This document shows positions 1-39,146 of a stretch of DNA of 39,146 nucleotides, one piece after another (the first letter of the stretch is position 1; every line of letters starts with the position of its first letter). The DNA is taken from NCBI GenBank assembly GCA_028286915.1, contig JAQBQQ010000045.1:1-39146 (forward strand). Reading direction: 5' to 3'. Source of the stretch: Candidatus Peribacteria bacterium (GTDB lineage Bacteria > Patescibacteriota > Gracilibacteria > Peribacterales > Peribacteraceae). Below the pieces are notes generated by a model. The model did no database searches and was not told the DNA's origin. It saw only the letters and a list, made by a program, of their open reading frames with translations. Made by a program: the position numbers and the translations under genes.

Positions 1-1603
1 CATCTTCCATGAGCGTAAGGCAGCCGTTTCTGAAATAATCCTGAATACGCGGGCCGAAAATTTCTTCGCCAAACATTTTCACCATCATGTTCATGGCGTC
101 CAGCGCAATTAAATCTCTCTCTTCCGGCGTTTTGCCTTCCAGCAGGTTCAGTCCCAGCGGTCGTTCGGTATCTGCCGGGTTGAAGTAAATAACGTCATCG
201 GCCCGGGAGCGGGGGATGTACGGCATGACATCTTCTATAAGCGAGCCGTGCGGATCGACAATGCAGACGCCTTTGCCATTGGCAAAATCCTGCCGGGCCA
301 TCAGCTGGATAATGGAAGATTTCCCCGTACCTGTTTGTCCGATAATATAAAAGTGGCGGAACCGGTCTTCCTGCTTCATGAAGATTTTCTGCTTCTCGCC
401 GCGGTACGTGTTCTGTCCCAGGAACAGTCCTTCTTCCGGAATACTTTTTGGCGCCGGTGCCACTTTAAAGTTCTGCCATTTAATAGATTCCACTTTGTTA
501 TATTTGATGTTCGGCAAATGGAAAAAGCTGGCCAGTTCCATTGTGCCAAGCAGCATCTTGGGCGTGCGCAGCGCCTGATACACCGTTCTGCGCGGGCTGC
601 GGCGGATGAACTGCTCCACAACTTTGTCCTGCTGACGGAAGGGCGGACTTGTAAATGAGTTTCCCCGTACATCTCCAAACTGGCTGAAGGCAGCTTTAAT
701 ACCATCCAGAAGGTTTTGCGCCCGGCTTTGGCTGGCAGCCGATGTAAGCAGGCGAACGGTGCAGGTAAAACCCGGGTTCGACGCTTTTTCATCCACGCCC
801 TTGCTGTACTCTTCAATCATCTGCGATACGCGCTCGCCCGTTGCCTCCTGGGATTGGGCCTTAATGGCATCGTCCGGCGAGGTGAGTAAATCAAACATCG
901 ATGAAAGCCAGGTAACCGGATTCATGAGGCTTGCCTTCTTCTTTTTGGGGTTCAGTAGATTTTTGGCCTCTTTCTGCAGCTTCTCCTGCCAGCCGGATTT
1001 GGCCGGGCGCAGAATAAATTGCACGGCGGCGCCTTCATCCACTTTTAATTTGGAAAAGGCATTGGTAATGGAATTAAGCGGATCGCTTTTTAGTTGCTGA
1101 TACGTTTTGAAAACGGATGTGAACGGCTTTTGCGGAACCAATGCCGTTGCCTCTACGACCGAATCGCTGGTAAAAATATTGTAGTCTTCCACTTCATCGA
1201 TAATGACATCCGGATAAAACGATGTCAGTTGTTTCTCCATGAGGTGAGCGATTTTGCGCGGGCAGACGACAAACAGCAGAATTTCTCCGGCCAGCGCCGC
1301 GTATTCCACGGAAAAGAATGTCTGGCCGTGTAATCTGCTGGCGAAGCTGCCGCTGTACAAGCTATGCAGCGATTGATACATGTGATCCATTACGCCAAGA
1401 ACCTCGCGGAAATCATTACCGGAGAATTGTTCGGATTGCACTTCCTTATCCTCTTTGCTTTCTTTTTTGGGTACCAGAATTTGCAAAAAAACCAAGTCGC
1501 GTTCGCGTTTAAAATCGGCCTGGAGACGGCTCCATGCAAAAAAGCCAAGAACTCCCGCATACAGGAGGATAAGCACGCCAATGCTGATGAGAATAGTCAT
1601 CAT
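1..1603 (-). CDS. T4SS-like membrane-anchored ATPase (VirD4/TraC-type), 3' end beyond window
   Basis: The gene runs off the left edge; 534 residues are visible. It opens with one membrane segment (residues 3-22) followed by a charged cytoplasmic region. The P-loop IIGQTGTGKSS lies near residues 420-431, followed by VCIVDPHGSLIEDV and the conserved EEIFGPRIQDYFRNGCLTLM. The same layout occurs in the 869-aa protein at 29676-32285 (FGPRIQHYFRNGCLTLMDD), so the two are clear paralogs. This family (type IV secretion DNA-binding/DUF87-like ATPases) powers DNA or protein export or pilus assembly at the inner membrane; the substrate is not shown. ATG 1603 is chosen over ATG 1600 because it lies 14 nt after an extended -10 box; there is no Shine-Dalgarno. 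Family confidence is high, exact role unknown. Confidence 0.88.
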   Translation of the reverse strand, partial: MMTILISIGVLILLYAGVLGFFAWSRLQADFKRERDLVFLQILVPKKESKEDKEVQSEQFSGNDFREVLGVMDHMYQSLHSLYSGSFASRLHGQTFFSVEYAALAGEILLFVVCPRKIAHLMEKQLTSFYPDVIIDEVEDYNIFTSDSVVEATALVPQKPFTSVFKTYQQLKSDPLNSITNAFSKLKVDEGAAVQFILRPAKSGWQEKLQKEAKNLLNPKKKKASLMNPVTWLSSMFDLLTSPDDAIKAQSQEATGERVSQMIEEYSKGVDEKASNPGFTCTVRLLTSAASQSRAQNLLDGIKAAFSQFGDVRGNSFTSPPFRQQDKVVEQFIRRSPRRTVYQALRTPKMLLGTMELASFFHLPNIKYNKVESIKWQNFKVAPAPKSIPEEGLFLGQNTYRGEKQKIFMKQEDRFRHFYIIGQTGTGKSSIIQLMARQDFANGKGVCIVDPHGSLIEDVMPYIPRSRADDVIYFNPADTERPLGLNLLEGKTPEERDLIALDAMNMMVKMFGEEIFGPRIQDYFRNGCLTLMED

Positions 1604-1617
1604 GATTCTATCGTACC

Positions 1618-1626
1618 ATTATACCA
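1618..1626 (-). promoter_or_regulatory. Extended -10 promoter for the left-edge ATPase gene
   Basis: On the minus strand this reads TGGTATAAT, a perfect extended -10. No good -35 is present. The box ends 14 nt before ATG 1603, so the predicted transcript leader is about 8 nt. Confidence 0.6.
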
Positions 1627-1866
1627 TACTTTTGTGCGAAAAGTGATACCAAGTTGCCATAAAAGGAGCGGTATTCGCAAAAACCGGATAACGCCTCTTC
1701 CGGCCTGCCATAGCGGCACGGGAACATGATTTGCAGGTACGATAACGGCATAGTGAGTATAGTCGGATGGCGCGGGTGCAAGAGGAGGAACAAAAGATAT
1801 TTTGCGGGCGGCTTTTCTTGGCTTTTAGCGGCCAATGCAGCAAACTGATGCCACTCCGCTTTTATT

Positions 1867-3030
1867 ATGAACGTTATTTGGCAAATACGGCGTGGAATGC
1901 AAGCTTTGTACCGCGGATCTTTGCAGTACCTGTTTGGCAGGCCGTCGCTGCGGTCGGTCCACGGCTGGCGGTTAACATTCCGGTTGCGCACACTGCTGTT
2001 GCTCCGGGGAAAGGGGACTCTTCAGAGTCTCACGCCGCATCGCGACGTAAAATTATGGGTGGATAAGGAAGCTTTTCCGCGCGTCTTCAGCTTACTCCAG
2101 AAAGCCGAACACACTATTGTAATTCAGATGTTTATCTGGCGTGATGACGAGATCGGCCAGCGGATGGCGACTGTATTATTGGAAGCCGCCAACCGAGGCG
2201 TGCGTGTGGATATTACCAAGGAAGCCATTGGGGATGTGTTTGAAGTGCATCGTGATTTTCTCTCGACTAAAAATCAGGCTCAGCCGTTGTGGCAGCGCTT
2301 CTGGAAACATCCGAATATACGCATTCATTACGCCACCAATAATGATCATGCGAAGGTGTATATTATTGACGGGAAAATTCTTCTGCTTACCGGCATGAAC
2401 ATAGCCGACGAGTATCATTATATTTTACATGACTACCTGGTGGAGCTGCGCGGAAACCGCTTCGTAGAGCGCTATTTAACGCGCGGTGAATTGCCGGACG
2501 GCGGTAGTCGCGTGCAGATAAAAATGAATAACGAAGTAGTGAAAGAAATTCGTCCGGTTGTCATGCAGCTTCTGGCCGGGGCAAAAAAATCGATTGTTAT
2601 CGAACATTGTTATTTGTCTGATCCGGCTGTTATTCAGCTGCTTATCAAGCGCAGTAAAGACGGCGTGCGCGTTACTATTATTACGCCGGAGAAAATGGAA
2701 TTCGTGCACCACTTTTCCAGCATGGAAGCCATGAGCGAACTGGTCACCAAAGGATCGCCAAAATTTTTAAAAGTATTTTTATTTCCGGGCGAGTTTCATG
2801 CAAAGATTTTGCTTGTCGATCATGTAAAGGCGTTCATCGGTTCCGCCAATCTTATGACATCATCGCTGGATGAAATGGGTGAAGTGAATGTTCTGTTGCA
2901 GGGCAACCGGCAGCTGGCGCTTATAAAACTGCGCGACATACTGCGGGCGGATATTCTTAAGAGCAAACTTATGACCAGTCCGTCACGCATGCGCTGGGCA
3001 GTGCGATGGCTTGCCTGGCTGAAACTGTGA
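1867..3030 (+). CDS. Phospholipase D / cardiolipin synthase-family protein
   Basis: The 387-aa protein has two HKD motifs, HAKVYIID at residues 161-168 and HAKILLVD at 311-318. Each is followed by the expected G/S-x-N turn (TGMNIADEY; IGSANLMTSS). Two HKD halves form one active site in the PLD superfamily; bacterial members with this length include cardiolipin synthases, which join phosphatidyl groups at the membrane. Unlike E. coli ClsA there are no clear N-terminal transmembrane helices; the first 50 residues are basic and moderately hydrophobic, suggesting peripheral membrane contact. There is no Shine-Dalgarno before ATG 1867. Enzyme superfamily is certain; substrate is inferred, and a nuclease or other phosphatidyltransferase role cannot be excluded. 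Confidence 0.85.
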   Translation: MNVIWQIRRGMQALYRGSLQYLFGRPSLRSVHGWRLTFRLRTLLLLRGKGTLQSLTPHRDVKLWVDKEAFPRVFSLLQKAEHTIVIQMFIWRDDEIGQRMATVLLEAANRGVRVDITKEAIGDVFEVHRDFLSTKNQAQPLWQRFWKHPNIRIHYATNNDHAKVYIIDGKILLLTGMNIADEYHYILHDYLVELRGNRFVERYLTRGELPDGGSRVQIKMNNEVVKEIRPVVMQLLAGAKKSIVIEHCYLSDPAVIQLLIKRSKDGVRVTIITPEKMEFVHHFSSMEAMSELVTKGSPKFLKVFLFPGEFHAKILLVDHVKAFIGSANLMTSSLDEMGEVNVLLQGNRQLALIKLRDILRADILKSKLMTSPSRMRWAVRWLAWLKL

Positions 3031-3161
3031 AGAGGACAGACTCAGCCGGGTACGATGTATTCCGTTTATCGTAGGAATAATGCACACATACCCTGCTTTT
3101 GACGTATCTGTCATGTAGCAAGAGGAGCCGGGCATTTGATCTCCCAAAATGGGCAAAAAAA

Positions 3162-3170
3162 TGGTATACT
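3162..3170 (+). promoter_or_regulatory. Extended -10 promoter, Cys-rich protein gene
   Basis: TGGTATACT ends 11 nt before ATG 3182, giving a predicted leader of about 5 nt. There is no recognisable -35. Confidence 0.55.
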
Positions 3171-3181
3171 AATAAGAATTT

Positions 3182-4642
3182 ATGACACACACACGCATAT
3201 GGCCGGTGGTGGCAACGACAACCGCATTCCTGGGGATTGTGGTCATGTTGTCTGTGGATGGCGCCGCCGTGCGGGCCCAGTCCAATGACTGTATTGGTAA
3301 GCCGTACGGCTACCCGGGCTGCCCCATGCTGGAGCAGAGTGCCGTTTCTTCTTCCGCGGTACCTGCGCATTGCGGTGACGGCGTGCTGCAGAAAGATGAA
3401 GGCGAGACGTGTGACGAGGGACGAATGAACGGCCAGGGAGCCTGTACCAGCAGCTGCGTGCTGCTCTATTGTGGTGACGGAAAAATCTCGGTCCAGGCCG
3501 GAGAAGAATGCGAGCCGAAAGTGGAGCAGGTATACGCGCAGGATCCGCAGACAGGCGAGATGAAAGTACAGAAACGTTTTGTAGCCCAGAGCTGCGGAAC
3601 ATATTGCACGGCTCCGGCATATGATGCGCAGGGGAAAACAAGCGGCGGTTGTCGTAAGAATTTCCAGGCGGCCTGTACGGTTTCATCCGTTTCATCGTCA
3701 ACGGGTTCTGCCAAACCTGCAGCCGGTTCATCTGTCTCAAGTGCGTCTGCAGGCTCTGTGTCATCCGTTGCAGCTGTATCATCGCCTGCTTCTTCTGCTT
3801 CTTCGCAGTCTTCTGCGCCGATAGTTCTCAGCAGCCTGGCATCTTCGTCATTGCCGGTTATTCCCGCAGCCGCTTGCGGCGATGGTATACGTCAGTCTCC
3901 GGAGGAATGTGACGATGGTAATCAGAATCCAAGTGACCTGTGCTCCAATACATGCCGTTTGCCGGCGTGCGGCGATGGCATCAGACAGGCAAATGAAGAA
4001 TGCGACGACGGTAATCGTAGCAACGCCGATGCGTGTTCCAATGTGTGCACCGTCTTACGTTGCGGCGATGGCATAGTGAATGCCGGCGAAGAGTGCGATG
4101 ACGGCAATCAGCTGAATACAGACGCATGCTCCAATAGTTGCCGGTTCGCTCATTGTGGCGACGGGATCATCCAGGCCAATGAAGAATGTGATGACGGCAA
4201 CCATGATAATACCGATGCATGTTCCAACACATGCCATGTTCCACGTTGTGGCAATGGTATGGTTGAAGGTGCCGAGCAGTGCGATAATGGCTTGCGTAAT
4301 TCAAACATGTCAAAGAACGCCTGTCGTCTGAACTGCCGCCAGCCCGTATGCGGTGATAAAGTAATTGATTCGGGTGAAGAATGTGACGGCGGCGCCTATT
4401 GCACCGGCACCTGTACATTAACCGCGCCTGTTGCGACAGTGGCCGTTAAAACACCACCGGCAACCACCGATAAGAATTCCATTGTGCTGCAGGCCATCGT
4501 CGGCTCGCTCATTATTGTAACCGGTATACTTGGTTACCTGCTTCGTACAAAAATTCTGATTCTGCTCGGCCTCAAAAAGCCGGTGAAAGACATGGACGAT
4601 TTGCCGCTGGACCAAATAGAGGCGCCTTGGAATAAATGGTAA
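3182..4642 (+). CDS. Membrane-anchored Cys-rich repeat protein (DUF4215-type)
   Basis: The 486-aa protein has a signal peptide (about residues 1-32, hydrophobic core [11 protein letters not shown], cleavage near VRAQ). A Cys-rich head (62-165) follows, then a low-complexity Ser/Ala/Val linker (166-229), and a run of Cys-rich repeats of the form CGDGI..xEECDDGN..(D)ACSNxC starting at about 232, 263, 294 and 325, with two degenerate copies after them. One transmembrane helix (434-463) and a short acidic cytoplasmic tail end the protein. The repeats match the Myxococcus Cys-rich/DUF4215 type, thought to be extracellular disulfide-bonded modules. An adhesin or surface-stalk role is inference. A smaller Cys-rich protein occurs at 19426-20010. 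Confidence 0.82.
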
Positions 4643-4717
4643 TAGAAGATGAGAGAGAGAATACATTCCAGGTATTACAGGGAAAAGACGGGCAATGCGG
4701 AGCCACGCGGATAGTAT

Positions 4718-6001
4718 TTACTGTAAACGAAAAGGCGTTCCATAGTCGCCATCGGCAGATGGTGGTTGCGTGTGAATGTAGTGAAAAAAATAACCCGTGA
4801 ACAGCAGATTTGTGATCATGATAATAATCAGCGACAAGGAAAAGAGATAGCCGGCCAGTGAAGATTTTTTGGAAAGATCGAATGCTGCCAGACACACGCC
4901 CAGCGGAAAGAGCGGATAAAAAATGATATGATAATGTGGATAAACAGGTACGCGCACAATAAAGAAAGCAGCCGTTGTCAGCACAAAGTGGAGCAGCAGA
5001 AAGAAGACAAGTGTATCCCGTGTGCCGATTTTTTTTCGCTGGATTAGATGTTCTATGGTCGCTAATGATTGATAGGCAACAGAAAGAAAGCTGATGCCGG
5101 CAATAATTACATAGAAAGTAAATACCACAGGCGAAACAGACATAAACGGCTGTTGCAGGAACTGGGAAAAAGCGGCTTTTCCCAGAAGATACTCAAAACC
5201 ATTGCCGCTTGTTATGCCGGCGGACCATTGCCAGTAGGACACTAAATCCAGAGATTCATGCGTGCTCTTATGAAGCGCATACAGAATATTCTGCCCGTGC
5301 GTTTGCAGCTGATACCATACGTACGGACTGTAGATAAGCAGGAAAACCAGGCAGCCAATGTACATATCCCGGGTTTTTACCGGTATTTTTTGCAAAATCA
5401 GGAATATGCCCAGCGTAAAAGGCAGGCACCAGGCACTCATATGTAATTGTGTAAGAAAAGCGGTAAGCATAAAAAGCAGAATCAGCTTCCATGGCTTATA
5501 GTTTTCCAGCAAAGACATAAGTACGATGAGCAGACACACGAAAAAGGGAAACAGCAAATCCTGCGCCCAGATTTTCCGGGAATAGATAATGGCCCACGGC
5601 GCACTGGCAAAAAGCGCCGTTGTCCACAGGGCAACAGATGCATTTGTATTTTTTCTGAGCAGAACGTACAGCAATGCGATGCCGGCAACATTCAGCCAGG
5701 CGATCATAGCTGCGGCCGGAAGGGGATTGCTGCTTATGAGTGCGGGAATGCCAAGAATCCAGGTAAAGAGCGGCGGGTTAAGCAGCCCGACAGATGATGG
5801 CAGCCCCGTAAGCGCAAGGCCGTTGCCGTGCCACTGCGCACCGGCCAATGCCCATGCCTGCTGCTCATCATATTTGTATTCCATGAGTTGTAAAAAACCG
5901 ACACGCTGGAAACAGGCAATGCCAATGGCCGCCCATAAAAAAATTGTCACCGCATACTGCGCGGGTGGTTTGAAAAAAGCGGAGAGAGTGCGTTGCGGCA
6001 T
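4718..6001 (-). CDS. GT-C fold membrane glycosyltransferase (ArnT/PMT-like, GT39/83-type)
   Basis: The protein of about 427 aa is very hydrophobic, with about ten predicted membrane segments. After the first helix it carries the acidic loop EYKYDEQQAWALAG; a DE pair here is typical of lipid-linked sugar transferases of the ArnT/PMT/RgtA type. A conserved-looking ARKIW-like segment (YSRKIWAQDLLFPF) follows two helices later. The product would move a sugar from a polyprenyl-phosphate donor to an envelope acceptor on the outer face of the membrane; donor and acceptor are unknown. Start ATG 6001 (MPQRT...) is preferred: an upstream ATG at 6055 would add 18 basic/Cys residues and overlap the end of tsf. 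It is probably cotranscribed with tsf, whose stop lies 43 nt upstream. Confidence 0.7.
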   Translation of the reverse strand: MPQRTLSAFFKPPAQYAVTIFLWAAIGIACFQRVGFLQLMEYKYDEQQAWALAGAQWHGNGLALTGLPSSVGLLNPPLFTWILGIPALISSNPLPAAAMIAWLNVAGIALLYVLLRKNTNASVALWTTALFASAPWAIIYSRKIWAQDLLFPFFVCLLIVLMSLLENYKPWKLILLFMLTAFLTQLHMSAWCLPFTLGIFLILQKIPVKTRDMYIGCLVFLLIYSPYVWYQLQTHGQNILYALHKSTHESLDLVSYWQWSAGITSGNGFEYLLGKAAFSQFLQQPFMSVSPVVFTFYVIIAGISFLSVAYQSLATIEHLIQRKKIGTRDTLVFFLLLHFVLTTAAFFIVRVPVYPHYHIIFYPLFPLGVCLAAFDLSKKSSLAGYLFSLSLIIIMITNLLFTGYFFHYIHTQPPSADGDYGTPFRLQ

Positions 6002-6044
6002 TGTGCAGCACTCTACCCCGCCTTTGGATTTCTTTCTACTGTCC

Positions 6045-6827
6045 CTACGCTGCAATACGAAGGTACTGCGTCACGTTTGCGTCACCCAGATATTGTTTCA
6101 CTGTCAGATTCTGATCCTTCACAAAGGACTGGGAGATCAATGAATTTTCCTCGCGGAACTTCCTCTCTTTGCCCTGCATGATCTTTTCCATAATTTCGGC
6201 AGGCTTTTTATCGTCTTTCATCTGCTCGTCCCAGATAGTGTGCTCGCGTTCCACGGCGGCAGCGGGTACATCTTCCGGCTTCACGTACTGCGGGTTCATG
6301 GCGGCGGCATGCATGGCGACATCTTTGGCAAGGTCGGCTGAGCCGTCTTTATCCAGGCCGACTACCACGCCGATCTTGCGGTTGCTGTGGACGTATGTGC
6401 CCACGGACTTGGCGCTTACTTCGTGAATATCTTCGACAGAAATGGAAATATGTTCGGCAAGCTTCTGTACGATATCGGCTATCTTTGGTTCCATGGTAGA
6501 TACGGCTGCCTCTTTGCCGTCGGCCAGAATGTGGTCAACAATGCCGCGGCCGAAGTTGAGGAAGTCATCGGAACGGGCTACGAAGTCCGTTTCGCAACGG
6601 ATAAGAACGAGGGCGGCTTTCACGCCGTCTTCGGCAACGAAAATAGCGCCTTCATGCTGCTCGCGGTCGGCCTTTTTAACGGCGCCGGCAATCCCTTTTT
6701 TGCGAAGAATATCGATGGCTGCTTCCTGGTCGCCATTGGCTTCTTCCAGTGCCTGCTTACAGGCCAGAATACTTACGCCGGTTCGTGCGCGGAGGGCGGC
6801 AACATCGGCAGCGGATACGGGGGACAT
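6045..6827 (-). CDS. tsf: Elongation factor Ts
   Basis: The 260-aa protein is EF-Ts, which exchanges GDP for GTP on EF-Tu during translation. It has the N-terminal UBA-like segment (LRARTGVSILACKQALEEA, residues 12-30, where most bacteria have an Asp before the Cys). The CETDFVAR core motif follows near residue 78 (preceded by Arg rather than the usual Asn), then the HSNRKIGVVVGL dimerisation core and AMHAAAMNPQYV. The length is close to typical. It lies 126 bp downstream of rpsB, the classic rpsB-tsf order, but a repeat-rich hairpin separates the two. A possible TACTATACT -10 lies between the hairpin and the start. No Shine-Dalgarno is seen before ATG 6827. Confidence 0.96.
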   Translation of the reverse strand: MSPVSAADVAALRARTGVSILACKQALEEANGDQEAAIDILRKKGIAGAVKKADREQHEGAIFVAEDGVKAALVLIRCETDFVARSDDFLNFGRGIVDHILADGKEAAVSTMEPKIADIVQKLAEHISISVEDIHEVSAKSVGTYVHSNRKIGVVVGLDKDGSADLAKDVAMHAAAMNPQYVKPEDVPAAAVEREHTIWDEQMKDDKKPAEIMEKIMQGKERKFREENSLISQSFVKDQNLTVKQYLGDANVTQYLRIAA

Positions 6828-6873
6828 AGTTCTAGGGGGAAGTGGTATGGAATAGTATAGTAGAATGAAAATC

Positions 6874-6949
6874 GTTTGTTGGTTAGTTCGTTGGTTCGTT
6901 TATGGATAAGCTATGAAACAAAAAACGAACAAACGATAAACGATCAAAC
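6874..6949 (-). repeat. Inverted repeat built from phased GTTN tetranucleotides (rpsB-tsf spacer)
   Basis: Positions 6874-6901 contain seven consecutive GTTN tetrads (T, G, A, C, G, C, T in the fourth place). The opposite arm, about 6916-6949, is built of AAAC/GAAC/GATC-like tetrads and can pair with it imperfectly around a loop of about 14 nt. It sits between rpsB and tsf. It could act as a transcription attenuator or mRNA stability hairpin; that is inference. Confidence 0.6.
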
Positions 6950-6953
6950 GGAA

Positions 6954-7673
6954 TTATGCGTCTTCATCTTCATCATCATCCGTCTTCTTATTCTTCTTCT
7001 TTTCATCGGACAGCTCATTTTCGATAGTCTTTAAAATAAGTTCGATGGATTTGACGGCGTCGTCGTTGGCGGGAACAAAGGCGGTAAAGTTATCCGGGTC
7101 GGCATTGCTGTCGCAAATACCGTAGAGAGGGATTTTCAGCTTGGCTGCTTCCAGAACGGCAACGTGATCACGTACGGCGTCTAAGATAAAGACAGCATCC
7201 GGCAGGCCGGTCATTTTGGACACACCGGCAAGGGCAATATCCAGCTTGGCCAGTTTTTTCCGCAACTCCGTCTGCTCTTTCTTGGTATATTTTTCCACTT
7301 CGCCGGTCTGGAACGACTTCTGCAAATCCAGATAGTACTTCAAGCGGCGCTTAATGGTCTGCCAGTTGGTGAGCAGGCCGGGGATCCACTTCTTGGTTAC
7401 CATCGGCTGGCCAAGCGATTCAGCCAGGCTTTCCACCATGGGAATACTTTGCTGCTTGGTGGAGACGAACAGAATGGTTTTGCCTTCGAAGTGAAGTTTC
7501 TTGAGTGCGGCTGTTACTTCCTCCAGTCTGCTGCGGGTTTTCTCCAGATCAAAAATATGGATGCCTTTGCGGACACCGTACAAATAAGGCGCCATTTTAG
7601 GGTTCCACTTTTCTTTGCGGTGACCAAAGTGAACGGCATGTTCCAGAAGTGCTTTTTCGGTTGGGACTGGCAT
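6954..7673 (-). CDS. rpsB: 30S ribosomal protein S2
   Basis: The 239-aa protein is uS2. It begins MPVPTEKALLEHAVHFGHRK, where GHR-x-x-x-WNPKM is the family signature, and continues GIHIFDLEKT, then FVSTKQQS, KKWIPGLLTNW and GICDSNADPDNFTAFVPANDD. It binds the small subunit near S1 and the mRNA exit. The C-terminus is a Lys/Asp/Glu-rich tail (KKKNKKTDDDEDEDA). ATG 7673 is chosen because S2 proteins start just before this motif. The frame stays open upstream to 7772, but that extension would translate the heptad repeats and is not believed. No Shine-Dalgarno is visible. Confidence 0.96.
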   Translation of the reverse strand: MPVPTEKALLEHAVHFGHRKEKWNPKMAPYLYGVRKGIHIFDLEKTRSRLEEVTAALKKLHFEGKTILFVSTKQQSIPMVESLAESLGQPMVTKKWIPGLLTNWQTIKRRLKYYLDLQKSFQTGEVEKYTKKEQTELRKKLAKLDIALAGVSKMTGLPDAVFILDAVRDHVAVLEAAKLKIPLYGICDSNADPDNFTAFVPANDDAVKSIELILKTIENELSDEKKKNKKTDDDEDEDA

Positions 7674-7686
7674 GGGAATAAAAGAA

Positions 7687-7722
7687 GGAATTAGAGGAAT
7701 TAAATGAATGAGAGGATGTATG
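7687..7722 (-). repeat. Degenerate 9-nt tandem repeat in rpsB leader
   Basis: On the + strand four in-phase 9-mers can be read: GGAATTAGA, GGAATTAAA, TGAATGAGA and GGATGTATG. They lie between the rpsB start codon and the heptad-repeat hairpin. Confidence 0.45.
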
Positions 7723-7809
7723 AGTCTTGAATTTTGAGTTTTGAGTCCTGAAATATAATTTTCAAGATTCAAGACTCAGGACTCAAAACTCAGGATTCAT
7801 GATTCAAAT
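7721..7809 (-). repeat. Inverted repeat of phased heptanucleotides upstream of rpsB
   Basis: The left arm (7721-7755) is TGAGTCT, TGAATTT, TGAGTTT, TGAGTCC, TGAAATA, all in a 7-nt register. The right arm (7761-7809) is TTCAAGA twice, CTCAGGA, CTCAAAA, CTCAGGA, TTCATGA, TTCAAAT, also in exact register. The two arms are reverse-complementary versions of one TYYTGAR heptad and can form a long imperfect hairpin. On the minus strand this is the rpsB leader or promoter region. Confidence 0.75.
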
Positions 7810-8028
7810 ATGTCAGAATGACATAGAAGAGAAACCGGTAATCAGAATCCTTGGAACAGACATTCAGCGTCATTTCGCTCTAATTGCGGAGGATATCCCA
7901 TAGATTCATCCTTCGGCGCGCCCTTTTGGGCTTGCTCAGGATGCTCCTCTGGGAGCAGGACCGCAGCGATCAGCTGGATGTGATGTACCCTTTATAGCTT
8001 ATATTGGTGTGTTTAGGCAAATCTTTAT
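7810..8028. other. Non-coding stretch with REP-like hairpins between rpsB and the small-gene cassette
   Basis: No gene is supported between the rpsB start (7673) and ATG 8101. Besides the heptad repeats the stretch holds TGTCAGAATGACA (7811-7823) and a hairpin CATCCT...AGGATG at about 7907-7943. The second encloses TCGGCGC...GCTTGCTC, a longer-looped relative of the TCGACAGGCTC core near 15800 and 16285; an inner GCCC/GGGC stem and GCTCC-TCTG-GGAGC also occur. It probably contains the rpsB promoter, which I could not pin down. Confidence 0.45.
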
Positions 8029-8058
8029 TTGACATAAATTAATAAATTATTTTAATAT
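8029..8058 (+). promoter_or_regulatory. Sigma70-like promoter with perfect -35
   Basis: TTGACA at 8029-8034 is followed 18 nt later by TAATAT (8053-8058), or 17 nt later by TTAATA. A consensus -35 is unusual in this window, where most promoters are extended -10 only. It precedes the 89-aa gene at 8101. Confidence 0.5.
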
Positions 8059-8100
8059 ATAAAAGTTACAGTTCTTTCCTATTAAGGATCGGAGGACACG

Positions 8101-8370
8101 ATGAGGTTTGCTCTGGTTAATCGATGGCATGGTTCAGCTCTGATCCGGAGTCAGGACGCATCCCCTAGCGATATCGTGAAAATGAGGCTCGAGCTGCCTG
8201 AAAAGGTCGGTACAGATCCGTTCGCAGCTTTCGTGCTGACGAATCTGTTTAAAACAATCCGCGACAAGAAGCCTGTGGATGCTTCTGTACTTGATTCCCC
8301 GTTGCTAGATCCGGATCTCCGAGAGGCGATGCACTCCATTCTCAATTCGCCGCCATTTGAAACGCTGTAA
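8101..8370 (+). CDS. Hypothetical protein, 89 aa
   Basis: I do not recognise this protein. It is soluble and slightly acidic, with no signal peptide or membrane segment; the C-terminal third (DASVLDSPLLDPDLREAMHSIL) looks helical. Reality is well supported by context: a perfect GGAGG ribosome binding site (8091-8095) lies 5 nt before ATG 8101, a TTGACA promoter lies upstream and a strong intrinsic terminator follows 8 nt after the stop. Such a textbook expression unit is exceptional among the neighbours, which lack Shine-Dalgarno sites. This suggests either a highly translated small protein or recent transfer. Confidence 0.7.
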   Translation: MRFALVNRWHGSALIRSQDASPSDIVKMRLELPEKVGTDPFAAFVLTNLFKTIRDKKPVDASVLDSPLLDPDLREAMHSILNSPPFETL

Positions 8371-8377
8371 CGCTCAA

Positions 8378-8407
8378 AGCCCGTTCATCGCGAACGGGCT
8401 GTTTTTT
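8378..8407 (+). terminator. Intrinsic terminator after the 89-aa gene
   Basis: Perfect 9-bp stem AGCCCGTTC / GAACGGGCT with a 5-nt loop (ATCGC), followed by G and six T. Confidence 0.9.
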
Positions 8408-8473
8408 GACACACCTATTTTTCTATGATTTGATGAAGAGTGTGATAACCCGATCTTTTGATGAGTATTAGTC

Positions 8474-8814
8474 ATGCTTCAGTCGCAAAAAGAGATCAAG
8501 TATGATTTCTTGATGGTCGACGGCAAGGCAGTTCGTCTGGCGCCGCATGAAGATGGTTTCGTTCCCTGCGCTTCGGTGCTTGTGGTTGTGGAAGACTCTC
8601 TTGAGCACCGGATGCTGCAGGACCCATTGGCGCCTTGCTGATGGAAGCGGTTTTTACTGCCTACTGGCTGGGCGAGCCAAGCGCTTTCCTTCTTACAGGC
8701 AGTCCATTCATCAGTCCTCAAATGGGCGACTTTCTGCGCAATACAATTGCCGAGTTGGCCAGGCAAGCCCGCGGAAAAGTTCCACCACCTACGTATGTCG
8801 CTCAGCCGGCTTGA
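8474..8814 (+). pseudogene. Small frameshifted gene (two overlapping reading frames)
   Basis: ATG 8474 opens a 55-codon frame (MLQSQKEIKYDFLMVDG...) ending at TGA 8639-8641. The second frame has ATG 8641 overlapping that stop (TGATG) and runs 57 codons (MEAVFTAYWLGEPSAFLLTG...) to 8814. Upstream of ATG 8641 the second frame is open and protein-like back to about 8608 (APDAAGPIGALL), whereas the first frame turns unlikely after VVVEDSLE. The simplest reading is one gene of about 110 aa with a one-base indel near 8600-8610. Alternatives are translational coupling of two tiny genes, programmed frameshifting or an assembly error. The product is not recognised. It has no Shine-Dalgarno, and a terminator follows at 8842. 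Confidence 0.5.
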
Positions 8815-8841
8815 GCGAAAGACAAGCGTTATCCCACTTAT

Positions 8842-8870
8842 CCCGTCGCCTCGGCGGCGGGAATTTCTTT
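8842..8870 (+). terminator. Intrinsic terminator after the frameshifted gene
   Basis: CCCGTCGC / GCGGCGGG stem (one G-U pair) around a CTCG loop, followed by AATTTCTTT. Confidence 0.7.
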
Positions 8871-8871
8871 G

Positions 8872-8877
8872 TATACT
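8872..8877 (+). promoter_or_regulatory. -10 box giving a leaderless transcript
   Basis: TATACT lies exactly 6 nt before ATG 8884, so the expected start of transcription coincides with the A of the ATG. Confidence 0.5.
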
Positions 8878-8883
8878 CCTGCT

Positions 8884-9282
8884 ATGTCATGTACACGATT
8901 GCATCAGATACGGATGATGATTCCTTTTCTCCAGAGTATCCCGGATAATTTCTATTATCAGCTGGATCCTCGCGAATTTCTTTTGCCTGATGCAATCGTA
9001 TCTGCAGCAAGAGAGGAGCTTGAGGAATTACTTGGTCATTATGTTATGACCTATAATAAAGATGTATTTCTGGAAGACGTTCCGGCAGAAAAACATCTAT
9101 GTGCCCATTTGGCTGGCGCACTTTTGACGGATGAACAGAAGAAAATTCTGGAAAAGTATGAAACGGCTTATACATCACACGGCGTAAGCTTTGTTGTGTA
9201 CGAGAAACCATTGCGTATCATTCCCGTTGAATCGAGTACTATTCATGAGTGGATTCAGATGAAGAAGAACCAATCAAGATAA
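8884..9282 (+). CDS. Hypothetical protein, 132 aa
   Basis: I do not recognise this soluble, acidic protein (PREFLLPDAIVSAAREELEELL..., then DVPAEKHLCAHLAGALLTDEQ). There are no signal peptide or membrane segments. ATG 8884 is preferred because a TATACT -10 ends 6 nt before it, matching the leaderless pattern of other genes here; a TTG at 8869 would start inside the promoter, and ATG 8914 (MMIPF) is another in-frame option. It converges with glyS; an AT-rich hairpin sits between the two. Confidence 0.65.
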   Translation: MSCTRLHQIRMMIPFLQSIPDNFYYQLDPREFLLPDAIVSAAREELEELLGHYVMTYNKDVFLEDVPAEKHLCAHLAGALLTDEQKKILEKYETAYTSHGVSFVVYEKPLRIIPVESSTIHEWIQMKKNQSR

Positions 9283-9285
9283 TAT

Positions 9286-9304
9286 AGTTCATCAAATATG
9301 AACT
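9286..9304. terminator. Weak hairpin between convergent genes
   Basis: AGTTCAT / ATGAACT, a perfect 7-bp stem with loop CAAAT, lies between the stops of the 132-aa gene and glyS. It has no clear T tract, so terminator function is tentative. Confidence 0.35.
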
Positions 9305-9327
9305 GTTACAATCACATGAATCTCTGC

Positions 9328-10731
9328 TTATTTCAGCGAAGAAACAAGCTCACCCAAAGACACTCTCTTCTGTTCCAGGGTATCTCTGTCACGAATAGTG
9401 ACTGTATCCGTTTCTCCCTGCGCGGCATCCTCGCCCAGCGTTCCAAAGTCCACGGTTATACATTTGGGCGTGCCGATTTCATCTTGTCTCCGGTAGCGCT
9501 TGCCAATACTTCCGGTCACATCAAAATCCAGACGTAAATCAGTTTGATCAGACAGCATCTTGTAGATCTCCTGCGCCTTAGCCACCAGATGTTCTTTTTT
9601 GGAGAGCGGCAGAATGGCCACCTGCACCGGGGCAATGCGCGGGTGCAGCTTGAGAACAGTGCGGATATCGCCTTCGCCCATGTCTTCCTCGGTATAGGCT
9701 TCCAGGAGTGTCATAAGTGTTAAGCGGCTTAAGCCGAATGTCGGTTCAACAACGTGTGGAATAAATTTCTGCGTGGCGTCGTCCGGGTCCGTGTACTGCA
9801 GGTCTTCACCGGATTGCTCCATGTGGTTCTTCAGATCAAAATCCGTCCGGTAGGCGAGACCGAACATTTCCTTCCAGCCGAACGGCGTGTTGTACTCTAT
9901 ATCCACGGTGCGCTTGCTGTAGTGCGATAGTTCATCGGCCGAATGTTCGCGGACACGCAGGTGCGTTTCGTCAAAGCCTATATCTTTAAGCCATGCCTTT
10001 TGTTCTGCCAGCCAGTATTCAAACGTTGTTTCCCAATTCTCGCCGCGAATAAAATATTCAAATTCCATGAGGTCGAATTCCAGCGTACGAAATGTAAAGT
10101 TGCCGGGCGTGATTTCATTGCGGAATACTTTGCCCACCGATGCAATGCCGAATGGCAGACGCTTGCGTGTGGTGTTCAGTACATTTTTAAAATTCACAAA
10201 CATAGCCTGGGCAATTTCGCCGCGCAAATACACGTCCTGGTTTTCTTTGCTGTTTTCCACCACGCCCAACTGCGTGCGGAAGAGCAGATTGAATTTGCGT
10301 GCTTCGGTGAATTGTCCGCGGTTGCCACAGGTGGGGCAGGCAATATTCAGCTGTTGAATAATGGCTGTCAATTCAGCCGGTGTTTTGCCTTCTACCTGCT
10401 GGCTCTGGTCGTTTTGTTCTATAAGGTGATCCGCGCGGAATCTGGCGCGGCATTTTTTACAGTCAATCATGGCATCCGTAAAGTTTGCCACGTGCCCGCT
10501 GGCTTCCCATACTTTCGGGTTCATCAAAATAGCAGCATCAAGTCCCACCATATCCTGGCGCTTGTGCACAAACCGGCTCCACCACCAGTCGCGAATGGCG
10601 TTTTTTAACTCCGTACCCAAAGGACCGTAATCCCAACTGTTGGCAAGCCCGCCATAAATGTCCGAGCCCGGGAAAATGAATCCGCGGCGCTTGCAGAGGG
10701 AGACGACTTGGTCGAGAGAAGTTGCTGGCAT
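9328..10731 (-). CDS. glyS: Glycyl-tRNA synthetase (single-chain, dimeric type)
   Basis: The 467-aa class II synthetase charges tRNA-Gly with glycine. It is the alpha2 type also found in archaea, eukaryotes and many Gram-positives, not the alpha2beta2 GlyQ/GlyS type. It opens CKRRGFIFPGSDIYGGL...WDYGPLG. Two Cys pairs (CKKC and CPTC) in the N-terminal insertion could bind zinc. Motif 2 is FRNEITPGNFTFRTLEFDLM; motif 3 contains GLSRLTLMTLLEAY. The C-terminal anticodon-binding domain has VAILPLSKKEH and a DxDVTGSIGKRYRRQDEIGTP core. The length is typical. No clear promoter or Shine-Dalgarno is seen. Confidence 0.96.
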   Translation of the reverse strand: MPATSLDQVVSLCKRRGFIFPGSDIYGGLANSWDYGPLGTELKNAIRDWWWSRFVHKRQDMVGLDAAILMNPKVWEASGHVANFTDAMIDCKKCRARFRADHLIEQNDQSQQVEGKTPAELTAIIQQLNIACPTCGNRGQFTEARKFNLLFRTQLGVVENSKENQDVYLRGEIAQAMFVNFKNVLNTTRKRLPFGIASVGKVFRNEITPGNFTFRTLEFDLMEFEYFIRGENWETTFEYWLAEQKAWLKDIGFDETHLRVREHSADELSHYSKRTVDIEYNTPFGWKEMFGLAYRTDFDLKNHMEQSGEDLQYTDPDDATQKFIPHVVEPTFGLSRLTLMTLLEAYTEEDMGEGDIRTVLKLHPRIAPVQVAILPLSKKEHLVAKAQEIYKMLSDQTDLRLDFDVTGSIGKRYRRQDEIGTPKCITVDFGTLGEDAAQGETDTVTIRDRDTLEQKRVSLGELVSSLK

Positions 10732-10834
10732 GAATCAGTTGGTAGTTGATAGACCCAAAGGGTTCCCTTGGGGATAAGTAGTGTGTAGTCTAGGTGACCT
10801 TATTCCGATCCGAAAGCCTATTTAAATGAATATC

Positions 10835-10879
10835 TCTCCTGATTCTCCTGTTTCCCCTGTACCTCCTGTATCCCCACGC
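10835..10879 (+). repeat. Degenerate 9-nt tandem repeat upstream of prsW
   Basis: In-phase 9-mers TCTCCTGAT, TCTCCTGTT, TCCCCTGTA, CCTCCTGTA and TCCCCACGC end 26 nt before the prsW extended -10. A CCCAAAGGG / CCCTTGGGG inverted repeat lies about 70 bp further upstream, at about 10752-10772. Confidence 0.6.
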
Positions 10880-10905
10880 CAGTCCTATCAAATCCTCATA
10901 AAATA

Positions 10906-10914
10906 TGCTATAAT
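10906..10914 (+). promoter_or_regulatory. Extended -10 promoter of prsW-like gene
   Basis: Perfect TGCTATAAT ends 8 nt before ATG 10923, so the predicted leader is about 2 nt. No -35 is seen. Confidence 0.65.
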
Positions 10915-10922
10915 ACTACGAT

Positions 10923-12281
10923 ATGTTGATACCCATACCAACCCTCGCATTTTCTCCCGGTAAAACATTTTTGGTGCTGTCCGTTATTCTTCTCATGCTG
11001 ATACTGGATATTCGCGGACGGCTGCGGCACAGGAAGCATCATTATATGTTTGCGGCCGTGCTGGGAACGCTTCTTTCACTTGGTATGATTCAGTTCGGGA
11101 CGCTGCTCATAGCCAGAGGAACGGCGGGCAGCGCCATGGTGGGGCTGGGTGTGGTATGTATGGTTATTTTATGGCGCCTTCTCTTTGGCGCGTGGGATGT
11201 TCCCATGAAGGCAACGGTGCTGGGTGTGTTTATTCTTTGGATGGGCATGCATATTTTATGGACTGAGCCTTCATCTGCCCGGCTGGCGCATGTCCTTACC
11301 ATTATTATCGCCGCTATTCCCGCACTTGTATGGTCTTCGCTGTTTTTAAAATATCACCGTGAGCGTTTGGGTCATGTCATGCTCATGTTTTTTGCCGGTA
11401 TTCTGTCTACGGTTCCCATTTTGTTTTACGATGCGCTCCAGAGGCACGGCGCAACATTGCAGTTCTTTCTGTTTACGCTGCAGCCCGATAATTTTAACGA
11501 TAAAGTGGATCTGGCAGTGCGCACGCAGTTGCCGTTTTTGGGCTCGCTCCAGGTACAACTGGCTTCCATGTTCGCGGGGTTTCTTGTCATTGCCATTATG
11601 GAAGAAGGCAGTAAATTCTGGGTACTGCACGCCACCGGCAAGCGCATGTTCCGCAGTATTGATGATGTCATGCAGCTGGCCATTATGGCAGCCATCGGTT
11701 TCGCCTTTGCGGAGAATATTATCAACCAGGGATATTTCCTTGGCTTCGTAAATGAGTATTTGCGGTCCAAGACTGTTGATTGGGGCGGTTTTCTGGGTAA
11801 TGTCGCCGGCCGTTCCGTCCTCACCATTATGGTGCACATTGTCTCTACGGGAATTATGGGTTATTTCTACGGGTTGGCGTTGTATGCCGGGCCGTATCTG
11901 CAGGAAGCCAGGCAGCACGGAAAAACATTTCACGTCGCTCGTTTTATACATGTGCTGTCCGGCATTCCGCTAAAGACCGCCTTCCGCATTTGTACATTTA
12001 CCACGGGCATGACCGCCGCCATATTGTTGCATGCAACAGCTAACTTTCTGGTATCTCTGCCGGAGTCTTTGCCGGGTAACCCGCGCACGCTGGGAGACCT
12101 GGTTGGCGCCGCTCCGGGTTCACCACTTCATTTGATTGCATTACTGCTGATCCCCTCGCTCCTGTATGTGGGCGGTGGTTTCTGGCTGCTCAGCTACTTG
12201 TTCACCCGCAAGGAAAATATGAAAGAGCGCGGTGAAATGATCTCCGTCGAGACATTCGTAAGTAGGAAGGTGATGGAGTAA
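10923..12281 (+). CDS. prsW: PrsW-family intramembrane metalloprotease
   Basis: The 452-aa polytopic membrane protein has the three PrsW motifs: EEGSK at 227-231, FAFAEN at 260-265 and a helix with His305 (SVLTIMVHIVSTG). These supply the Glu and His residues of the active site in PrsW/Abi-type proteases. In Bacillus, PrsW cuts the anti-sigma factor RsiW; the target here is unknown. The protein is longer than Bacillus PrsW: about 200 residues with five or six extra helices precede the catalytic part, and two more helices follow. An unusual sigma factor lies 25 kb away, but no anti-sigma gene is visible. The start is fixed by the promoter only 8 nt upstream. Confidence 0.85.
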   Translation: MLIPIPTLAFSPGKTFLVLSVILLMLILDIRGRLRHRKHHYMFAAVLGTLLSLGMIQFGTLLIARGTAGSAMVGLGVVCMVILWRLLFGAWDVPMKATVLGVFILWMGMHILWTEPSSARLAHVLTIIIAAIPALVWSSLFLKYHRERLGHVMLMFFAGILSTVPILFYDALQRHGATLQFFLFTLQPDNFNDKVDLAVRTQLPFLGSLQVQLASMFAGFLVIAIMEEGSKFWVLHATGKRMFRSIDDVMQLAIMAAIGFAFAENIINQGYFLGFVNEYLRSKTVDWGGFLGNVAGRSVLTIMVHIVSTGIMGYFYGLALYAGPYLQEARQHGKTFHVARFIHVLSGIPLKTAFRICTFTTGMTAAILLHATANFLVSLPESLPGNPRTLGDLVGAAPGSPLHLIALLLIPSLLYVGGGFWLLSYLFTRKENMKERGEMISVETFVSRKVME

Positions 12282-12314
12282 AAATTATTTCTTGATTTTA
12301 AGTGCTAAGCGATC

Positions 12315-13019
12315 TTACAACACGTGAAAACTATTTCTCATATCTTTATCATATGTTTTTGAATCTGAATTAGTTCCTTCTTCAAAGGTAATGCCATTAC
12401 CCATAATCCAATAAAAAAGTTCCTGTTTTTCCGGTACGTAGATCAATTGCAGTCTATCACCAGGATCACATTGTGTTTCGCCCCGGGATTTACCGTCACC
12501 ATTTAATTGTATTCGGTATATACCCTGTTGTTCTAGCGAGGATTTTTCACCGACACTGCACGTTACGCCAAACTCTTTCTTAAATAAGATATCTAAATCA
12601 GCATCATTTTTAACAGTAGCCCGGTGAATCACCCATGAAACCGGATTCCGTGTTGCGGGATCACGTAAGCTTTCCAGGGTTACCGGTTTCATGCGGTCTT
12701 CTTTTTCGTCATGATATTCCTTTGTAGTTATAAAAACCTGATGCCGCGATAGGTCTTCAACAGCTATTACTTCACTTTGCATTTCATTGAAAGTCATTTT
12801 TGGGATTTTTATGGAAAAACCAAACGCTTTATTGGTATATGTATTCCAGATTTCATCTTCTTGTACATTGCCTGAAGATATTTCATTTGTTAATCTTGTA
12901 TTGACAGAAGAGAGTGATGACAGCGATGCCGCGGACGTACCTGACAGTTGATTATGTGTTGGTTGCATGGCACAGCCCGATAAAAATACCAGCATTGCCA
13001 GTGCATATATGAGTTTCAT
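12315..13019 (-). CDS. Putative lipoprotein, unknown function
   Basis: The 234-aa protein starts MKLIYALAMLVFLSGCAM, a signal peptide with a lipobox LSGC, so it should be lipid-anchored at the outer face of the membrane. A Ser/Thr-rich linker follows, then a globular domain with a FGFSIKIPK-like opening (an AFGFS..P pattern common in small lipoprotein beta-domains) and two Cys residues (VTCSVG; ETQCDPG) that may form a disulfide. The function is not recognised. Start 13019 gives the cleanest signal peptide; ATG 13031 and 13055 are alternatives in the same frame. It converges with the prsW-like gene. Confidence 0.75.
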   Translation of the reverse strand: MKLIYALAMLVFLSGCAMQPTHNQLSGTSAASLSSLSSVNTRLTNEISSGNVQEDEIWNTYTNKAFGFSIKIPKMTFNEMQSEVIAVEDLSRHQVFITTKEYHDEKEDRMKPVTLESLRDPATRNPVSWVIHRATVKNDADLDILFKKEFGVTCSVGEKSSLEQQGIYRIQLNGDGKSRGETQCDPGDRLQLIYVPEKQELFYWIMGNGITFEEGTNSDSKTYDKDMRNSFHVL

Positions 13020-13156
13020 AAGTGATATCATAAATAATAAAATACCTAATAGCAAACCTCAGCATAAAGACTTAATAAATAATCTTTTAAATTCTCATAG
13101 CATTAAGAAAGCCATTTGTTCTACTATAGCTTCCTACGATTTCTTCTCTCTTCATC

Positions 13157-14863
13157 ATGCTTTCTTCGCACAGCGTCTCCGGTTTGTCGCGCAGGTCTTT
13201 GGTTATGCGGAAGGCCGCGGCCGCGTTCAGTGCGTTCACCATTCTCGTAAGTGCATCGCCGGTTCTGGCATCCGCACGCACGCTTCCGGTTACGGCCGGT
13301 ATTTCGTCCCGCATCATGACGCGCGGGGATTTTATTGCCGCTGCCATAAAAGCCCTTGGTATCCCGGTTTCCAAAACAGCCTATGACGGCGAGCGTGTCG
13401 CGCCTGCTTTATCAGCCTATATAGAGACGGCCAAAGAAAAAGGTGCTCTGGATGTCTTTACCAGAATCAACGCCGCTGCCGCCATTACGCGCGGTGAAGC
13501 ATTGCAGGTGTTGCTTAAGCTGGCTGGTATTGCCACTGCCGCCGGTGCTAAAACCGATTTCTCGGATGTAAAGGATGGAACGCCGGAAGCCTATGCCGTT
13601 ACAGTTGCTATTAAATCCGGTTGGCTGGACCCCATTCGCGCATCTTCGTTTGGTATTAAGTCTCCGGTTACCCGTATTGAATCGGCTCAGTTGTTGGCAA
13701 CGGTTGCCCGGCAGAAGAAAGATGTAAAGGACATGATTAAAATCAACCCGCCCAATGTCCAGGTGCAAACCCGTCCGACTACGTCTTCGGATCTGCCCAA
13801 GAAAGATATTCTGGAGCAGGTGTGGAATATTTTGAACAGTGAATACTATTACCGTGACAAGTTGAGCGGCGATGAAGCCGGTTACAAGGCAGCCGAAGCA
13901 CTGGTACAGAGCGTGGGCGACCCGTATACGGTTTTTATGCGGCCCAGCCAGGCCAGGAATTTTAATGCCACTATTTTTAACGGGCAGATAACCGGTATCG
14001 GCGCGCAGGTGGAGCAGAAAAAGAATGCAGCCGGCGAAATGGTTCTTACCATTGTATCGCCGCTCCCGGGTTCCCCGGCAGAAAAAGCCGGCCTGCAACC
14101 GGACGACGAAATTCTGTCGGCTGATAGCGTATCGCTTGCAGGCATGTCTTTCGATGACGCCGTGGATAAAGTGCGCGGGCCCAAAGGCTCCACCGTCCAT
14201 TTGCATATTCGCCGCAGTGGCAGCGAGCTGGATGTGGCGGTCATGCGCGATGCTATTTCCATTCCCGAAATTTCTGTGACCAGACAGGGAAATGTGGTCA
14301 TAGTAAAGCTCATACAGTTCGGCAAAGCGACCAATGATAATTTCCGCAAAACCATGCTGGAAGTGCAGAAGGCAAACCCTACCGGTATCGTGCTGGACTT
14401 GCGCAATAATCCGGGCGGCCTCTTGACCGCCTCCGAACGTGTCATGAGCGCATTCGTTCCCAAGAATACAGTTTTCACCATTGTCCGCTCGTTCGACGGC
14501 AGCGAGGAAAAAGACGCCACGCTGGATGATCCTATTATCAACAGCAGTATTCCCGTGGCTGTCCTCGTCAATAAAGGCTCCGCCAGCGCATCGGAAATTG
14601 TAGCCGGCGCCATGCAGGACCTAAAGCGCGCCACTATCGTCGGTGAAAAAACATTCGGCAAAGGCTCCGTACAGACAGTTTCCTCTTTTGCTGATGGTTC
14701 CAGCTTAAAAGTCACGCGTGCCAAGTGGTTCACACCCAACGGCCGCGGCATAGATAAAGGAGGCGTAGAAGGCTCCGGCGGTATTATACCGGATACCCTG
14801 GTAACGGATTCCCAGGCCGATAAAGACGCATCGTTGCGCAGAGCTTTGGATTTACTGCGTTAA
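13157..14863 (+). CDS. C-terminal processing protease (S41) with SLH-like N-terminal region
   Basis: The 568-aa secreted protease has a signal peptide (about residues 18-40). SLH-like segments (about 52-185; FSDVKDGTPEAYAV...IKSGWL and a second TRIESAQLL unit) come next, then the S41 N-terminal helical part, a PDZ domain (about 275-365; GSPAEKAGLQPDDEIL) and the S41 catalytic core. The core has DLRNNPGG, SASASE with the likely nucleophile Ser477, and GEKTFGKGSVQ with Lys502 and Gln506. CtpA/Prc-type enzymes trim or degrade envelope proteins. The SLH part should tether it to cell-wall polymer; the RlpA-like protein at 28487 has a related region. A second ATG at 13205 would still leave a complete signal peptide. 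Confidence 0.92.
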   Translation: MLSSHSVSGLSRRSLVMRKAAAAFSAFTILVSASPVLASARTLPVTAGISSRIMTRGDFIAAAIKALGIPVSKTAYDGERVAPALSAYIETAKEKGALDVFTRINAAAAITRGEALQVLLKLAGIATAAGAKTDFSDVKDGTPEAYAVTVAIKSGWLDPIRASSFGIKSPVTRIESAQLLATVARQKKDVKDMIKINPPNVQVQTRPTTSSDLPKKDILEQVWNILNSEYYYRDKLSGDEAGYKAAEALVQSVGDPYTVFMRPSQARNFNATIFNGQITGIGAQVEQKKNAAGEMVLTIVSPLPGSPAEKAGLQPDDEILSADSVSLAGMSFDDAVDKVRGPKGSTVHLHIRRSGSELDVAVMRDAISIPEISVTRQGNVVIVKLIQFGKATNDNFRKTMLEVQKANPTGIVLDLRNNPGGLLTASERVMSAFVPKNTVFTIVRSFDGSEEKDATLDDPIINSSIPVAVLVNKGSASASEIVAGAMQDLKRATIVGEKTFGKGSVQTVSSFADGSSLKVTRAKWFTPNGRGIDKGGVEGSGGIIPDTLVTDSQADKDASLRRALDLLR

Positions 14864-14923
14864 AACTAGTTTGTATGGGCGGCACCTGCTACAGTGCCGT
14901 TCATTTTTCCTGTCTTCATTCGC

Positions 14924-15760
14924 ATGAAAAAATTTTTGTATAACCAGGCCATTCCTCTTGCATTTACGTTTCTTATCTTTGGCATTATGTGGGCGTTTCT
15001 GCATGGTGAGATTCTGGTATTGAATCATATTACGCCGATCCCCATTGCCATTCGTATTCTGCCAGCCGACATGCTGGTTGGTTTTGCCATTTATCTCCAG
15101 ACATCCATTGATTTCGCTATTTTCATTGCACACCTCATGCGGACGCACCCGGGCTGGAAAAACCGCATTGCCATAGAGTGCGGCACGGCAGCCGGCAACG
15201 CACTTGGAACCTGTACAGTACTGGCGCTCTGGAGCCTGTTTCGTGATATCGAATGGGTATTGGCGCTCATGATTATTATTGCATCCATCGTATTGCTAAA
15301 GCTGGCGCAGGATGGCCTGGAACATGCGCAGGATGAAGATAAAAAATACCCGGCCTGGTTTAGAGGCATGGTAAAAGGTGCTGATGGTATTCTGGCGCGC
15401 ATAAATAAAATTCTGGCGCCACTCATTTCCTGGATGCCGCATGCGACATTAAATGTGACAAAACAGTACAATTGGATTGGTCTTTTATTTTTTGCCGGTT
15501 CCATCCCATTCATTTTAGGTCTGGATGATTTTGCCGGGTATGTGCCGCTCTTTAATGTCGTTCATATTTACGGCTTTGCACTCGGCATTCTGGCCGGGCA
15601 CCTGGTGCTCAATATTTTCCTGTTCCTTGCACCAAACCTTACCATTAAAACCGTCAAGCAGCCCATTGTCTCCTTTATAGGCAGTATGGCGCTGGTGGCT
15701 TTGGCGCTCTGGGGCATGAAGGAAGTGGTGAAGATAGTGGTGGAGACATATATCTATTAA
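14924..15760 (+). CDS. Polytopic membrane protein, unknown function
   Basis: The 278-aa protein has about seven predicted membrane helices and no motif I can name. A charged cytoplasmic loop (DGLEHAQDEDKKYPAW) splits it into two halves. The second half contains FILGLDDFAGYVPLFNVVHIYGFALGILAGH, with Asp and His residues inside or near helices that might hint at metal or ion handling, though this is speculative. ATG 14924 (MKKFLYNQ) is preferred over GTG 14894. It lies 60 bp after the S41 protease gene on the same strand. Confidence 0.7.
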   Translation: MKKFLYNQAIPLAFTFLIFGIMWAFLHGEILVLNHITPIPIAIRILPADMLVGFAIYLQTSIDFAIFIAHLMRTHPGWKNRIAIECGTAAGNALGTCTVLALWSLFRDIEWVLALMIIIASIVLLKLAQDGLEHAQDEDKKYPAWFRGMVKGADGILARINKILAPLISWMPHATLNVTKQYNWIGLLFFAGSIPFILGLDDFAGYVPLFNVVHIYGFALGILAGHLVLNIFLFLAPNLTIKTVKQPIVSFIGSMALVALALWGMKEVVKIVVETYIY

Positions 15761-15792
15761 AGTTCTAAAAATTATTATATTGAATTTCACAC

Positions 15793-15818
15793 TGTCACAT
15801 TGAGCCTGTCGAAATGTG
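15793..15818 (+). repeat. REP-like hairpin, left side of GIY-YIG cassette
   Basis: CACATT-GAGCCTGTCGA-AATGTG, a perfect 6-bp stem around an 11-nt core. The core is the reverse complement of the core on the other side of the GIY-YIG gene. TGTCACATTGA at 15793-15803 is also repeated inverted at 16312-16322. Confidence 0.75.
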
Positions 15819-15949
15819 GTCCTGGGAGTAAGGATAGCACTGGCGTTCTACTCACCCATGGAACGTATTTCATCGCAAACCCATAAGGAGAATGCGTCTT
15901 ACGTCACATTACATTTTTACATGCTGATGCACTCCTTGGCCCTTAAATT

Positions 15950-15955
15950 TATACT
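15950..15955 (+). promoter_or_regulatory. -10 box of the GIY-YIG gene
   Basis: TATACT ends exactly 6 nt before ATG 15962, predicting a leaderless mRNA. Confidence 0.5.
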
Positions 15956-15961
15956 TTTTAC

Positions 15962-16300
15962 ATGGATCACAATTATTACGTCTATGTACTCCGCTGTTCC
16001 GATGGAACCTATTACATTGGTGTCACCAATAATTATCTTCGACGCCTATCCGAACATCAGTCGGGTAAAGATCGTTTCAGCTACACTGCTTCCCGTCTGC
16101 CAGTCGAACTTATGCATGTGGTATATTTTGATAACATTTTTGCTGCTATTTCCTGGGAAAAAGTAGTAAAAGGATGGAGCCGTAAAAAGAAAGAGGCATG
16201 GATGAGAGGCGATTTCGAAGCATTGCCGGCATTGTCGAAGAACAGACAGAAATCTGGAGGAAGCGCTGACCAAGACCAGGTTTCGACAGGCTCAACCTGA
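15962..16300 (+). CDS. Single-domain GIY-YIG nuclease (UPF0213/YhbQ-like)
   Basis: The 112-aa protein has the GIY-YIG fold: YYVYVLRCSDGTYYIGVT (the GIY/YIG strands as YVY and YIG), the conserved Arg region NNYLRRLSEHQSG, and a helix with the metal-binding Glu (AAISWEKVVKGWSRKKK). Domain length and order match the stand-alone nucleases often annotated as putative endonucleases. The last 10 residues (DQDQVSTGST) are encoded by the right-hand REP-like repeat, so the natural C-terminus has been captured from or replaced by repeat DNA. The gene is bracketed by inverted copies of this repeat, suggesting that the nuclease and repeat form one mobile or repeat-maintaining unit. DNA repair is an alternative role. 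Confidence 0.88.
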   Translation: MDHNYYVYVLRCSDGTYYIGVTNNYLRRLSEHQSGKDRFSYTASRLPVELMHVVYFDNIFAAISWEKVVKGWSRKKKEAWMRGDFEALPALSKNRQKSGGSADQDQVSTGST

Positions 16301-16322
16301 CAGTTTCAAGTTCAATGTGACA
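16277..16322 (+). repeat. REP-like hairpin, right side of GIY-YIG cassette
   Basis: CAGGTT-TCGACAGGCTC-AACCTG is at 16277-16299, then TCAATGTGACA at 16312-16322, which is the inverted copy of 15793-15803. The loop core is constant between sides while the 6-bp stem differs but stays paired. It overlaps the 3' end of the nuclease gene. Confidence 0.75.
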
Positions 16323-16378
16323 ATGCGTGGCCCATATGATGGTAGTAAATTGCATACTATGACCAGATGCCTTATAAC

Positions 16379-16400
16379 AAAAAAACCGCCACCCGGCGGT
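16379..16400 (-). terminator. Intrinsic terminator of rpsU
   Basis: On the minus strand, ACCGCC-GGGT-GGCGGT is followed by six more T; it begins 24 nt after the rpsU stop. Confidence 0.9.
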
Positions 16401-16424
16401 CTTATAATGAGAATCAATGGAAAA

Positions 16425-16640
16425 TTACATATTGGAGTAAAACTGCTTCTTCTTGTTCTGGGCGCGGTAGTCCTCACGCTTAAGGGCGCGGATACGGGCC
16501 AGACGGCGGGTGAGCGGCTTTTTATAGGTGCCGCGCTCGCGCAGAATCTTTAGCAAGCCTGATTTCTGGACCTGTTTTTTAAACCGCTGCTGGAGGCGGT
16601 CGTTACTTTCTTCCTTTTGCTTAATTGCGTAGATTGCCAT
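16425..16640 (-). CDS. rpsU: 30S ribosomal protein S21
   Basis: The 71-aa basic protein has the bS21 pattern: RLQQRFKKQVQKSGLLKILRERGTYKKP followed by an Arg/Lys-rich helix (RRLARIRALKREDY), here written in part. bS21 sits beside the 3' end of 16S rRNA near the anti-Shine-Dalgarno. Its presence is notable in a genome segment where almost no gene has a Shine-Dalgarno site. The gene stands alone and ends at a strong terminator. Confidence 0.93.
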   Translation of the reverse strand: MAIYAIKQKEESNDRLQQRFKKQVQKSGLLKILRERGTYKKPLTRRLARIRALKREDYRAQNKKKQFYSNM

Positions 16641-16803
16641 AGTTGCCAGAGAGTAATGGGTTCAAAGCACATTTGCAAGTATTAGGGCAAAATTAATCGG
16701 TAGGTGCAGAGGCAATTGCTCATAAAATCGGCTTTAAATTAAGTATAAGTACTAATAGTATGCTTTTGGTACACATCGGTCATTTGAATTACAGGAGATT
16801 TCC

Positions 16804-17097
16804 ATGCGTGAAAAACTTCTGATGACGGCAACCGGGGCAATCCTTGCTCTGGTCATCTATTGGGCGGGTGTTTTCTACGGTTCCGGCCAGCAATTGGCAA
16901 TTTGCGGATTTATGTTCATGGGTCAGCTTTTTCGCAGCTTGCTTTGGCCCCATCCGGACGGAGCGCATAATCAGCGCCGGCGGGCCGCCATACTTCTTGT
17001 CGTATGGGGCGGCATGTTCCTGTGCGGCTGGTACGGCGCTGCCATGGAGCGCGGAAATAAGTTGCCGCATGACGTTCTTCTGTCTATGTTCAAATGA
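16804..17097 (+). CDS. Small membrane protein, 97 aa, unknown
   Basis: I do not recognise the protein. It has two or three membrane helices (about residues 6-25, possibly 30-47, and 60-80), separated by a basic loop (WPHPDGAHNQRRRA). AGGAG at 16792-16796 lies 7 nt before ATG 16804, a good ribosome binding site, and a perfect terminator follows 5 nt after the stop. Together with the 89-aa gene at 8101 it is one of only two genes here with a clear Shine-Dalgarno. Confidence 0.75.
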   Translation: MREKLLMTATGAILALVIYWAGVFYGSGQQLAICGFMFMGQLFRSLLWPHPDGAHNQRRRAAILLVVWGGMFLCGWYGAAMERGNKLPHDVLLSMFK

Positions 17098-17102
17098 GTT
17101 TT

Positions 17103-17128
17103 CCAGGCGCTCCGGCGCCTGGCTTTTT
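17103..17128 (+). terminator. Intrinsic terminator after 97-aa membrane protein
   Basis: Perfect stem CCAGGCGC / GCGCCTGG, loop TCCG, then C and five T. Confidence 0.92.
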
Positions 17129-17152
17129 GAGTAAATTCTTTGCCCCACAGCA

Positions 17153-19233
<2,081 letters not shown>

Positions 19234-19297
19234 TGTGGTTTGTAGAATTTTTGAAGCACTCTTTCCGGTTAAAAACTCATAACTATAAGCTGTAAGC

Positions 19298-19339
19298 AGG
19301 CTCCCATAACCATGGTGAGCCTGTCATGCCGGGCCCGGC
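19298..19339. repeat. Palindromic repeats downstream of gyrB
   Basis: A hairpin AGGCTC-CCAT-AACC-ATGG-T-GAGCCT (19298-19322) is followed by the perfect 12-bp palindrome GCCGGGCCCGGC (19328-19339). TGAGCCTGTC inside it resembles the REP-like core near 15800. The spacer between gyrB and the next gene (19234-19425) holds no gene. No T tract follows, so a terminator role is uncertain. Confidence 0.5.
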
Positions 19340-19425
19340 GAAGCGCGAGCCATAACTTTCTGGAGTACGTTTCGTTTACTAGTGTGCAATCAGTCTTTGT
19401 GTAAGATCGCTCTTATGACTGCAGG

Positions 19426-20010
19426 CTACAAACTCATTATTCTCCCCGGTAGTCCCACAATAAATTTTGCGGCGTATTCAGTAACTGCCTGGAGTACTGT
19501 AAGAATGTAGATAAGAGCGAGCCGGATACTATTCATAATATCCAGGAATTGTTTTTTGCCCGAAGACAGAAAAGAATCCAGCGAATCCGGTTCTGGTGCG
19601 GGTGGCGCAATGGGTAGTGGTTTTACTGCGGTGCGTACAACTACGGGCGCAGGTGGAACCGGTTTGGGTAGTATTGGTGCCGGGATTACCGGCGCCACTG
19701 GCGGGACTGTCGGCTTGCGTGTGGGTATGGGATCAATAACCGTACCTGTACAGGAGCCGCAGTCCTTCCGGCAGCTGGAGCAACTTTCGGTAAAATCACA
19801 AATATGATTGCCGCATTTGGCAGCGCACATACCGCAATCAGCCGGGCAGTCGCTGCAGGTTTCCGACCCGTTGCATGCTCTGTCACCACACGCTGTCACT
19901 GTGCGCAGCGCGGATGCCTGGAGAGAATGCTGGCTCTGCAAAAATATTCCCGTTGTCAGCGCGGGGAGAAAAATAGCTATTGCGACAATGGCAAACCGGG
20001 GATGGGGCAT
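19426..20010 (-). CDS. Secreted/membrane Cys-rich protein with Pro-rich stalk
   Basis: The protein of about 194 aa starts MPHPRFAIVAIAIFLPALTTG, a signal peptide. Two Cys-rich repeats of the type CGDxxCxxxExCxxCxxDCGxC follow (CGDRACNGSETCSDCPADCG and CGNHICDFTESCSSCRKDCG). A Pro/Val-rich stalk (TRKPTVPPVAPVIPAPILPK) and a C-terminal amphipathic or membrane helix (IRLALIYILTVLQAVTEYAAKFIVGLP) end it. ATG 20010 is chosen for the signal peptide; an upstream in-frame ATG at 20097 would add a non-signal stretch. It is probably a surface protein like the one at 3182. No partner is evident. Confidence 0.72.
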   Translation of the reverse strand: MPHPRFAIVAIAIFLPALTTGIFLQSQHSLQASALRTVTACGDRACNGSETCSDCPADCGMCAAKCGNHICDFTESCSSCRKDCGSCTGTVIDPIPTRKPTVPPVAPVIPAPILPKPVPPAPVVVRTAVKPLPIAPPAPEPDSLDSFLSSGKKQFLDIMNSIRLALIYILTVLQAVTEYAAKFIVGLPGRIMSL

Positions 20011-20148
20011 GGAAACAAAGAACAGGACGAGGCTAACATAGCCGCGTTTATCTGTATATGTGTCTCTCTGGACAAAAAGACGCAGAAGGATGTACATCCC
20101 GGATTCATAATTGGTAATCAGCGGATTATGTTATGTGGTGTGCACGTG

Positions 20149-21492
20149 CTAATCATCACTGCTTTCCATTTGATCACGCAGGACATACGTATCCAGATTT
20201 TCTTTGCCCAGCGATGCAATAATTTCCGGAATGGCTTCTTCGTATTTCATTTGTCTCTGCTTTCCGGCTCGCATGTCGCGCAGAATAATGGTTCCTTCTT
20301 TTACCTCCATTTTACCGAGCAGCAGCGTATAGCGCGCCTCAAATTTATCAGCCAGACGCATCTGGCTCTTAAGGCTGGCTTCGCCCAAGGCGCCAACGGT
20401 GTGAACGCCGAATTCTCGTAATTGTGACACCAGCGCCAGACATCTCTTTTTGGCTTCCGGCCCAAGTTGCGCTACGAAGACATCAACATGATCCTTATTT
20501 GGTGCTTTCACCCCGGCTTCTTTCATGTGCCATATCATGCGCTCCAGCCCGCCGGCAAAACCGACGCCAGGTGTAGGCTTACCGCCAAGTTGCTCTATAA
20601 GGCCATCGTACCGGCCGCCGCCGCCAACTGCATTCTGCGCACCGGTCGACTGGTCCCAGAATTCAAATACAGTTTGATTATAATAATCCAGTCCGCGGAC
20701 AAGGCCGGCATTCGGCGTGTAGGCAATGCCCAATTCATCCAGGTACTCCAGTAGGGTTTCGTGGTAGTGCTTGCTTTCATCACTTAAGTATTGATCCAGT
20801 GTAGGAGCGGAACGCAGCAAAATCTGCGTGTCTTCCTCTTTGGAGTCCAGCAGGCGCAGAGGATTCGTCTGCAGGCGCTTCTGATCATCCTCGGGCAGAT
20901 TGCGTTCCTTGCCGATAAAATAATCCTTAAGAGCCTCCACATACGCCGCACGGTTTTCCGAAGAGCCGATATTATTAATCTGCAGATTCAAACGTTTGAG
21001 AATCTTTAAATCAGACATGATTTTTGTCACGACATGAATGAGCTGGGCATCCAGGCTCGGGTCCCGGAGACCGATTACTTCCAAATCGAACTGATGAAAC
21101 TGACGGTAGCGGCCTTTCTGCGGACGGTCGTAACGGAAACAAGGCCCGATGGCGTACAGCTCCACCGGCTGCGGTAACTGTTGCATGCCGTGCTCTATGT
21201 AGGATCGGCAGATACCGGCCGTAAACTCCGGACGCAGGGCAAATTGCTTTTCGGCTTCATCCGCATTGTGCTTGCCGGATACCATGAACAGTTCTTTTTC
21301 CACGATATCGGTATGCAAACCAATGCCGCGCTCAAAAATACCTTTATTTTCAAAAATAGGCGGCTCCGTACGCCTGTAACCCGCTTGTCTGGCCCGGTGA
21401 CGGACAGCTTTCTTAATATACGTCATGTACTGCTGATCCTCCGGGAGGACATCGTGTGTGCCTTTTGGTGTGCGGAATTGCAAATCTGCCAT
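20149..21492 (-). CDS. hisS: Histidyl-tRNA synthetase
   Basis: The 447-aa class II synthetase attaches histidine to tRNA-His, whose gene lies 0.8 kb away on the same strand. It begins with FRTPKGTHDVLPED. Motif 2 contains FRYDRPQKGRYRQFHQFDLE, the histidine-A motif is GLVRGLDYYNQTVFEF and motif 3 is GVGFAGGLERMIWHM. A C-terminal anticodon-binding domain (DVFVAQLGPEAKKR...LRDMRAGKQ) completes it. The length is typical. No Shine-Dalgarno is seen; CATACT ends a few nt before ATG 21492. Confidence 0.96.
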   Translation of the reverse strand: MADLQFRTPKGTHDVLPEDQQYMTYIKKAVRHRARQAGYRRTEPPIFENKGIFERGIGLHTDIVEKELFMVSGKHNADEAEKQFALRPEFTAGICRSYIEHGMQQLPQPVELYAIGPCFRYDRPQKGRYRQFHQFDLEVIGLRDPSLDAQLIHVVTKIMSDLKILKRLNLQINNIGSSENRAAYVEALKDYFIGKERNLPEDDQKRLQTNPLRLLDSKEEDTQILLRSAPTLDQYLSDESKHYHETLLEYLDELGIAYTPNAGLVRGLDYYNQTVFEFWDQSTGAQNAVGGGGRYDGLIEQLGGKPTPGVGFAGGLERMIWHMKEAGVKAPNKDHVDVFVAQLGPEAKKRCLALVSQLREFGVHTVGALGEASLKSQMRLADKFEARYTLLLGKMEVKEGTIILRDMRAGKQRQMKYEEAIPEIIASLGKENLDTYVLRDQMESSDD

Positions 21493-21787
21493 AACAGTAT
21501 GGAATGGTAACAGAGGTTTCCTGTCTTGGAAAGAGCTTCTGGATGAGGAAAATGATGAATCAAGTCCTTATGAAGATAAAGAAGTTATATCCATAATTCA
21601 GCTGCGTCACGAATGGCATTCTGCCGATGACAGTTGTGTATACCGCAGATCATAATAAACAGTCTCCGTGCAGCGAAGGCTGGGATGAGCTACGGGCAAG
21701 ATTACTGCTCATTCCGTATTCAATTTAGTTTCAAAATTCTTCAATTAAACGGTATAAAAACATATTACGTTAATTTTAGTGACATTA
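21493..21787. other. Intergenic stretch upstream of hisS, no supported gene
   Basis: A frame of about 50 codons (GNRGFLSWKELLDEEND...) ending at 21655 has no start signal of its own and resembles nothing I know; it may be a gene remnant. From about 21700 the base composition shifts to strongly AT-rich. Confidence 0.4.
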
Positions 21788-22249
21788 CTAAATACCAAAT
21801 AATTTTTTAATTTTATTAACCATTGATAGTTTAACGTTCTGATCTACTTCTATAGCTAGGTTATGTGAATTTTGTTCCCAAAATTCTGAAAATCTTTTAC
21901 CCATATTTAATGCTAGATCAGTTACATAATATTTAATTTGTTTTAATTCTTGATTCGTAGGATGATTTATATCATTAACCAATATATCCAGAGAATATTC
22001 GCCAGAAAAATAGAAATCATTTAACGAAGTCGCTATTATAATTTTATTATCTATAGTCTTAATCAGAGCAGACGTAGGTTTCATTATTCCGGCTCTCTGA
22101 CCATAATTGCTGCTTTTTTTAAAGCCATTGTGTCTAAAAATTTTATCAATTTCTACTGAAGTTCTACCTTCGAGTAAATCGCAAAGCTCTAGTAAGGAGT
22201 TTATTCCTTCTATATCAGAATTTTTAGGATTATTTCTAAAATTTTCCAT
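21788..22249 (-). CDS. AT-rich orphan gene downstream of tRNA-His
   Basis: The 153-aa soluble protein is not recognised (MENFRNNPKNSDIEGINSLL..., ...NMGKRFSEFWEQNSHNLAIE). It is rich in Asn, Ile, Lys and Ser, and its DNA is far more AT-rich than all neighbours, including the intergenic DNA around it. It starts 36 nt after the tRNA-His 3' end on the same strand; tRNA 3' ends are common integration sites. No integrase and no repeat of the tRNA end are visible, so an integrated element is only suspected. TATGTTAATA-like sequence just upstream could be its promoter, or it may be read through from the tRNA. Confidence 0.7.
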   Translation of the reverse strand: MENFRNNPKNSDIEGINSLLELCDLLEGRTSVEIDKIFRHNGFKKSSNYGQRAGIMKPTSALIKTIDNKIIIATSLNDFYFSGEYSLDILVNDINHPTNQELKQIKYYVTDLALNMGKRFSEFWEQNSHNLAIEVDQNVKLSMVNKIKKLFGI

Positions 22250-22284
22250 ATCTATTTATTAACATAAATTTTATTATTTTGCAA

Positions 22285-22362
22285 TGGGGCGAGCGACGGG
22301 ACTTGAACCCGCGACCCTCAGGACCACAACCTGATGCTCTAACCAACTGAGCTACGCTCGCC
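22285..22362 (-). tRNA. tRNA-His (GTG anticodon)
   Basis: A cloverleaf can be drawn on the minus strand: G-1, acceptor GCGAGCG / CGCTCGC, TA at positions 8-9, D arm GCTC...GAGC, anticodon stem TCAGG / CCTGA with loop TTGTGGT (anticodon GTG), T arm CGGG-TTCAAGT-CCCG. Encoded G-1 faces C73, the identity pair of tRNA-His, and a 3' CCA is encoded. Confidence 0.95.
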
Positions 22363-22476
22363 ATACGTGGACTGGTGCACTAAAACGAGAAAGATCTGTT
22401 TGTTCTTCTCTTCGTTAGCGCGGACGCATAGTAAAGCCAAATGAGGCGGATTCCAACTGTTTTTAGCTTGTATGTA

Positions 22477-25371
22477 TTAACTCCCCGATGACGGCTGATT
22501 GTCACCCGGCGCAGGCTTCTCACTTGGCGTGGTAATGCTGTCAGCGCTAATGACGAAGGCAATATCGTTATCAGACCTGTTTTCACCTGGCGCAGGGCTT
22601 TTGGACTGCTGCTCCGGAGCCGGTGGTATAACTTCCGTATGGCCATTGGTTTCCGGCGGAATGTCCGGTTGCGTATCCTGTTCCATCTGCATTTCCTGCT
22701 CCATTTCCTGGCTGATGACAGGATTATGAATGGGGATTGCGGTTAACGGCGGCTCACCTGGCGCCTGTACTTCCACGGGTTGGGTATCTGGCTGGCTGGC
22801 TGGTACCAAAGGTGCCGGCGTCGGTAATTCTACGGCAGGTACAGTTTCTGTTATGGGCGTTGCAGGCTCAGGTGGCACGGTTGGCATTGGTACCGGAGCA
22901 GTTGGCTTGGTTACAGGTGGCTCCTGGCTGCGTGCAGGTTGTGCCGGTAGTGAATCCGTTGCGGCAGCCGGAGCAGGTGCCGGTTTGGCTTGCTCTTTTT
23001 CCTGTCGCAGGCGCAGGTTATCGCGGTAGCGTTGCCGCTTGCGGCGCTTGCGCTCACGTTCACGTTCAGCTTGTTCATCACTTGCCGTTGTCGCCTGGGG
23101 CCGTGAGCCAGGTGTTATTGCCGGTGTTTCCGGTGTGGCGGCTGGCTTATCGGTAGAAACCTGCGGGACGGCAGGAGAAGAAGATGGTTCGAGTAATGGC
23201 TCATTTATATCGTCATCGCTGGTGTCATCGGTATTGTCATCAGCTTCGCCAGACTCCGGACTAAAAGTGGCGACAGGTGTAGCGGATGCCGGCTGTGGTG
23301 GCGCCGCCTGTTCCGCATCATAGATAGAAAGAGGAGCAGGGGATTCGGTAACGGGTGCAGGTTCTGCTACGGCGGGAGTGGACGCAATGGTATCGCTCAC
23401 ATTGGTATCGGCCCAGGGAGGCGGCGGTAGAACAGTTGTATGTTGCTCCAGTCCTTCGCGTAACCATGCGGGAGCACTGGTTGCTTCTGCAGACGGTTCG
23501 GCAGGAGGCATGGCTGCTTCATTTTCTGCCGCAGGTGCAGGAGCTGGTTCCGTAACTACGGGTTCTGGCTCCTTGGCCACGGGCGGTGGCGCAAGCTCCG
23601 GTTCCGGAACGGGTTCCGGCTCCGGCACAGAAGGAGTTGTTTGCGCTTTCTGGAGGCCGCTTTTTAGCCAGGCAGGAGCCTTGTCGGCATCAATGGCAGG
23701 TTCCGGTGGCGGAGCAGGAGCTGGTTCGGGCTCCGGTTTTGTTTCAGGCTCACGAGCCGGCTCCGGGCTGCTATTTTCTTGTACCGGTTCTTCGGTACGT
23801 CGTAATGTGAGCGGCGGCGGTTCCATGTCTATGACTTCTTGCGGACTTTTCTCTCCCTTTTCACGTTTCATAACGCGCGTTTCCATATCTTCCAGTTTCT
23901 GGCTGAGCCCGCCGCGCTTTTGCAAAAGGCGCATAATGGCCCAGAGCAGAATGCCGAACGTCAGCACGACGCCCGCAATAATCAACAGAACTTTAACAAC
24001 CAGCCAGATGACACCGCCGGCACTTCCGGCAGATGCGGCTGCAGAAGAAGCGGCGGAGCTGCCGGTTGTTCCGGCCACGGCGCCACTGCCGGTCGTGCCG
24101 GATACCTGTACGATTGTTTCCATGGTTTTGATGACGCGCCCGCTAAGCAGGCTGCGTATTTCGGCATGCACAGTGTATGTTCCGTTTGCGGCATACTGGT
24201 GGTCCGGTTCACTCAGCATACTTTGTGCGCCGTCGCCAAAAGACCATTGCGTAATGGTGGGGTTGCCCTGTTCCGGCACGTTGCCCGGGATGGAAAAATG
24301 GACGATGCCGTTTTGCTGTGTAGCGGCCACAATACCTGTTGGCGATGGAGCGGTTGCGTCGGCATTGGTAACAAAAATTTTCTGCTCGATAGGTGTGCCT
24401 GTATCCGTAGTACTAAATACATTGAGCGCGTTTCCTGCTGCAGCTGCTTCACCTGCCGCGTTGCCGAACCAGAGAAAGAGGGGACTTTTATCGGTGTGAA
24501 AAAGCGTCTGGGCGGTATCGGCGTCATGCAGGGGGTCACCATCGCCATTTGTATCACGCGTGGCATCGGTGTCTATATCCAGCGGCGGGCCGTTTTGCGT
24601 TACCGGTATAATGCGCAGCAGATGTGTCGTGGCTGGGAGGTTCACTTCTTGTCCGTTTAAGGGCGGCTCCGTGGAAACCAGCATGTGTGTAGCGACGGGT
24701 GCTGTATCCAGTGGCGATGGCAACGGCTGGGTGCCGCTCGTAACTTGTATGGTGATAACGGTGCTTGCGCGCTTGCCCTGAACGGTATCCAAAATATCGC
24801 CATGTAATACATACAAACCCGGCTGCAGAAAGCGTGTGTGGAAAAATGGCTCGCGATGCGCTTCTATAAACGTATTATTCTGGGTCAAAACCCATGAATA
24901 GGTTGGGGCAGTGAATTGCGTGACGGCGAGTATTTCAAATACTTCCCCTGTCTGTACTGAAATCGAGTTGTCCTGCAGGGTTTCTGCGGATGCCGAAGAG
25001 GAAGGGAATCCGAATGTGCCGGAAGCGCCAAAGTTATCACTGGACGACGCGAAGGTGTTACTGGACGCTGCGAAAGTTGAACTGGACGGTGCGAAAGTAT
25101 CACTGGACGGTGCGAAAGTATCACTGGACGGTGCAAAAGTATCACTGGACGGTGCAAAAGTATCACTGGACAGTGCAAAGGCTGAGCTGGATGAGTTGGA
25201 TACGAATGAATCATTGCCCGTAAATGTCTGGCTGCCAAACCCGAAGGAACTGGAACCCAAAACAATCGGCAGGCTCTGGGCGGCAATGGGGAACGGCAGG
25301 CTGCATACCATTGCCACAAATGCGATTGTGCGCAGTGAGAGTGTGACCAGTGAGAATTGCCTCTTAAGCAT
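22477..25371 (-). CDS. Large PKD-domain single-pass surface protein with Pro/Glu-rich cytoplasmic tail
   Basis: The 964-aa protein has a signal peptide (1-32), then eight degenerate 7-residue repeats of the FAPSSDT type (about 65-120). Next come a beta domain (133-212), an acidic Asp-rich loop that could bind calcium (265-287; DTNGDGDPLHDAD) and a PKD domain (about 340-422; WSFGDG...HQYAANGTYTVHAEI). A Ser/Ala/Gly hinge, one transmembrane helix (453-480) and a cytoplasmic tail of about 480 residues rich in Pro, Glu and Ala follow. The tail carries two copies of APAWL(K/R)xGLx (565-574 and 633-642), probably a docking motif. Its ATG lies 6 nt after the stop of the VirB2-like pilin gene, so the two form an operon. 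A membrane-spanning partner of a secretion or pilus machine is inferred. Confidence 0.85.
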   Translation of the reverse strand: MLKRQFSLVTLSLRTIAFVAMVCSLPFPIAAQSLPIVLGSSSFGFGSQTFTGNDSFVSNSSSSAFALSSDTFAPSSDTFAPSSDTFAPSSDTFAPSSSTFAASSNTFASSSDNFGASGTFGFPSSSASAETLQDNSISVQTGEVFEILAVTQFTAPTYSWVLTQNNTFIEAHREPFFHTRFLQPGLYVLHGDILDTVQGKRASTVITIQVTSGTQPLPSPLDTAPVATHMLVSTEPPLNGQEVNLPATTHLLRIIPVTQNGPPLDIDTDATRDTNGDGDPLHDADTAQTLFHTDKSPLFLWFGNAAGEAAAAGNALNVFSTTDTGTPIEQKIFVTNADATAPSPTGIVAATQQNGIVHFSIPGNVPEQGNPTITQWSFGDGAQSMLSEPDHQYAANGTYTVHAEIRSLLSGRVIKTMETIVQVSGTTGSGAVAGTTGSSAASSAAASAGSAGGVIWLVVKVLLIIAGVVLTFGILLWAIMRLLQKRGGLSQKLEDMETRVMKREKGEKSPQEVIDMEPPPLTLRRTEEPVQENSSPEPAREPETKPEPEPAPAPPPEPAIDADKAPAWLKSGLQKAQTTPSVPEPEPVPEPELAPPPVAKEPEPVVTEPAPAPAAENEAAMPPAEPSAEATSAPAWLREGLEQHTTVLPPPPWADTNVSDTIASTPAVAEPAPVTESPAPLSIYDAEQAAPPQPASATPVATFSPESGEADDNTDDTSDDDINEPLLEPSSSPAVPQVSTDKPAATPETPAITPGSRPQATTASDEQAERERERKRRKRQRYRDNLRLRQEKEQAKPAPAPAAATDSLPAQPARSQEPPVTKPTAPVPMPTVPPEPATPITETVPAVELPTPAPLVPASQPDTQPVEVQAPGEPPLTAIPIHNPVISQEMEQEMQMEQDTQPDIPPETNGHTEVIPPAPEQQSKSPAPGENRSDNDIAFVISADSITTPSEKPAPGDNQPSSGS
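25012..25179 (-). repeat. 21-bp tandem repeat coding for heptapeptides
   Basis: Eight in-frame units of 21 bp encode FALSSDT, FAPSSDT (three times), FAPSSST, FAASSNT, FASSSDN and FGASGTF. The four central units are nearly identical at the DNA level, so copy number probably varies. Confidence 0.9.
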
Positions 25372-25377
25372 AGTAGG

Positions 25378-25743
25378 TTAGTTTAGTATATTTACCGCAA
25401 ATCCCACAATCACTCGGGACAGTAAAATTAATATGAGTCCCACAATAGTATAAATAACAATATTCTTGGCTTTTGTCTGTGAGTCGTCGCTGCCCTGGCC
25501 CACGATAAGGTAGATACCGGCAATAATAATCATAATGACGGCAATGAAGCCCATTAAGTCCAGTACGGTTGATAAAATGCGGCTAATTACCGCGCGGAGA
25601 TCTCCCTGGAACAGTTGTCCGAACTTTCCGCGAATGGCATTCAGCCCGCATGTAAGTCCGCAGCCGTTAAATGTCTGTGCATGAGCCACTCCCGGCAGGA
25701 ATACTATCAGGCTTAGCCAGATTGGACGTAAACGGAAATTCAT
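25378..25743 (-). CDS. VirB2/TrbC-like pilin
   Basis: The 121-aa protein has a signal peptide (MNFRLRPIWLSLIVFLPGVAHAQ), a short Cys/Gly-containing exposed segment (FNGCGLTCGLNAIRGKFGQ) and two transmembrane helices (about 58-82 and 94-118) around a small polar loop (VGQGSDDSQTKAKN). This is the layout of VirB2/TrbC conjugative pilins and of their relatives in Candidate Phyla Radiation genomes. It lies first in an operon with the 964-aa PKD protein. With the two VirD4/VirB4-like ATPases in this window it suggests a reduced type IV secretion or pilus apparatus. The expected VirB3/6/8/9/10 genes are not seen here. Confidence 0.75.
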   Translation of the reverse strand: MNFRLRPIWLSLIVFLPGVAHAQTFNGCGLTCGLNAIRGKFGQLFQGDLRAVISRILSTVLDLMGFIAVIMIIIAGIYLIVGQGSDDSQTKAKNIVIYTIVGLILILLSRVIVGFAVNILN

Positions 25744-25768
25744 GGACGTATGGGAGAATAATCTACTT

Positions 25769-25777
25769 ATTGTACCA
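25769..25777 (-). promoter_or_regulatory. Extended -10 promoter of the pilin/PKD operon
   Basis: Minus strand TGGTACAAT ends 25 nt before ATG 25743. No -35 is seen. Confidence 0.55.
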
Positions 25778-25870
25778 TAGAATGCCTTTCAAGGGAACAG
25801 CTTAGCATTCAGGCAAATGATGGTATTCTTGGGACAGTACGGCTTTTGCTAATTTGCCTTTCACGCGCTC

Positions 25871-26866
25871 ATGCACCCCAAAAATGCCAAAGAGTTACTA
25901 AGAGCAGCCAGCGTTCCGGCACTGCTGGTCACCCATCCGGTTCACTTGCGCTACCTGCTGGCATCTCCTGTGGAACATGCATATCTGTTCATTACACCCG
26001 GTGGTTATGATCTTTTTACGAATCTTGTTTTTCTGAACGACCGGACAGCGTTGGAAAAAAGAGGTGTTCATGTGCATGCGACGGCAGATTTTGCCGGCTT
26101 TGTAAAAGATATACCGGTCTGCGGATTTGAATCGGCGTACATGCCGGTACAGGAGCATGCGGCGCTAAAGAAAAAATACAAGCGCATGAAATTTGTTCCT
26201 GTCGTCAATGTGGTGGAAGAATTCCGGCGGACAAAAACAGCAACTGAAATACGGTATATGAAACGGGCACGCCGTATGACCGCAGAAATACTTCGTCGCG
26301 TGCCATCGCAGTTGCGTACATCGGTGACAGAAAAAAAACTGGCGAATCAATTGCACGTCTGGGCGTTGGAATTGGGCGCGGATGGTTTATCTTTCGATCC
26401 TATTGTGGCATTCGGAACGCACACCGGTTTTCCTCACCACATACCGTCAGCGCGGAAATTGCAGCGGGGTCACATAGTGCAGATTGATGTGGGCGCCACT
26501 TATAAAGGATACTGCTCGGATGCCAGCGACGTATTTTTTACGGCACCTCCTTTCGCGCGGGAGCGCCTGGTATATGCAACATTGCGTCGTGCCAAAAATG
26601 CGGCCATTCTTGCCGCGAAAGCAGGAGTAACCAATCATGAGCTGGATGAGCTGGCACGCCGGGTACTACGTGAACAGCATCTGGAAGATGCATTTTGCCA
26701 TGCGCTCGGCCATGGCGTGGGCTTGGATATTCATGAAGGTGTCATTATTTCCTCCAAAGCTCCCGAGAAAAAATTGTTGCGCAACGAAGTAATTGCCATA
26801 GAACCCGGCGTCTATTTTCCAGGAAAGTTTGGTATGAGAGTGGAGGAGACGATTATTGTGGTCTGA
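25871..26866 (+). CDS. M24-family Xaa-Pro aminopeptidase
   Basis: The 331-aa protein has the creatinase N-terminal-like domain (about 1-120) and a pita-bread catalytic domain. The metal ligands can be placed: Asp in VQIDVG, Asp in CSDASDVFF, His in HALGHGVGLDIHE, Glu in AIEPGVYF and Glu in RVEETI. The substrate-pocket histidine segment FPHHIPSARKL is also present. Such enzymes remove N-terminal residues before proline from peptides in the cytoplasm. It is shorter than many PepP/PepQ proteins. TGGTATTCT at 25823-25831 may be its promoter; no Shine-Dalgarno is seen. Dipeptidase (PepQ-type) specificity cannot be excluded. Confidence 0.88.
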   Translation: MHPKNAKELLRAASVPALLVTHPVHLRYLLASPVEHAYLFITPGGYDLFTNLVFLNDRTALEKRGVHVHATADFAGFVKDIPVCGFESAYMPVQEHAALKKKYKRMKFVPVVNVVEEFRRTKTATEIRYMKRARRMTAEILRRVPSQLRTSVTEKKLANQLHVWALELGADGLSFDPIVAFGTHTGFPHHIPSARKLQRGHIVQIDVGATYKGYCSDASDVFFTAPPFARERLVYATLRRAKNAAILAAKAGVTNHELDELARRVLREQHLEDAFCHALGHGVGLDIHEGVIISSKAPEKKLLRNEVIAIEPGVYFPGKFGMRVEETIIVV

Positions 26867-26994
26867 GGTTTATAGTCTGCAGCGGTGGATGAGGGTGAAT
26901 CATTATTCGAGAATTATGCCATTGCCTGGAGTGTTTTAGTCGTTAGCGCTGTAAATAGTGCAGCGAAACGTCTATAGCCATCGCATTGTTTTTG

Positions 26995-27003
26995 TGGTAC
27001 AAT
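26995..27003 (+). promoter_or_regulatory. Extended -10 promoter of the 3D-domain protein gene
   Basis: TGGTACAAT, the same nonamer as upstream of the pilin operon; it ends 29 nt before ATG 27033. Confidence 0.55.
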
Positions 27004-27032
27004 AACGGGTTACACATTCACACACATACATC

Positions 27033-28397
27033 ATGTTTTCACAAAAGCTCATTGGCGTAGCCATTAGTATGGCCATGGTTCTGCCTGTACCCGCAGCGCT
27101 TGCGGTTAGTGTTCCTGCTCCGTATCAGCAGGATTTTGTGATTACGGCCTACTATTCGCCGCAGCCGGATCAATGTTGCTACGTCATGGGCAGTTACGAA
27201 GCCGACAAAGTAATGAACGGCAACGGTACCAATGGTGCCGATGGCACGCCGGTTTTTTCCGGCATGATCGCCGCACCGTCTCTGTACGCGTTTGGCACGG
27301 TCATCGATCTGCCGGGCATTGGCATGGGAAAAGTAAGTGACCGTGGCGGAGCCATTCAGGTGACCGAAAAAGGCGTGCACCGGCTGGACTTGTGGGCCGG
27401 GAAGGGTGAGGAAGGTTTGTCGCGCGCGCTGGCATTTGGCGTGAAGCGTGTCCGTGGTACGGTGTACCCTGTTGGTACCAGGCAGCCGGCTGTAGCCATG
27501 AACCTGGATAGGCTCTCTGCGCCTGCTGGTATTTTGCAGCCGTACGTAACCGACGGCGTCAATTTGCTGTCGGTTCACCCGAAAAAAGGCGATACCAATG
27601 TGTCTGTTCAGCTGTTACAGGAAAAGCTCCGGGACGCCGGTTATTTTAACCGTTCGGCCAGCGGCTTTTACGGTGATGAGACGGCGAATGCCTTACAATT
27701 ATTCTTAACGGACTTTGCGCCGGAAGAACCAAGTGACGAACTCACCACGCGTGCCGCTGCATTTCTGGAAGCAGCCGCCAGCCGCAAGACAGCCAAACAG
27801 CCGGTTACGGATGTTATCAGTGCGTCCAGTTCTGCTGATGCCATTCTGCGCGCCAAGCGTACGCTGCGTTTTCTTGGCTATTACAAAGGCAGGACTAACG
27901 GCACGTACGATGAGCCGCTGAAGCAGGCCATTCTTGCATTTCAGCAGGAGAAAAAACTGATAGGCGACGCCGCGTCACCGGGCGCCGGGCGCATTGGGCC
28001 GCTGACGAAGAAAAAATTACTCACACTCTGGGAAAAGCAGATCGTCACATTTGAGGCGCGTAAGTTGTACGCGCTGTTTCAAATTGAGCATGTCATGGCA
28101 GATAAGAAGCTGGCCGTTGAAACATTTCTTACCGACGGCGATAAGAATGATCAGGTTCGTATTCTCCAGCGATTCCTGGTAAAACAGGGCTTCCTGGCCG
28201 CCGACCGCATGAGCGGACTTTTTGGTCCCGTGACACACGAAGCAGTACTTGCGTATCAGCTGGCAAAAGGAATCATTCTTAAGACAACCGATAAAGGCGC
28301 CGGCTACGTGGGGCCCGCAACACTTTCTCATCTGCGGACAGATCAGCGAGAGGATTTGTACCAGACCGTTCGCGCGGAGGGTTGGCAGGCGCTGTGA
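27033..28397 (+). CDS. Secreted 3D-domain protein with peptidoglycan-binding repeats
   Basis: The 454-aa protein has a signal peptide (1-24; IGVAISMAMVLPVPAALA). A 3D domain (about 35-150) follows, with FVITAYYSP near its start, GTVIDLPGIGMGKVSDRGGAI and the HRLDLWAG motif carrying the catalytic-type Asp residues; this double-psi beta barrel resembles lytic transglycosylase MltA/YuiC. At least three PG_binding_1-type modules follow (about 185-245, 270-335, 365-435; e.g. VQLLQEKLRDAGYFN and VRILQRFLVKQGFL). It likely cuts or remodels peptidoglycan at the wall. It lies next to an RlpA-like gene on the same strand. Cys-Cys (QCCYVMG) in the barrel is unusual. Confidence 0.87.
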   Translation: MFSQKLIGVAISMAMVLPVPAALAVSVPAPYQQDFVITAYYSPQPDQCCYVMGSYEADKVMNGNGTNGADGTPVFSGMIAAPSLYAFGTVIDLPGIGMGKVSDRGGAIQVTEKGVHRLDLWAGKGEEGLSRALAFGVKRVRGTVYPVGTRQPAVAMNLDRLSAPAGILQPYVTDGVNLLSVHPKKGDTNVSVQLLQEKLRDAGYFNRSASGFYGDETANALQLFLTDFAPEEPSDELTTRAAAFLEAAASRKTAKQPVTDVISASSSADAILRAKRTLRFLGYYKGRTNGTYDEPLKQAILAFQQEKKLIGDAASPGAGRIGPLTKKKLLTLWEKQIVTFEARKLYALFQIEHVMADKKLAVETFLTDGDKNDQVRILQRFLVKQGFLAADRMSGLFGPVTHEAVLAYQLAKGIILKTTDKGAGYVGPATLSHLRTDQREDLYQTVRAEGWQAL

Positions 28398-28486
28398 TGT
28401 ATGTGCAACAGAATACGCTTATAGAATTCTTTCGTAATGTCTGCGTCAATTGACATTGAGTGCTGCTGTCGTCAATGTGGACACCT

Positions 28487-29572
28487 ATGCGGAAACAATT
28501 GTCAATTGTCATGATCTCTCTGTTTTTTGTGCCACAGATTCTTTTTGCTGCCGATGCGTCTGTTCATCGTGTTGATGGTTTTTTGCAGATCTGGAGTGGC
28601 ATGAAGCGGCCGGCGCTCGCAACCAAAACCACGTTTACCGATGTTCCCAAAGATGCCAAAGGTTTTACCGAACTCAGCTACGCAAAAAAACGGGGCATAC
28701 TGGACAATGTCGATACGTTTAGTCCCGCGGGTCCGCTTACACTCGGCGAAGCCGTGTTGTGGCTGTTGCGCACGCGCAATGCCGATGATATTGACCTGTT
28801 GACAGTGGAAAATATATCAAAATATCTGGAAAAGTATCCAATGACGAATGTGCTCAGCAAGTCGTTTGATTTTGGCCGGACCATAACATCGGCAGAGCTT
28901 ACAACATTGATAAATACGTTTGATGACGAGCTGCGTGATGAAGTGCATGAGGTAAGTAACTATGGCGAAAAATTCCAGGGCAAAGGCACGGCCTTTGGTG
29001 AAATATTCGATATGAATGCCATGACCGCCGCGCACCGGACGTTTCCGCAGAATACCATTGTGAAAGTGACAAACGTAGCTAACGGAAAAAGCGTCACGGT
29101 ACGTATTAACGACCGCGGCCCGTTTGTGGAAGGACGCGATATGGATTTGAGTAAGGCGGCATTCTATTCCATCGCGGATAAATCGGGCGTGATGAATGCC
29201 CGCTTCGAACGCCTGGGTGACGCATCCATAGTGGCGCCGGAATTGTTGCCGCAGTCTCCGCAATCGGCAGAGCCGGTAGCGTGTACGTTGCAAAATGTAT
29301 TTCAGCAACGGGTTGGCGGCGGCGTTGCGCTTTTGCCGGGTATCCCCGGGGAATTCAAGCTTGGTACAGACGTAACTTTAAAAGCAAAAAAAGCATTTGT
29401 CGTACGAAAAATTGCGTATCCGGATGGTACGTATCAGCGCATGAGTGACTGGGTAAACCCCGGGGAGGAATATTCGTTCAGGCCGGCTATTCCCGGCAGT
29501 TATCGCTTTGAAATAGGCGGAAAGGCCGGGCGTACAAAAATACTGAGCATGCAGGTAAAGAATTGTATATAG
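28487..29572 (+). CDS. RlpA-like lytic transglycosylase with SLH-like N-terminal region
   Basis: The 361-aa protein has a signal peptide (MRKQLSIVMISLFFVPQILF). An SLH-like region (about 40-100; FTDVPKDAKGFTELSYAKKR...FSPAGPLTLGEAV) is followed by a spacer and a complete RlpA double-psi barrel (about 155-240; SNYGEKFQGKGTAFGEIFDM, ALTAAH-like AMTAAHRTFP, VRINDRGPFVEGRDMDLS with the catalytic-type Asp). A C-terminal beta domain of about 100 residues ends it. RlpA enzymes cut glycan strands lacking stem peptides, often at division sites. ATG 28487 is preferred for the signal peptide; GTG 28460 in frame would add nine residues. It follows the 3D-domain gene, so the pair probably remodels wall peptidoglycan. 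Confidence 0.87.
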   Translation: MRKQLSIVMISLFFVPQILFAADASVHRVDGFLQIWSGMKRPALATKTTFTDVPKDAKGFTELSYAKKRGILDNVDTFSPAGPLTLGEAVLWLLRTRNADDIDLLTVENISKYLEKYPMTNVLSKSFDFGRTITSAELTTLINTFDDELRDEVHEVSNYGEKFQGKGTAFGEIFDMNAMTAAHRTFPQNTIVKVTNVANGKSVTVRINDRGPFVEGRDMDLSKAAFYSIADKSGVMNARFERLGDASIVAPELLPQSPQSAEPVACTLQNVFQQRVGGGVALLPGIPGEFKLGTDVTLKAKKAFVVRKIAYPDGTYQRMSDWVNPGEEYSFRPAIPGSYRFEIGGKAGRTKILSMQVKNCI

Positions 29573-29626
29573 CGCTTATTATGCCCTATGGATCATCATT
29601 CCGGTCTTCATGAAAAGCTGATTTTC

Positions 29627-29635
29627 TGCTATAAT
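29627..29635 (+). promoter_or_regulatory. Extended -10 promoter of the second T4SS-like ATPase
   Basis: Perfect TGCTATAAT. It is followed by a 6-codon mini-frame (ATG 29645 to TAA 29665) before the presumed GTG start at 29676. Confidence 0.55.
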
Positions 29636-29675
29636 ATTTGGATTATGCTGTATTCTTCGGCATAACATCCAAACG

Positions 29676-32285
29676 GTGCTTACTCTTATCCCTTTTCTCA
29701 TCTGGCCCTTTCTCGCACTTGTCGTTACGGCAGTTGGCTGGGTATTTCATGTGGATACCTGGGGCGCGCTGTGGCAGGTGGTTCAGTCCCATCCGCTGGA
29801 GTCTGTTATTGGCATTATTGCCGCCTACGCATTGTACAGGTTTACTATATGGCACGTACGTTTTGTATATGCTTACCTGCAATCCAAAAAGCTGGTGCAT
29901 ATGAAAGTGCTCCTGCCGCGCAGTGACAGCAAGGCGGATCAGGAGAAGCGGACGGAAAAAGATTTCAAGGAAAAAGTGGCCATTATGGAGCAGCTCTACC
30001 GCGCACTCTGGGAAGTAAAAGACCTTACATTCTGGCGACTGGTTCACTTCTGGATTTTCCGGTACGCCACCATCAGCTTTGAATTATTTGTAGAAAGCGG
30101 CGAGCTTACTTTTTACGTTATTACGCAGCCGAATCTGGTGTCCATTGTGGAAAAGCAGATTACGGCCTACTACTCCGATGCCGAGGTGCGCGTGCAGCAC
30201 ACGCCTTCCATTTGGCCCAAAGGGTATAAGCTGGTTGGTTATAATATGGTTACCAAGAAGCCGTACTGGTACCCCATTCGTTTTTACGAGCAGATGCAGG
30301 ATGATCCGCTGAATGATATTGCCAACGTACTGTCTAAAATGAGGGTGGATGAGACGGCTGCCATTCAGGTGATTATCACGCCGGTGTTCGATGATACGTG
30401 GAGCCGTAAGGTCAAGCGCATCGCCACACTCAAATTTAAGGGGAAGGAAGATCGTTTTGTCTCCCGCATTCCATTGCTCACAACCGTCATCAAGCTATTG
30501 AGCGGCTTCACCACGGGGACAGACGGCCAGACGTATGCGCCGGGCGCGCAGAGCGGCGACTCGTTTATCCGCATGATCCAGCCGGAAGAAGAGCTGTACA
30601 AGCGCATGGGTGAAAAAGCGGGCATGAGCGGCTTTCATACCACCGTCCGCATTCTGGCGGCCGGTAAAACATGGGACCGCGCACTGGATATTACCAATAA
30701 CATGCAGGTGGCGTTTAACGTGTTCAAAGATATTTACGGTAACTGGTTTTCCAACCGTCGCTTCCTGGTGGATTTCTTTCCGCTCCCTCTGAATGCGCCT
30801 ATTTTACACTGGCTGTGGCGGCATCGTTTGAACGGTTTTCTGGGAAAATCCGATCTGCTTGTGGAGCGTGAGCTGGCTGCGTTGTATCATTTTCCGGACA
30901 GCCGCTACAACAAGATTCCTATTCTGCAGTGGATCACCTATAAAGTTCTGCCGCCGCCGCCAAATGCGCCGCAGGAAGGAATCGTTCTTGGCCTTAATAA
31001 ATACCGCGCCGAGGAAACGCCCATCCACTTTCTGGATAAAGACCGCACGCGTCATCAGTACATCATTGGTAAATCCGGTGCCGGTAAATCCGCACTTCTC
31101 AGCTACCAGGCGCGGCAGGATGTGGCGGCCGGTGCAGGGCTGTGCGTGGTGGACCCGCACGGCGACTTGATTGAAGATATTCTGACGCATGTCCCGAAAG
31201 AGCGCGCCAAAGATGTCATCCTTTTTGATCCGTCCGATACGCAGCGTCCCATGGGACTCAATTTGCTTGAAGCAAAAACAGACGAGGAAAAAGATCGTGC
31301 GTCACTGGATGCCATGGAAATTTTTATCAAACTGTTTGGTAATGAAATCTTCGGTCCGCGCATTCAGCATTACTTCCGTAACGGTTGTCTTACGCTCATG
31401 GATGATGAGGACGAAGGCGCCACGCTTATTGATGTGCCGCGCCTGTTTGTGGATGAAGAATTCCAGCGTTACAAAGTGGCCAAGATTAAAAACGTAGTGG
31501 TGCGCAGCTTCTGGGAACATGAAATGGCCAAAACCGGTGCGCGCGAGAAGGAGGAAATGATCCCGTACTTCTCCGCCAAATTTGGGCCGTTTATTACGAA
31601 CAGCACCATGCGTAATATTATCGGCCAGCCCAAGAGCGCGTTTAATATCCGTGACATTATGGACAGCGGCAAAATTCTGTTTGTTAACCTGAGTAAGGGA
31701 AAAATAGGCGATGTGAACGCCCAATTGCTCGGTCTCATTTTTGTAAACAAGGTGAACATGGCGGCTCTCAGCCGCGCCGATGTTCCGCAGAGCGACCGCC
31801 GGCGCTTTTACTTATATGTGGATGAATTCCAGAACTTCGTTACCGATGCATTTGCCACTATTCTGTCCGAAGCGCGCAAGTACGAATTGGGTCTGATTAT
31901 GGCGCATCAGTACATTGGACAGCTTGTCGGAAAAACCGCCGCCTACGACCAGGCCAGCACCAAAATGCGCGATGCCGTATTCGGTAACGTGGGAACCATC
32001 ATGAGCTTTAAAATCGGCGCCGAGGATGCCGAGTACATGGCAAAAGAATTCGCGCCGGTATTGTCCGAACAGGACGTTATCGGTATCCCGAACTTCAATT
32101 GCTACACCAAGCTGAATATCAACAATACAACGTCCCGGCCGTTCTCCATGGCTACTATTTATGATGAAAGCCAGCGCAACGAAAAGATGTCGTCACTCAT
32201 TAAAGAATACAGCCGCATGAAATATGGAAGGAAGAAAATATTCGTTGATCAGGAGATTGAGGATAGAATAGGTATTATCCGGTAA
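29676..32285 (+). CDS. T4SS-like membrane-anchored ATPase (VirD4/TraC-type)
   Basis: The 869-aa protein begins with two membrane segments (about 1-24 and 40-62). A large cytoplasmic region follows, then the P-loop YIIGKSGAGKSALL (about 461-474), CVVDPHGDLIEDI, and a Walker B YLYVDEFQNF (about 710) with ILSEARKYELGLIMAHQY, as in TraD/VirD4 coupling ATPases. It is the full-length paralog of the left-edge gene; both have FGPRIQ-x-YFRNGCLTLM. It would drive DNA or protein transfer, or pilus dynamics, together with the VirB2-like pilin. GTG 29676 is the first start that includes both membrane helices; no Shine-Dalgarno is seen. Confidence 0.9.
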   Translation: MLTLIPFLIWPFLALVVTAVGWVFHVDTWGALWQVVQSHPLESVIGIIAAYALYRFTIWHVRFVYAYLQSKKLVHMKVLLPRSDSKADQEKRTEKDFKEKVAIMEQLYRALWEVKDLTFWRLVHFWIFRYATISFELFVESGELTFYVITQPNLVSIVEKQITAYYSDAEVRVQHTPSIWPKGYKLVGYNMVTKKPYWYPIRFYEQMQDDPLNDIANVLSKMRVDETAAIQVIITPVFDDTWSRKVKRIATLKFKGKEDRFVSRIPLLTTVIKLLSGFTTGTDGQTYAPGAQSGDSFIRMIQPEEELYKRMGEKAGMSGFHTTVRILAAGKTWDRALDITNNMQVAFNVFKDIYGNWFSNRRFLVDFFPLPLNAPILHWLWRHRLNGFLGKSDLLVERELAALYHFPDSRYNKIPILQWITYKVLPPPPNAPQEGIVLGLNKYRAEETPIHFLDKDRTRHQYIIGKSGAGKSALLSYQARQDVAAGAGLCVVDPHGDLIEDILTHVPKERAKDVILFDPSDTQRPMGLNLLEAKTDEEKDRASLDAMEIFIKLFGNEIFGPRIQHYFRNGCLTLMDDEDEGATLIDVPRLFVDEEFQRYKVAKIKNVVVRSFWEHEMAKTGAREKEEMIPYFSAKFGPFITNSTMRNIIGQPKSAFNIRDIMDSGKILFVNLSKGKIGDVNAQLLGLIFVNKVNMAALSRADVPQSDRRRFYLYVDEFQNFVTDAFATILSEARKYELGLIMAHQYIGQLVGKTAAYDQASTKMRDAVFGNVGTIMSFKIGAEDAEYMAKEFAPVLSEQDVIGIPNFNCYTKLNINNTTSRPFSMATIYDESQRNEKMSSLIKEYSRMKYGRKKIFVDQEIEDRIGIIR

Positions 32286-32551
32286 TACGAACCGCATGCT
32301 AGATGGCTACCAAAATCCGTAGCAGCTTTAGGCTGTCTTCAACACGATGATTATCGTCATGCACGCCCAGGCTCCCGGTGGCTGGCCGTGGTCGTCATGG
32401 CGTTGCTTACATGTTGCAGATCTGTTTATCAAAATTCATATAAAACATATTATAAGAAGAGATAACGCATTTTTACAAAGAAAATTTTATTGACTTTTAA
32501 AGCCTGAAGCTTTTTACTGTGCTGCACTTTTTCCTTTACCAATTTTTTATC

Positions 32552-32773
32552 ATGGCAGCAGAGCATACAACGGAACACGACCCTTCTACCGGCGACGGAC
32601 GCGCTGGAATTGAGCAGACCAGATTGGTTGAGAAGACAACCACCAAGACGGTATTTAATCATCAAAAAAAAGTAACAGCTGAATTCCTGAAAGCGATTGG
32701 TTCACCATATGGTCAATCAGAAGATAATCAGGCAAATATTGTCGAATCGGATCAGCAAGAGGTGGCAGCATAA
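32552..32773 (+). CDS. Small hydrophilic protein, 73 aa, unknown
   Basis: I do not recognise this acidic, Gln/Thr/Glu-rich protein (MAAEHTTEHDPSTGDGRAGI...). The middle (KKVTAEFLKAIGSPYGQ) is the only part that looks folded. Support comes from a strong terminator 10 nt after the stop and an ATG start; there is no Shine-Dalgarno. TTGACT at 32490-32495 may be part of a promoter. The 266 bp between the ATPase gene and this ATG hold no other supported gene. Confidence 0.6.
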   Translation: MAAEHTTEHDPSTGDGRAGIEQTRLVEKTTTKTVFNHQKKVTAEFLKAIGSPYGQSEDNQANIVESDQQEVAA

Positions 32774-32782
32774 ATTACACTT

Positions 32783-32803
32783 GAGGCCTTCGGGCCTCTT
32801 TTT
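32783..32803 (+). terminator. Intrinsic terminator after the 73-aa gene
   Basis: GAGGCC-TTCG-GGCCTC (a UUCG-type tetraloop) followed by five T. Confidence 0.92.
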
Positions 32804-32857
32804 GTATCACACATCAGATGTTTGTCGAATTTTTTTTCTTCACTACGCTATTGAATT

Positions 32858-33052
32858 ATGAATGATGTCATCAGTTTTCTAGAGACTATTCCGGAGACTT
32901 CTATTCCGTGGTGTGGCTTTGCCGGCATGGTTCTAATCTTTCTGGGGGCAAAATCATCCAGCTTTATATTCCGGATCATAGTCATTACCGTTGGCATCGG
33001 GCTTTTTATCGTAACATTTCTCTGGATGCTGCGCTGGTTCATGGTTTTTTAA
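32858..33052 (+). CDS. Small membrane protein, 64 aa
   Basis: The protein has two predicted helices (about 18-33 and 36-60) with a single SSS turn between them and an acidic N-terminus (MNDVISFLETIPE). The function is unknown. It lies between a terminator and ybaB. Short size and lack of a Shine-Dalgarno keep confidence moderate. Confidence 0.5.
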   Translation: MNDVISFLETIPETSIPWCGFAGMVLIFLGAKSSSFIFRIIVITVGIGLFIVTFLWMLRWFMVF

Positions 33053-33104
33053 TGTATGAGAAACCCTTGAAAAAATATGCAAGTATCCTTACCCTCTTTC
33101 TACT

Positions 33105-33398
33105 ATGGTCTCATTCTCCCAGGCAAAAGATATGTTTCGCATTCAGCGCGAAGCAAAACGGATTAAGAAAGAATTAAAGAGCATTCATGTGGAGGCGGAA
33201 GCATCCGGCGTGAAAGTGGTAGTATCTGCCGAACAGGAGGTGGTAAGCATTACCATTGATCCGTCCGTCCCCCGCGAGTCTGTTCCGGCGCTCCTTATAG
33301 ACGCGCTTAACCGTGCATTTAAAAAAGCGCAGCTGGTTTCGGCCGAGAAAATGAAAGGCATTATGGCACAGATGGGCATGGCCATGCCGGAGGAATAG
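33105..33398 (+). CDS. ybaB: YbaB/EbfC-family nucleoid-associated protein
   Basis: The 97-aa protein matches the YbaB/EbfC family in size and order: an N-terminal helix with basic residues (QAKDMFRIQREAKRIKKEL), a beta sheet (VEAEASGVKVVVSAEQEVVSITID) and a C-terminal helix (LLIDALNRAFKKAQLVSAEKMK) ending in a Met/Gly-rich tail. These small proteins form dimers that bind DNA and help organise the nucleoid. The family is usually next to dnaX/recR; here it is not. Translation starts at ATG 33105 without a Shine-Dalgarno. Confidence 0.85.
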   Translation: MVSFSQAKDMFRIQREAKRIKKELKSIHVEAEASGVKVVVSAEQEVVSITIDPSVPRESVPALLIDALNRAFKKAQLVSAEKMKGIMAQMGMAMPEE

Positions 33399-33503
33399 TC
33401 TGCATGGTTATGCAGCTGGCGGCTCCGGCTTGTAATGAATAAAACCATGCGCTTTGCAGTCTGCGAGTAGCATTGACGGGACTCTGTATCGGAATTGGAA
33501 ATT

Positions 33504-34520
33504 ATGATCAAAAGAATTTTTATTGTTATCGGCATTGTTCTGGTGCTGTGGCTGGGAAATATAATGCTGCAGCGAAATGCACTAAAACCGGTGGATGCGC
33601 TGAATACAAAAACAGTTGTCGTTACCATTCCCGATGGCGCATCGGTAAAAATGATTGCGGGCATTTTGCAGGCTGATGGTGTCATTCGGTCAGCATCCGC
33701 TTTTAGGCGCCTGGCCACGCATGAGCAATTGACGGGCAAGTTATTGGCCGGCACGTTTTTGTTGCAGCCGTCCATGACCGCACAGGAGGTATTAAAGGCG
33801 CTTACAGCAGTGGAAGGCGGACAGCAGAGCGTAACTATTCCGGAGGGATACACAGTGAAGAATATTGATGCCCTGCTTGCCGAAAAAGGTTTTACGCAGT
33901 CCGGCGACATTGAGCGTTGTGCGCGTACGTGCGATTTTTCGGCATTCACTTTTCTGCCTCAGCAGAATAATCTGGCCGGTCGCGGCGGTAAGGTGGAAGG
34001 CTATCTGTTCCCGGACACGTACTTTGTTTCGTCTGCCGATTTTACGCCGGAGTCATTCCTGCAAAGGTTACTGTCTACGTTTCAGAAAAAAGTTGTCGAA
34101 GCCAAAAGTACGGACATCCGGTCTTCCGGTAAAAGTCTGCATGATATTATGACGATGGCGTCTCTGGTGGAAGAGGAGACGCGGGCCAAAAGTGAGCGGC
34201 CGGTGGTTGCCGGTATTTTGTGGAAGCGCCTGCGCGAAGGCATGCGCCTGGATGTGGATGCCGCCGTCCGTTATTTTCTGGAAAAGCCAGGCAGCGATAT
34301 TACCCGCGCTGATTTGGAAACGGATTCGCCGTACAACCTGCGTAAAACAAAGGGCCTGCCACCCGGACCCATTGCCAACCCCAGCCTGGCAAGTGTAAAT
34401 GCCGCACTGCATCCGGAAGAAAGTTCCTATTACTACTATCTGCATGATGCCAACGGAAACGTGCATTATGCCGCCACCAATGATGAGCATAATGCCAACA
34501 GGGCGAAGTATCTGCCATAA
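33504..34520 (+). CDS. mltG: Endolytic peptidoglycan transglycosylase MltG
   Basis: The 338-aa protein has one N-terminal membrane helix (about 4-22) and a LysM-like part (about 35-105; VTIPDGASVKMIAGIL and SVTIPEGYTVKNIDALL). The YceG catalytic domain follows, with EGYLFPDTYF, ASLVEEETRA carrying the catalytic Glu, and SPYNLRKTKGLPPGPIANPS near the end. MltG cuts nascent glycan strands and so sets their length. ATG 33504 is preferred to the in-frame TTG 33495. The gene is complete and of usual length. It is the third peptidoglycan-cleaving enzyme in this 8-kb stretch. Confidence 0.94.
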   Translation: MIKRIFIVIGIVLVLWLGNIMLQRNALKPVDALNTKTVVVTIPDGASVKMIAGILQADGVIRSASAFRRLATHEQLTGKLLAGTFLLQPSMTAQEVLKALTAVEGGQQSVTIPEGYTVKNIDALLAEKGFTQSGDIERCARTCDFSAFTFLPQQNNLAGRGGKVEGYLFPDTYFVSSADFTPESFLQRLLSTFQKKVVEAKSTDIRSSGKSLHDIMTMASLVEEETRAKSERPVVAGILWKRLREGMRLDVDAAVRYFLEKPGSDITRADLETDSPYNLRKTKGLPPGPIANPSLASVNAALHPEESSYYYYLHDANGNVHYAATNDEHNANRAKYLP

Positions 34521-34706
34521 TCAGTTTTATATTTTAGAAGTTGAATTGCTTCACACTGTAAAACTTCTTTCATGGTAAGGGTTGTTTAGTCTGTGCCAGA
34601 AGGTTTTCTTAAAATCCGGTAATCCGATTGTTACAGTGTACTCACTGAAAGTGGCTCATATGCTATTCTATGAACAGATTAGACTATATTCAATATGACC
34701 TATATA

Positions 34707-34715
34707 TGCTATAAT
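34707..34715 (+). promoter_or_regulatory. Extended -10 promoter upstream of the TIGR00725-type gene
   Basis: Perfect TGCTATAAT, ending 44 nt before ATG 34760. A second candidate, TGCTATTCT, lies 46 bp upstream at 34661-34669. Confidence 0.55.
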
Positions 34716-34759
34716 ACTTTGAGTACTTTAATTCATCATCTAATAATCTACATACCGTC

Positions 34760-35368
34760 ATGTCACATCATCATAAACTGAAAATCGGCGTTATGGGTTC
34801 GGCTAGCGGGCCCCAAATTGAAGATCCCGTTGCCCGCGAGAAAGCGCGCGAGCTGGGACGGGAGATTGGCAGGCGCGGACATATTTTCATCAACGGCGCA
34901 TGCCCGGGCTTGCCGAATGAGGCCATGCTGGGCGCCAAGGAATATAACGGTTTTACCCTGGGTATTTCGCCGGCATTCTCCGAATACGAACATGTGAACG
35001 AATATCTTTCGCCGCATGCCCATGACATGATTATTTATACCGGCATGGGTTTTATGGAACGTGATATTATCAATATCCGCTCCAGTGATGCGATTGTCAT
35101 TATCGGCGGCGGCATCGGGACACTGAATGAATTCACGGTGGCGTACGATGAAGGCCGTCCCATCGGGGTGGTCACAAAATCGGGCGGTATCAGTAATTCC
35201 ATTGAACACATTGTGGTCGAGCTTTGTCAGCGCACCATGCCAAAGAACCTGGTGATGGATGACGACCCGGCCAGACTGCTGGATAAGCTGGAAATAGTAG
35301 TGAAGGCATTTCCTTTGCCTGTCCGCGAGGATGGCCGCGTAAAAGACCTGCGCGACGGCAGGGGATGA
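34760..35368 (+). CDS. TIGR00725/LOG-like Rossmann-fold protein
   Basis: The 202-aa protein has a DprA/LOG-type nucleotide-binding fold: KIGVMGSASG at the start, HIFINGACPGLPNEAMLGAK in the middle and the phosphate-binding loop IIGGGIGTLNEFTVAYDEG. The last loop departs from the PGGxGTxxE of cytokinin-activating LOG enzymes, which have Pro and Arg here. This fits the TIGR00725 family of unknown role better than a true LOG phosphoribohydrolase. The protein is cytoplasmic. An acidic/basic tail (REDGRVKDLRDGRG) ends it. It converges with der with a 29-bp gap. Confidence 0.8.
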   Translation: MSHHHKLKIGVMGSASGPQIEDPVAREKARELGREIGRRGHIFINGACPGLPNEAMLGAKEYNGFTLGISPAFSEYEHVNEYLSPHAHDMIIYTGMGFMERDIINIRSSDAIVIIGGGIGTLNEFTVAYDEGRPIGVVTKSGGISNSIEHIVVELCQRTMPKNLVMDDDPARLLDKLEIVVKAFPLPVREDGRVKDLRDGRG

Positions 35369-35397
35369 GCATGAAGGCGTTAGCGGTTGCTTGTTGA

Positions 35398-36759
35398 TTA
35401 TTGCTCCCGTTCTCTTCCGCTTTTCATAATCCAGCGGATAGGAGTTCCCTGGAAGTCGAACGTTTCGCGGATGCGGTTATCCAGAAAGCGTATCTGGCTT
35501 ACTTCAATTTCCTTCGGATTTTTGACGAACAAGACAAACGTCGGCGGAATGGCATCGGCCTGTGTAATGTGCTTGGCCTTGCTTACCGGCCCCAGCGGTT
35601 GTCCTTCCACGGAGTGCTTGAACCAGCGATTGAGCTCTTTAATGGCAAGCCGGCGTGTGCGGTTTCGTTGCAGTGCCTCTATAAGATCGAACATTTTCAA
35701 AAGTCCCTCGCGCGTTACCGTGGAGCAGGGGATAACCGGCGCAAACCGGCAAAACAGGAAGGTGGCTTTTATTTCATCAATCTTCTCCTTCTTTTGCTCG
35801 GTTGTCAGAAGATCAATTTTGTTCAGCAGGAAGATAAGACCCTTGCCGCGTTCAATGGCCAGTGCCGCTACCCGCTTGTCCTGCTTCGCAAGCGGCTGCG
35901 TTGCATCCAGGACCATCAGCGCAATGTCGCTTTGTTCCAGTGCCTGGATTGTCCGCAGGTATGCATAACTGTCGATGCCTTCTTCCGTCTGCGCGTGGCG
36001 TTTGAGTCCGGCCGTATCCACGAACAGGAATTCACGGTCGTGGTAGCGGATAAGCGTATCGGTTGTATCGCGCGTGGTGCCGGGAATTTCGGATACCAAC
36101 CGCGGTGACATTTTGCGCTGCGCTTCCGACATCATGGCGTTTACCAGCGAACTCTTGCCCACATTCGGTTTGCCGATAATGGCAACGCTGGGTGTGGATT
36201 CTTCCGTCTGCTCACGTACGGCTTGCTTTTCAAAATTCTGTTTTTGCAAATACCGTATAATATAATCTTCCAATTCATCGACTCCAACTCTGTTCAGCGC
36301 GCTCACGGCCACGATATCATCGGCAATACCGAGCTGGTAATACTGGGGCAGGAGAGCATCCAGCAGAGCCGGGTTATCTGATTTTGTGAGGACAATAATG
36401 ACGGGTACATGTTGTTTGCGGTTCTTCCGGAGCAGTTGCACCACCTGGTGATCATTGGCTGTCAGTTCTTCCCGGCTGTTGATAGTGAAGAGAATCAAGT
36501 CGGCATGCTCCATCGCCAGGAGCGACTGGGCATGCACGTCATCTTCAAAATCATGGTCGTCCGTTCCGCCGCCCATACCGCCCGTATCAATAAGCAAATA
36601 GTCCAAATCGTCATTTTCCACCATGCTGGATATGTGGTCGCGGGTGGTGCCGGGGATATCGCTGATAATAGCGCGCCTGCGGCCGATAAGCCGGTTAAAC
36701 AGCGTAGATTTGCCCGTATTGGGTCTTCCGATAATGGCAACAGTCGGGATTTTGGCCAT
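35398..36759 (-). CDS. der: Ribosome-assembly GTPase Der (EngA)
   Basis: The 453-aa protein has two tandem G domains and a KH-like C-terminal domain, the hallmark of Der. G domain 1 has GRPNTGKST (11-19), DIPGTTRD, DTGG and TKSD. G domain 2 has GKPNVGKSS (about 197-205), EIPGTTRD, DTAG and NKID. The KH-like part includes NRTRRLAIKELNRWF and FVLFVKNPKEI. Der binds the 50S subunit late in assembly. The start ATG 36759 is 9 nt after an extended -10, so the mRNA is probably nearly leaderless. Confidence 0.96.
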   Translation of the reverse strand: MAKIPTVAIIGRPNTGKSTLFNRLIGRRRAIISDIPGTTRDHISSMVENDDLDYLLIDTGGMGGGTDDHDFEDDVHAQSLLAMEHADLILFTINSREELTANDHQVVQLLRKNRKQHVPVIIVLTKSDNPALLDALLPQYYQLGIADDIVAVSALNRVGVDELEDYIIRYLQKQNFEKQAVREQTEESTPSVAIIGKPNVGKSSLVNAMMSEAQRKMSPRLVSEIPGTTRDTTDTLIRYHDREFLFVDTAGLKRHAQTEEGIDSYAYLRTIQALEQSDIALMVLDATQPLAKQDKRVAALAIERGKGLIFLLNKIDLLTTEQKKEKIDEIKATFLFCRFAPVIPCSTVTREGLLKMFDLIEALQRNRTRRLAIKELNRWFKHSVEGQPLGPVSKAKHITQADAIPPTFVLFVKNPKEIEVSQIRFLDNRIRETFDFQGTPIRWIMKSGREREQ

Positions 36760-36768
36760 GCGAAGCGG

Positions 36769-36777
36769 ATACTAGCA
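36769..36777 (-). promoter_or_regulatory. Extended -10 promoter of der
   Basis: Minus strand TGCTAGTAT ends 9 nt before ATG 36759; no -35 is seen. Confidence 0.5.
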
Positions 36778-36939
36778 TGAAAATGCTGGTTTTGGCTAGG
36801 AAATGACAAAAAGCCATAACCCGACAGGGAATTATTGTACAGTCGTGGAAATTATCCATCCGCAGTTGCGGTTGGTATCACCTGATTTCTGGGTGCCGAT
36901 ACAGGGTGGTGTGAGTATCTTATTCTGTGTCTTTGTCAT

Positions 36940-38046
36940 TTAATCCATCAATTCCGGAGCAAGCTTCCGTAATTTTCTGTGCGCGCTCGTTTCAATTTGT
37001 TGGACGCGTGCTTTGCTTAGACCTATTGTACGTCCTAATTGCTGCAATGACATTTGTAGGTGTTCACCCAGGCCATAGCGATGTTCTAGGATCTTTCGCT
37101 CACGCTCATCAAGGGTGCCGAGCATCTTTGCTACTCTTTCTTGTACAGCTTTTACCCTTACTTCTATTTCCTTTTCACTGGAACGTGTATTCGGAGTGAA
37201 TTCAAAAACAACGTCAGCCCTTGTAGAAAAATTATCCCGTTGCGTGATTTCTCCAGGAATGAATTTGGCAAATCTGTTCTTAACAACCCAGCTGGCATAG
37301 CTGGAGAATTTATTGCCTCTGGAAAAATCAAATTTTTCGACTGCCCTTATAACTGCCATATTGCCTTCACTGATCAATTCAAAGAAATCTATTTCAGTAC
37401 GAGTGTACCGTTTGGCAATTGAAACTACCAAGCGCAGGTTTGATGTAATAAGTTTGCTCTTCTCTTCTTCTGCTTGCGCCAAAAGCATTTCAAGCTTTTC
37501 TGTATAGTTTTGTAGATCTATCGTCGTTGAGCTTTCTGGATCCGGCGCATTTTCACCGGTTGTCTTGGCTGTAAACTTTGTCAGGTTCATGAGGAAGAAA
37601 TGATAACATTCTTCTTCCCGCGTCAGTAAATCGGAGTCATATAAATCCGCTAAATACTCCGCTAAGCCTGCGGGCGCTTTTATTCTTTGCTTCCTTACCG
37701 GTGCGGATGCATCCATTTGTTTGGATAGACTCATGAGTACTTCTCCTTCTTCCGCCGGATTGCCGAAGGACGAATGAGGTCTAACGTACAGTGAAGAAGC
37801 TTTTTTCAGGGCTTTCAGATATCTTTCCCGTACTATTTGCTCTGCTTCCAGCTTGTCTTTTTTACTTCGAAGTGTGGAAGTGTGCAAAACATTGTTCGCA
37901 GCCCCGTTGAAATATGCCTGCCCGGACAGTATGCGCATGGTTTGTTTTTCCTCGGGCGACAGTTGTTCATCGTCAGCATGTCTGGCTTCCACGGCCAAAG
38001 CTTTTTCGTATAACGTGGGCGCAGTGCTGGTGGAAGATTTTGACAT
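36940..38046 (-). CDS. Sigma70-family RNA polymerase sigma factor lacking region 3
   Basis: The 368-aa protein has a unique N-terminal part (1-125), a region 1.2-like segment (127-157) and region 2 (200-262; NLRLVVSIAKRY, DFFELISEGNMAVIRAVEKF, then FSSYASWVVKNRFAKF in 2.4). Region 4 (302-361) has the helix-turn-helix SLQQLGRTIGLSKARVQQIE. Only about 40 residues join regions 2 and 4, so region 3, which normally touches the extended -10 and fills the RNA exit path, is absent or much reduced. In region 2.4 the second Trp of the usual WW pair is Val. It is more likely an alternative sigma factor than the main one. No anti-sigma gene is adjacent. Confidence 0.87.
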   Translation of the reverse strand: MSKSSTSTAPTLYEKALAVEARHADDEQLSPEEKQTMRILSGQAYFNGAANNVLHTSTLRSKKDKLEAEQIVRERYLKALKKASSLYVRPHSSFGNPAEEGEVLMSLSKQMDASAPVRKQRIKAPAGLAEYLADLYDSDLLTREEECYHFFLMNLTKFTAKTTGENAPDPESSTTIDLQNYTEKLEMLLAQAEEEKSKLITSNLRLVVSIAKRYTRTEIDFFELISEGNMAVIRAVEKFDFSRGNKFSSYASWVVKNRFAKFIPGEITQRDNFSTRADVVFEFTPNTRSSEKEIEVRVKAVQERVAKMLGTLDERERKILEHRYGLGEHLQMSLQQLGRTIGLSKARVQQIETSAHRKLRKLAPELMD

Positions 38047-38156
38047 TAAAAGTAAATGAATCTTAATAATAACAAATCAAAAAGCAACGTTTTTCTCTGC
38101 AATAAGCCTTTTTGTGCATTTTTTCGTAGAAAGTAGCTCCTTTCCGGACTAATCGT

Positions 38157-38162
38157 TACAAT
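38157..38162 (+). promoter_or_regulatory. -10 box of leuS
   Basis: TACAAT ends exactly 6 nt before ATG 38169, predicting a leaderless leuS mRNA. It lies in the 122-bp divergent spacer with the sigma factor gene. Confidence 0.5.
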
Positions 38163-38168
38163 TTGTAC

Positions 38169-39146
38169 ATGACCAAAGACTTTAATCCGATACCAGTTGA
38201 ACAGAAATGGCAGAAAAAATGGGAGGAGGCCGGTGTGCATCTCACCAACCTGGCGGAAGCACAAGACCCTTTTTATGCCATGGTCATGTTTCCGTACCCC
38301 AGCGGTGACAAGCTACATGTGGGACACTGGTATAACTTTGCACCGGCGGACAGTTTTGCCCGGTACCAGCGCATGCTTGGGAAAGACGTCTTTGAACCTA
38401 TGGGATTTGATGCGTTTGGCCTGCCCGCTGAAAACTACGCTATTAAAACCGGTATTCACCCGAATGAATCCATCAAAGCCAATGTACTGACCATGATTGA
38501 ACAATTGAAACGCATGGGTTGTATGTATGATTGGGATAAGACACTGAATACGAGCCAGCCGGAATACTATCAATGGACGCAGTGGCTGTTTTTGCAGATG
38601 TTTAAAAACGGACTGTCATACAAGAAGCTGGGTAATGTGAACTGGTGTCCCAAGGACCAGACTGTTTTGGCAAACGAACAAGTGACTGATGGCAAATGTG
38701 AACGTTGCGGAACGGATGTTATCCAAAAGCCGCTGGAGCAGTGGTATTGGAAGATTACCCAGTATGCAGACAGATTGATTGATGGTCTGGCTGATCTCGA
38801 CTGGCCGAACAAAACGAAGATTATGCAGACGAACTGGATTGGACGGAGCGAAGGGGCGGAGATTGAGTTTAATTTGAATATTGCTCGTGGTAGCCGGGGA
38901 ATTAATTCCCCGGCTACCAGATGCGTGCATTTGGTTTTAACGCCTAAAAACCGTAGTGAATTTTTTGAAGATGAAACAGAGGCAAGATCTATTCTGCGCA
39001 TTCTGGATTCTGTTGCCAGAAGACATGATATAGTTATTCATGAAGCTGCTGCTATGAATGGGCATGTTCATCTATTAATAAGCTTTGATCGTTCTCGTGA
39101 TTTAGGAACGGATATTGTAAAAAAACTAAAAGGAGCGAGTGCCAGA
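38169..39146 (+). CDS. leuS: Leucyl-tRNA synthetase with in-frame transposase-like insertion, 3' end beyond window
   Basis: Residues 1-238 are typical LeuRS: YPSGDKLHVGHW with the HVGH (HIGH) site at 50-53, GFDAFGLPAENYAIK, the zinc-type segment CPKDQTVLANEQ...CERC, EQWYWKITQYADRL and TNWIGRSEGAEIEF, which leads into the CP1 editing domain. At about residue 239, where the editing domain should continue, the frame stays open through a 32-bp palindrome. It then codes for an IS200/REP-type transposase domain (HLVLTPKNRSEFF...NGHVHLLISF...KKLKGASAR) to the window edge. No stop occurs in 326 codons. Whether LeuRS sequence resumes cannot be seen. If this is not a chimera, editing must be lost, relocated or interrupted by an intact domain insertion. 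Confidence 0.9.
   Translation, partial: MTKDFNPIPVEQKWQKKWEEAGVHLTNLAEAQDPFYAMVMFPYPSGDKLHVGHWYNFAPADSFARYQRMLGKDVFEPMGFDAFGLPAENYAIKTGIHPNESIKANVLTMIEQLKRMGCMYDWDKTLNTSQPEYYQWTQWLFLQMFKNGLSYKKLGNVNWCPKDQTVLANEQVTDGKCERCGTDVIQKPLEQWYWKITQYADRLIDGLADLDWPNKTKIMQTNWIGRSEGAEIEFNLNIARGSRGINSPATRCVHLVLTPKNRSEFFEDETEARSILRILDSVARRHDIVIHEAAAMNGHVHLLISFDRSRDLGTDIVKKLKGASAR
38888..38919 (+). repeat. Perfect 32-bp palindrome at the left edge of the leuS insertion
   Basis: GGTAGCCGGGGAATT and its exact reverse complement abut at 38903/38904, extended by one T-A pair on the outside. It is translated in frame as part of the leuS frame (about residues 240-251, GSRGINSPAT). REP/IS200 ends are recognised as such hairpins in single-stranded DNA. 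Confidence 0.95.
38888..39146 (+). mobile_element. IS200/REP-associated (Y1, HUH) transposase domain inside leuS, partial
   Basis: After the palindrome the frame encodes CVHLVLTPKNRSEFFEDETE, then AMNGHVHLLISFDRS and GTDIVKKLKGASAR. This order (HLxLxxKNRxxxF, later HVH followed by LLI, then KxLKGxSxR) is that of TnpA/TnpA-REP single-strand transposases; His299 and His301 would be the HUH pair. The catalytic Tyr would lie beyond the window. There is no ATG of its own before the domain core (a GTG at 38925 is possible). The DNA is more AT-rich than the leuS part before it. Confidence 0.8.

Follow-up and report, generated by a model that had tools for sequence, protein, structure and literature searches.

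Cyanobacterial STRR sequences are phased heptameric repeats. SDR elements, said to have been described by Elhai in 2008, are reportedly very small dispersed cyanobacterial repeats that often lie within heptad arrays, and by this description they can be likened to the arrays reported here. According to the available portions of the published accounts, TAACTGA heptads occur near start codons in Beggiatoaceae (MacGregor 2015; PMC4679880) and also in Thiomargarita (PMC4853749), and GGGAATC heptads of Xanthomonas often form inverted pairs, with 70 in Xcc and 75 in Xac (PMC4692102). In those portions the TAACTGA and GGGAATC heptads are seen as simple repeats or regulatory sites, and no link to S23/IVP genes is drawn. 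As in the STRR, TAACTGA and GGGAATC repeats, the heptads considered here are phased, variable and mostly intergenic, and lie near gene ends.

To our knowledge, the protein family PF05635 has no known enzymatic role and is without known function. It is found in 23S rRNA IVSs with an S23p/IVP ORF (PF05635, TIGR02436), which share with the elements described below both the protein family and the placement of the ORF within inverted ends. In contrast to these IVSs, the present elements lie between protein genes, and the copy in the window (the 39,146-nucleotide contig of a Candidatus Peribacteria bacterium analysed here) is outside any rRNA gene; moreover, their ends are phased arrays that vary among elements, and gene-less copies are dispersed. 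The accessible text on IVSs describes tandem GACAGAT heptamers ahead of the S23p start in Coxiella and a long-standing suggestion that the ORF helps the IVS to move (PMC4990558, the latter citing Ralph and McClelland 1993); other partly available sources place IVP ORFs within insertions that CPR bacteria carry in their rRNA (PMC11270868) and liken PF05635 to Avd (PMC10053308). DGR Avd is a related four-helix-bundle protein, but the source genome has no RVT_1 match. Like MITEs and REPINs, the copies considered here are short, inverted, multi-copy and gene-less relatives of a gene-bearing element; unlike them, the gene-bearing form is without a transposase and the ends are unit arrays. The literature searched, covering no preprints and few subscription papers, held no paper tying S23/IVP genes to dispersed phased repeats.

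A hairpin of phased heptads upstream of rpsB

The gene rpsB occupies positions 6954–7673 on the minus strand (Ribosomal_S2, E 2.4e-72; ATG at 7673) and is followed by tsf. The hairpin ends 47 nt from the rpsB start codon, in the intergenic region between rpsB and a small ORF, and there is no ORF within this 88-nt copy. The left arm (7721–7752, 32 nt) comprises approximately 4.6 phased heptads that read TGARTYY on the plus strand and RRAYTCA on the minus strand. An 8-nt loop (7753–7760) separates it from the right arm (7761–7808, 48 nt), in which approximately 6.9 heptads of the RRAYTCA type lie on the plus strand. The register of 7 nt is continuous throughout both arms. As degenerate direct heptads in strict phase between genes, the arms have the features of STRR-type repeats.

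Allowing at most two mismatches, GAYTCARRAYTCARRAYTCA has eight matches in the window, all inside 7721–7806, versus 0.01 expected. The arms score 47.4 and 65.7 bits, whereas the best match in 20 dinucleotide-shuffled windows reached 22.1 bits and none attained 34. Folding of the minus-strand RNA, a step that the sequence-only reading had proposed, yielded a strong fold with a minimum free energy (MFE) of -41.1 kcal/mol (z -6.88), equalled by none of 200 shuffles. That reading had placed phased inverted heptads at 7721–7809, and both the bit scores and the folding z-score bear this out for 7721–7808, with the amendment that the arms are unequal; in the MFE structure, the right-arm heptads that pair with the left arm are mainly the outer ones. 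The centroid structure is nearly unpaired across the heptads, since several pairing registers probably compete in the hairpin RNA.

Other phased arrays are present in the window. Between tsf and rpsB (6871–6950) lies an imperfect inverted pair with an 8-nt phase, GTTGGTTCG / CGAACAAAC, which looks similar by eye to the arms around the contig C9 IVP gene (L323). A lone arm-like array of the TCCCCTGTA type with a 9-nt phase, at 10835–10875, is similar on visual inspection to the arms that enclose IVP gene L321 (C26:34920). At the right end of the window (38169–39145), one frame, ended by the contig, reads as a class I tRNA synthetase with an IS200-like Y1 transposase domain after it; this could represent a fusion, a read-through or a wrong join.

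Distribution of phased arrays

The source genome comprises 1.43 Mb in 48 contigs, and a DNA search with the hairpin repeat returned 61 matches, so that the repeat is not unique to the rpsB site. Among the matches listed, at least 46 arms score 34 bits or more, with a median length of 32 nt, and 8 of the 46 lie mostly within a called gene. Among the same matches, 16 of 17 neighbouring arm pairs no more than 450 nt apart are ordered TGARTYY then RRAYTCA, and at least 13 full hairpins have a gap below 45 nt. The arms are not kept alike by pairing within one copy, since arm likeness in the matches listed is 0.840 within a hairpin versus 0.847 between hairpins, a value reached by 744 of 1000 permutations. 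A reversed-pattern control was left aside because it partly matches the repeat itself.

A periodicity scan covered 394 kb of the source genome and 80–200 kb of each of five relatives. The scanned part of the source genome holds 22 intergenic period-7 arrays. In the relatives, periods of 9, 8 and 6 occur besides 7, with hardly any at 5, 10, 11 or 13; two relatives (G022 and G039) had no arrays in the scanned stretches. The units vary from genome to genome, several may be found in one genome, and many arrays are inverted pairs near gene ends. A rationale in which the repeats supply stops in all frames, with one TGA per 7 nt, was rejected, as stop-less units such as GAAACCGAA in G013 have the same layout. 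Arrays of a TACTACG type were also observed in the source genome (L262 4165–4214, L265 635–664 and L271 1398–1441).

A scan of a genome collection identified 96 stretches with the inverted TGARTYY/RRAYTCA form. Many are cyanobacterial, and among the groups named in the record titles are Bacteroidota, Cyanobacteriota, Acidobacteria, Chloroflexi, Nitrospiraceae, Geobacteraceae, Sedimentisphaerales, Calditrichota and a Thiodiazotropha. The sequence-only reading had regarded inverted arms as unusual for phased 7-nt repeats of the STRR type; these 96 stretches, together with the 70–75 pairs in the accessible text on Xanthomonas GGGAATC (PMC4692102), contradict that view. In 20 stretches the arms are mostly 31–35 nt long and often have an end lying no more than 10 nt from a gene. 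Prevotellaceae MAGs and Oscillatoriaceae Prado104 have a loop sequence common to their copies, in both orientations. Each of five Rufibacter genomes has 71–93 TGARTYY matches and Sabulibacter has 60, a hairpin being counted on both strands.

Arrays far above the usual arm length were seen in R. glacialis (single-orientation TGAGTYY, 113 nt, L319 1166–1278) and in G019 (GAATTAC, 111 nt, L242 15255–15365). In Rufibacter intergenic regions (such as L306, L317 and L318), hairpins of another family, of the CTGTTTTTC-AGAAAACAG type, often lie near or between heptad arms.

IVP genes between phased arms

On contig C40 of the source genome, TGARTYY arms at 14711–14742 and 15122–15160 stand about 380 nt apart with an ORF between them. 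This ORF belongs to PF05635, 23S_rRNA_IVP (E 1.9e-36), and is annotated by NCBI as a four helix bundle protein (TIGR02436); its tail is encoded by the right arm. The bAvd model scores it at 21 bits, under the cut-off of 40. Its nearest solved relative is 2gsc from Xanthomonas campestris, deposited with five chains, which we take to be XCC0516, an S23p. The S23p of 2gsc is described, in the available part of the source, as a toroidal homopentamer (PMC4990558). Across eight diverse IVPs, Q48, R51, S55, E62, A79 and E85 (C40 numbering) are invariant, and this conservation makes them candidates for a functional site.

The complete C40 element carries no transposase, its only gene being the PF05635 member. 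The window copy has arms with the unit of this same-genome IVP gene, and it would be a derivative of the IVP element, not a complete member. As with MITEs, short gene-less copies here have inverted ends in common with a larger gene-bearing element.

All five PF05635 genes of the source genome lie inside inverted phased arms, the unit being different for each: TGARTYY (7 nt), a 9-nt unit, GGGTTG (6 nt), an 8-nt unit and CTAAATT (7 nt). With 53 loci from 18 further genomes (two without a match), the set amounts to 58, of which 56 have 250-nt flanks. In this set, drawn from genomes mostly picked for TGARTYY hairpins or already to hand and not a random sample, an inverted repeat score of at least 16 was found at 51 of 56 IVP loci versus 3 of 168 flank pairs swapped between loci. 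The same score was reached by 0 of 27 rpsB genes (from 30, three close to contig ends being left out) and 1 of 144 size-matched genes. Left and right arms agree in best period at 45 of the 51 loci, and the best left-arm period is mostly 7 (26 loci), 8 (13) or 9 (7). Within the sequences sampled, IVP genes are enclosed by arms in nearly every case, by units of 6–9 nt that differ.

Below 16 are three loci under the Pfam cut-off (L344, L365 and L373) and two with weaker yet phased repeats (L347 and L349). Six genomes gave a single reverse transcriptase match, and the armless PF05635-like gene L344 (G012) lies approximately 700 nt from it, the placement that a DGR Avd would have. A plasmid set from named bacteria (Cyanobacteriota, Azospirillum, Gemmatirosa), comprising 14 of 31 records picked for diversity by the protein alone and with flanks reaching 60 nt into the gene, had 12 of 14 loci at 16 or more, the others scoring 15.0 and 15.8. 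In plasmid operons, IVP elements were seen in the orders cas6 / IVP / cas4 (L406, L411) and cas10 / IVP / Cmr3-like (L408), and L401 lies between ribonucleotide reductase genes; an apparent association of IVP with cas genes may simply reflect insertion.

Median arm lengths in units are 3.75 for 6-nt units (2 loci), 4.7 for 7 nt (29), 5.75 for 8 nt (13) and 5.2 for 9 nt (7). These medians are too noisy to sustain one unit per pentamer subunit, and the idea was rejected as a reading of arm length. Among 55 IVP loci with called neighbours, the gene is sense to both in 35, antisense to both in 9 and mixed in 11; the background gaps comprise 367 co-oriented, 123 divergent and 103 convergent.

Dispersed arrays, orthologous sites and IVP lineages

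In the stretches examined of four genomes, dispersed arrays away from IVP genes were compared with IVP arms. Sixty-one of 82 arrays best match the IVP arms of their own genome as opposed to three rivals, and 21 match another genome's arms equally or better; a score of 14 was reached by 61 arrays with arms of their own genome and by 23 with arms from any of the three rivals. At the level of these matches, dispersed arrays carry the units of their own genome's IVP arms. Among those 21 are arrays of the AATTWTC and TACTACG units, for which the IVP genes searched include no partner.

Two orthologous sites were compared in Rufibacter. The first, bordered by genes that are presumably TldD/PmbA-like, has the arm–IVP–arm arrangement in R. 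glacialis and R. immobilis, with R. ruber aligning across the whole region, and arms without the gene in R. hautae, R. sp. SYSU D00344 and Sabulibacter, where the right arm alone scores. In the alignments, one site can hold either the full element or the arms only; gene loss and gene gain are both compatible with the gene-less Sabulibacter form. The second site, at a gene junction that we take to be CoA-transferase-like, holds an IVP element with one 8-nt unit in R. hautae and with another 8-nt unit in two species. The spacer in R. ruber is about 30 nt with no element, and R. immobilis and Sabulibacter have longer spacers in which arms are not evident. No target-site duplication was evident at this second site, and for the window copy no close relative with an empty orthologous site was found.

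In a tree of 51 IVPs (L323 assigned period 8 by hand; L337, L357 and L363 unlabelled), the 9-nt period clusters, with 3 changes versus a shuffled mean of 6.7 (0 of 500 as low). All four periods together require 15 changes versus 19.8 (1 of 200 as low), a figure to which near copies contribute. The TGARTYY IVPs of the source genome (L320) and of Rufibacter (L335, L336) fall in different clades, and the unit is therefore convergent or exchanged between them.

Proposed origin of the rpsB hairpin

We think it likely that the hairpin next to rpsB is a MITE-like remnant of an IVP element, non-autonomous and consisting of arms only. When complete, such an element would consist of an arm of approximately 4–5 phased units, a PF05635 four-helix-bundle gene and an inverted arm, about 450 nt in all, and would sit in short intergenic gaps. 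The IVP, a homopentamer in the solved relative, would recognise the array of phased units, either in DNA or in the transcript. By such recognition it would enable the ends of the element to be copied or to enter intergenic sites, whether or not the gene goes with them; copies lacking the gene would be mobilised in trans or arise as deletion products, and single arms would reflect later decay. The suggestion that the hairpin belongs to a mobile family was well placed as regards its many genome sites, its occurrence in other phyla and its tie to IVP genes, and the movement itself is what we infer from these.

Neither the source genome nor four of the other five genomes searched has an RVT_1 match, and dependence on a reverse transcriptase was rejected. 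Y1_Tnp matches occur in four of six genomes, with six in the source genome, one of them at the right end of the window; G012 and G013 have many arrays, yet no Y1_Tnp match. Because reverse transcriptase and Y1 transposase are missing from array-holding genomes, the IVP is the one protein found to be common to the elements.

Alternative explanations

In Rufibacter and Sabulibacter, a TGAGTYY hairpin lies between genes that are presumably atpD and atpC (L124, L147, L167, L168). None of its 64 arm sites varies among four species, all without an IVP gene there, versus 52 of 94 and 13 of 38 sites at the fastest codon position in the flanking genes, and its loop varies too. This suggests constraint on the hairpin, which is perhaps a co-opted copy. 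Phased hairpins might be primary, whether selected or born of slippage, with IVP genes a separate parasite of their loops. The invariant arms without IVP speak for this, as do the gene-less form in another genus, Sabulibacter, and the replacement of rRNA stem tetraloops by IVSs described in the available text (PMC4990558). Random entry into loops should, however, favour the commonest unit, whereas five IVPs have five units, and the 9-nt period tracks an IVP lineage across genomes. As a whole we consider this account unlikely, although full elements may have arisen by entry of the gene into an existing hairpin loop instead of hairpins by gene loss.

Heptamers are over-represented in many bacteria, and 7-nt polymerase slippage has been proposed (Mrazek 2007, as cited in the accessible parts of PMC4679880 and PMC4692102). 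Independent slippage repeats, with the inverted order and the IVP link being incidental, are nevertheless very improbable here: units of 6, 7, 8 and 9 nt act alike, the same order recurs in nearly all neighbouring arm pairs among the matches listed (16/17), and the IVP association exceeds all three controls, which contradicts slippage as a full account. Slippage may set arm length.

The sequence-only reading had proposed that the hairpin may be a regulatory or structural element in the S2 leader; its position 47 nt upstream of rpsB and its strong fold would suit a cis-acting role in autoregulation or attenuation. The gene was located in 39 relatives, and 29 foreign loci were compared (L078 starts at a contig end and its leader is missing). 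The TGARTYY repeat is absent at all 29 (23 from the same family and a further 6 from the same class), so that comparison of orthologous leaders revealed no conserved structure; a weak match at L064 (19 bits) is of another unit. A search of Rfam found no family for the hairpin, the sole match in the window being a tRNA, and sister hairpins adjoin genes other than rpsB. A role of the window copy in rpsB expression is not supported, and we regard a leader element as scarcely tenable; co-option for rpsB regulation at this site alone is possible. Several relatives have arrays of different 7-nt units close to rpsB, a first sign that phase and layout, rather than letters, are common across relatives. 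In some genomes of the same class, rpsB contains an in-frame TGA.

We give virtually no credence to a bidirectional terminator or mRNA-end element: some single arms do lie beside stop codons, close to terminator-like hairpins, but among the matches listed none of the 11 full hairpins with both neighbours called is convergent (5 divergent, 6 co-oriented), versus 15 of 103 background gaps, and no terminator-like site was found at 7600–8200 of the window. REP/REPIN elements moved by a RAYT-type Y1 transposase can be set aside with equal assurance, for the Y1_Tnp matches of the source genome would suit them, but the same kind of arrays occur in G012 and G013 without such a match and the arms are unit arrays with no fixed palindrome.

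Implications for the S23/IVP family

The reading of the rpsB hairpin as a remnant of an IVP element extends to a broader one, on which our judgement is evenly divided. S23/IVP proteins would define widespread, transposase-less mobile elements with private unit-array ends of 6–9 nt, maybe with one unit per pentamer subunit; the cyanobacterial, Xanthomonas and Beggiatoa heptads would be their footprints, and rRNA IVSs would be copies that landed in rRNA. On this basis it is predicted that X. campestris XCC0516 lies inside GGGAATC arms.

The arrangement joins two puzzles, the role of the S23/IVP proteins, a common orphan family, and the origin of intergenic 7-nt phased repeats. It offers a candidate function for S23/IVP that can be tested, and it would also predict the repeat family that goes with a given IVP gene in a genome. 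The presence of four-helix-bundle genes in unrelated operons, such as those for cas proteins and ribonucleotide reductase, would be explained, and the arm–IVP–arm arrangement could account for many unexplained short-repeat hairpins of bacteria.

Follow-up and report, generated by a model that had tools for sequence, protein, structure and literature searches.

A T4SS-type pilin gene is paired with a gene for a bitopic PKD protein in Peribacteraceae, a candidate surface module with a conserved tail motif

The window analyzed here is the whole of a 39,146-nt contig (JAQBQQ010000045.1, contig C31) of the 1.43-Mb genome (G000; assembly GCA_028286915.1) of a Candidatus Peribacteria bacterium of the family Peribacteraceae (f1; f-numbers denote families, G genomes and L the loci compared). 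A sequence-only reading of this DNA had described a VirB2-like pilin gene next to a gene for a giant 964-aa protein with heptapeptide repeats, a PKD domain, one membrane helix and a Pro-rich tail with two similar motifs. Both open reading frames were confirmed on the minus strand with 6 nt between them, and the PKD domain, the helix, the Pro-rich tail and the two motifs were all observed (Table 1). Scans for promoters and terminators yielded signals that were not above chance.

Table 1. Positions of the pilin-PKD gene pair, its encoded features, its flanking genes and fused pilins at related loci. Coordinates refer to the window unless a locus is named.
Feature	Residues	Position	Strand	Basis or remark
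Pilin gene (121 aa, T4SS_pilin; signal peptide then alpha-hairpin)		25378..25743	-	PF18895, AF2
Pilin TM helix 1	49-81	25501..25599	-	AF2
Pilin TM helix 2	86-120	25384..25488	-	AF2
Gene for 964-aa PKD bitopic membrane protein		22477..25371	-	Downstream of pilin
Signal peptide of PKD protein	1-31	25279..25371	-	Sequence reading
Heptapeptide repeats (SSDTFAP)		25030..25180	-	21-bp period, 7.2 copies
Ectodomain D1, PKD-like beta sandwich	136-211	24739..24966	-	SWVLTQ..TFIEA motif
Ectodomain D2, conserved acidic loop	232-336	24364..24678	-	Alignment, AF2
Ectodomain D3, PKD domain	348-403	24163..24330	-	PF18911
Transmembrane helix	454-485	23917..24012	-	AF2; K/R-rich inner flank after helix
Predicted docking motif 1, PAWLKSGL		23654..23676	-	
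Predicted docking motif 2, PAWLREGL		23450..23472	-	
Basic block RERERKRRKRQRYRDNLRLRQEKEQ		22990..23067	-	In about half of orthologues
C-terminal block DNDIAFVISADSI		22531..22578	-	Family consensus DDxPIAIIxADSI
pepP (M24 aminopeptidase)		25871..26866	+	Divergent neighbour, synteny kept
hisS		20149..21492	-	Flanking gene kept; adjoins pilin-giant operons of other classes too
Fused pilins directly 5' of PKD gene		L044:3730-5127	-	Five T4SS_pilin units
Fused pilins directly 5' of PKD gene		L031:338-1405		Three T4SS_pilin units
Fused pilins directly 5' of PKD gene		L025:528-1406		Three T4SS_pilin units
Fused pilins directly 5' of PKD gene		L026:3222-3905	-	Two T4SS_pilin units

The window pilin belongs to the T4SS_pilin family (37.5 bits against a cut-off of 26.6); its score against TrbC/VIRB2 is below the cut-off (20.8 against 27.9), which fused homologues exceed. 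Sequence and AF2 model (local pLDDT about 80-85 in both helices) agree on a signal peptide followed by a two-helix hairpin with a charged loop, G-x-G-(S/D)-(D/E)-x-S-K-x-K-A-K-K, and this loop is conserved in sequence itself, beyond mere hydrophobicity. Foldseek of the pilin against the PDB returned no significant match (best E 1.6); the Aeropyrum conjugation pilus 8dfu appeared at a non-significant E of 5.8 with a TMt of 0.59. In some Peribacteraceae species this position is occupied by two or three pilin genes in tandem, or by a single ORF that joins two, three or five pilin units. For an extruded pilus, as many as five units per ORF would be unusual, and such proteins could form a fixed membrane array.

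Pilins are numerous and scattered in this genome: T4SS_pilin matches number 12 at E up to 1, 6 of them above the curated cut-off, on six contigs, and the set includes a three-gene pilin array with a TraG-type (VirB4) ATPase on contig C5. Among these many pilins, that of the window alone has a PKD partner, and no full-length paralogue of the PKD protein was found in its own genome. Polypilins exist away from the PKD locus too, as a 287-aa multi-hairpin pilin protein is encoded at G000:C32:16300-17591 (L014:8299-9592), with one more pilin behind it at the end of the contig.

The third ectodomain of the PKD protein matches PF18911 at 41.4 bits (cut-off 27) and PF00801 at 31.1 bits (cut-off 23.5), and a profile search of the PDB by sequence retrieved the PKD of ColH and nothing else. 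An AF2 model built from 14 sequences (mean pLDDT 76, pTM 0.52) shows three beta-sandwich domains, after which a disordered linker leads to a 32-residue helix and then to a short helix on the inner side. Most of D1 is modelled at a pLDDT of about 88-96, and the domain has invariant columns in the alignment; D2 has an acidic loop with the consensus D-x-D-x-x-x-D-x-(D/N)-G-D-G-(N/D)-P-x-(N/H)-D, which in the form DLDxxxDxDGDGNPxND looks to be of the calcium-binding type. Foldseek of the ectodomain pointed to Ig/FnIII/S-layer type proteins, with the neck of the Aureispira grappling-hook protein as the best match, at TM-scores low enough (about 0.2) to indicate the fold class only. As the side following the membrane helix is rich in K/R, the C-terminal tail is probably cytosolic by the positive-inside rule. 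Two details of the sequence-only reading need narrowing. The heptapeptide array is real in the window copy; among the aligned orthologues it occurs in the window species alone, and most orthologues lack it. By the standards of the group, 964 aa does not make a giant; the term suits the fusions of 1300-2000 aa found in sister families. The window encodes a second candidate surface protein, a Cys-rich DUF4215/myxo_disulf_rpt protein (3182-4642, plus strand) that has a single, C-terminal membrane helix and, after it, a short inner tail whose last residues are IEAPWNKW.

The tail of the PKD protein spans 472 aa, 21% of them proline. Across 30 Peribacteraceae tails, 66 of 72 tryptophans lie within P-x-W-[LM], against an expectation of 0.84 such motifs from composition-preserving shuffles of the same tails, and each tail has at least one; the expected conservation of the motif in orthologues was thus borne out. 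The 16 tails from other families behave alike (34/44 tryptophans within P-x-W-L, 0.24 expected), and the position of the motif varies, being internal in Peribacteraceae and C-terminal in f9. The two motifs noted earlier are only part of the tail, which also has a basic block (consensus RERERKRRKRQRYRxNLKKR in about half of orthologues) and a conserved C-terminal block; the latter was found in 25 of 27 complete tails and was the sole match per genome in all 12 genomes searched.

Outside the locus, the longer form PxWLxxGL is essentially confined to the PKD protein in its own genome (two of five DNA matches; three in the control). At the DNA level, P-[DE]-W-L-K gave about 55 matches in 26 genomes, compared with about 16 for the reversed control, and most off-locus PDWLK matches were rejected as motif carriers, being chance or housekeeping proteins. 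In four f9 genomes (G063, G079, G113 and G118; loci L222, L206, L202 and L205, respectively), a DHH/DHHA1 phosphoesterase (NrnA-like; Pfam was run on two) ends in (P)xVPDWLK after a long, Pro-rich tail that has a basic patch in some. Since this cytosolic enzyme also carries it, the motif looks portable and its partner need not belong to a T4SS, which suggests a more general hub.

The gene for the PKD protein is present in 38 of 59 relatives, including 33 of 35 other Peribacteraceae members, and a profile search likewise found it in nearly all Peribacteraceae genomes. In agreement with the earlier prediction that the two genes would be conserved together, each of the 30 Peribacteraceae loci inspected has a pilin gene upstream of, and on the same strand as, the PKD gene, mostly with a gap of -4 to +10 nt. 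The close named loci are from Candidatus Peribacteria/Peregrinibacteria, and at those of Ca. Peribacteria type the pilin is upstream in 13/13, at a distance of 336-405 nt in L054 and L056. Most Peribacteraceae loci share the syntenic block gyrB-hisS-[PKD-pilin]-pepP-3D/PG-RlpA-VirD4b-MltG, which also contains ctpA and prsW beside gyrB and hisS.

Partial matches to the ectodomain profile were obtained in several other families of the class. Sister-family loci consist of three genes. After the pilin comes a 1300-1730-aa fusion in which an N-terminal signal peptide and pilin hairpin are followed by many PKD domains; the third gene encodes a PKD-TM protein whose tail bears between one and four P-[DE]-W-L motifs and in f9 typically ends GPVPDWLKG. 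Such PKD-repeat proteins with an N-terminal pilin domain adjoin the PKD-TM gene in f2, f9, f11, f15 and f17, and an initial assignment of sister families as lacking the pilin was rejected, as the pilin is fused to the upstream giant ORF. Pfam recognized T4SS_pilin and PKD in two of three separate giants; the third scored 25.4 against the cut-off of 26.6. In two genomes of f22 (G211 and G135), in which TGA is read as glycine, pilin, PKD, TM and PDWLK are joined in a single polypeptide of 1828 and 2009 aa, respectively, with T4SS_pilin above cut-off as well as PKD, and a protein of G166 (f14) combines PKD, TM and five PDWLK motifs with no recognizable pilin. Because domains that are fused here are separate neighbours elsewhere, these proteins are good evidence for joint function, and they prove that pilin, PKD stalk and tail are physically linked in some species. 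Exceptions occur within the class: some members lack the motif (gene 3 of G090 has no PxWL), the pilin or the entire PKD-tail protein, which the class-wide profile did not detect in five f10 genomes.

A profile built from fused pilin domains showed that pilin hairpins start giant ORFs in other Patescibacteria classes too. Giants inspected in full (L258-L264) are 1934-4681 aa long with T4SS_pilin at the N-terminus, and usually a second pilin fusion of 550-860 aa lies before them; a frame of 14,266 codons in G374 includes masked bases and is not to be taken at face value. The inspected giants have Big_5/TIG/FnIII domains instead of PKD (Big_5/TIG in the two tested) and no PxWL, and hisS adjoins them in 3/8 loci, as in the window. 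The earlier claim that the arrangement is specific to these bacteria stands at the level of the class.

We favor, with confidence evenly balanced, a pilin/adhesin module at the cell surface in which the PKD protein, as the bitopic subunit, links the exterior to a partner in the cytosol. The Peribacteraceae pair would be the local version of an ancestral class-wide surface module, in which VirB2-like alpha-hairpin subunits may form a membrane-anchored or pilus-like outer structure. Beside it, the PKD protein would raise a stalk of three PKD/Ig-like domains outside the cell on one membrane helix, while in its long, flexible, presumably cytosolic tail the repeated P-x-W-L(-K) motifs may dock several copies of one partner. 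A bitopic stalk with a docking tail would anchor and position the surface structure for adhesion or host contact, and contact might be relayed to the cell interior. Anchoring or positioning an adhesive structure, perhaps with reporting of contact, therefore seems the most likely role.

The sequence-only reading had proposed instead that the tail motifs recruit VirD4/VirB4-like ATPases in a reduced export machine, which we regard as improbable. In its favor, the syntenic block holds a conserved VirD4-like ATPase (about 70-80% identity in the family) and the wall-lytic RlpA and MltG, and the genome has a VirB4. The window indeed encodes two VirD4/TraG-like membrane ATPases (2-1603, minus strand, and 29676-32285, plus strand) that share about 36-38% identity; the one at 29676-32285 is 68-80% identical across the family and occurs in all 30 genomes tested. 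However, VirD4-like ATPases are found in 30/30 genomes, including the five f10 genomes without a PKD-tail match to the class-wide profile, and T4SS pilins are equally universal (30/30). Since the ATPases are present with or without the PKD-tail gene, their co-occurrence, which that reading had offered as a check, is uninformative and was rejected as evidence. Synteny with VirD4b, RlpA and MltG was discarded as a sign of function as well: the entire region is syntenic, and with gyrB, hisS, ctpA and prsW in the block this amounts to general gene-order conservation. Two named loci, L061 and L062, keep only pepP to gyrB within 10 kb of the pair and have no VirD4b there. The cluster has no virB4, the genome's VirB4-type ATPase being encoded on another contig (G000:C5:13288-15210), so an export machine finds no support in the locus, and the motif on the DHH phosphoesterase likewise argues against a specific link to these ATPases.

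That same enzyme is the main argument for reading PxWL as a general targeting or scaffold motif of the class, for example of a pole or division scaffold, with the PKD protein as one client and the pilin link confined to the outside. The variable position of the motif is what a portable motif would have, but just one further client was found and PxWLxxGL keeps essentially to the PKD protein in its own genome; we hold this account to be rather unlikely. A wall or S-layer tether without a pilus, in which the hairpin proteins would join the PKD stalk in a static bridge across the envelope, would fit the fused pilins of 2-5 units, the PKD/Ig stalks typical of surface layers and an operon without a T4SS gene. 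Against it, the hairpins score above the curated cut-off for T4SS_pilin and the fused ones above that for TrbC/VIRB2, and conservation of the pilin loop extends to its sequence, which leaves a static bridge very improbable.

For the pilin/adhesin module, a bolder extension can be put forward tentatively: it may be an undescribed class-wide T4SS-pilin module of Gracilibacteria-type Patescibacteria, made up of pilin, pilin-PKD giant and bitopic PKD protein. A new portable motif, P-[DESAP]-W-L-[KQR], would connect it to a hub in the cytosol and would also recruit the DHH phosphoesterase, and the module would provide these T4SSs with their missing adhesin and with a relay between inside and outside. 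In Peribacteria and their relatives, the pair is a candidate missing link between surface attachment structures and the cell interior. A motif as short as P-x-W-L-K lends itself to direct peptide pull-downs, so the question can be tested.

Several published observations bear on the module. Ca. S. epibionticum, the sole Patescibacterium tested, requires its T4SS genes to grow as an epibiont, according to work cited in PMC12102498, and in archaeal parasites from this phylum the highly expressed genes include those for T4SS pilins and for a PKD protein (PMC10936435). A phylum-wide survey of Patescibacteria T4SSs, which examined genes near virB4 and so a setting other than that of the window pair, reported VirB2-like pilins and pilin arrays and found no PrgB-like adhesins (Quinonero-Coronel et al., 2025; PMC12102498). 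PKD proteins, fusions of pilins to surface domains and a PxWL tail go unmentioned in it, in line with the earlier statement that no standard T4SS has such a component. The module appears to be new relative to the literature considered, which held no preprints and few subscription papers.

The systems of that survey share with ours the pilin family (PF18895/PF04956), the phylum, tandem pilins and a VirB4-type ATPase in the genome, whereas the PKD protein, the pilin-PKD fusions and the PxWL tail are described only here. Giant membrane surface proteins of Vampirococcus, thought to hold prey, also include PKD domains and come from a related lineage, but pilin fusion and tail motif are not described there (PMC8080830). 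Like PrgB-type adhesins of Gram-positive conjugation, the PKD protein is a large surface protein next to a T4SS component and might contact a partner cell; unlike them, it has PKD/Ig domains, a membrane helix and a probably intracellular tail, with no LPxTG motif in its sequence and no PAD (polymer-adhesin domain) match in Pfam. The VirB10-like relay of Gram-positive systems is listed as unidentified in a 2025 review (PMC12857230), and the conserved pair could supply both this relay and the missing adhesin. VirB10, the energy and signal relay of diderm T4SSs, is likewise bitopic, has a Pro-rich part, reaches from cytosol to exterior and stands beside a VirB2 pilin. The PKD protein has the opposite orientation (signal peptide, large N-terminal ectodomain and a probably cytosolic C-terminal tail) and no sequence or domain match to VirB10, including VirB10/TrbI families in Pfam and NCBIfam. 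By analogy, the module would work like an adhesin plus a VirB10-type relay, yet it is neither.

Follow-up and report, generated by a model that had tools for sequence, protein, structure and literature searches.

A Y1 transposase domain in frame within the leucyl-tRNA synthetase of Candidatus Peribacteria, a probable RAYT-like domain housed in an essential enzyme

RAYT/REP systems are already known (PMC2817692, PMC6006769, PMC8049555), and the combination of a TnpA-REP or RAYT transposase with its REPs has been termed the REPtron (PMC2817692, PMC6006769, PMC3733652). RAYTs have been described as stand-alone single-copy genes, and the persistence of both RAYTs and REPs is an open question (PMC8049555). 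REPs inside genes are known as well; in such intragenic REPs and in the Rickettsia palindromic elements, a palindrome is translated in frame into a protein segment that is tolerated (PMC3733652). In the open-access papers searched, we found no description of a Y1 or other transposase domain within a synthetase, and the synthetase-borne niche of the transposase described below may itself be new.

The stretch of DNA that was analysed (the window; 39,146 nucleotides) is the entire contig C31 of a Candidatus Peribacteria genome (G000; 1.43 Mb in 48 contigs). Its final ORF, on the forward strand at 38169-39146, is leuS; its 978 bases (326 x 3) are open to the last base, and since the window is the whole contig, the frame runs off the contig end. 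The N-terminal part of leuS (38169..38887) encodes the catalytic core, the zinc/CP1 entry and the first strand of the CP1 hairpin (WIGRSEGAEIEFNL), with the HVGH motif of the catalytic core at 38316-38327 and WIGRSEG at 38835-38855; it is recovered by TIGR00396 (positions 2-234, E 1e-103) and also by PF00133. At the LeuRS/Y1 junction lies a perfect REP-like palindrome of 32 nt (TGGTAGCCGGGGAATT/AATTCCCCGGCTACCA; 38888-38919), an inverted repeat that is read in frame as part of a linker. It is followed on the same strand by the N-terminal 76 residues of a Y1 (HUH) transposase domain (38919..39146; positions 1-76 of our A1 profile; PF01797 match with E 1.8e-11 starting at 38925), which includes the HUH motif HVH at 39063-39071 and is cut by the contig end directly after KLKGASAR (39123-39146), encoded by the last codons of C31. 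The presence of PF01797 and TIGR00396 matches in one ORF bears out the claim of an earlier note, made from the letters alone, that such a domain enters LeuRS in frame at the start of CP1.

The remainder of leuS is found on contig C35 of the same genome (locus L055), on the reverse strand from position 6485 downwards, as a frame of 627 aa whose first codon directly continues C31 ('...KLKGASAR' followed by 'EYLKKF...'). This frame passes in order through the rest of Y1 (EYLKKF...HLWGEG...YIQQNP, with the catalytic Tyr in YIQQNP), TTRPDT, the editing domain, KMSKS, the C-terminus and a stop; the earlier note had proposed looking for editing-domain sequence such as TTRPDT, and for KMSKS, beyond the transposase. 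Compared with homologues, the junction has zero residues missing and zero repeated; the contigs do not overlap, and it is from this homology that we infer them to be parts of one gene. The C35 part alone, scored with its neighbours, reaches 624.2 bits on TIGR00396, above the cut-off of 548.4 bits, and the gene has the features of a bacterial LeuRS, namely HIGH, the CP1 editing domain, KMSKS and the anticodon-binding domain, with PF13603 and PF08264 detected in homologues. Only one leuS was found in G000: its other synthetase ORFs (1484, 945 and 525 aa) match LeuRS weakly, the first being IleRS and the other two probably ValRS and MetRS. Of the options raised in the earlier note, a fusion replacing editing is not supported, the editing domain continuing in frame after Y1, and a recent disruption backed by a second copy is rejected, given the single leuS and the same junction in nine relatives.

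The insert occupies the beta-hairpin at the start of CP1, at positions 234 to 239 of the TIGR00396 model. The uninserted site in G027 reads WIGKKHGINITYEVEGTQEKIVCFTTRPDT, and the inserted one in G083 reads ...YEVEGT, the insert, and then TVTCFTTRPDT; the same empty and occupied states of the hairpin are seen in the pairs G019/G079 and G028/G010. The inserted material consists of the linker plus Y1 only. A single-sequence AlphaFold2 model (mean pLDDT 36.8) was replaced by one built from an alignment of 44 LeuRS of these loci (mean pLDDT 83, pTM 0.76), which predicts a folded Y1 domain (residues ~276-400) within an intact LeuRS. In this model the REP-encoded linker (247-275) is disordered, and the hairpin strands (228-242 and 411-418) flank the linker and Y1. 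The best PDB matches of the model are bacterial LeuRS; among solved structures, those closest to Y1 in sequence belong to IS200/IS605-type transposases.

A search with profile A1 recovered the same Y1 clade in 10 of the 74 species and 9 of the 40 genera of the family, in the same hairpin of the CP1 editing domain. The genomes bearing it are independent Ca. Peribacteria/Peregrinibacteria assemblies from several separate studies, each with a single leuS, and in 8 of the 10 the fused gene is a single ORF of 974-1071 aa on one contig. The exceptions are G000, with its contig end, and G072 (L167, reverse strand), where the LeuRS N-terminal part and the Y1-plus-C-terminal part are in different frames; the break falls close to six consecutive A within the linker that the REP encodes and could reflect sequencing error, decay or slippage. 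Overall, 13 of 14 Y1 inserts are free of frame breaks, and HxH and Tyr are intact in every aligned insert of LeuRS and IleRS. The resumption of the editing domain, the presence of KMSKS, the single leuS and the recurrence of the architecture in nine other genomes, the comparison that the earlier note had suggested, all support its view of a tolerated in-frame domain.

All members of the A1 clade in the family are inside LeuRS, and among 353 genomes of the class we found no stand-alone protein of this clade, the nearest stand-alone Y1 matching with E 9.6e-18. When the wider profile A3 was run on a sample of 380 genomes of the phylum, the listed Y1 matches in ORFs longer than 300 aa were all in synthetases. 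Diverged Y1 domains occur in the same LeuRS hairpin in G041 (family f7) and in G324 and G329 (family f6), and in G041 the IleRS, too, has a Y1 in its CP1 region, where it occupies another loop than in LeuRS. The Y1-bearing synthetases of both kinds span 950-1311 aa. Relatives on viral contigs were not found. Separately, the leuS contig G060:C53 (L153) ends exactly at the insertion hairpin, and this assembly break may conceal another insert.

The earlier note had overlooked that the junction holds a REP palindrome with dispersed copies, and it is this palindrome and its dispersal that identify the Y1 domain as RAYT-like. One or more perfect palindromes are present in nearly all inserts; those of the home family have them in the linker, and those of f6 and f7 inside the Y1 domain. 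They are seen only 5' of Y1 or within it, and no 3' flanking REP was seen. In leuS loci that for the most part lack an insert, 120,757 bases held a single palindrome with arms of 9 or more. The 74 family genomes were scanned with a REP pattern tolerating up to one mismatch, exact matches being counted. The exact pattern is present outside leuS in 8 of the 10 Y1-bearing genomes versus 1 of the 64 that lack Y1 (Fisher p 2.6e-8, a value that ignores the relatedness of the genomes); in independent pairs, Y1 and REP go together in 5-6 of 7 and oppositely in 0 (median p 0.06). The copies outside leuS range from 1 to 11 per genome (11 in G000, about 10 in G021 and 3 in G010), and classic REP genomes hold over 100. 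The strict pattern is absent from G076 and G079, whose own palindromes fall outside it, and has 3 copies in G067, which lacks Y1. The dispersed stem is often identical to the one carried by leuS in the same genome (G000, G010, G030 and G035, and nearly so G083), and the dispersed palindromes are mostly outside long ORFs, i.e., mainly intergenic. The association of Y1 with REPs recurs outside the home family in G041, which has ten exact 26-nt dyads, two of them within LeuRS and IleRS; dyads of this type were not found in G053, G040 and G052. The canonical REP guide is GTAG/GTGG; here, GTAG stands 5' of the hairpin in G000, G079 and G072, and GTTAG or GTTAA, with which most of the palindromes begin, in others. 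Inspection by eye also showed that the stand-alone Y1 genes of G000 are adjoined by other palindromes.

The features shared with TnpA-REP/RAYT are thus the Y1 HUH core with HxH and one Tyr (in the form Y-I-x-x-N-P), palindromes beside the transposase in most members, and dispersed, mainly extragenic copies, both in the family and in G041. Unlike a RAYT, the transposase is not a gene of its own but a domain of LeuRS or IleRS, its REP is translated, no 3' REP was seen and the REP copies are few. Being a domain of a synthetase of 950-1311 aa, it would work like a RAYT but is not an ordinary RAYT gene. Against the curated cut-off of 80 bits for REP_Tyr_transpos, the Y1 of the G041 IleRS scores 88.5, and those of G030, G000 and the G041 LeuRS score 61.8, 50.1 and 35.6, respectively; the G000 domain reaches 57.1 on the NCBIfam IS200 model, just above its cut-off of 55. 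The IS200/IS605 TnpA proteins (ISDra2, IS608), besides being the nearest solved relatives, share the KLKGASAR motif. The domain differs from an insertion sequence of that type: it has N at Y+4 instead of Q (YIQxNP), no recognised IS ends (LE/RE), no tnpB and no stand-alone ORF, and its REP-like palindromes are on one side of Y1 only. In being translated in frame, the palindromes resemble the intragenic REPs and Rickettsia palindromic elements, which, in contrast, carry no transposase domain.

With Y1 in frame in leuS and matching palindromes scattered through the genome, an enzyme of a mobile element appears to live in an indispensable gene. We consider it likely that this is a RAYT-like Y1 domain housed in LeuRS and acting on REPs in trans, its catalytic activity and route of spread being inferred. 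On this account, a single polypeptide would combine a working LeuRS with a complete Y1 HUH domain in a surface beta-hairpin loop of CP1, the flexible linker ahead of Y1 being the translation of its own REP palindrome(s). Y1 would be translated together with LeuRS, fold independently, and bind and cut the palindromes as single-stranded hairpins through HUH/Tyr chemistry, with the resulting hairpin cutting potentially dispersing REPs in trans. The essential host gene would provide constant expression and make imprecise deletion of Y1 lethal. New lineages might be reached via the leuS locus, by recombination or by targeted insertion at the hairpin, with frequent loss afterwards. Such a domain would offer a direct answer to the question of RAYT persistence, in the form of loss-proofing by a host gene, and predicts that one polypeptide both charges tRNA(Leu) and cuts REP hairpins. 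It would further show that transposases can fill a niche at the protein level which has until now been linked with inteins. Counting against it are the low REP copy numbers, the failure of the strict pattern to match in G076 and G079, the REPs of the Y1-lacking G067, the GTTAG/GTTAA starts, the frame break of G072 and the contig split of G000.

Y1 presence is scattered, with sister species differing, and on the LeuRS core tree it entails 9 changes, at least 7 of them forced by well-supported branches; a single clade of all Y1 carriers is rejected on this tree. The CP1 domain exists in deeply different types, four of which contain Y1. Y1 identity is 0.56 between and 0.55 within CP1 types, while CP1 identity falls from 0.64 to 0.38, which points to separate histories of Y1 and its host domain, and no correlation of Y1 divergence with that of the LeuRS core or CP1 was found. 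Either Y1 has come repeatedly to a single site or CP1 has been exchanged around it, and the data fit both. A more far-reaching proposal is a new lifestyle of mobile elements, in which a transposase has colonised the editing domains of essential class I synthetases, namely LeuRS and, in a different position, IleRS. It would stay there permanently as part of the open frame and pass from allele to allele at one fixed position with no splicing involved, the host enzyme serving as both expression platform and deletion insurance; we advance this tentatively, as somewhat less than an even chance.

Alternatively, the insertion might be ancestral and vertically inherited with many precise losses, Y1 itself being immobile, a scenario that concerns history alone and is compatible with RAYT function. 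The use of the same hairpin by all carriers, the presence of Y1 in both members of the closest pair (G002/G076) and at least one apparent loss, in G067, which lies near the Y1-bearing G035 and has REPs, would suit it. We nevertheless regard it as rather unlikely in view of the level identity of Y1 across editing-domain types, its independence from core and CP1 divergence and the number of changes on the core tree, even though these would still be compatible with ancestral presence followed by recombination around Y1.

Less probable still is that LeuRS has recruited Y1 as a regulatory domain that mobilises nothing, e.g., one binding the REP hairpin of its own mRNA or DNA to control leuS. In the G002/G076 pair, the only one used because distant pairs are saturated, Y1 shows a dN/dS of about 0.23-0.32, indicative of purifying selection; this would agree with such a role, as it does with the RAYT-like reading, and so would the location of the REP within the leuS mRNA and the other enzymatic domains in class I synthetases of these bacteria, which make accessory-domain acquisition appear common. 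Yet a recruited regulator accounts poorly for patchy presence among sister species, for the retention of every transposase catalytic residue and for the dispersal of matching palindromes in mainly intergenic positions.

The earlier note had also likened the arrangement to an intein. The likeness holds insofar as both are in-frame parasite domains of a conserved essential enzyme, patchily distributed and found at the same site in diverged alleles. In-frame insertion into such an enzyme at one site in diverged alleles could also be expected of a self-splicing element, whether an intein or an IStron-like intron enclosing a Y1 ORF, that is excised from the protein or RNA. Homing would be conjecture, and the likeness stops at splicing, for which no signal was seen: no intein splicing domain (Hint) was matched by Pfam in five full proteins, no intein-like ends were apparent by eye, and Rfam gave no match to the ribozyme core of a group I/II intron or of an IStron in four loci, including insert-bearing ones. 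As only linker and Y1 are inserted and the frame is almost always open, self-splicing is very improbable; unlike in inteins, the domain would remain in a permissive loop of the mature enzyme, and its nuclease is of the transposase type rather than a homing endonuclease. Finally, the contig end inside Y1 and the G072 frame break might evoke an assembly chimera, such as a false join at 38888, or a recent disruptive insertion, but nine further genomes from different studies share the junction, and in eight of these the gene is uninterrupted from end to end on a single contig; this recurrence, the single leuS of each and the C31/C35 continuity refute this for the family and leave it with a negligible likelihood.

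In family f1 (L055-L168), the CP1 types of LeuRS are marked by TTRPDTLFG, TTRPDTNFG, TTRVDTLFS or, replacing the T-rich motif, YDSIPQT; the distribution of these types departs from the LeuRS core tree and suggests that editing domains have been swapped repeatedly. Domain insertions seem to be frequent in the class I synthetases of these bacteria. In this family, IleRS measures ~1480 aa and has a tandem pair of histidine-phosphatase (PF00300) stretches in frame within its catalytic domain, as matched in G000 (L224:912-5363, contig C1) and seen by eye in G002 (L225, G002:C10). In other families, the LeuRS of G036 (L068:1908-4913) and G052 (L069:1859-5116) have an in-frame serine hydrolase (PF06821), and that of G042 (L066:1018-4326) has two NUDIX stretches in frame. 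On a smaller scale, short repeat-like segments are in frame in the LeuRS loops of L168 (G008), L055, L058 and L071, for instance SSRTITG twice in G008 and KNQKPKTKNQK in the genome of the window.
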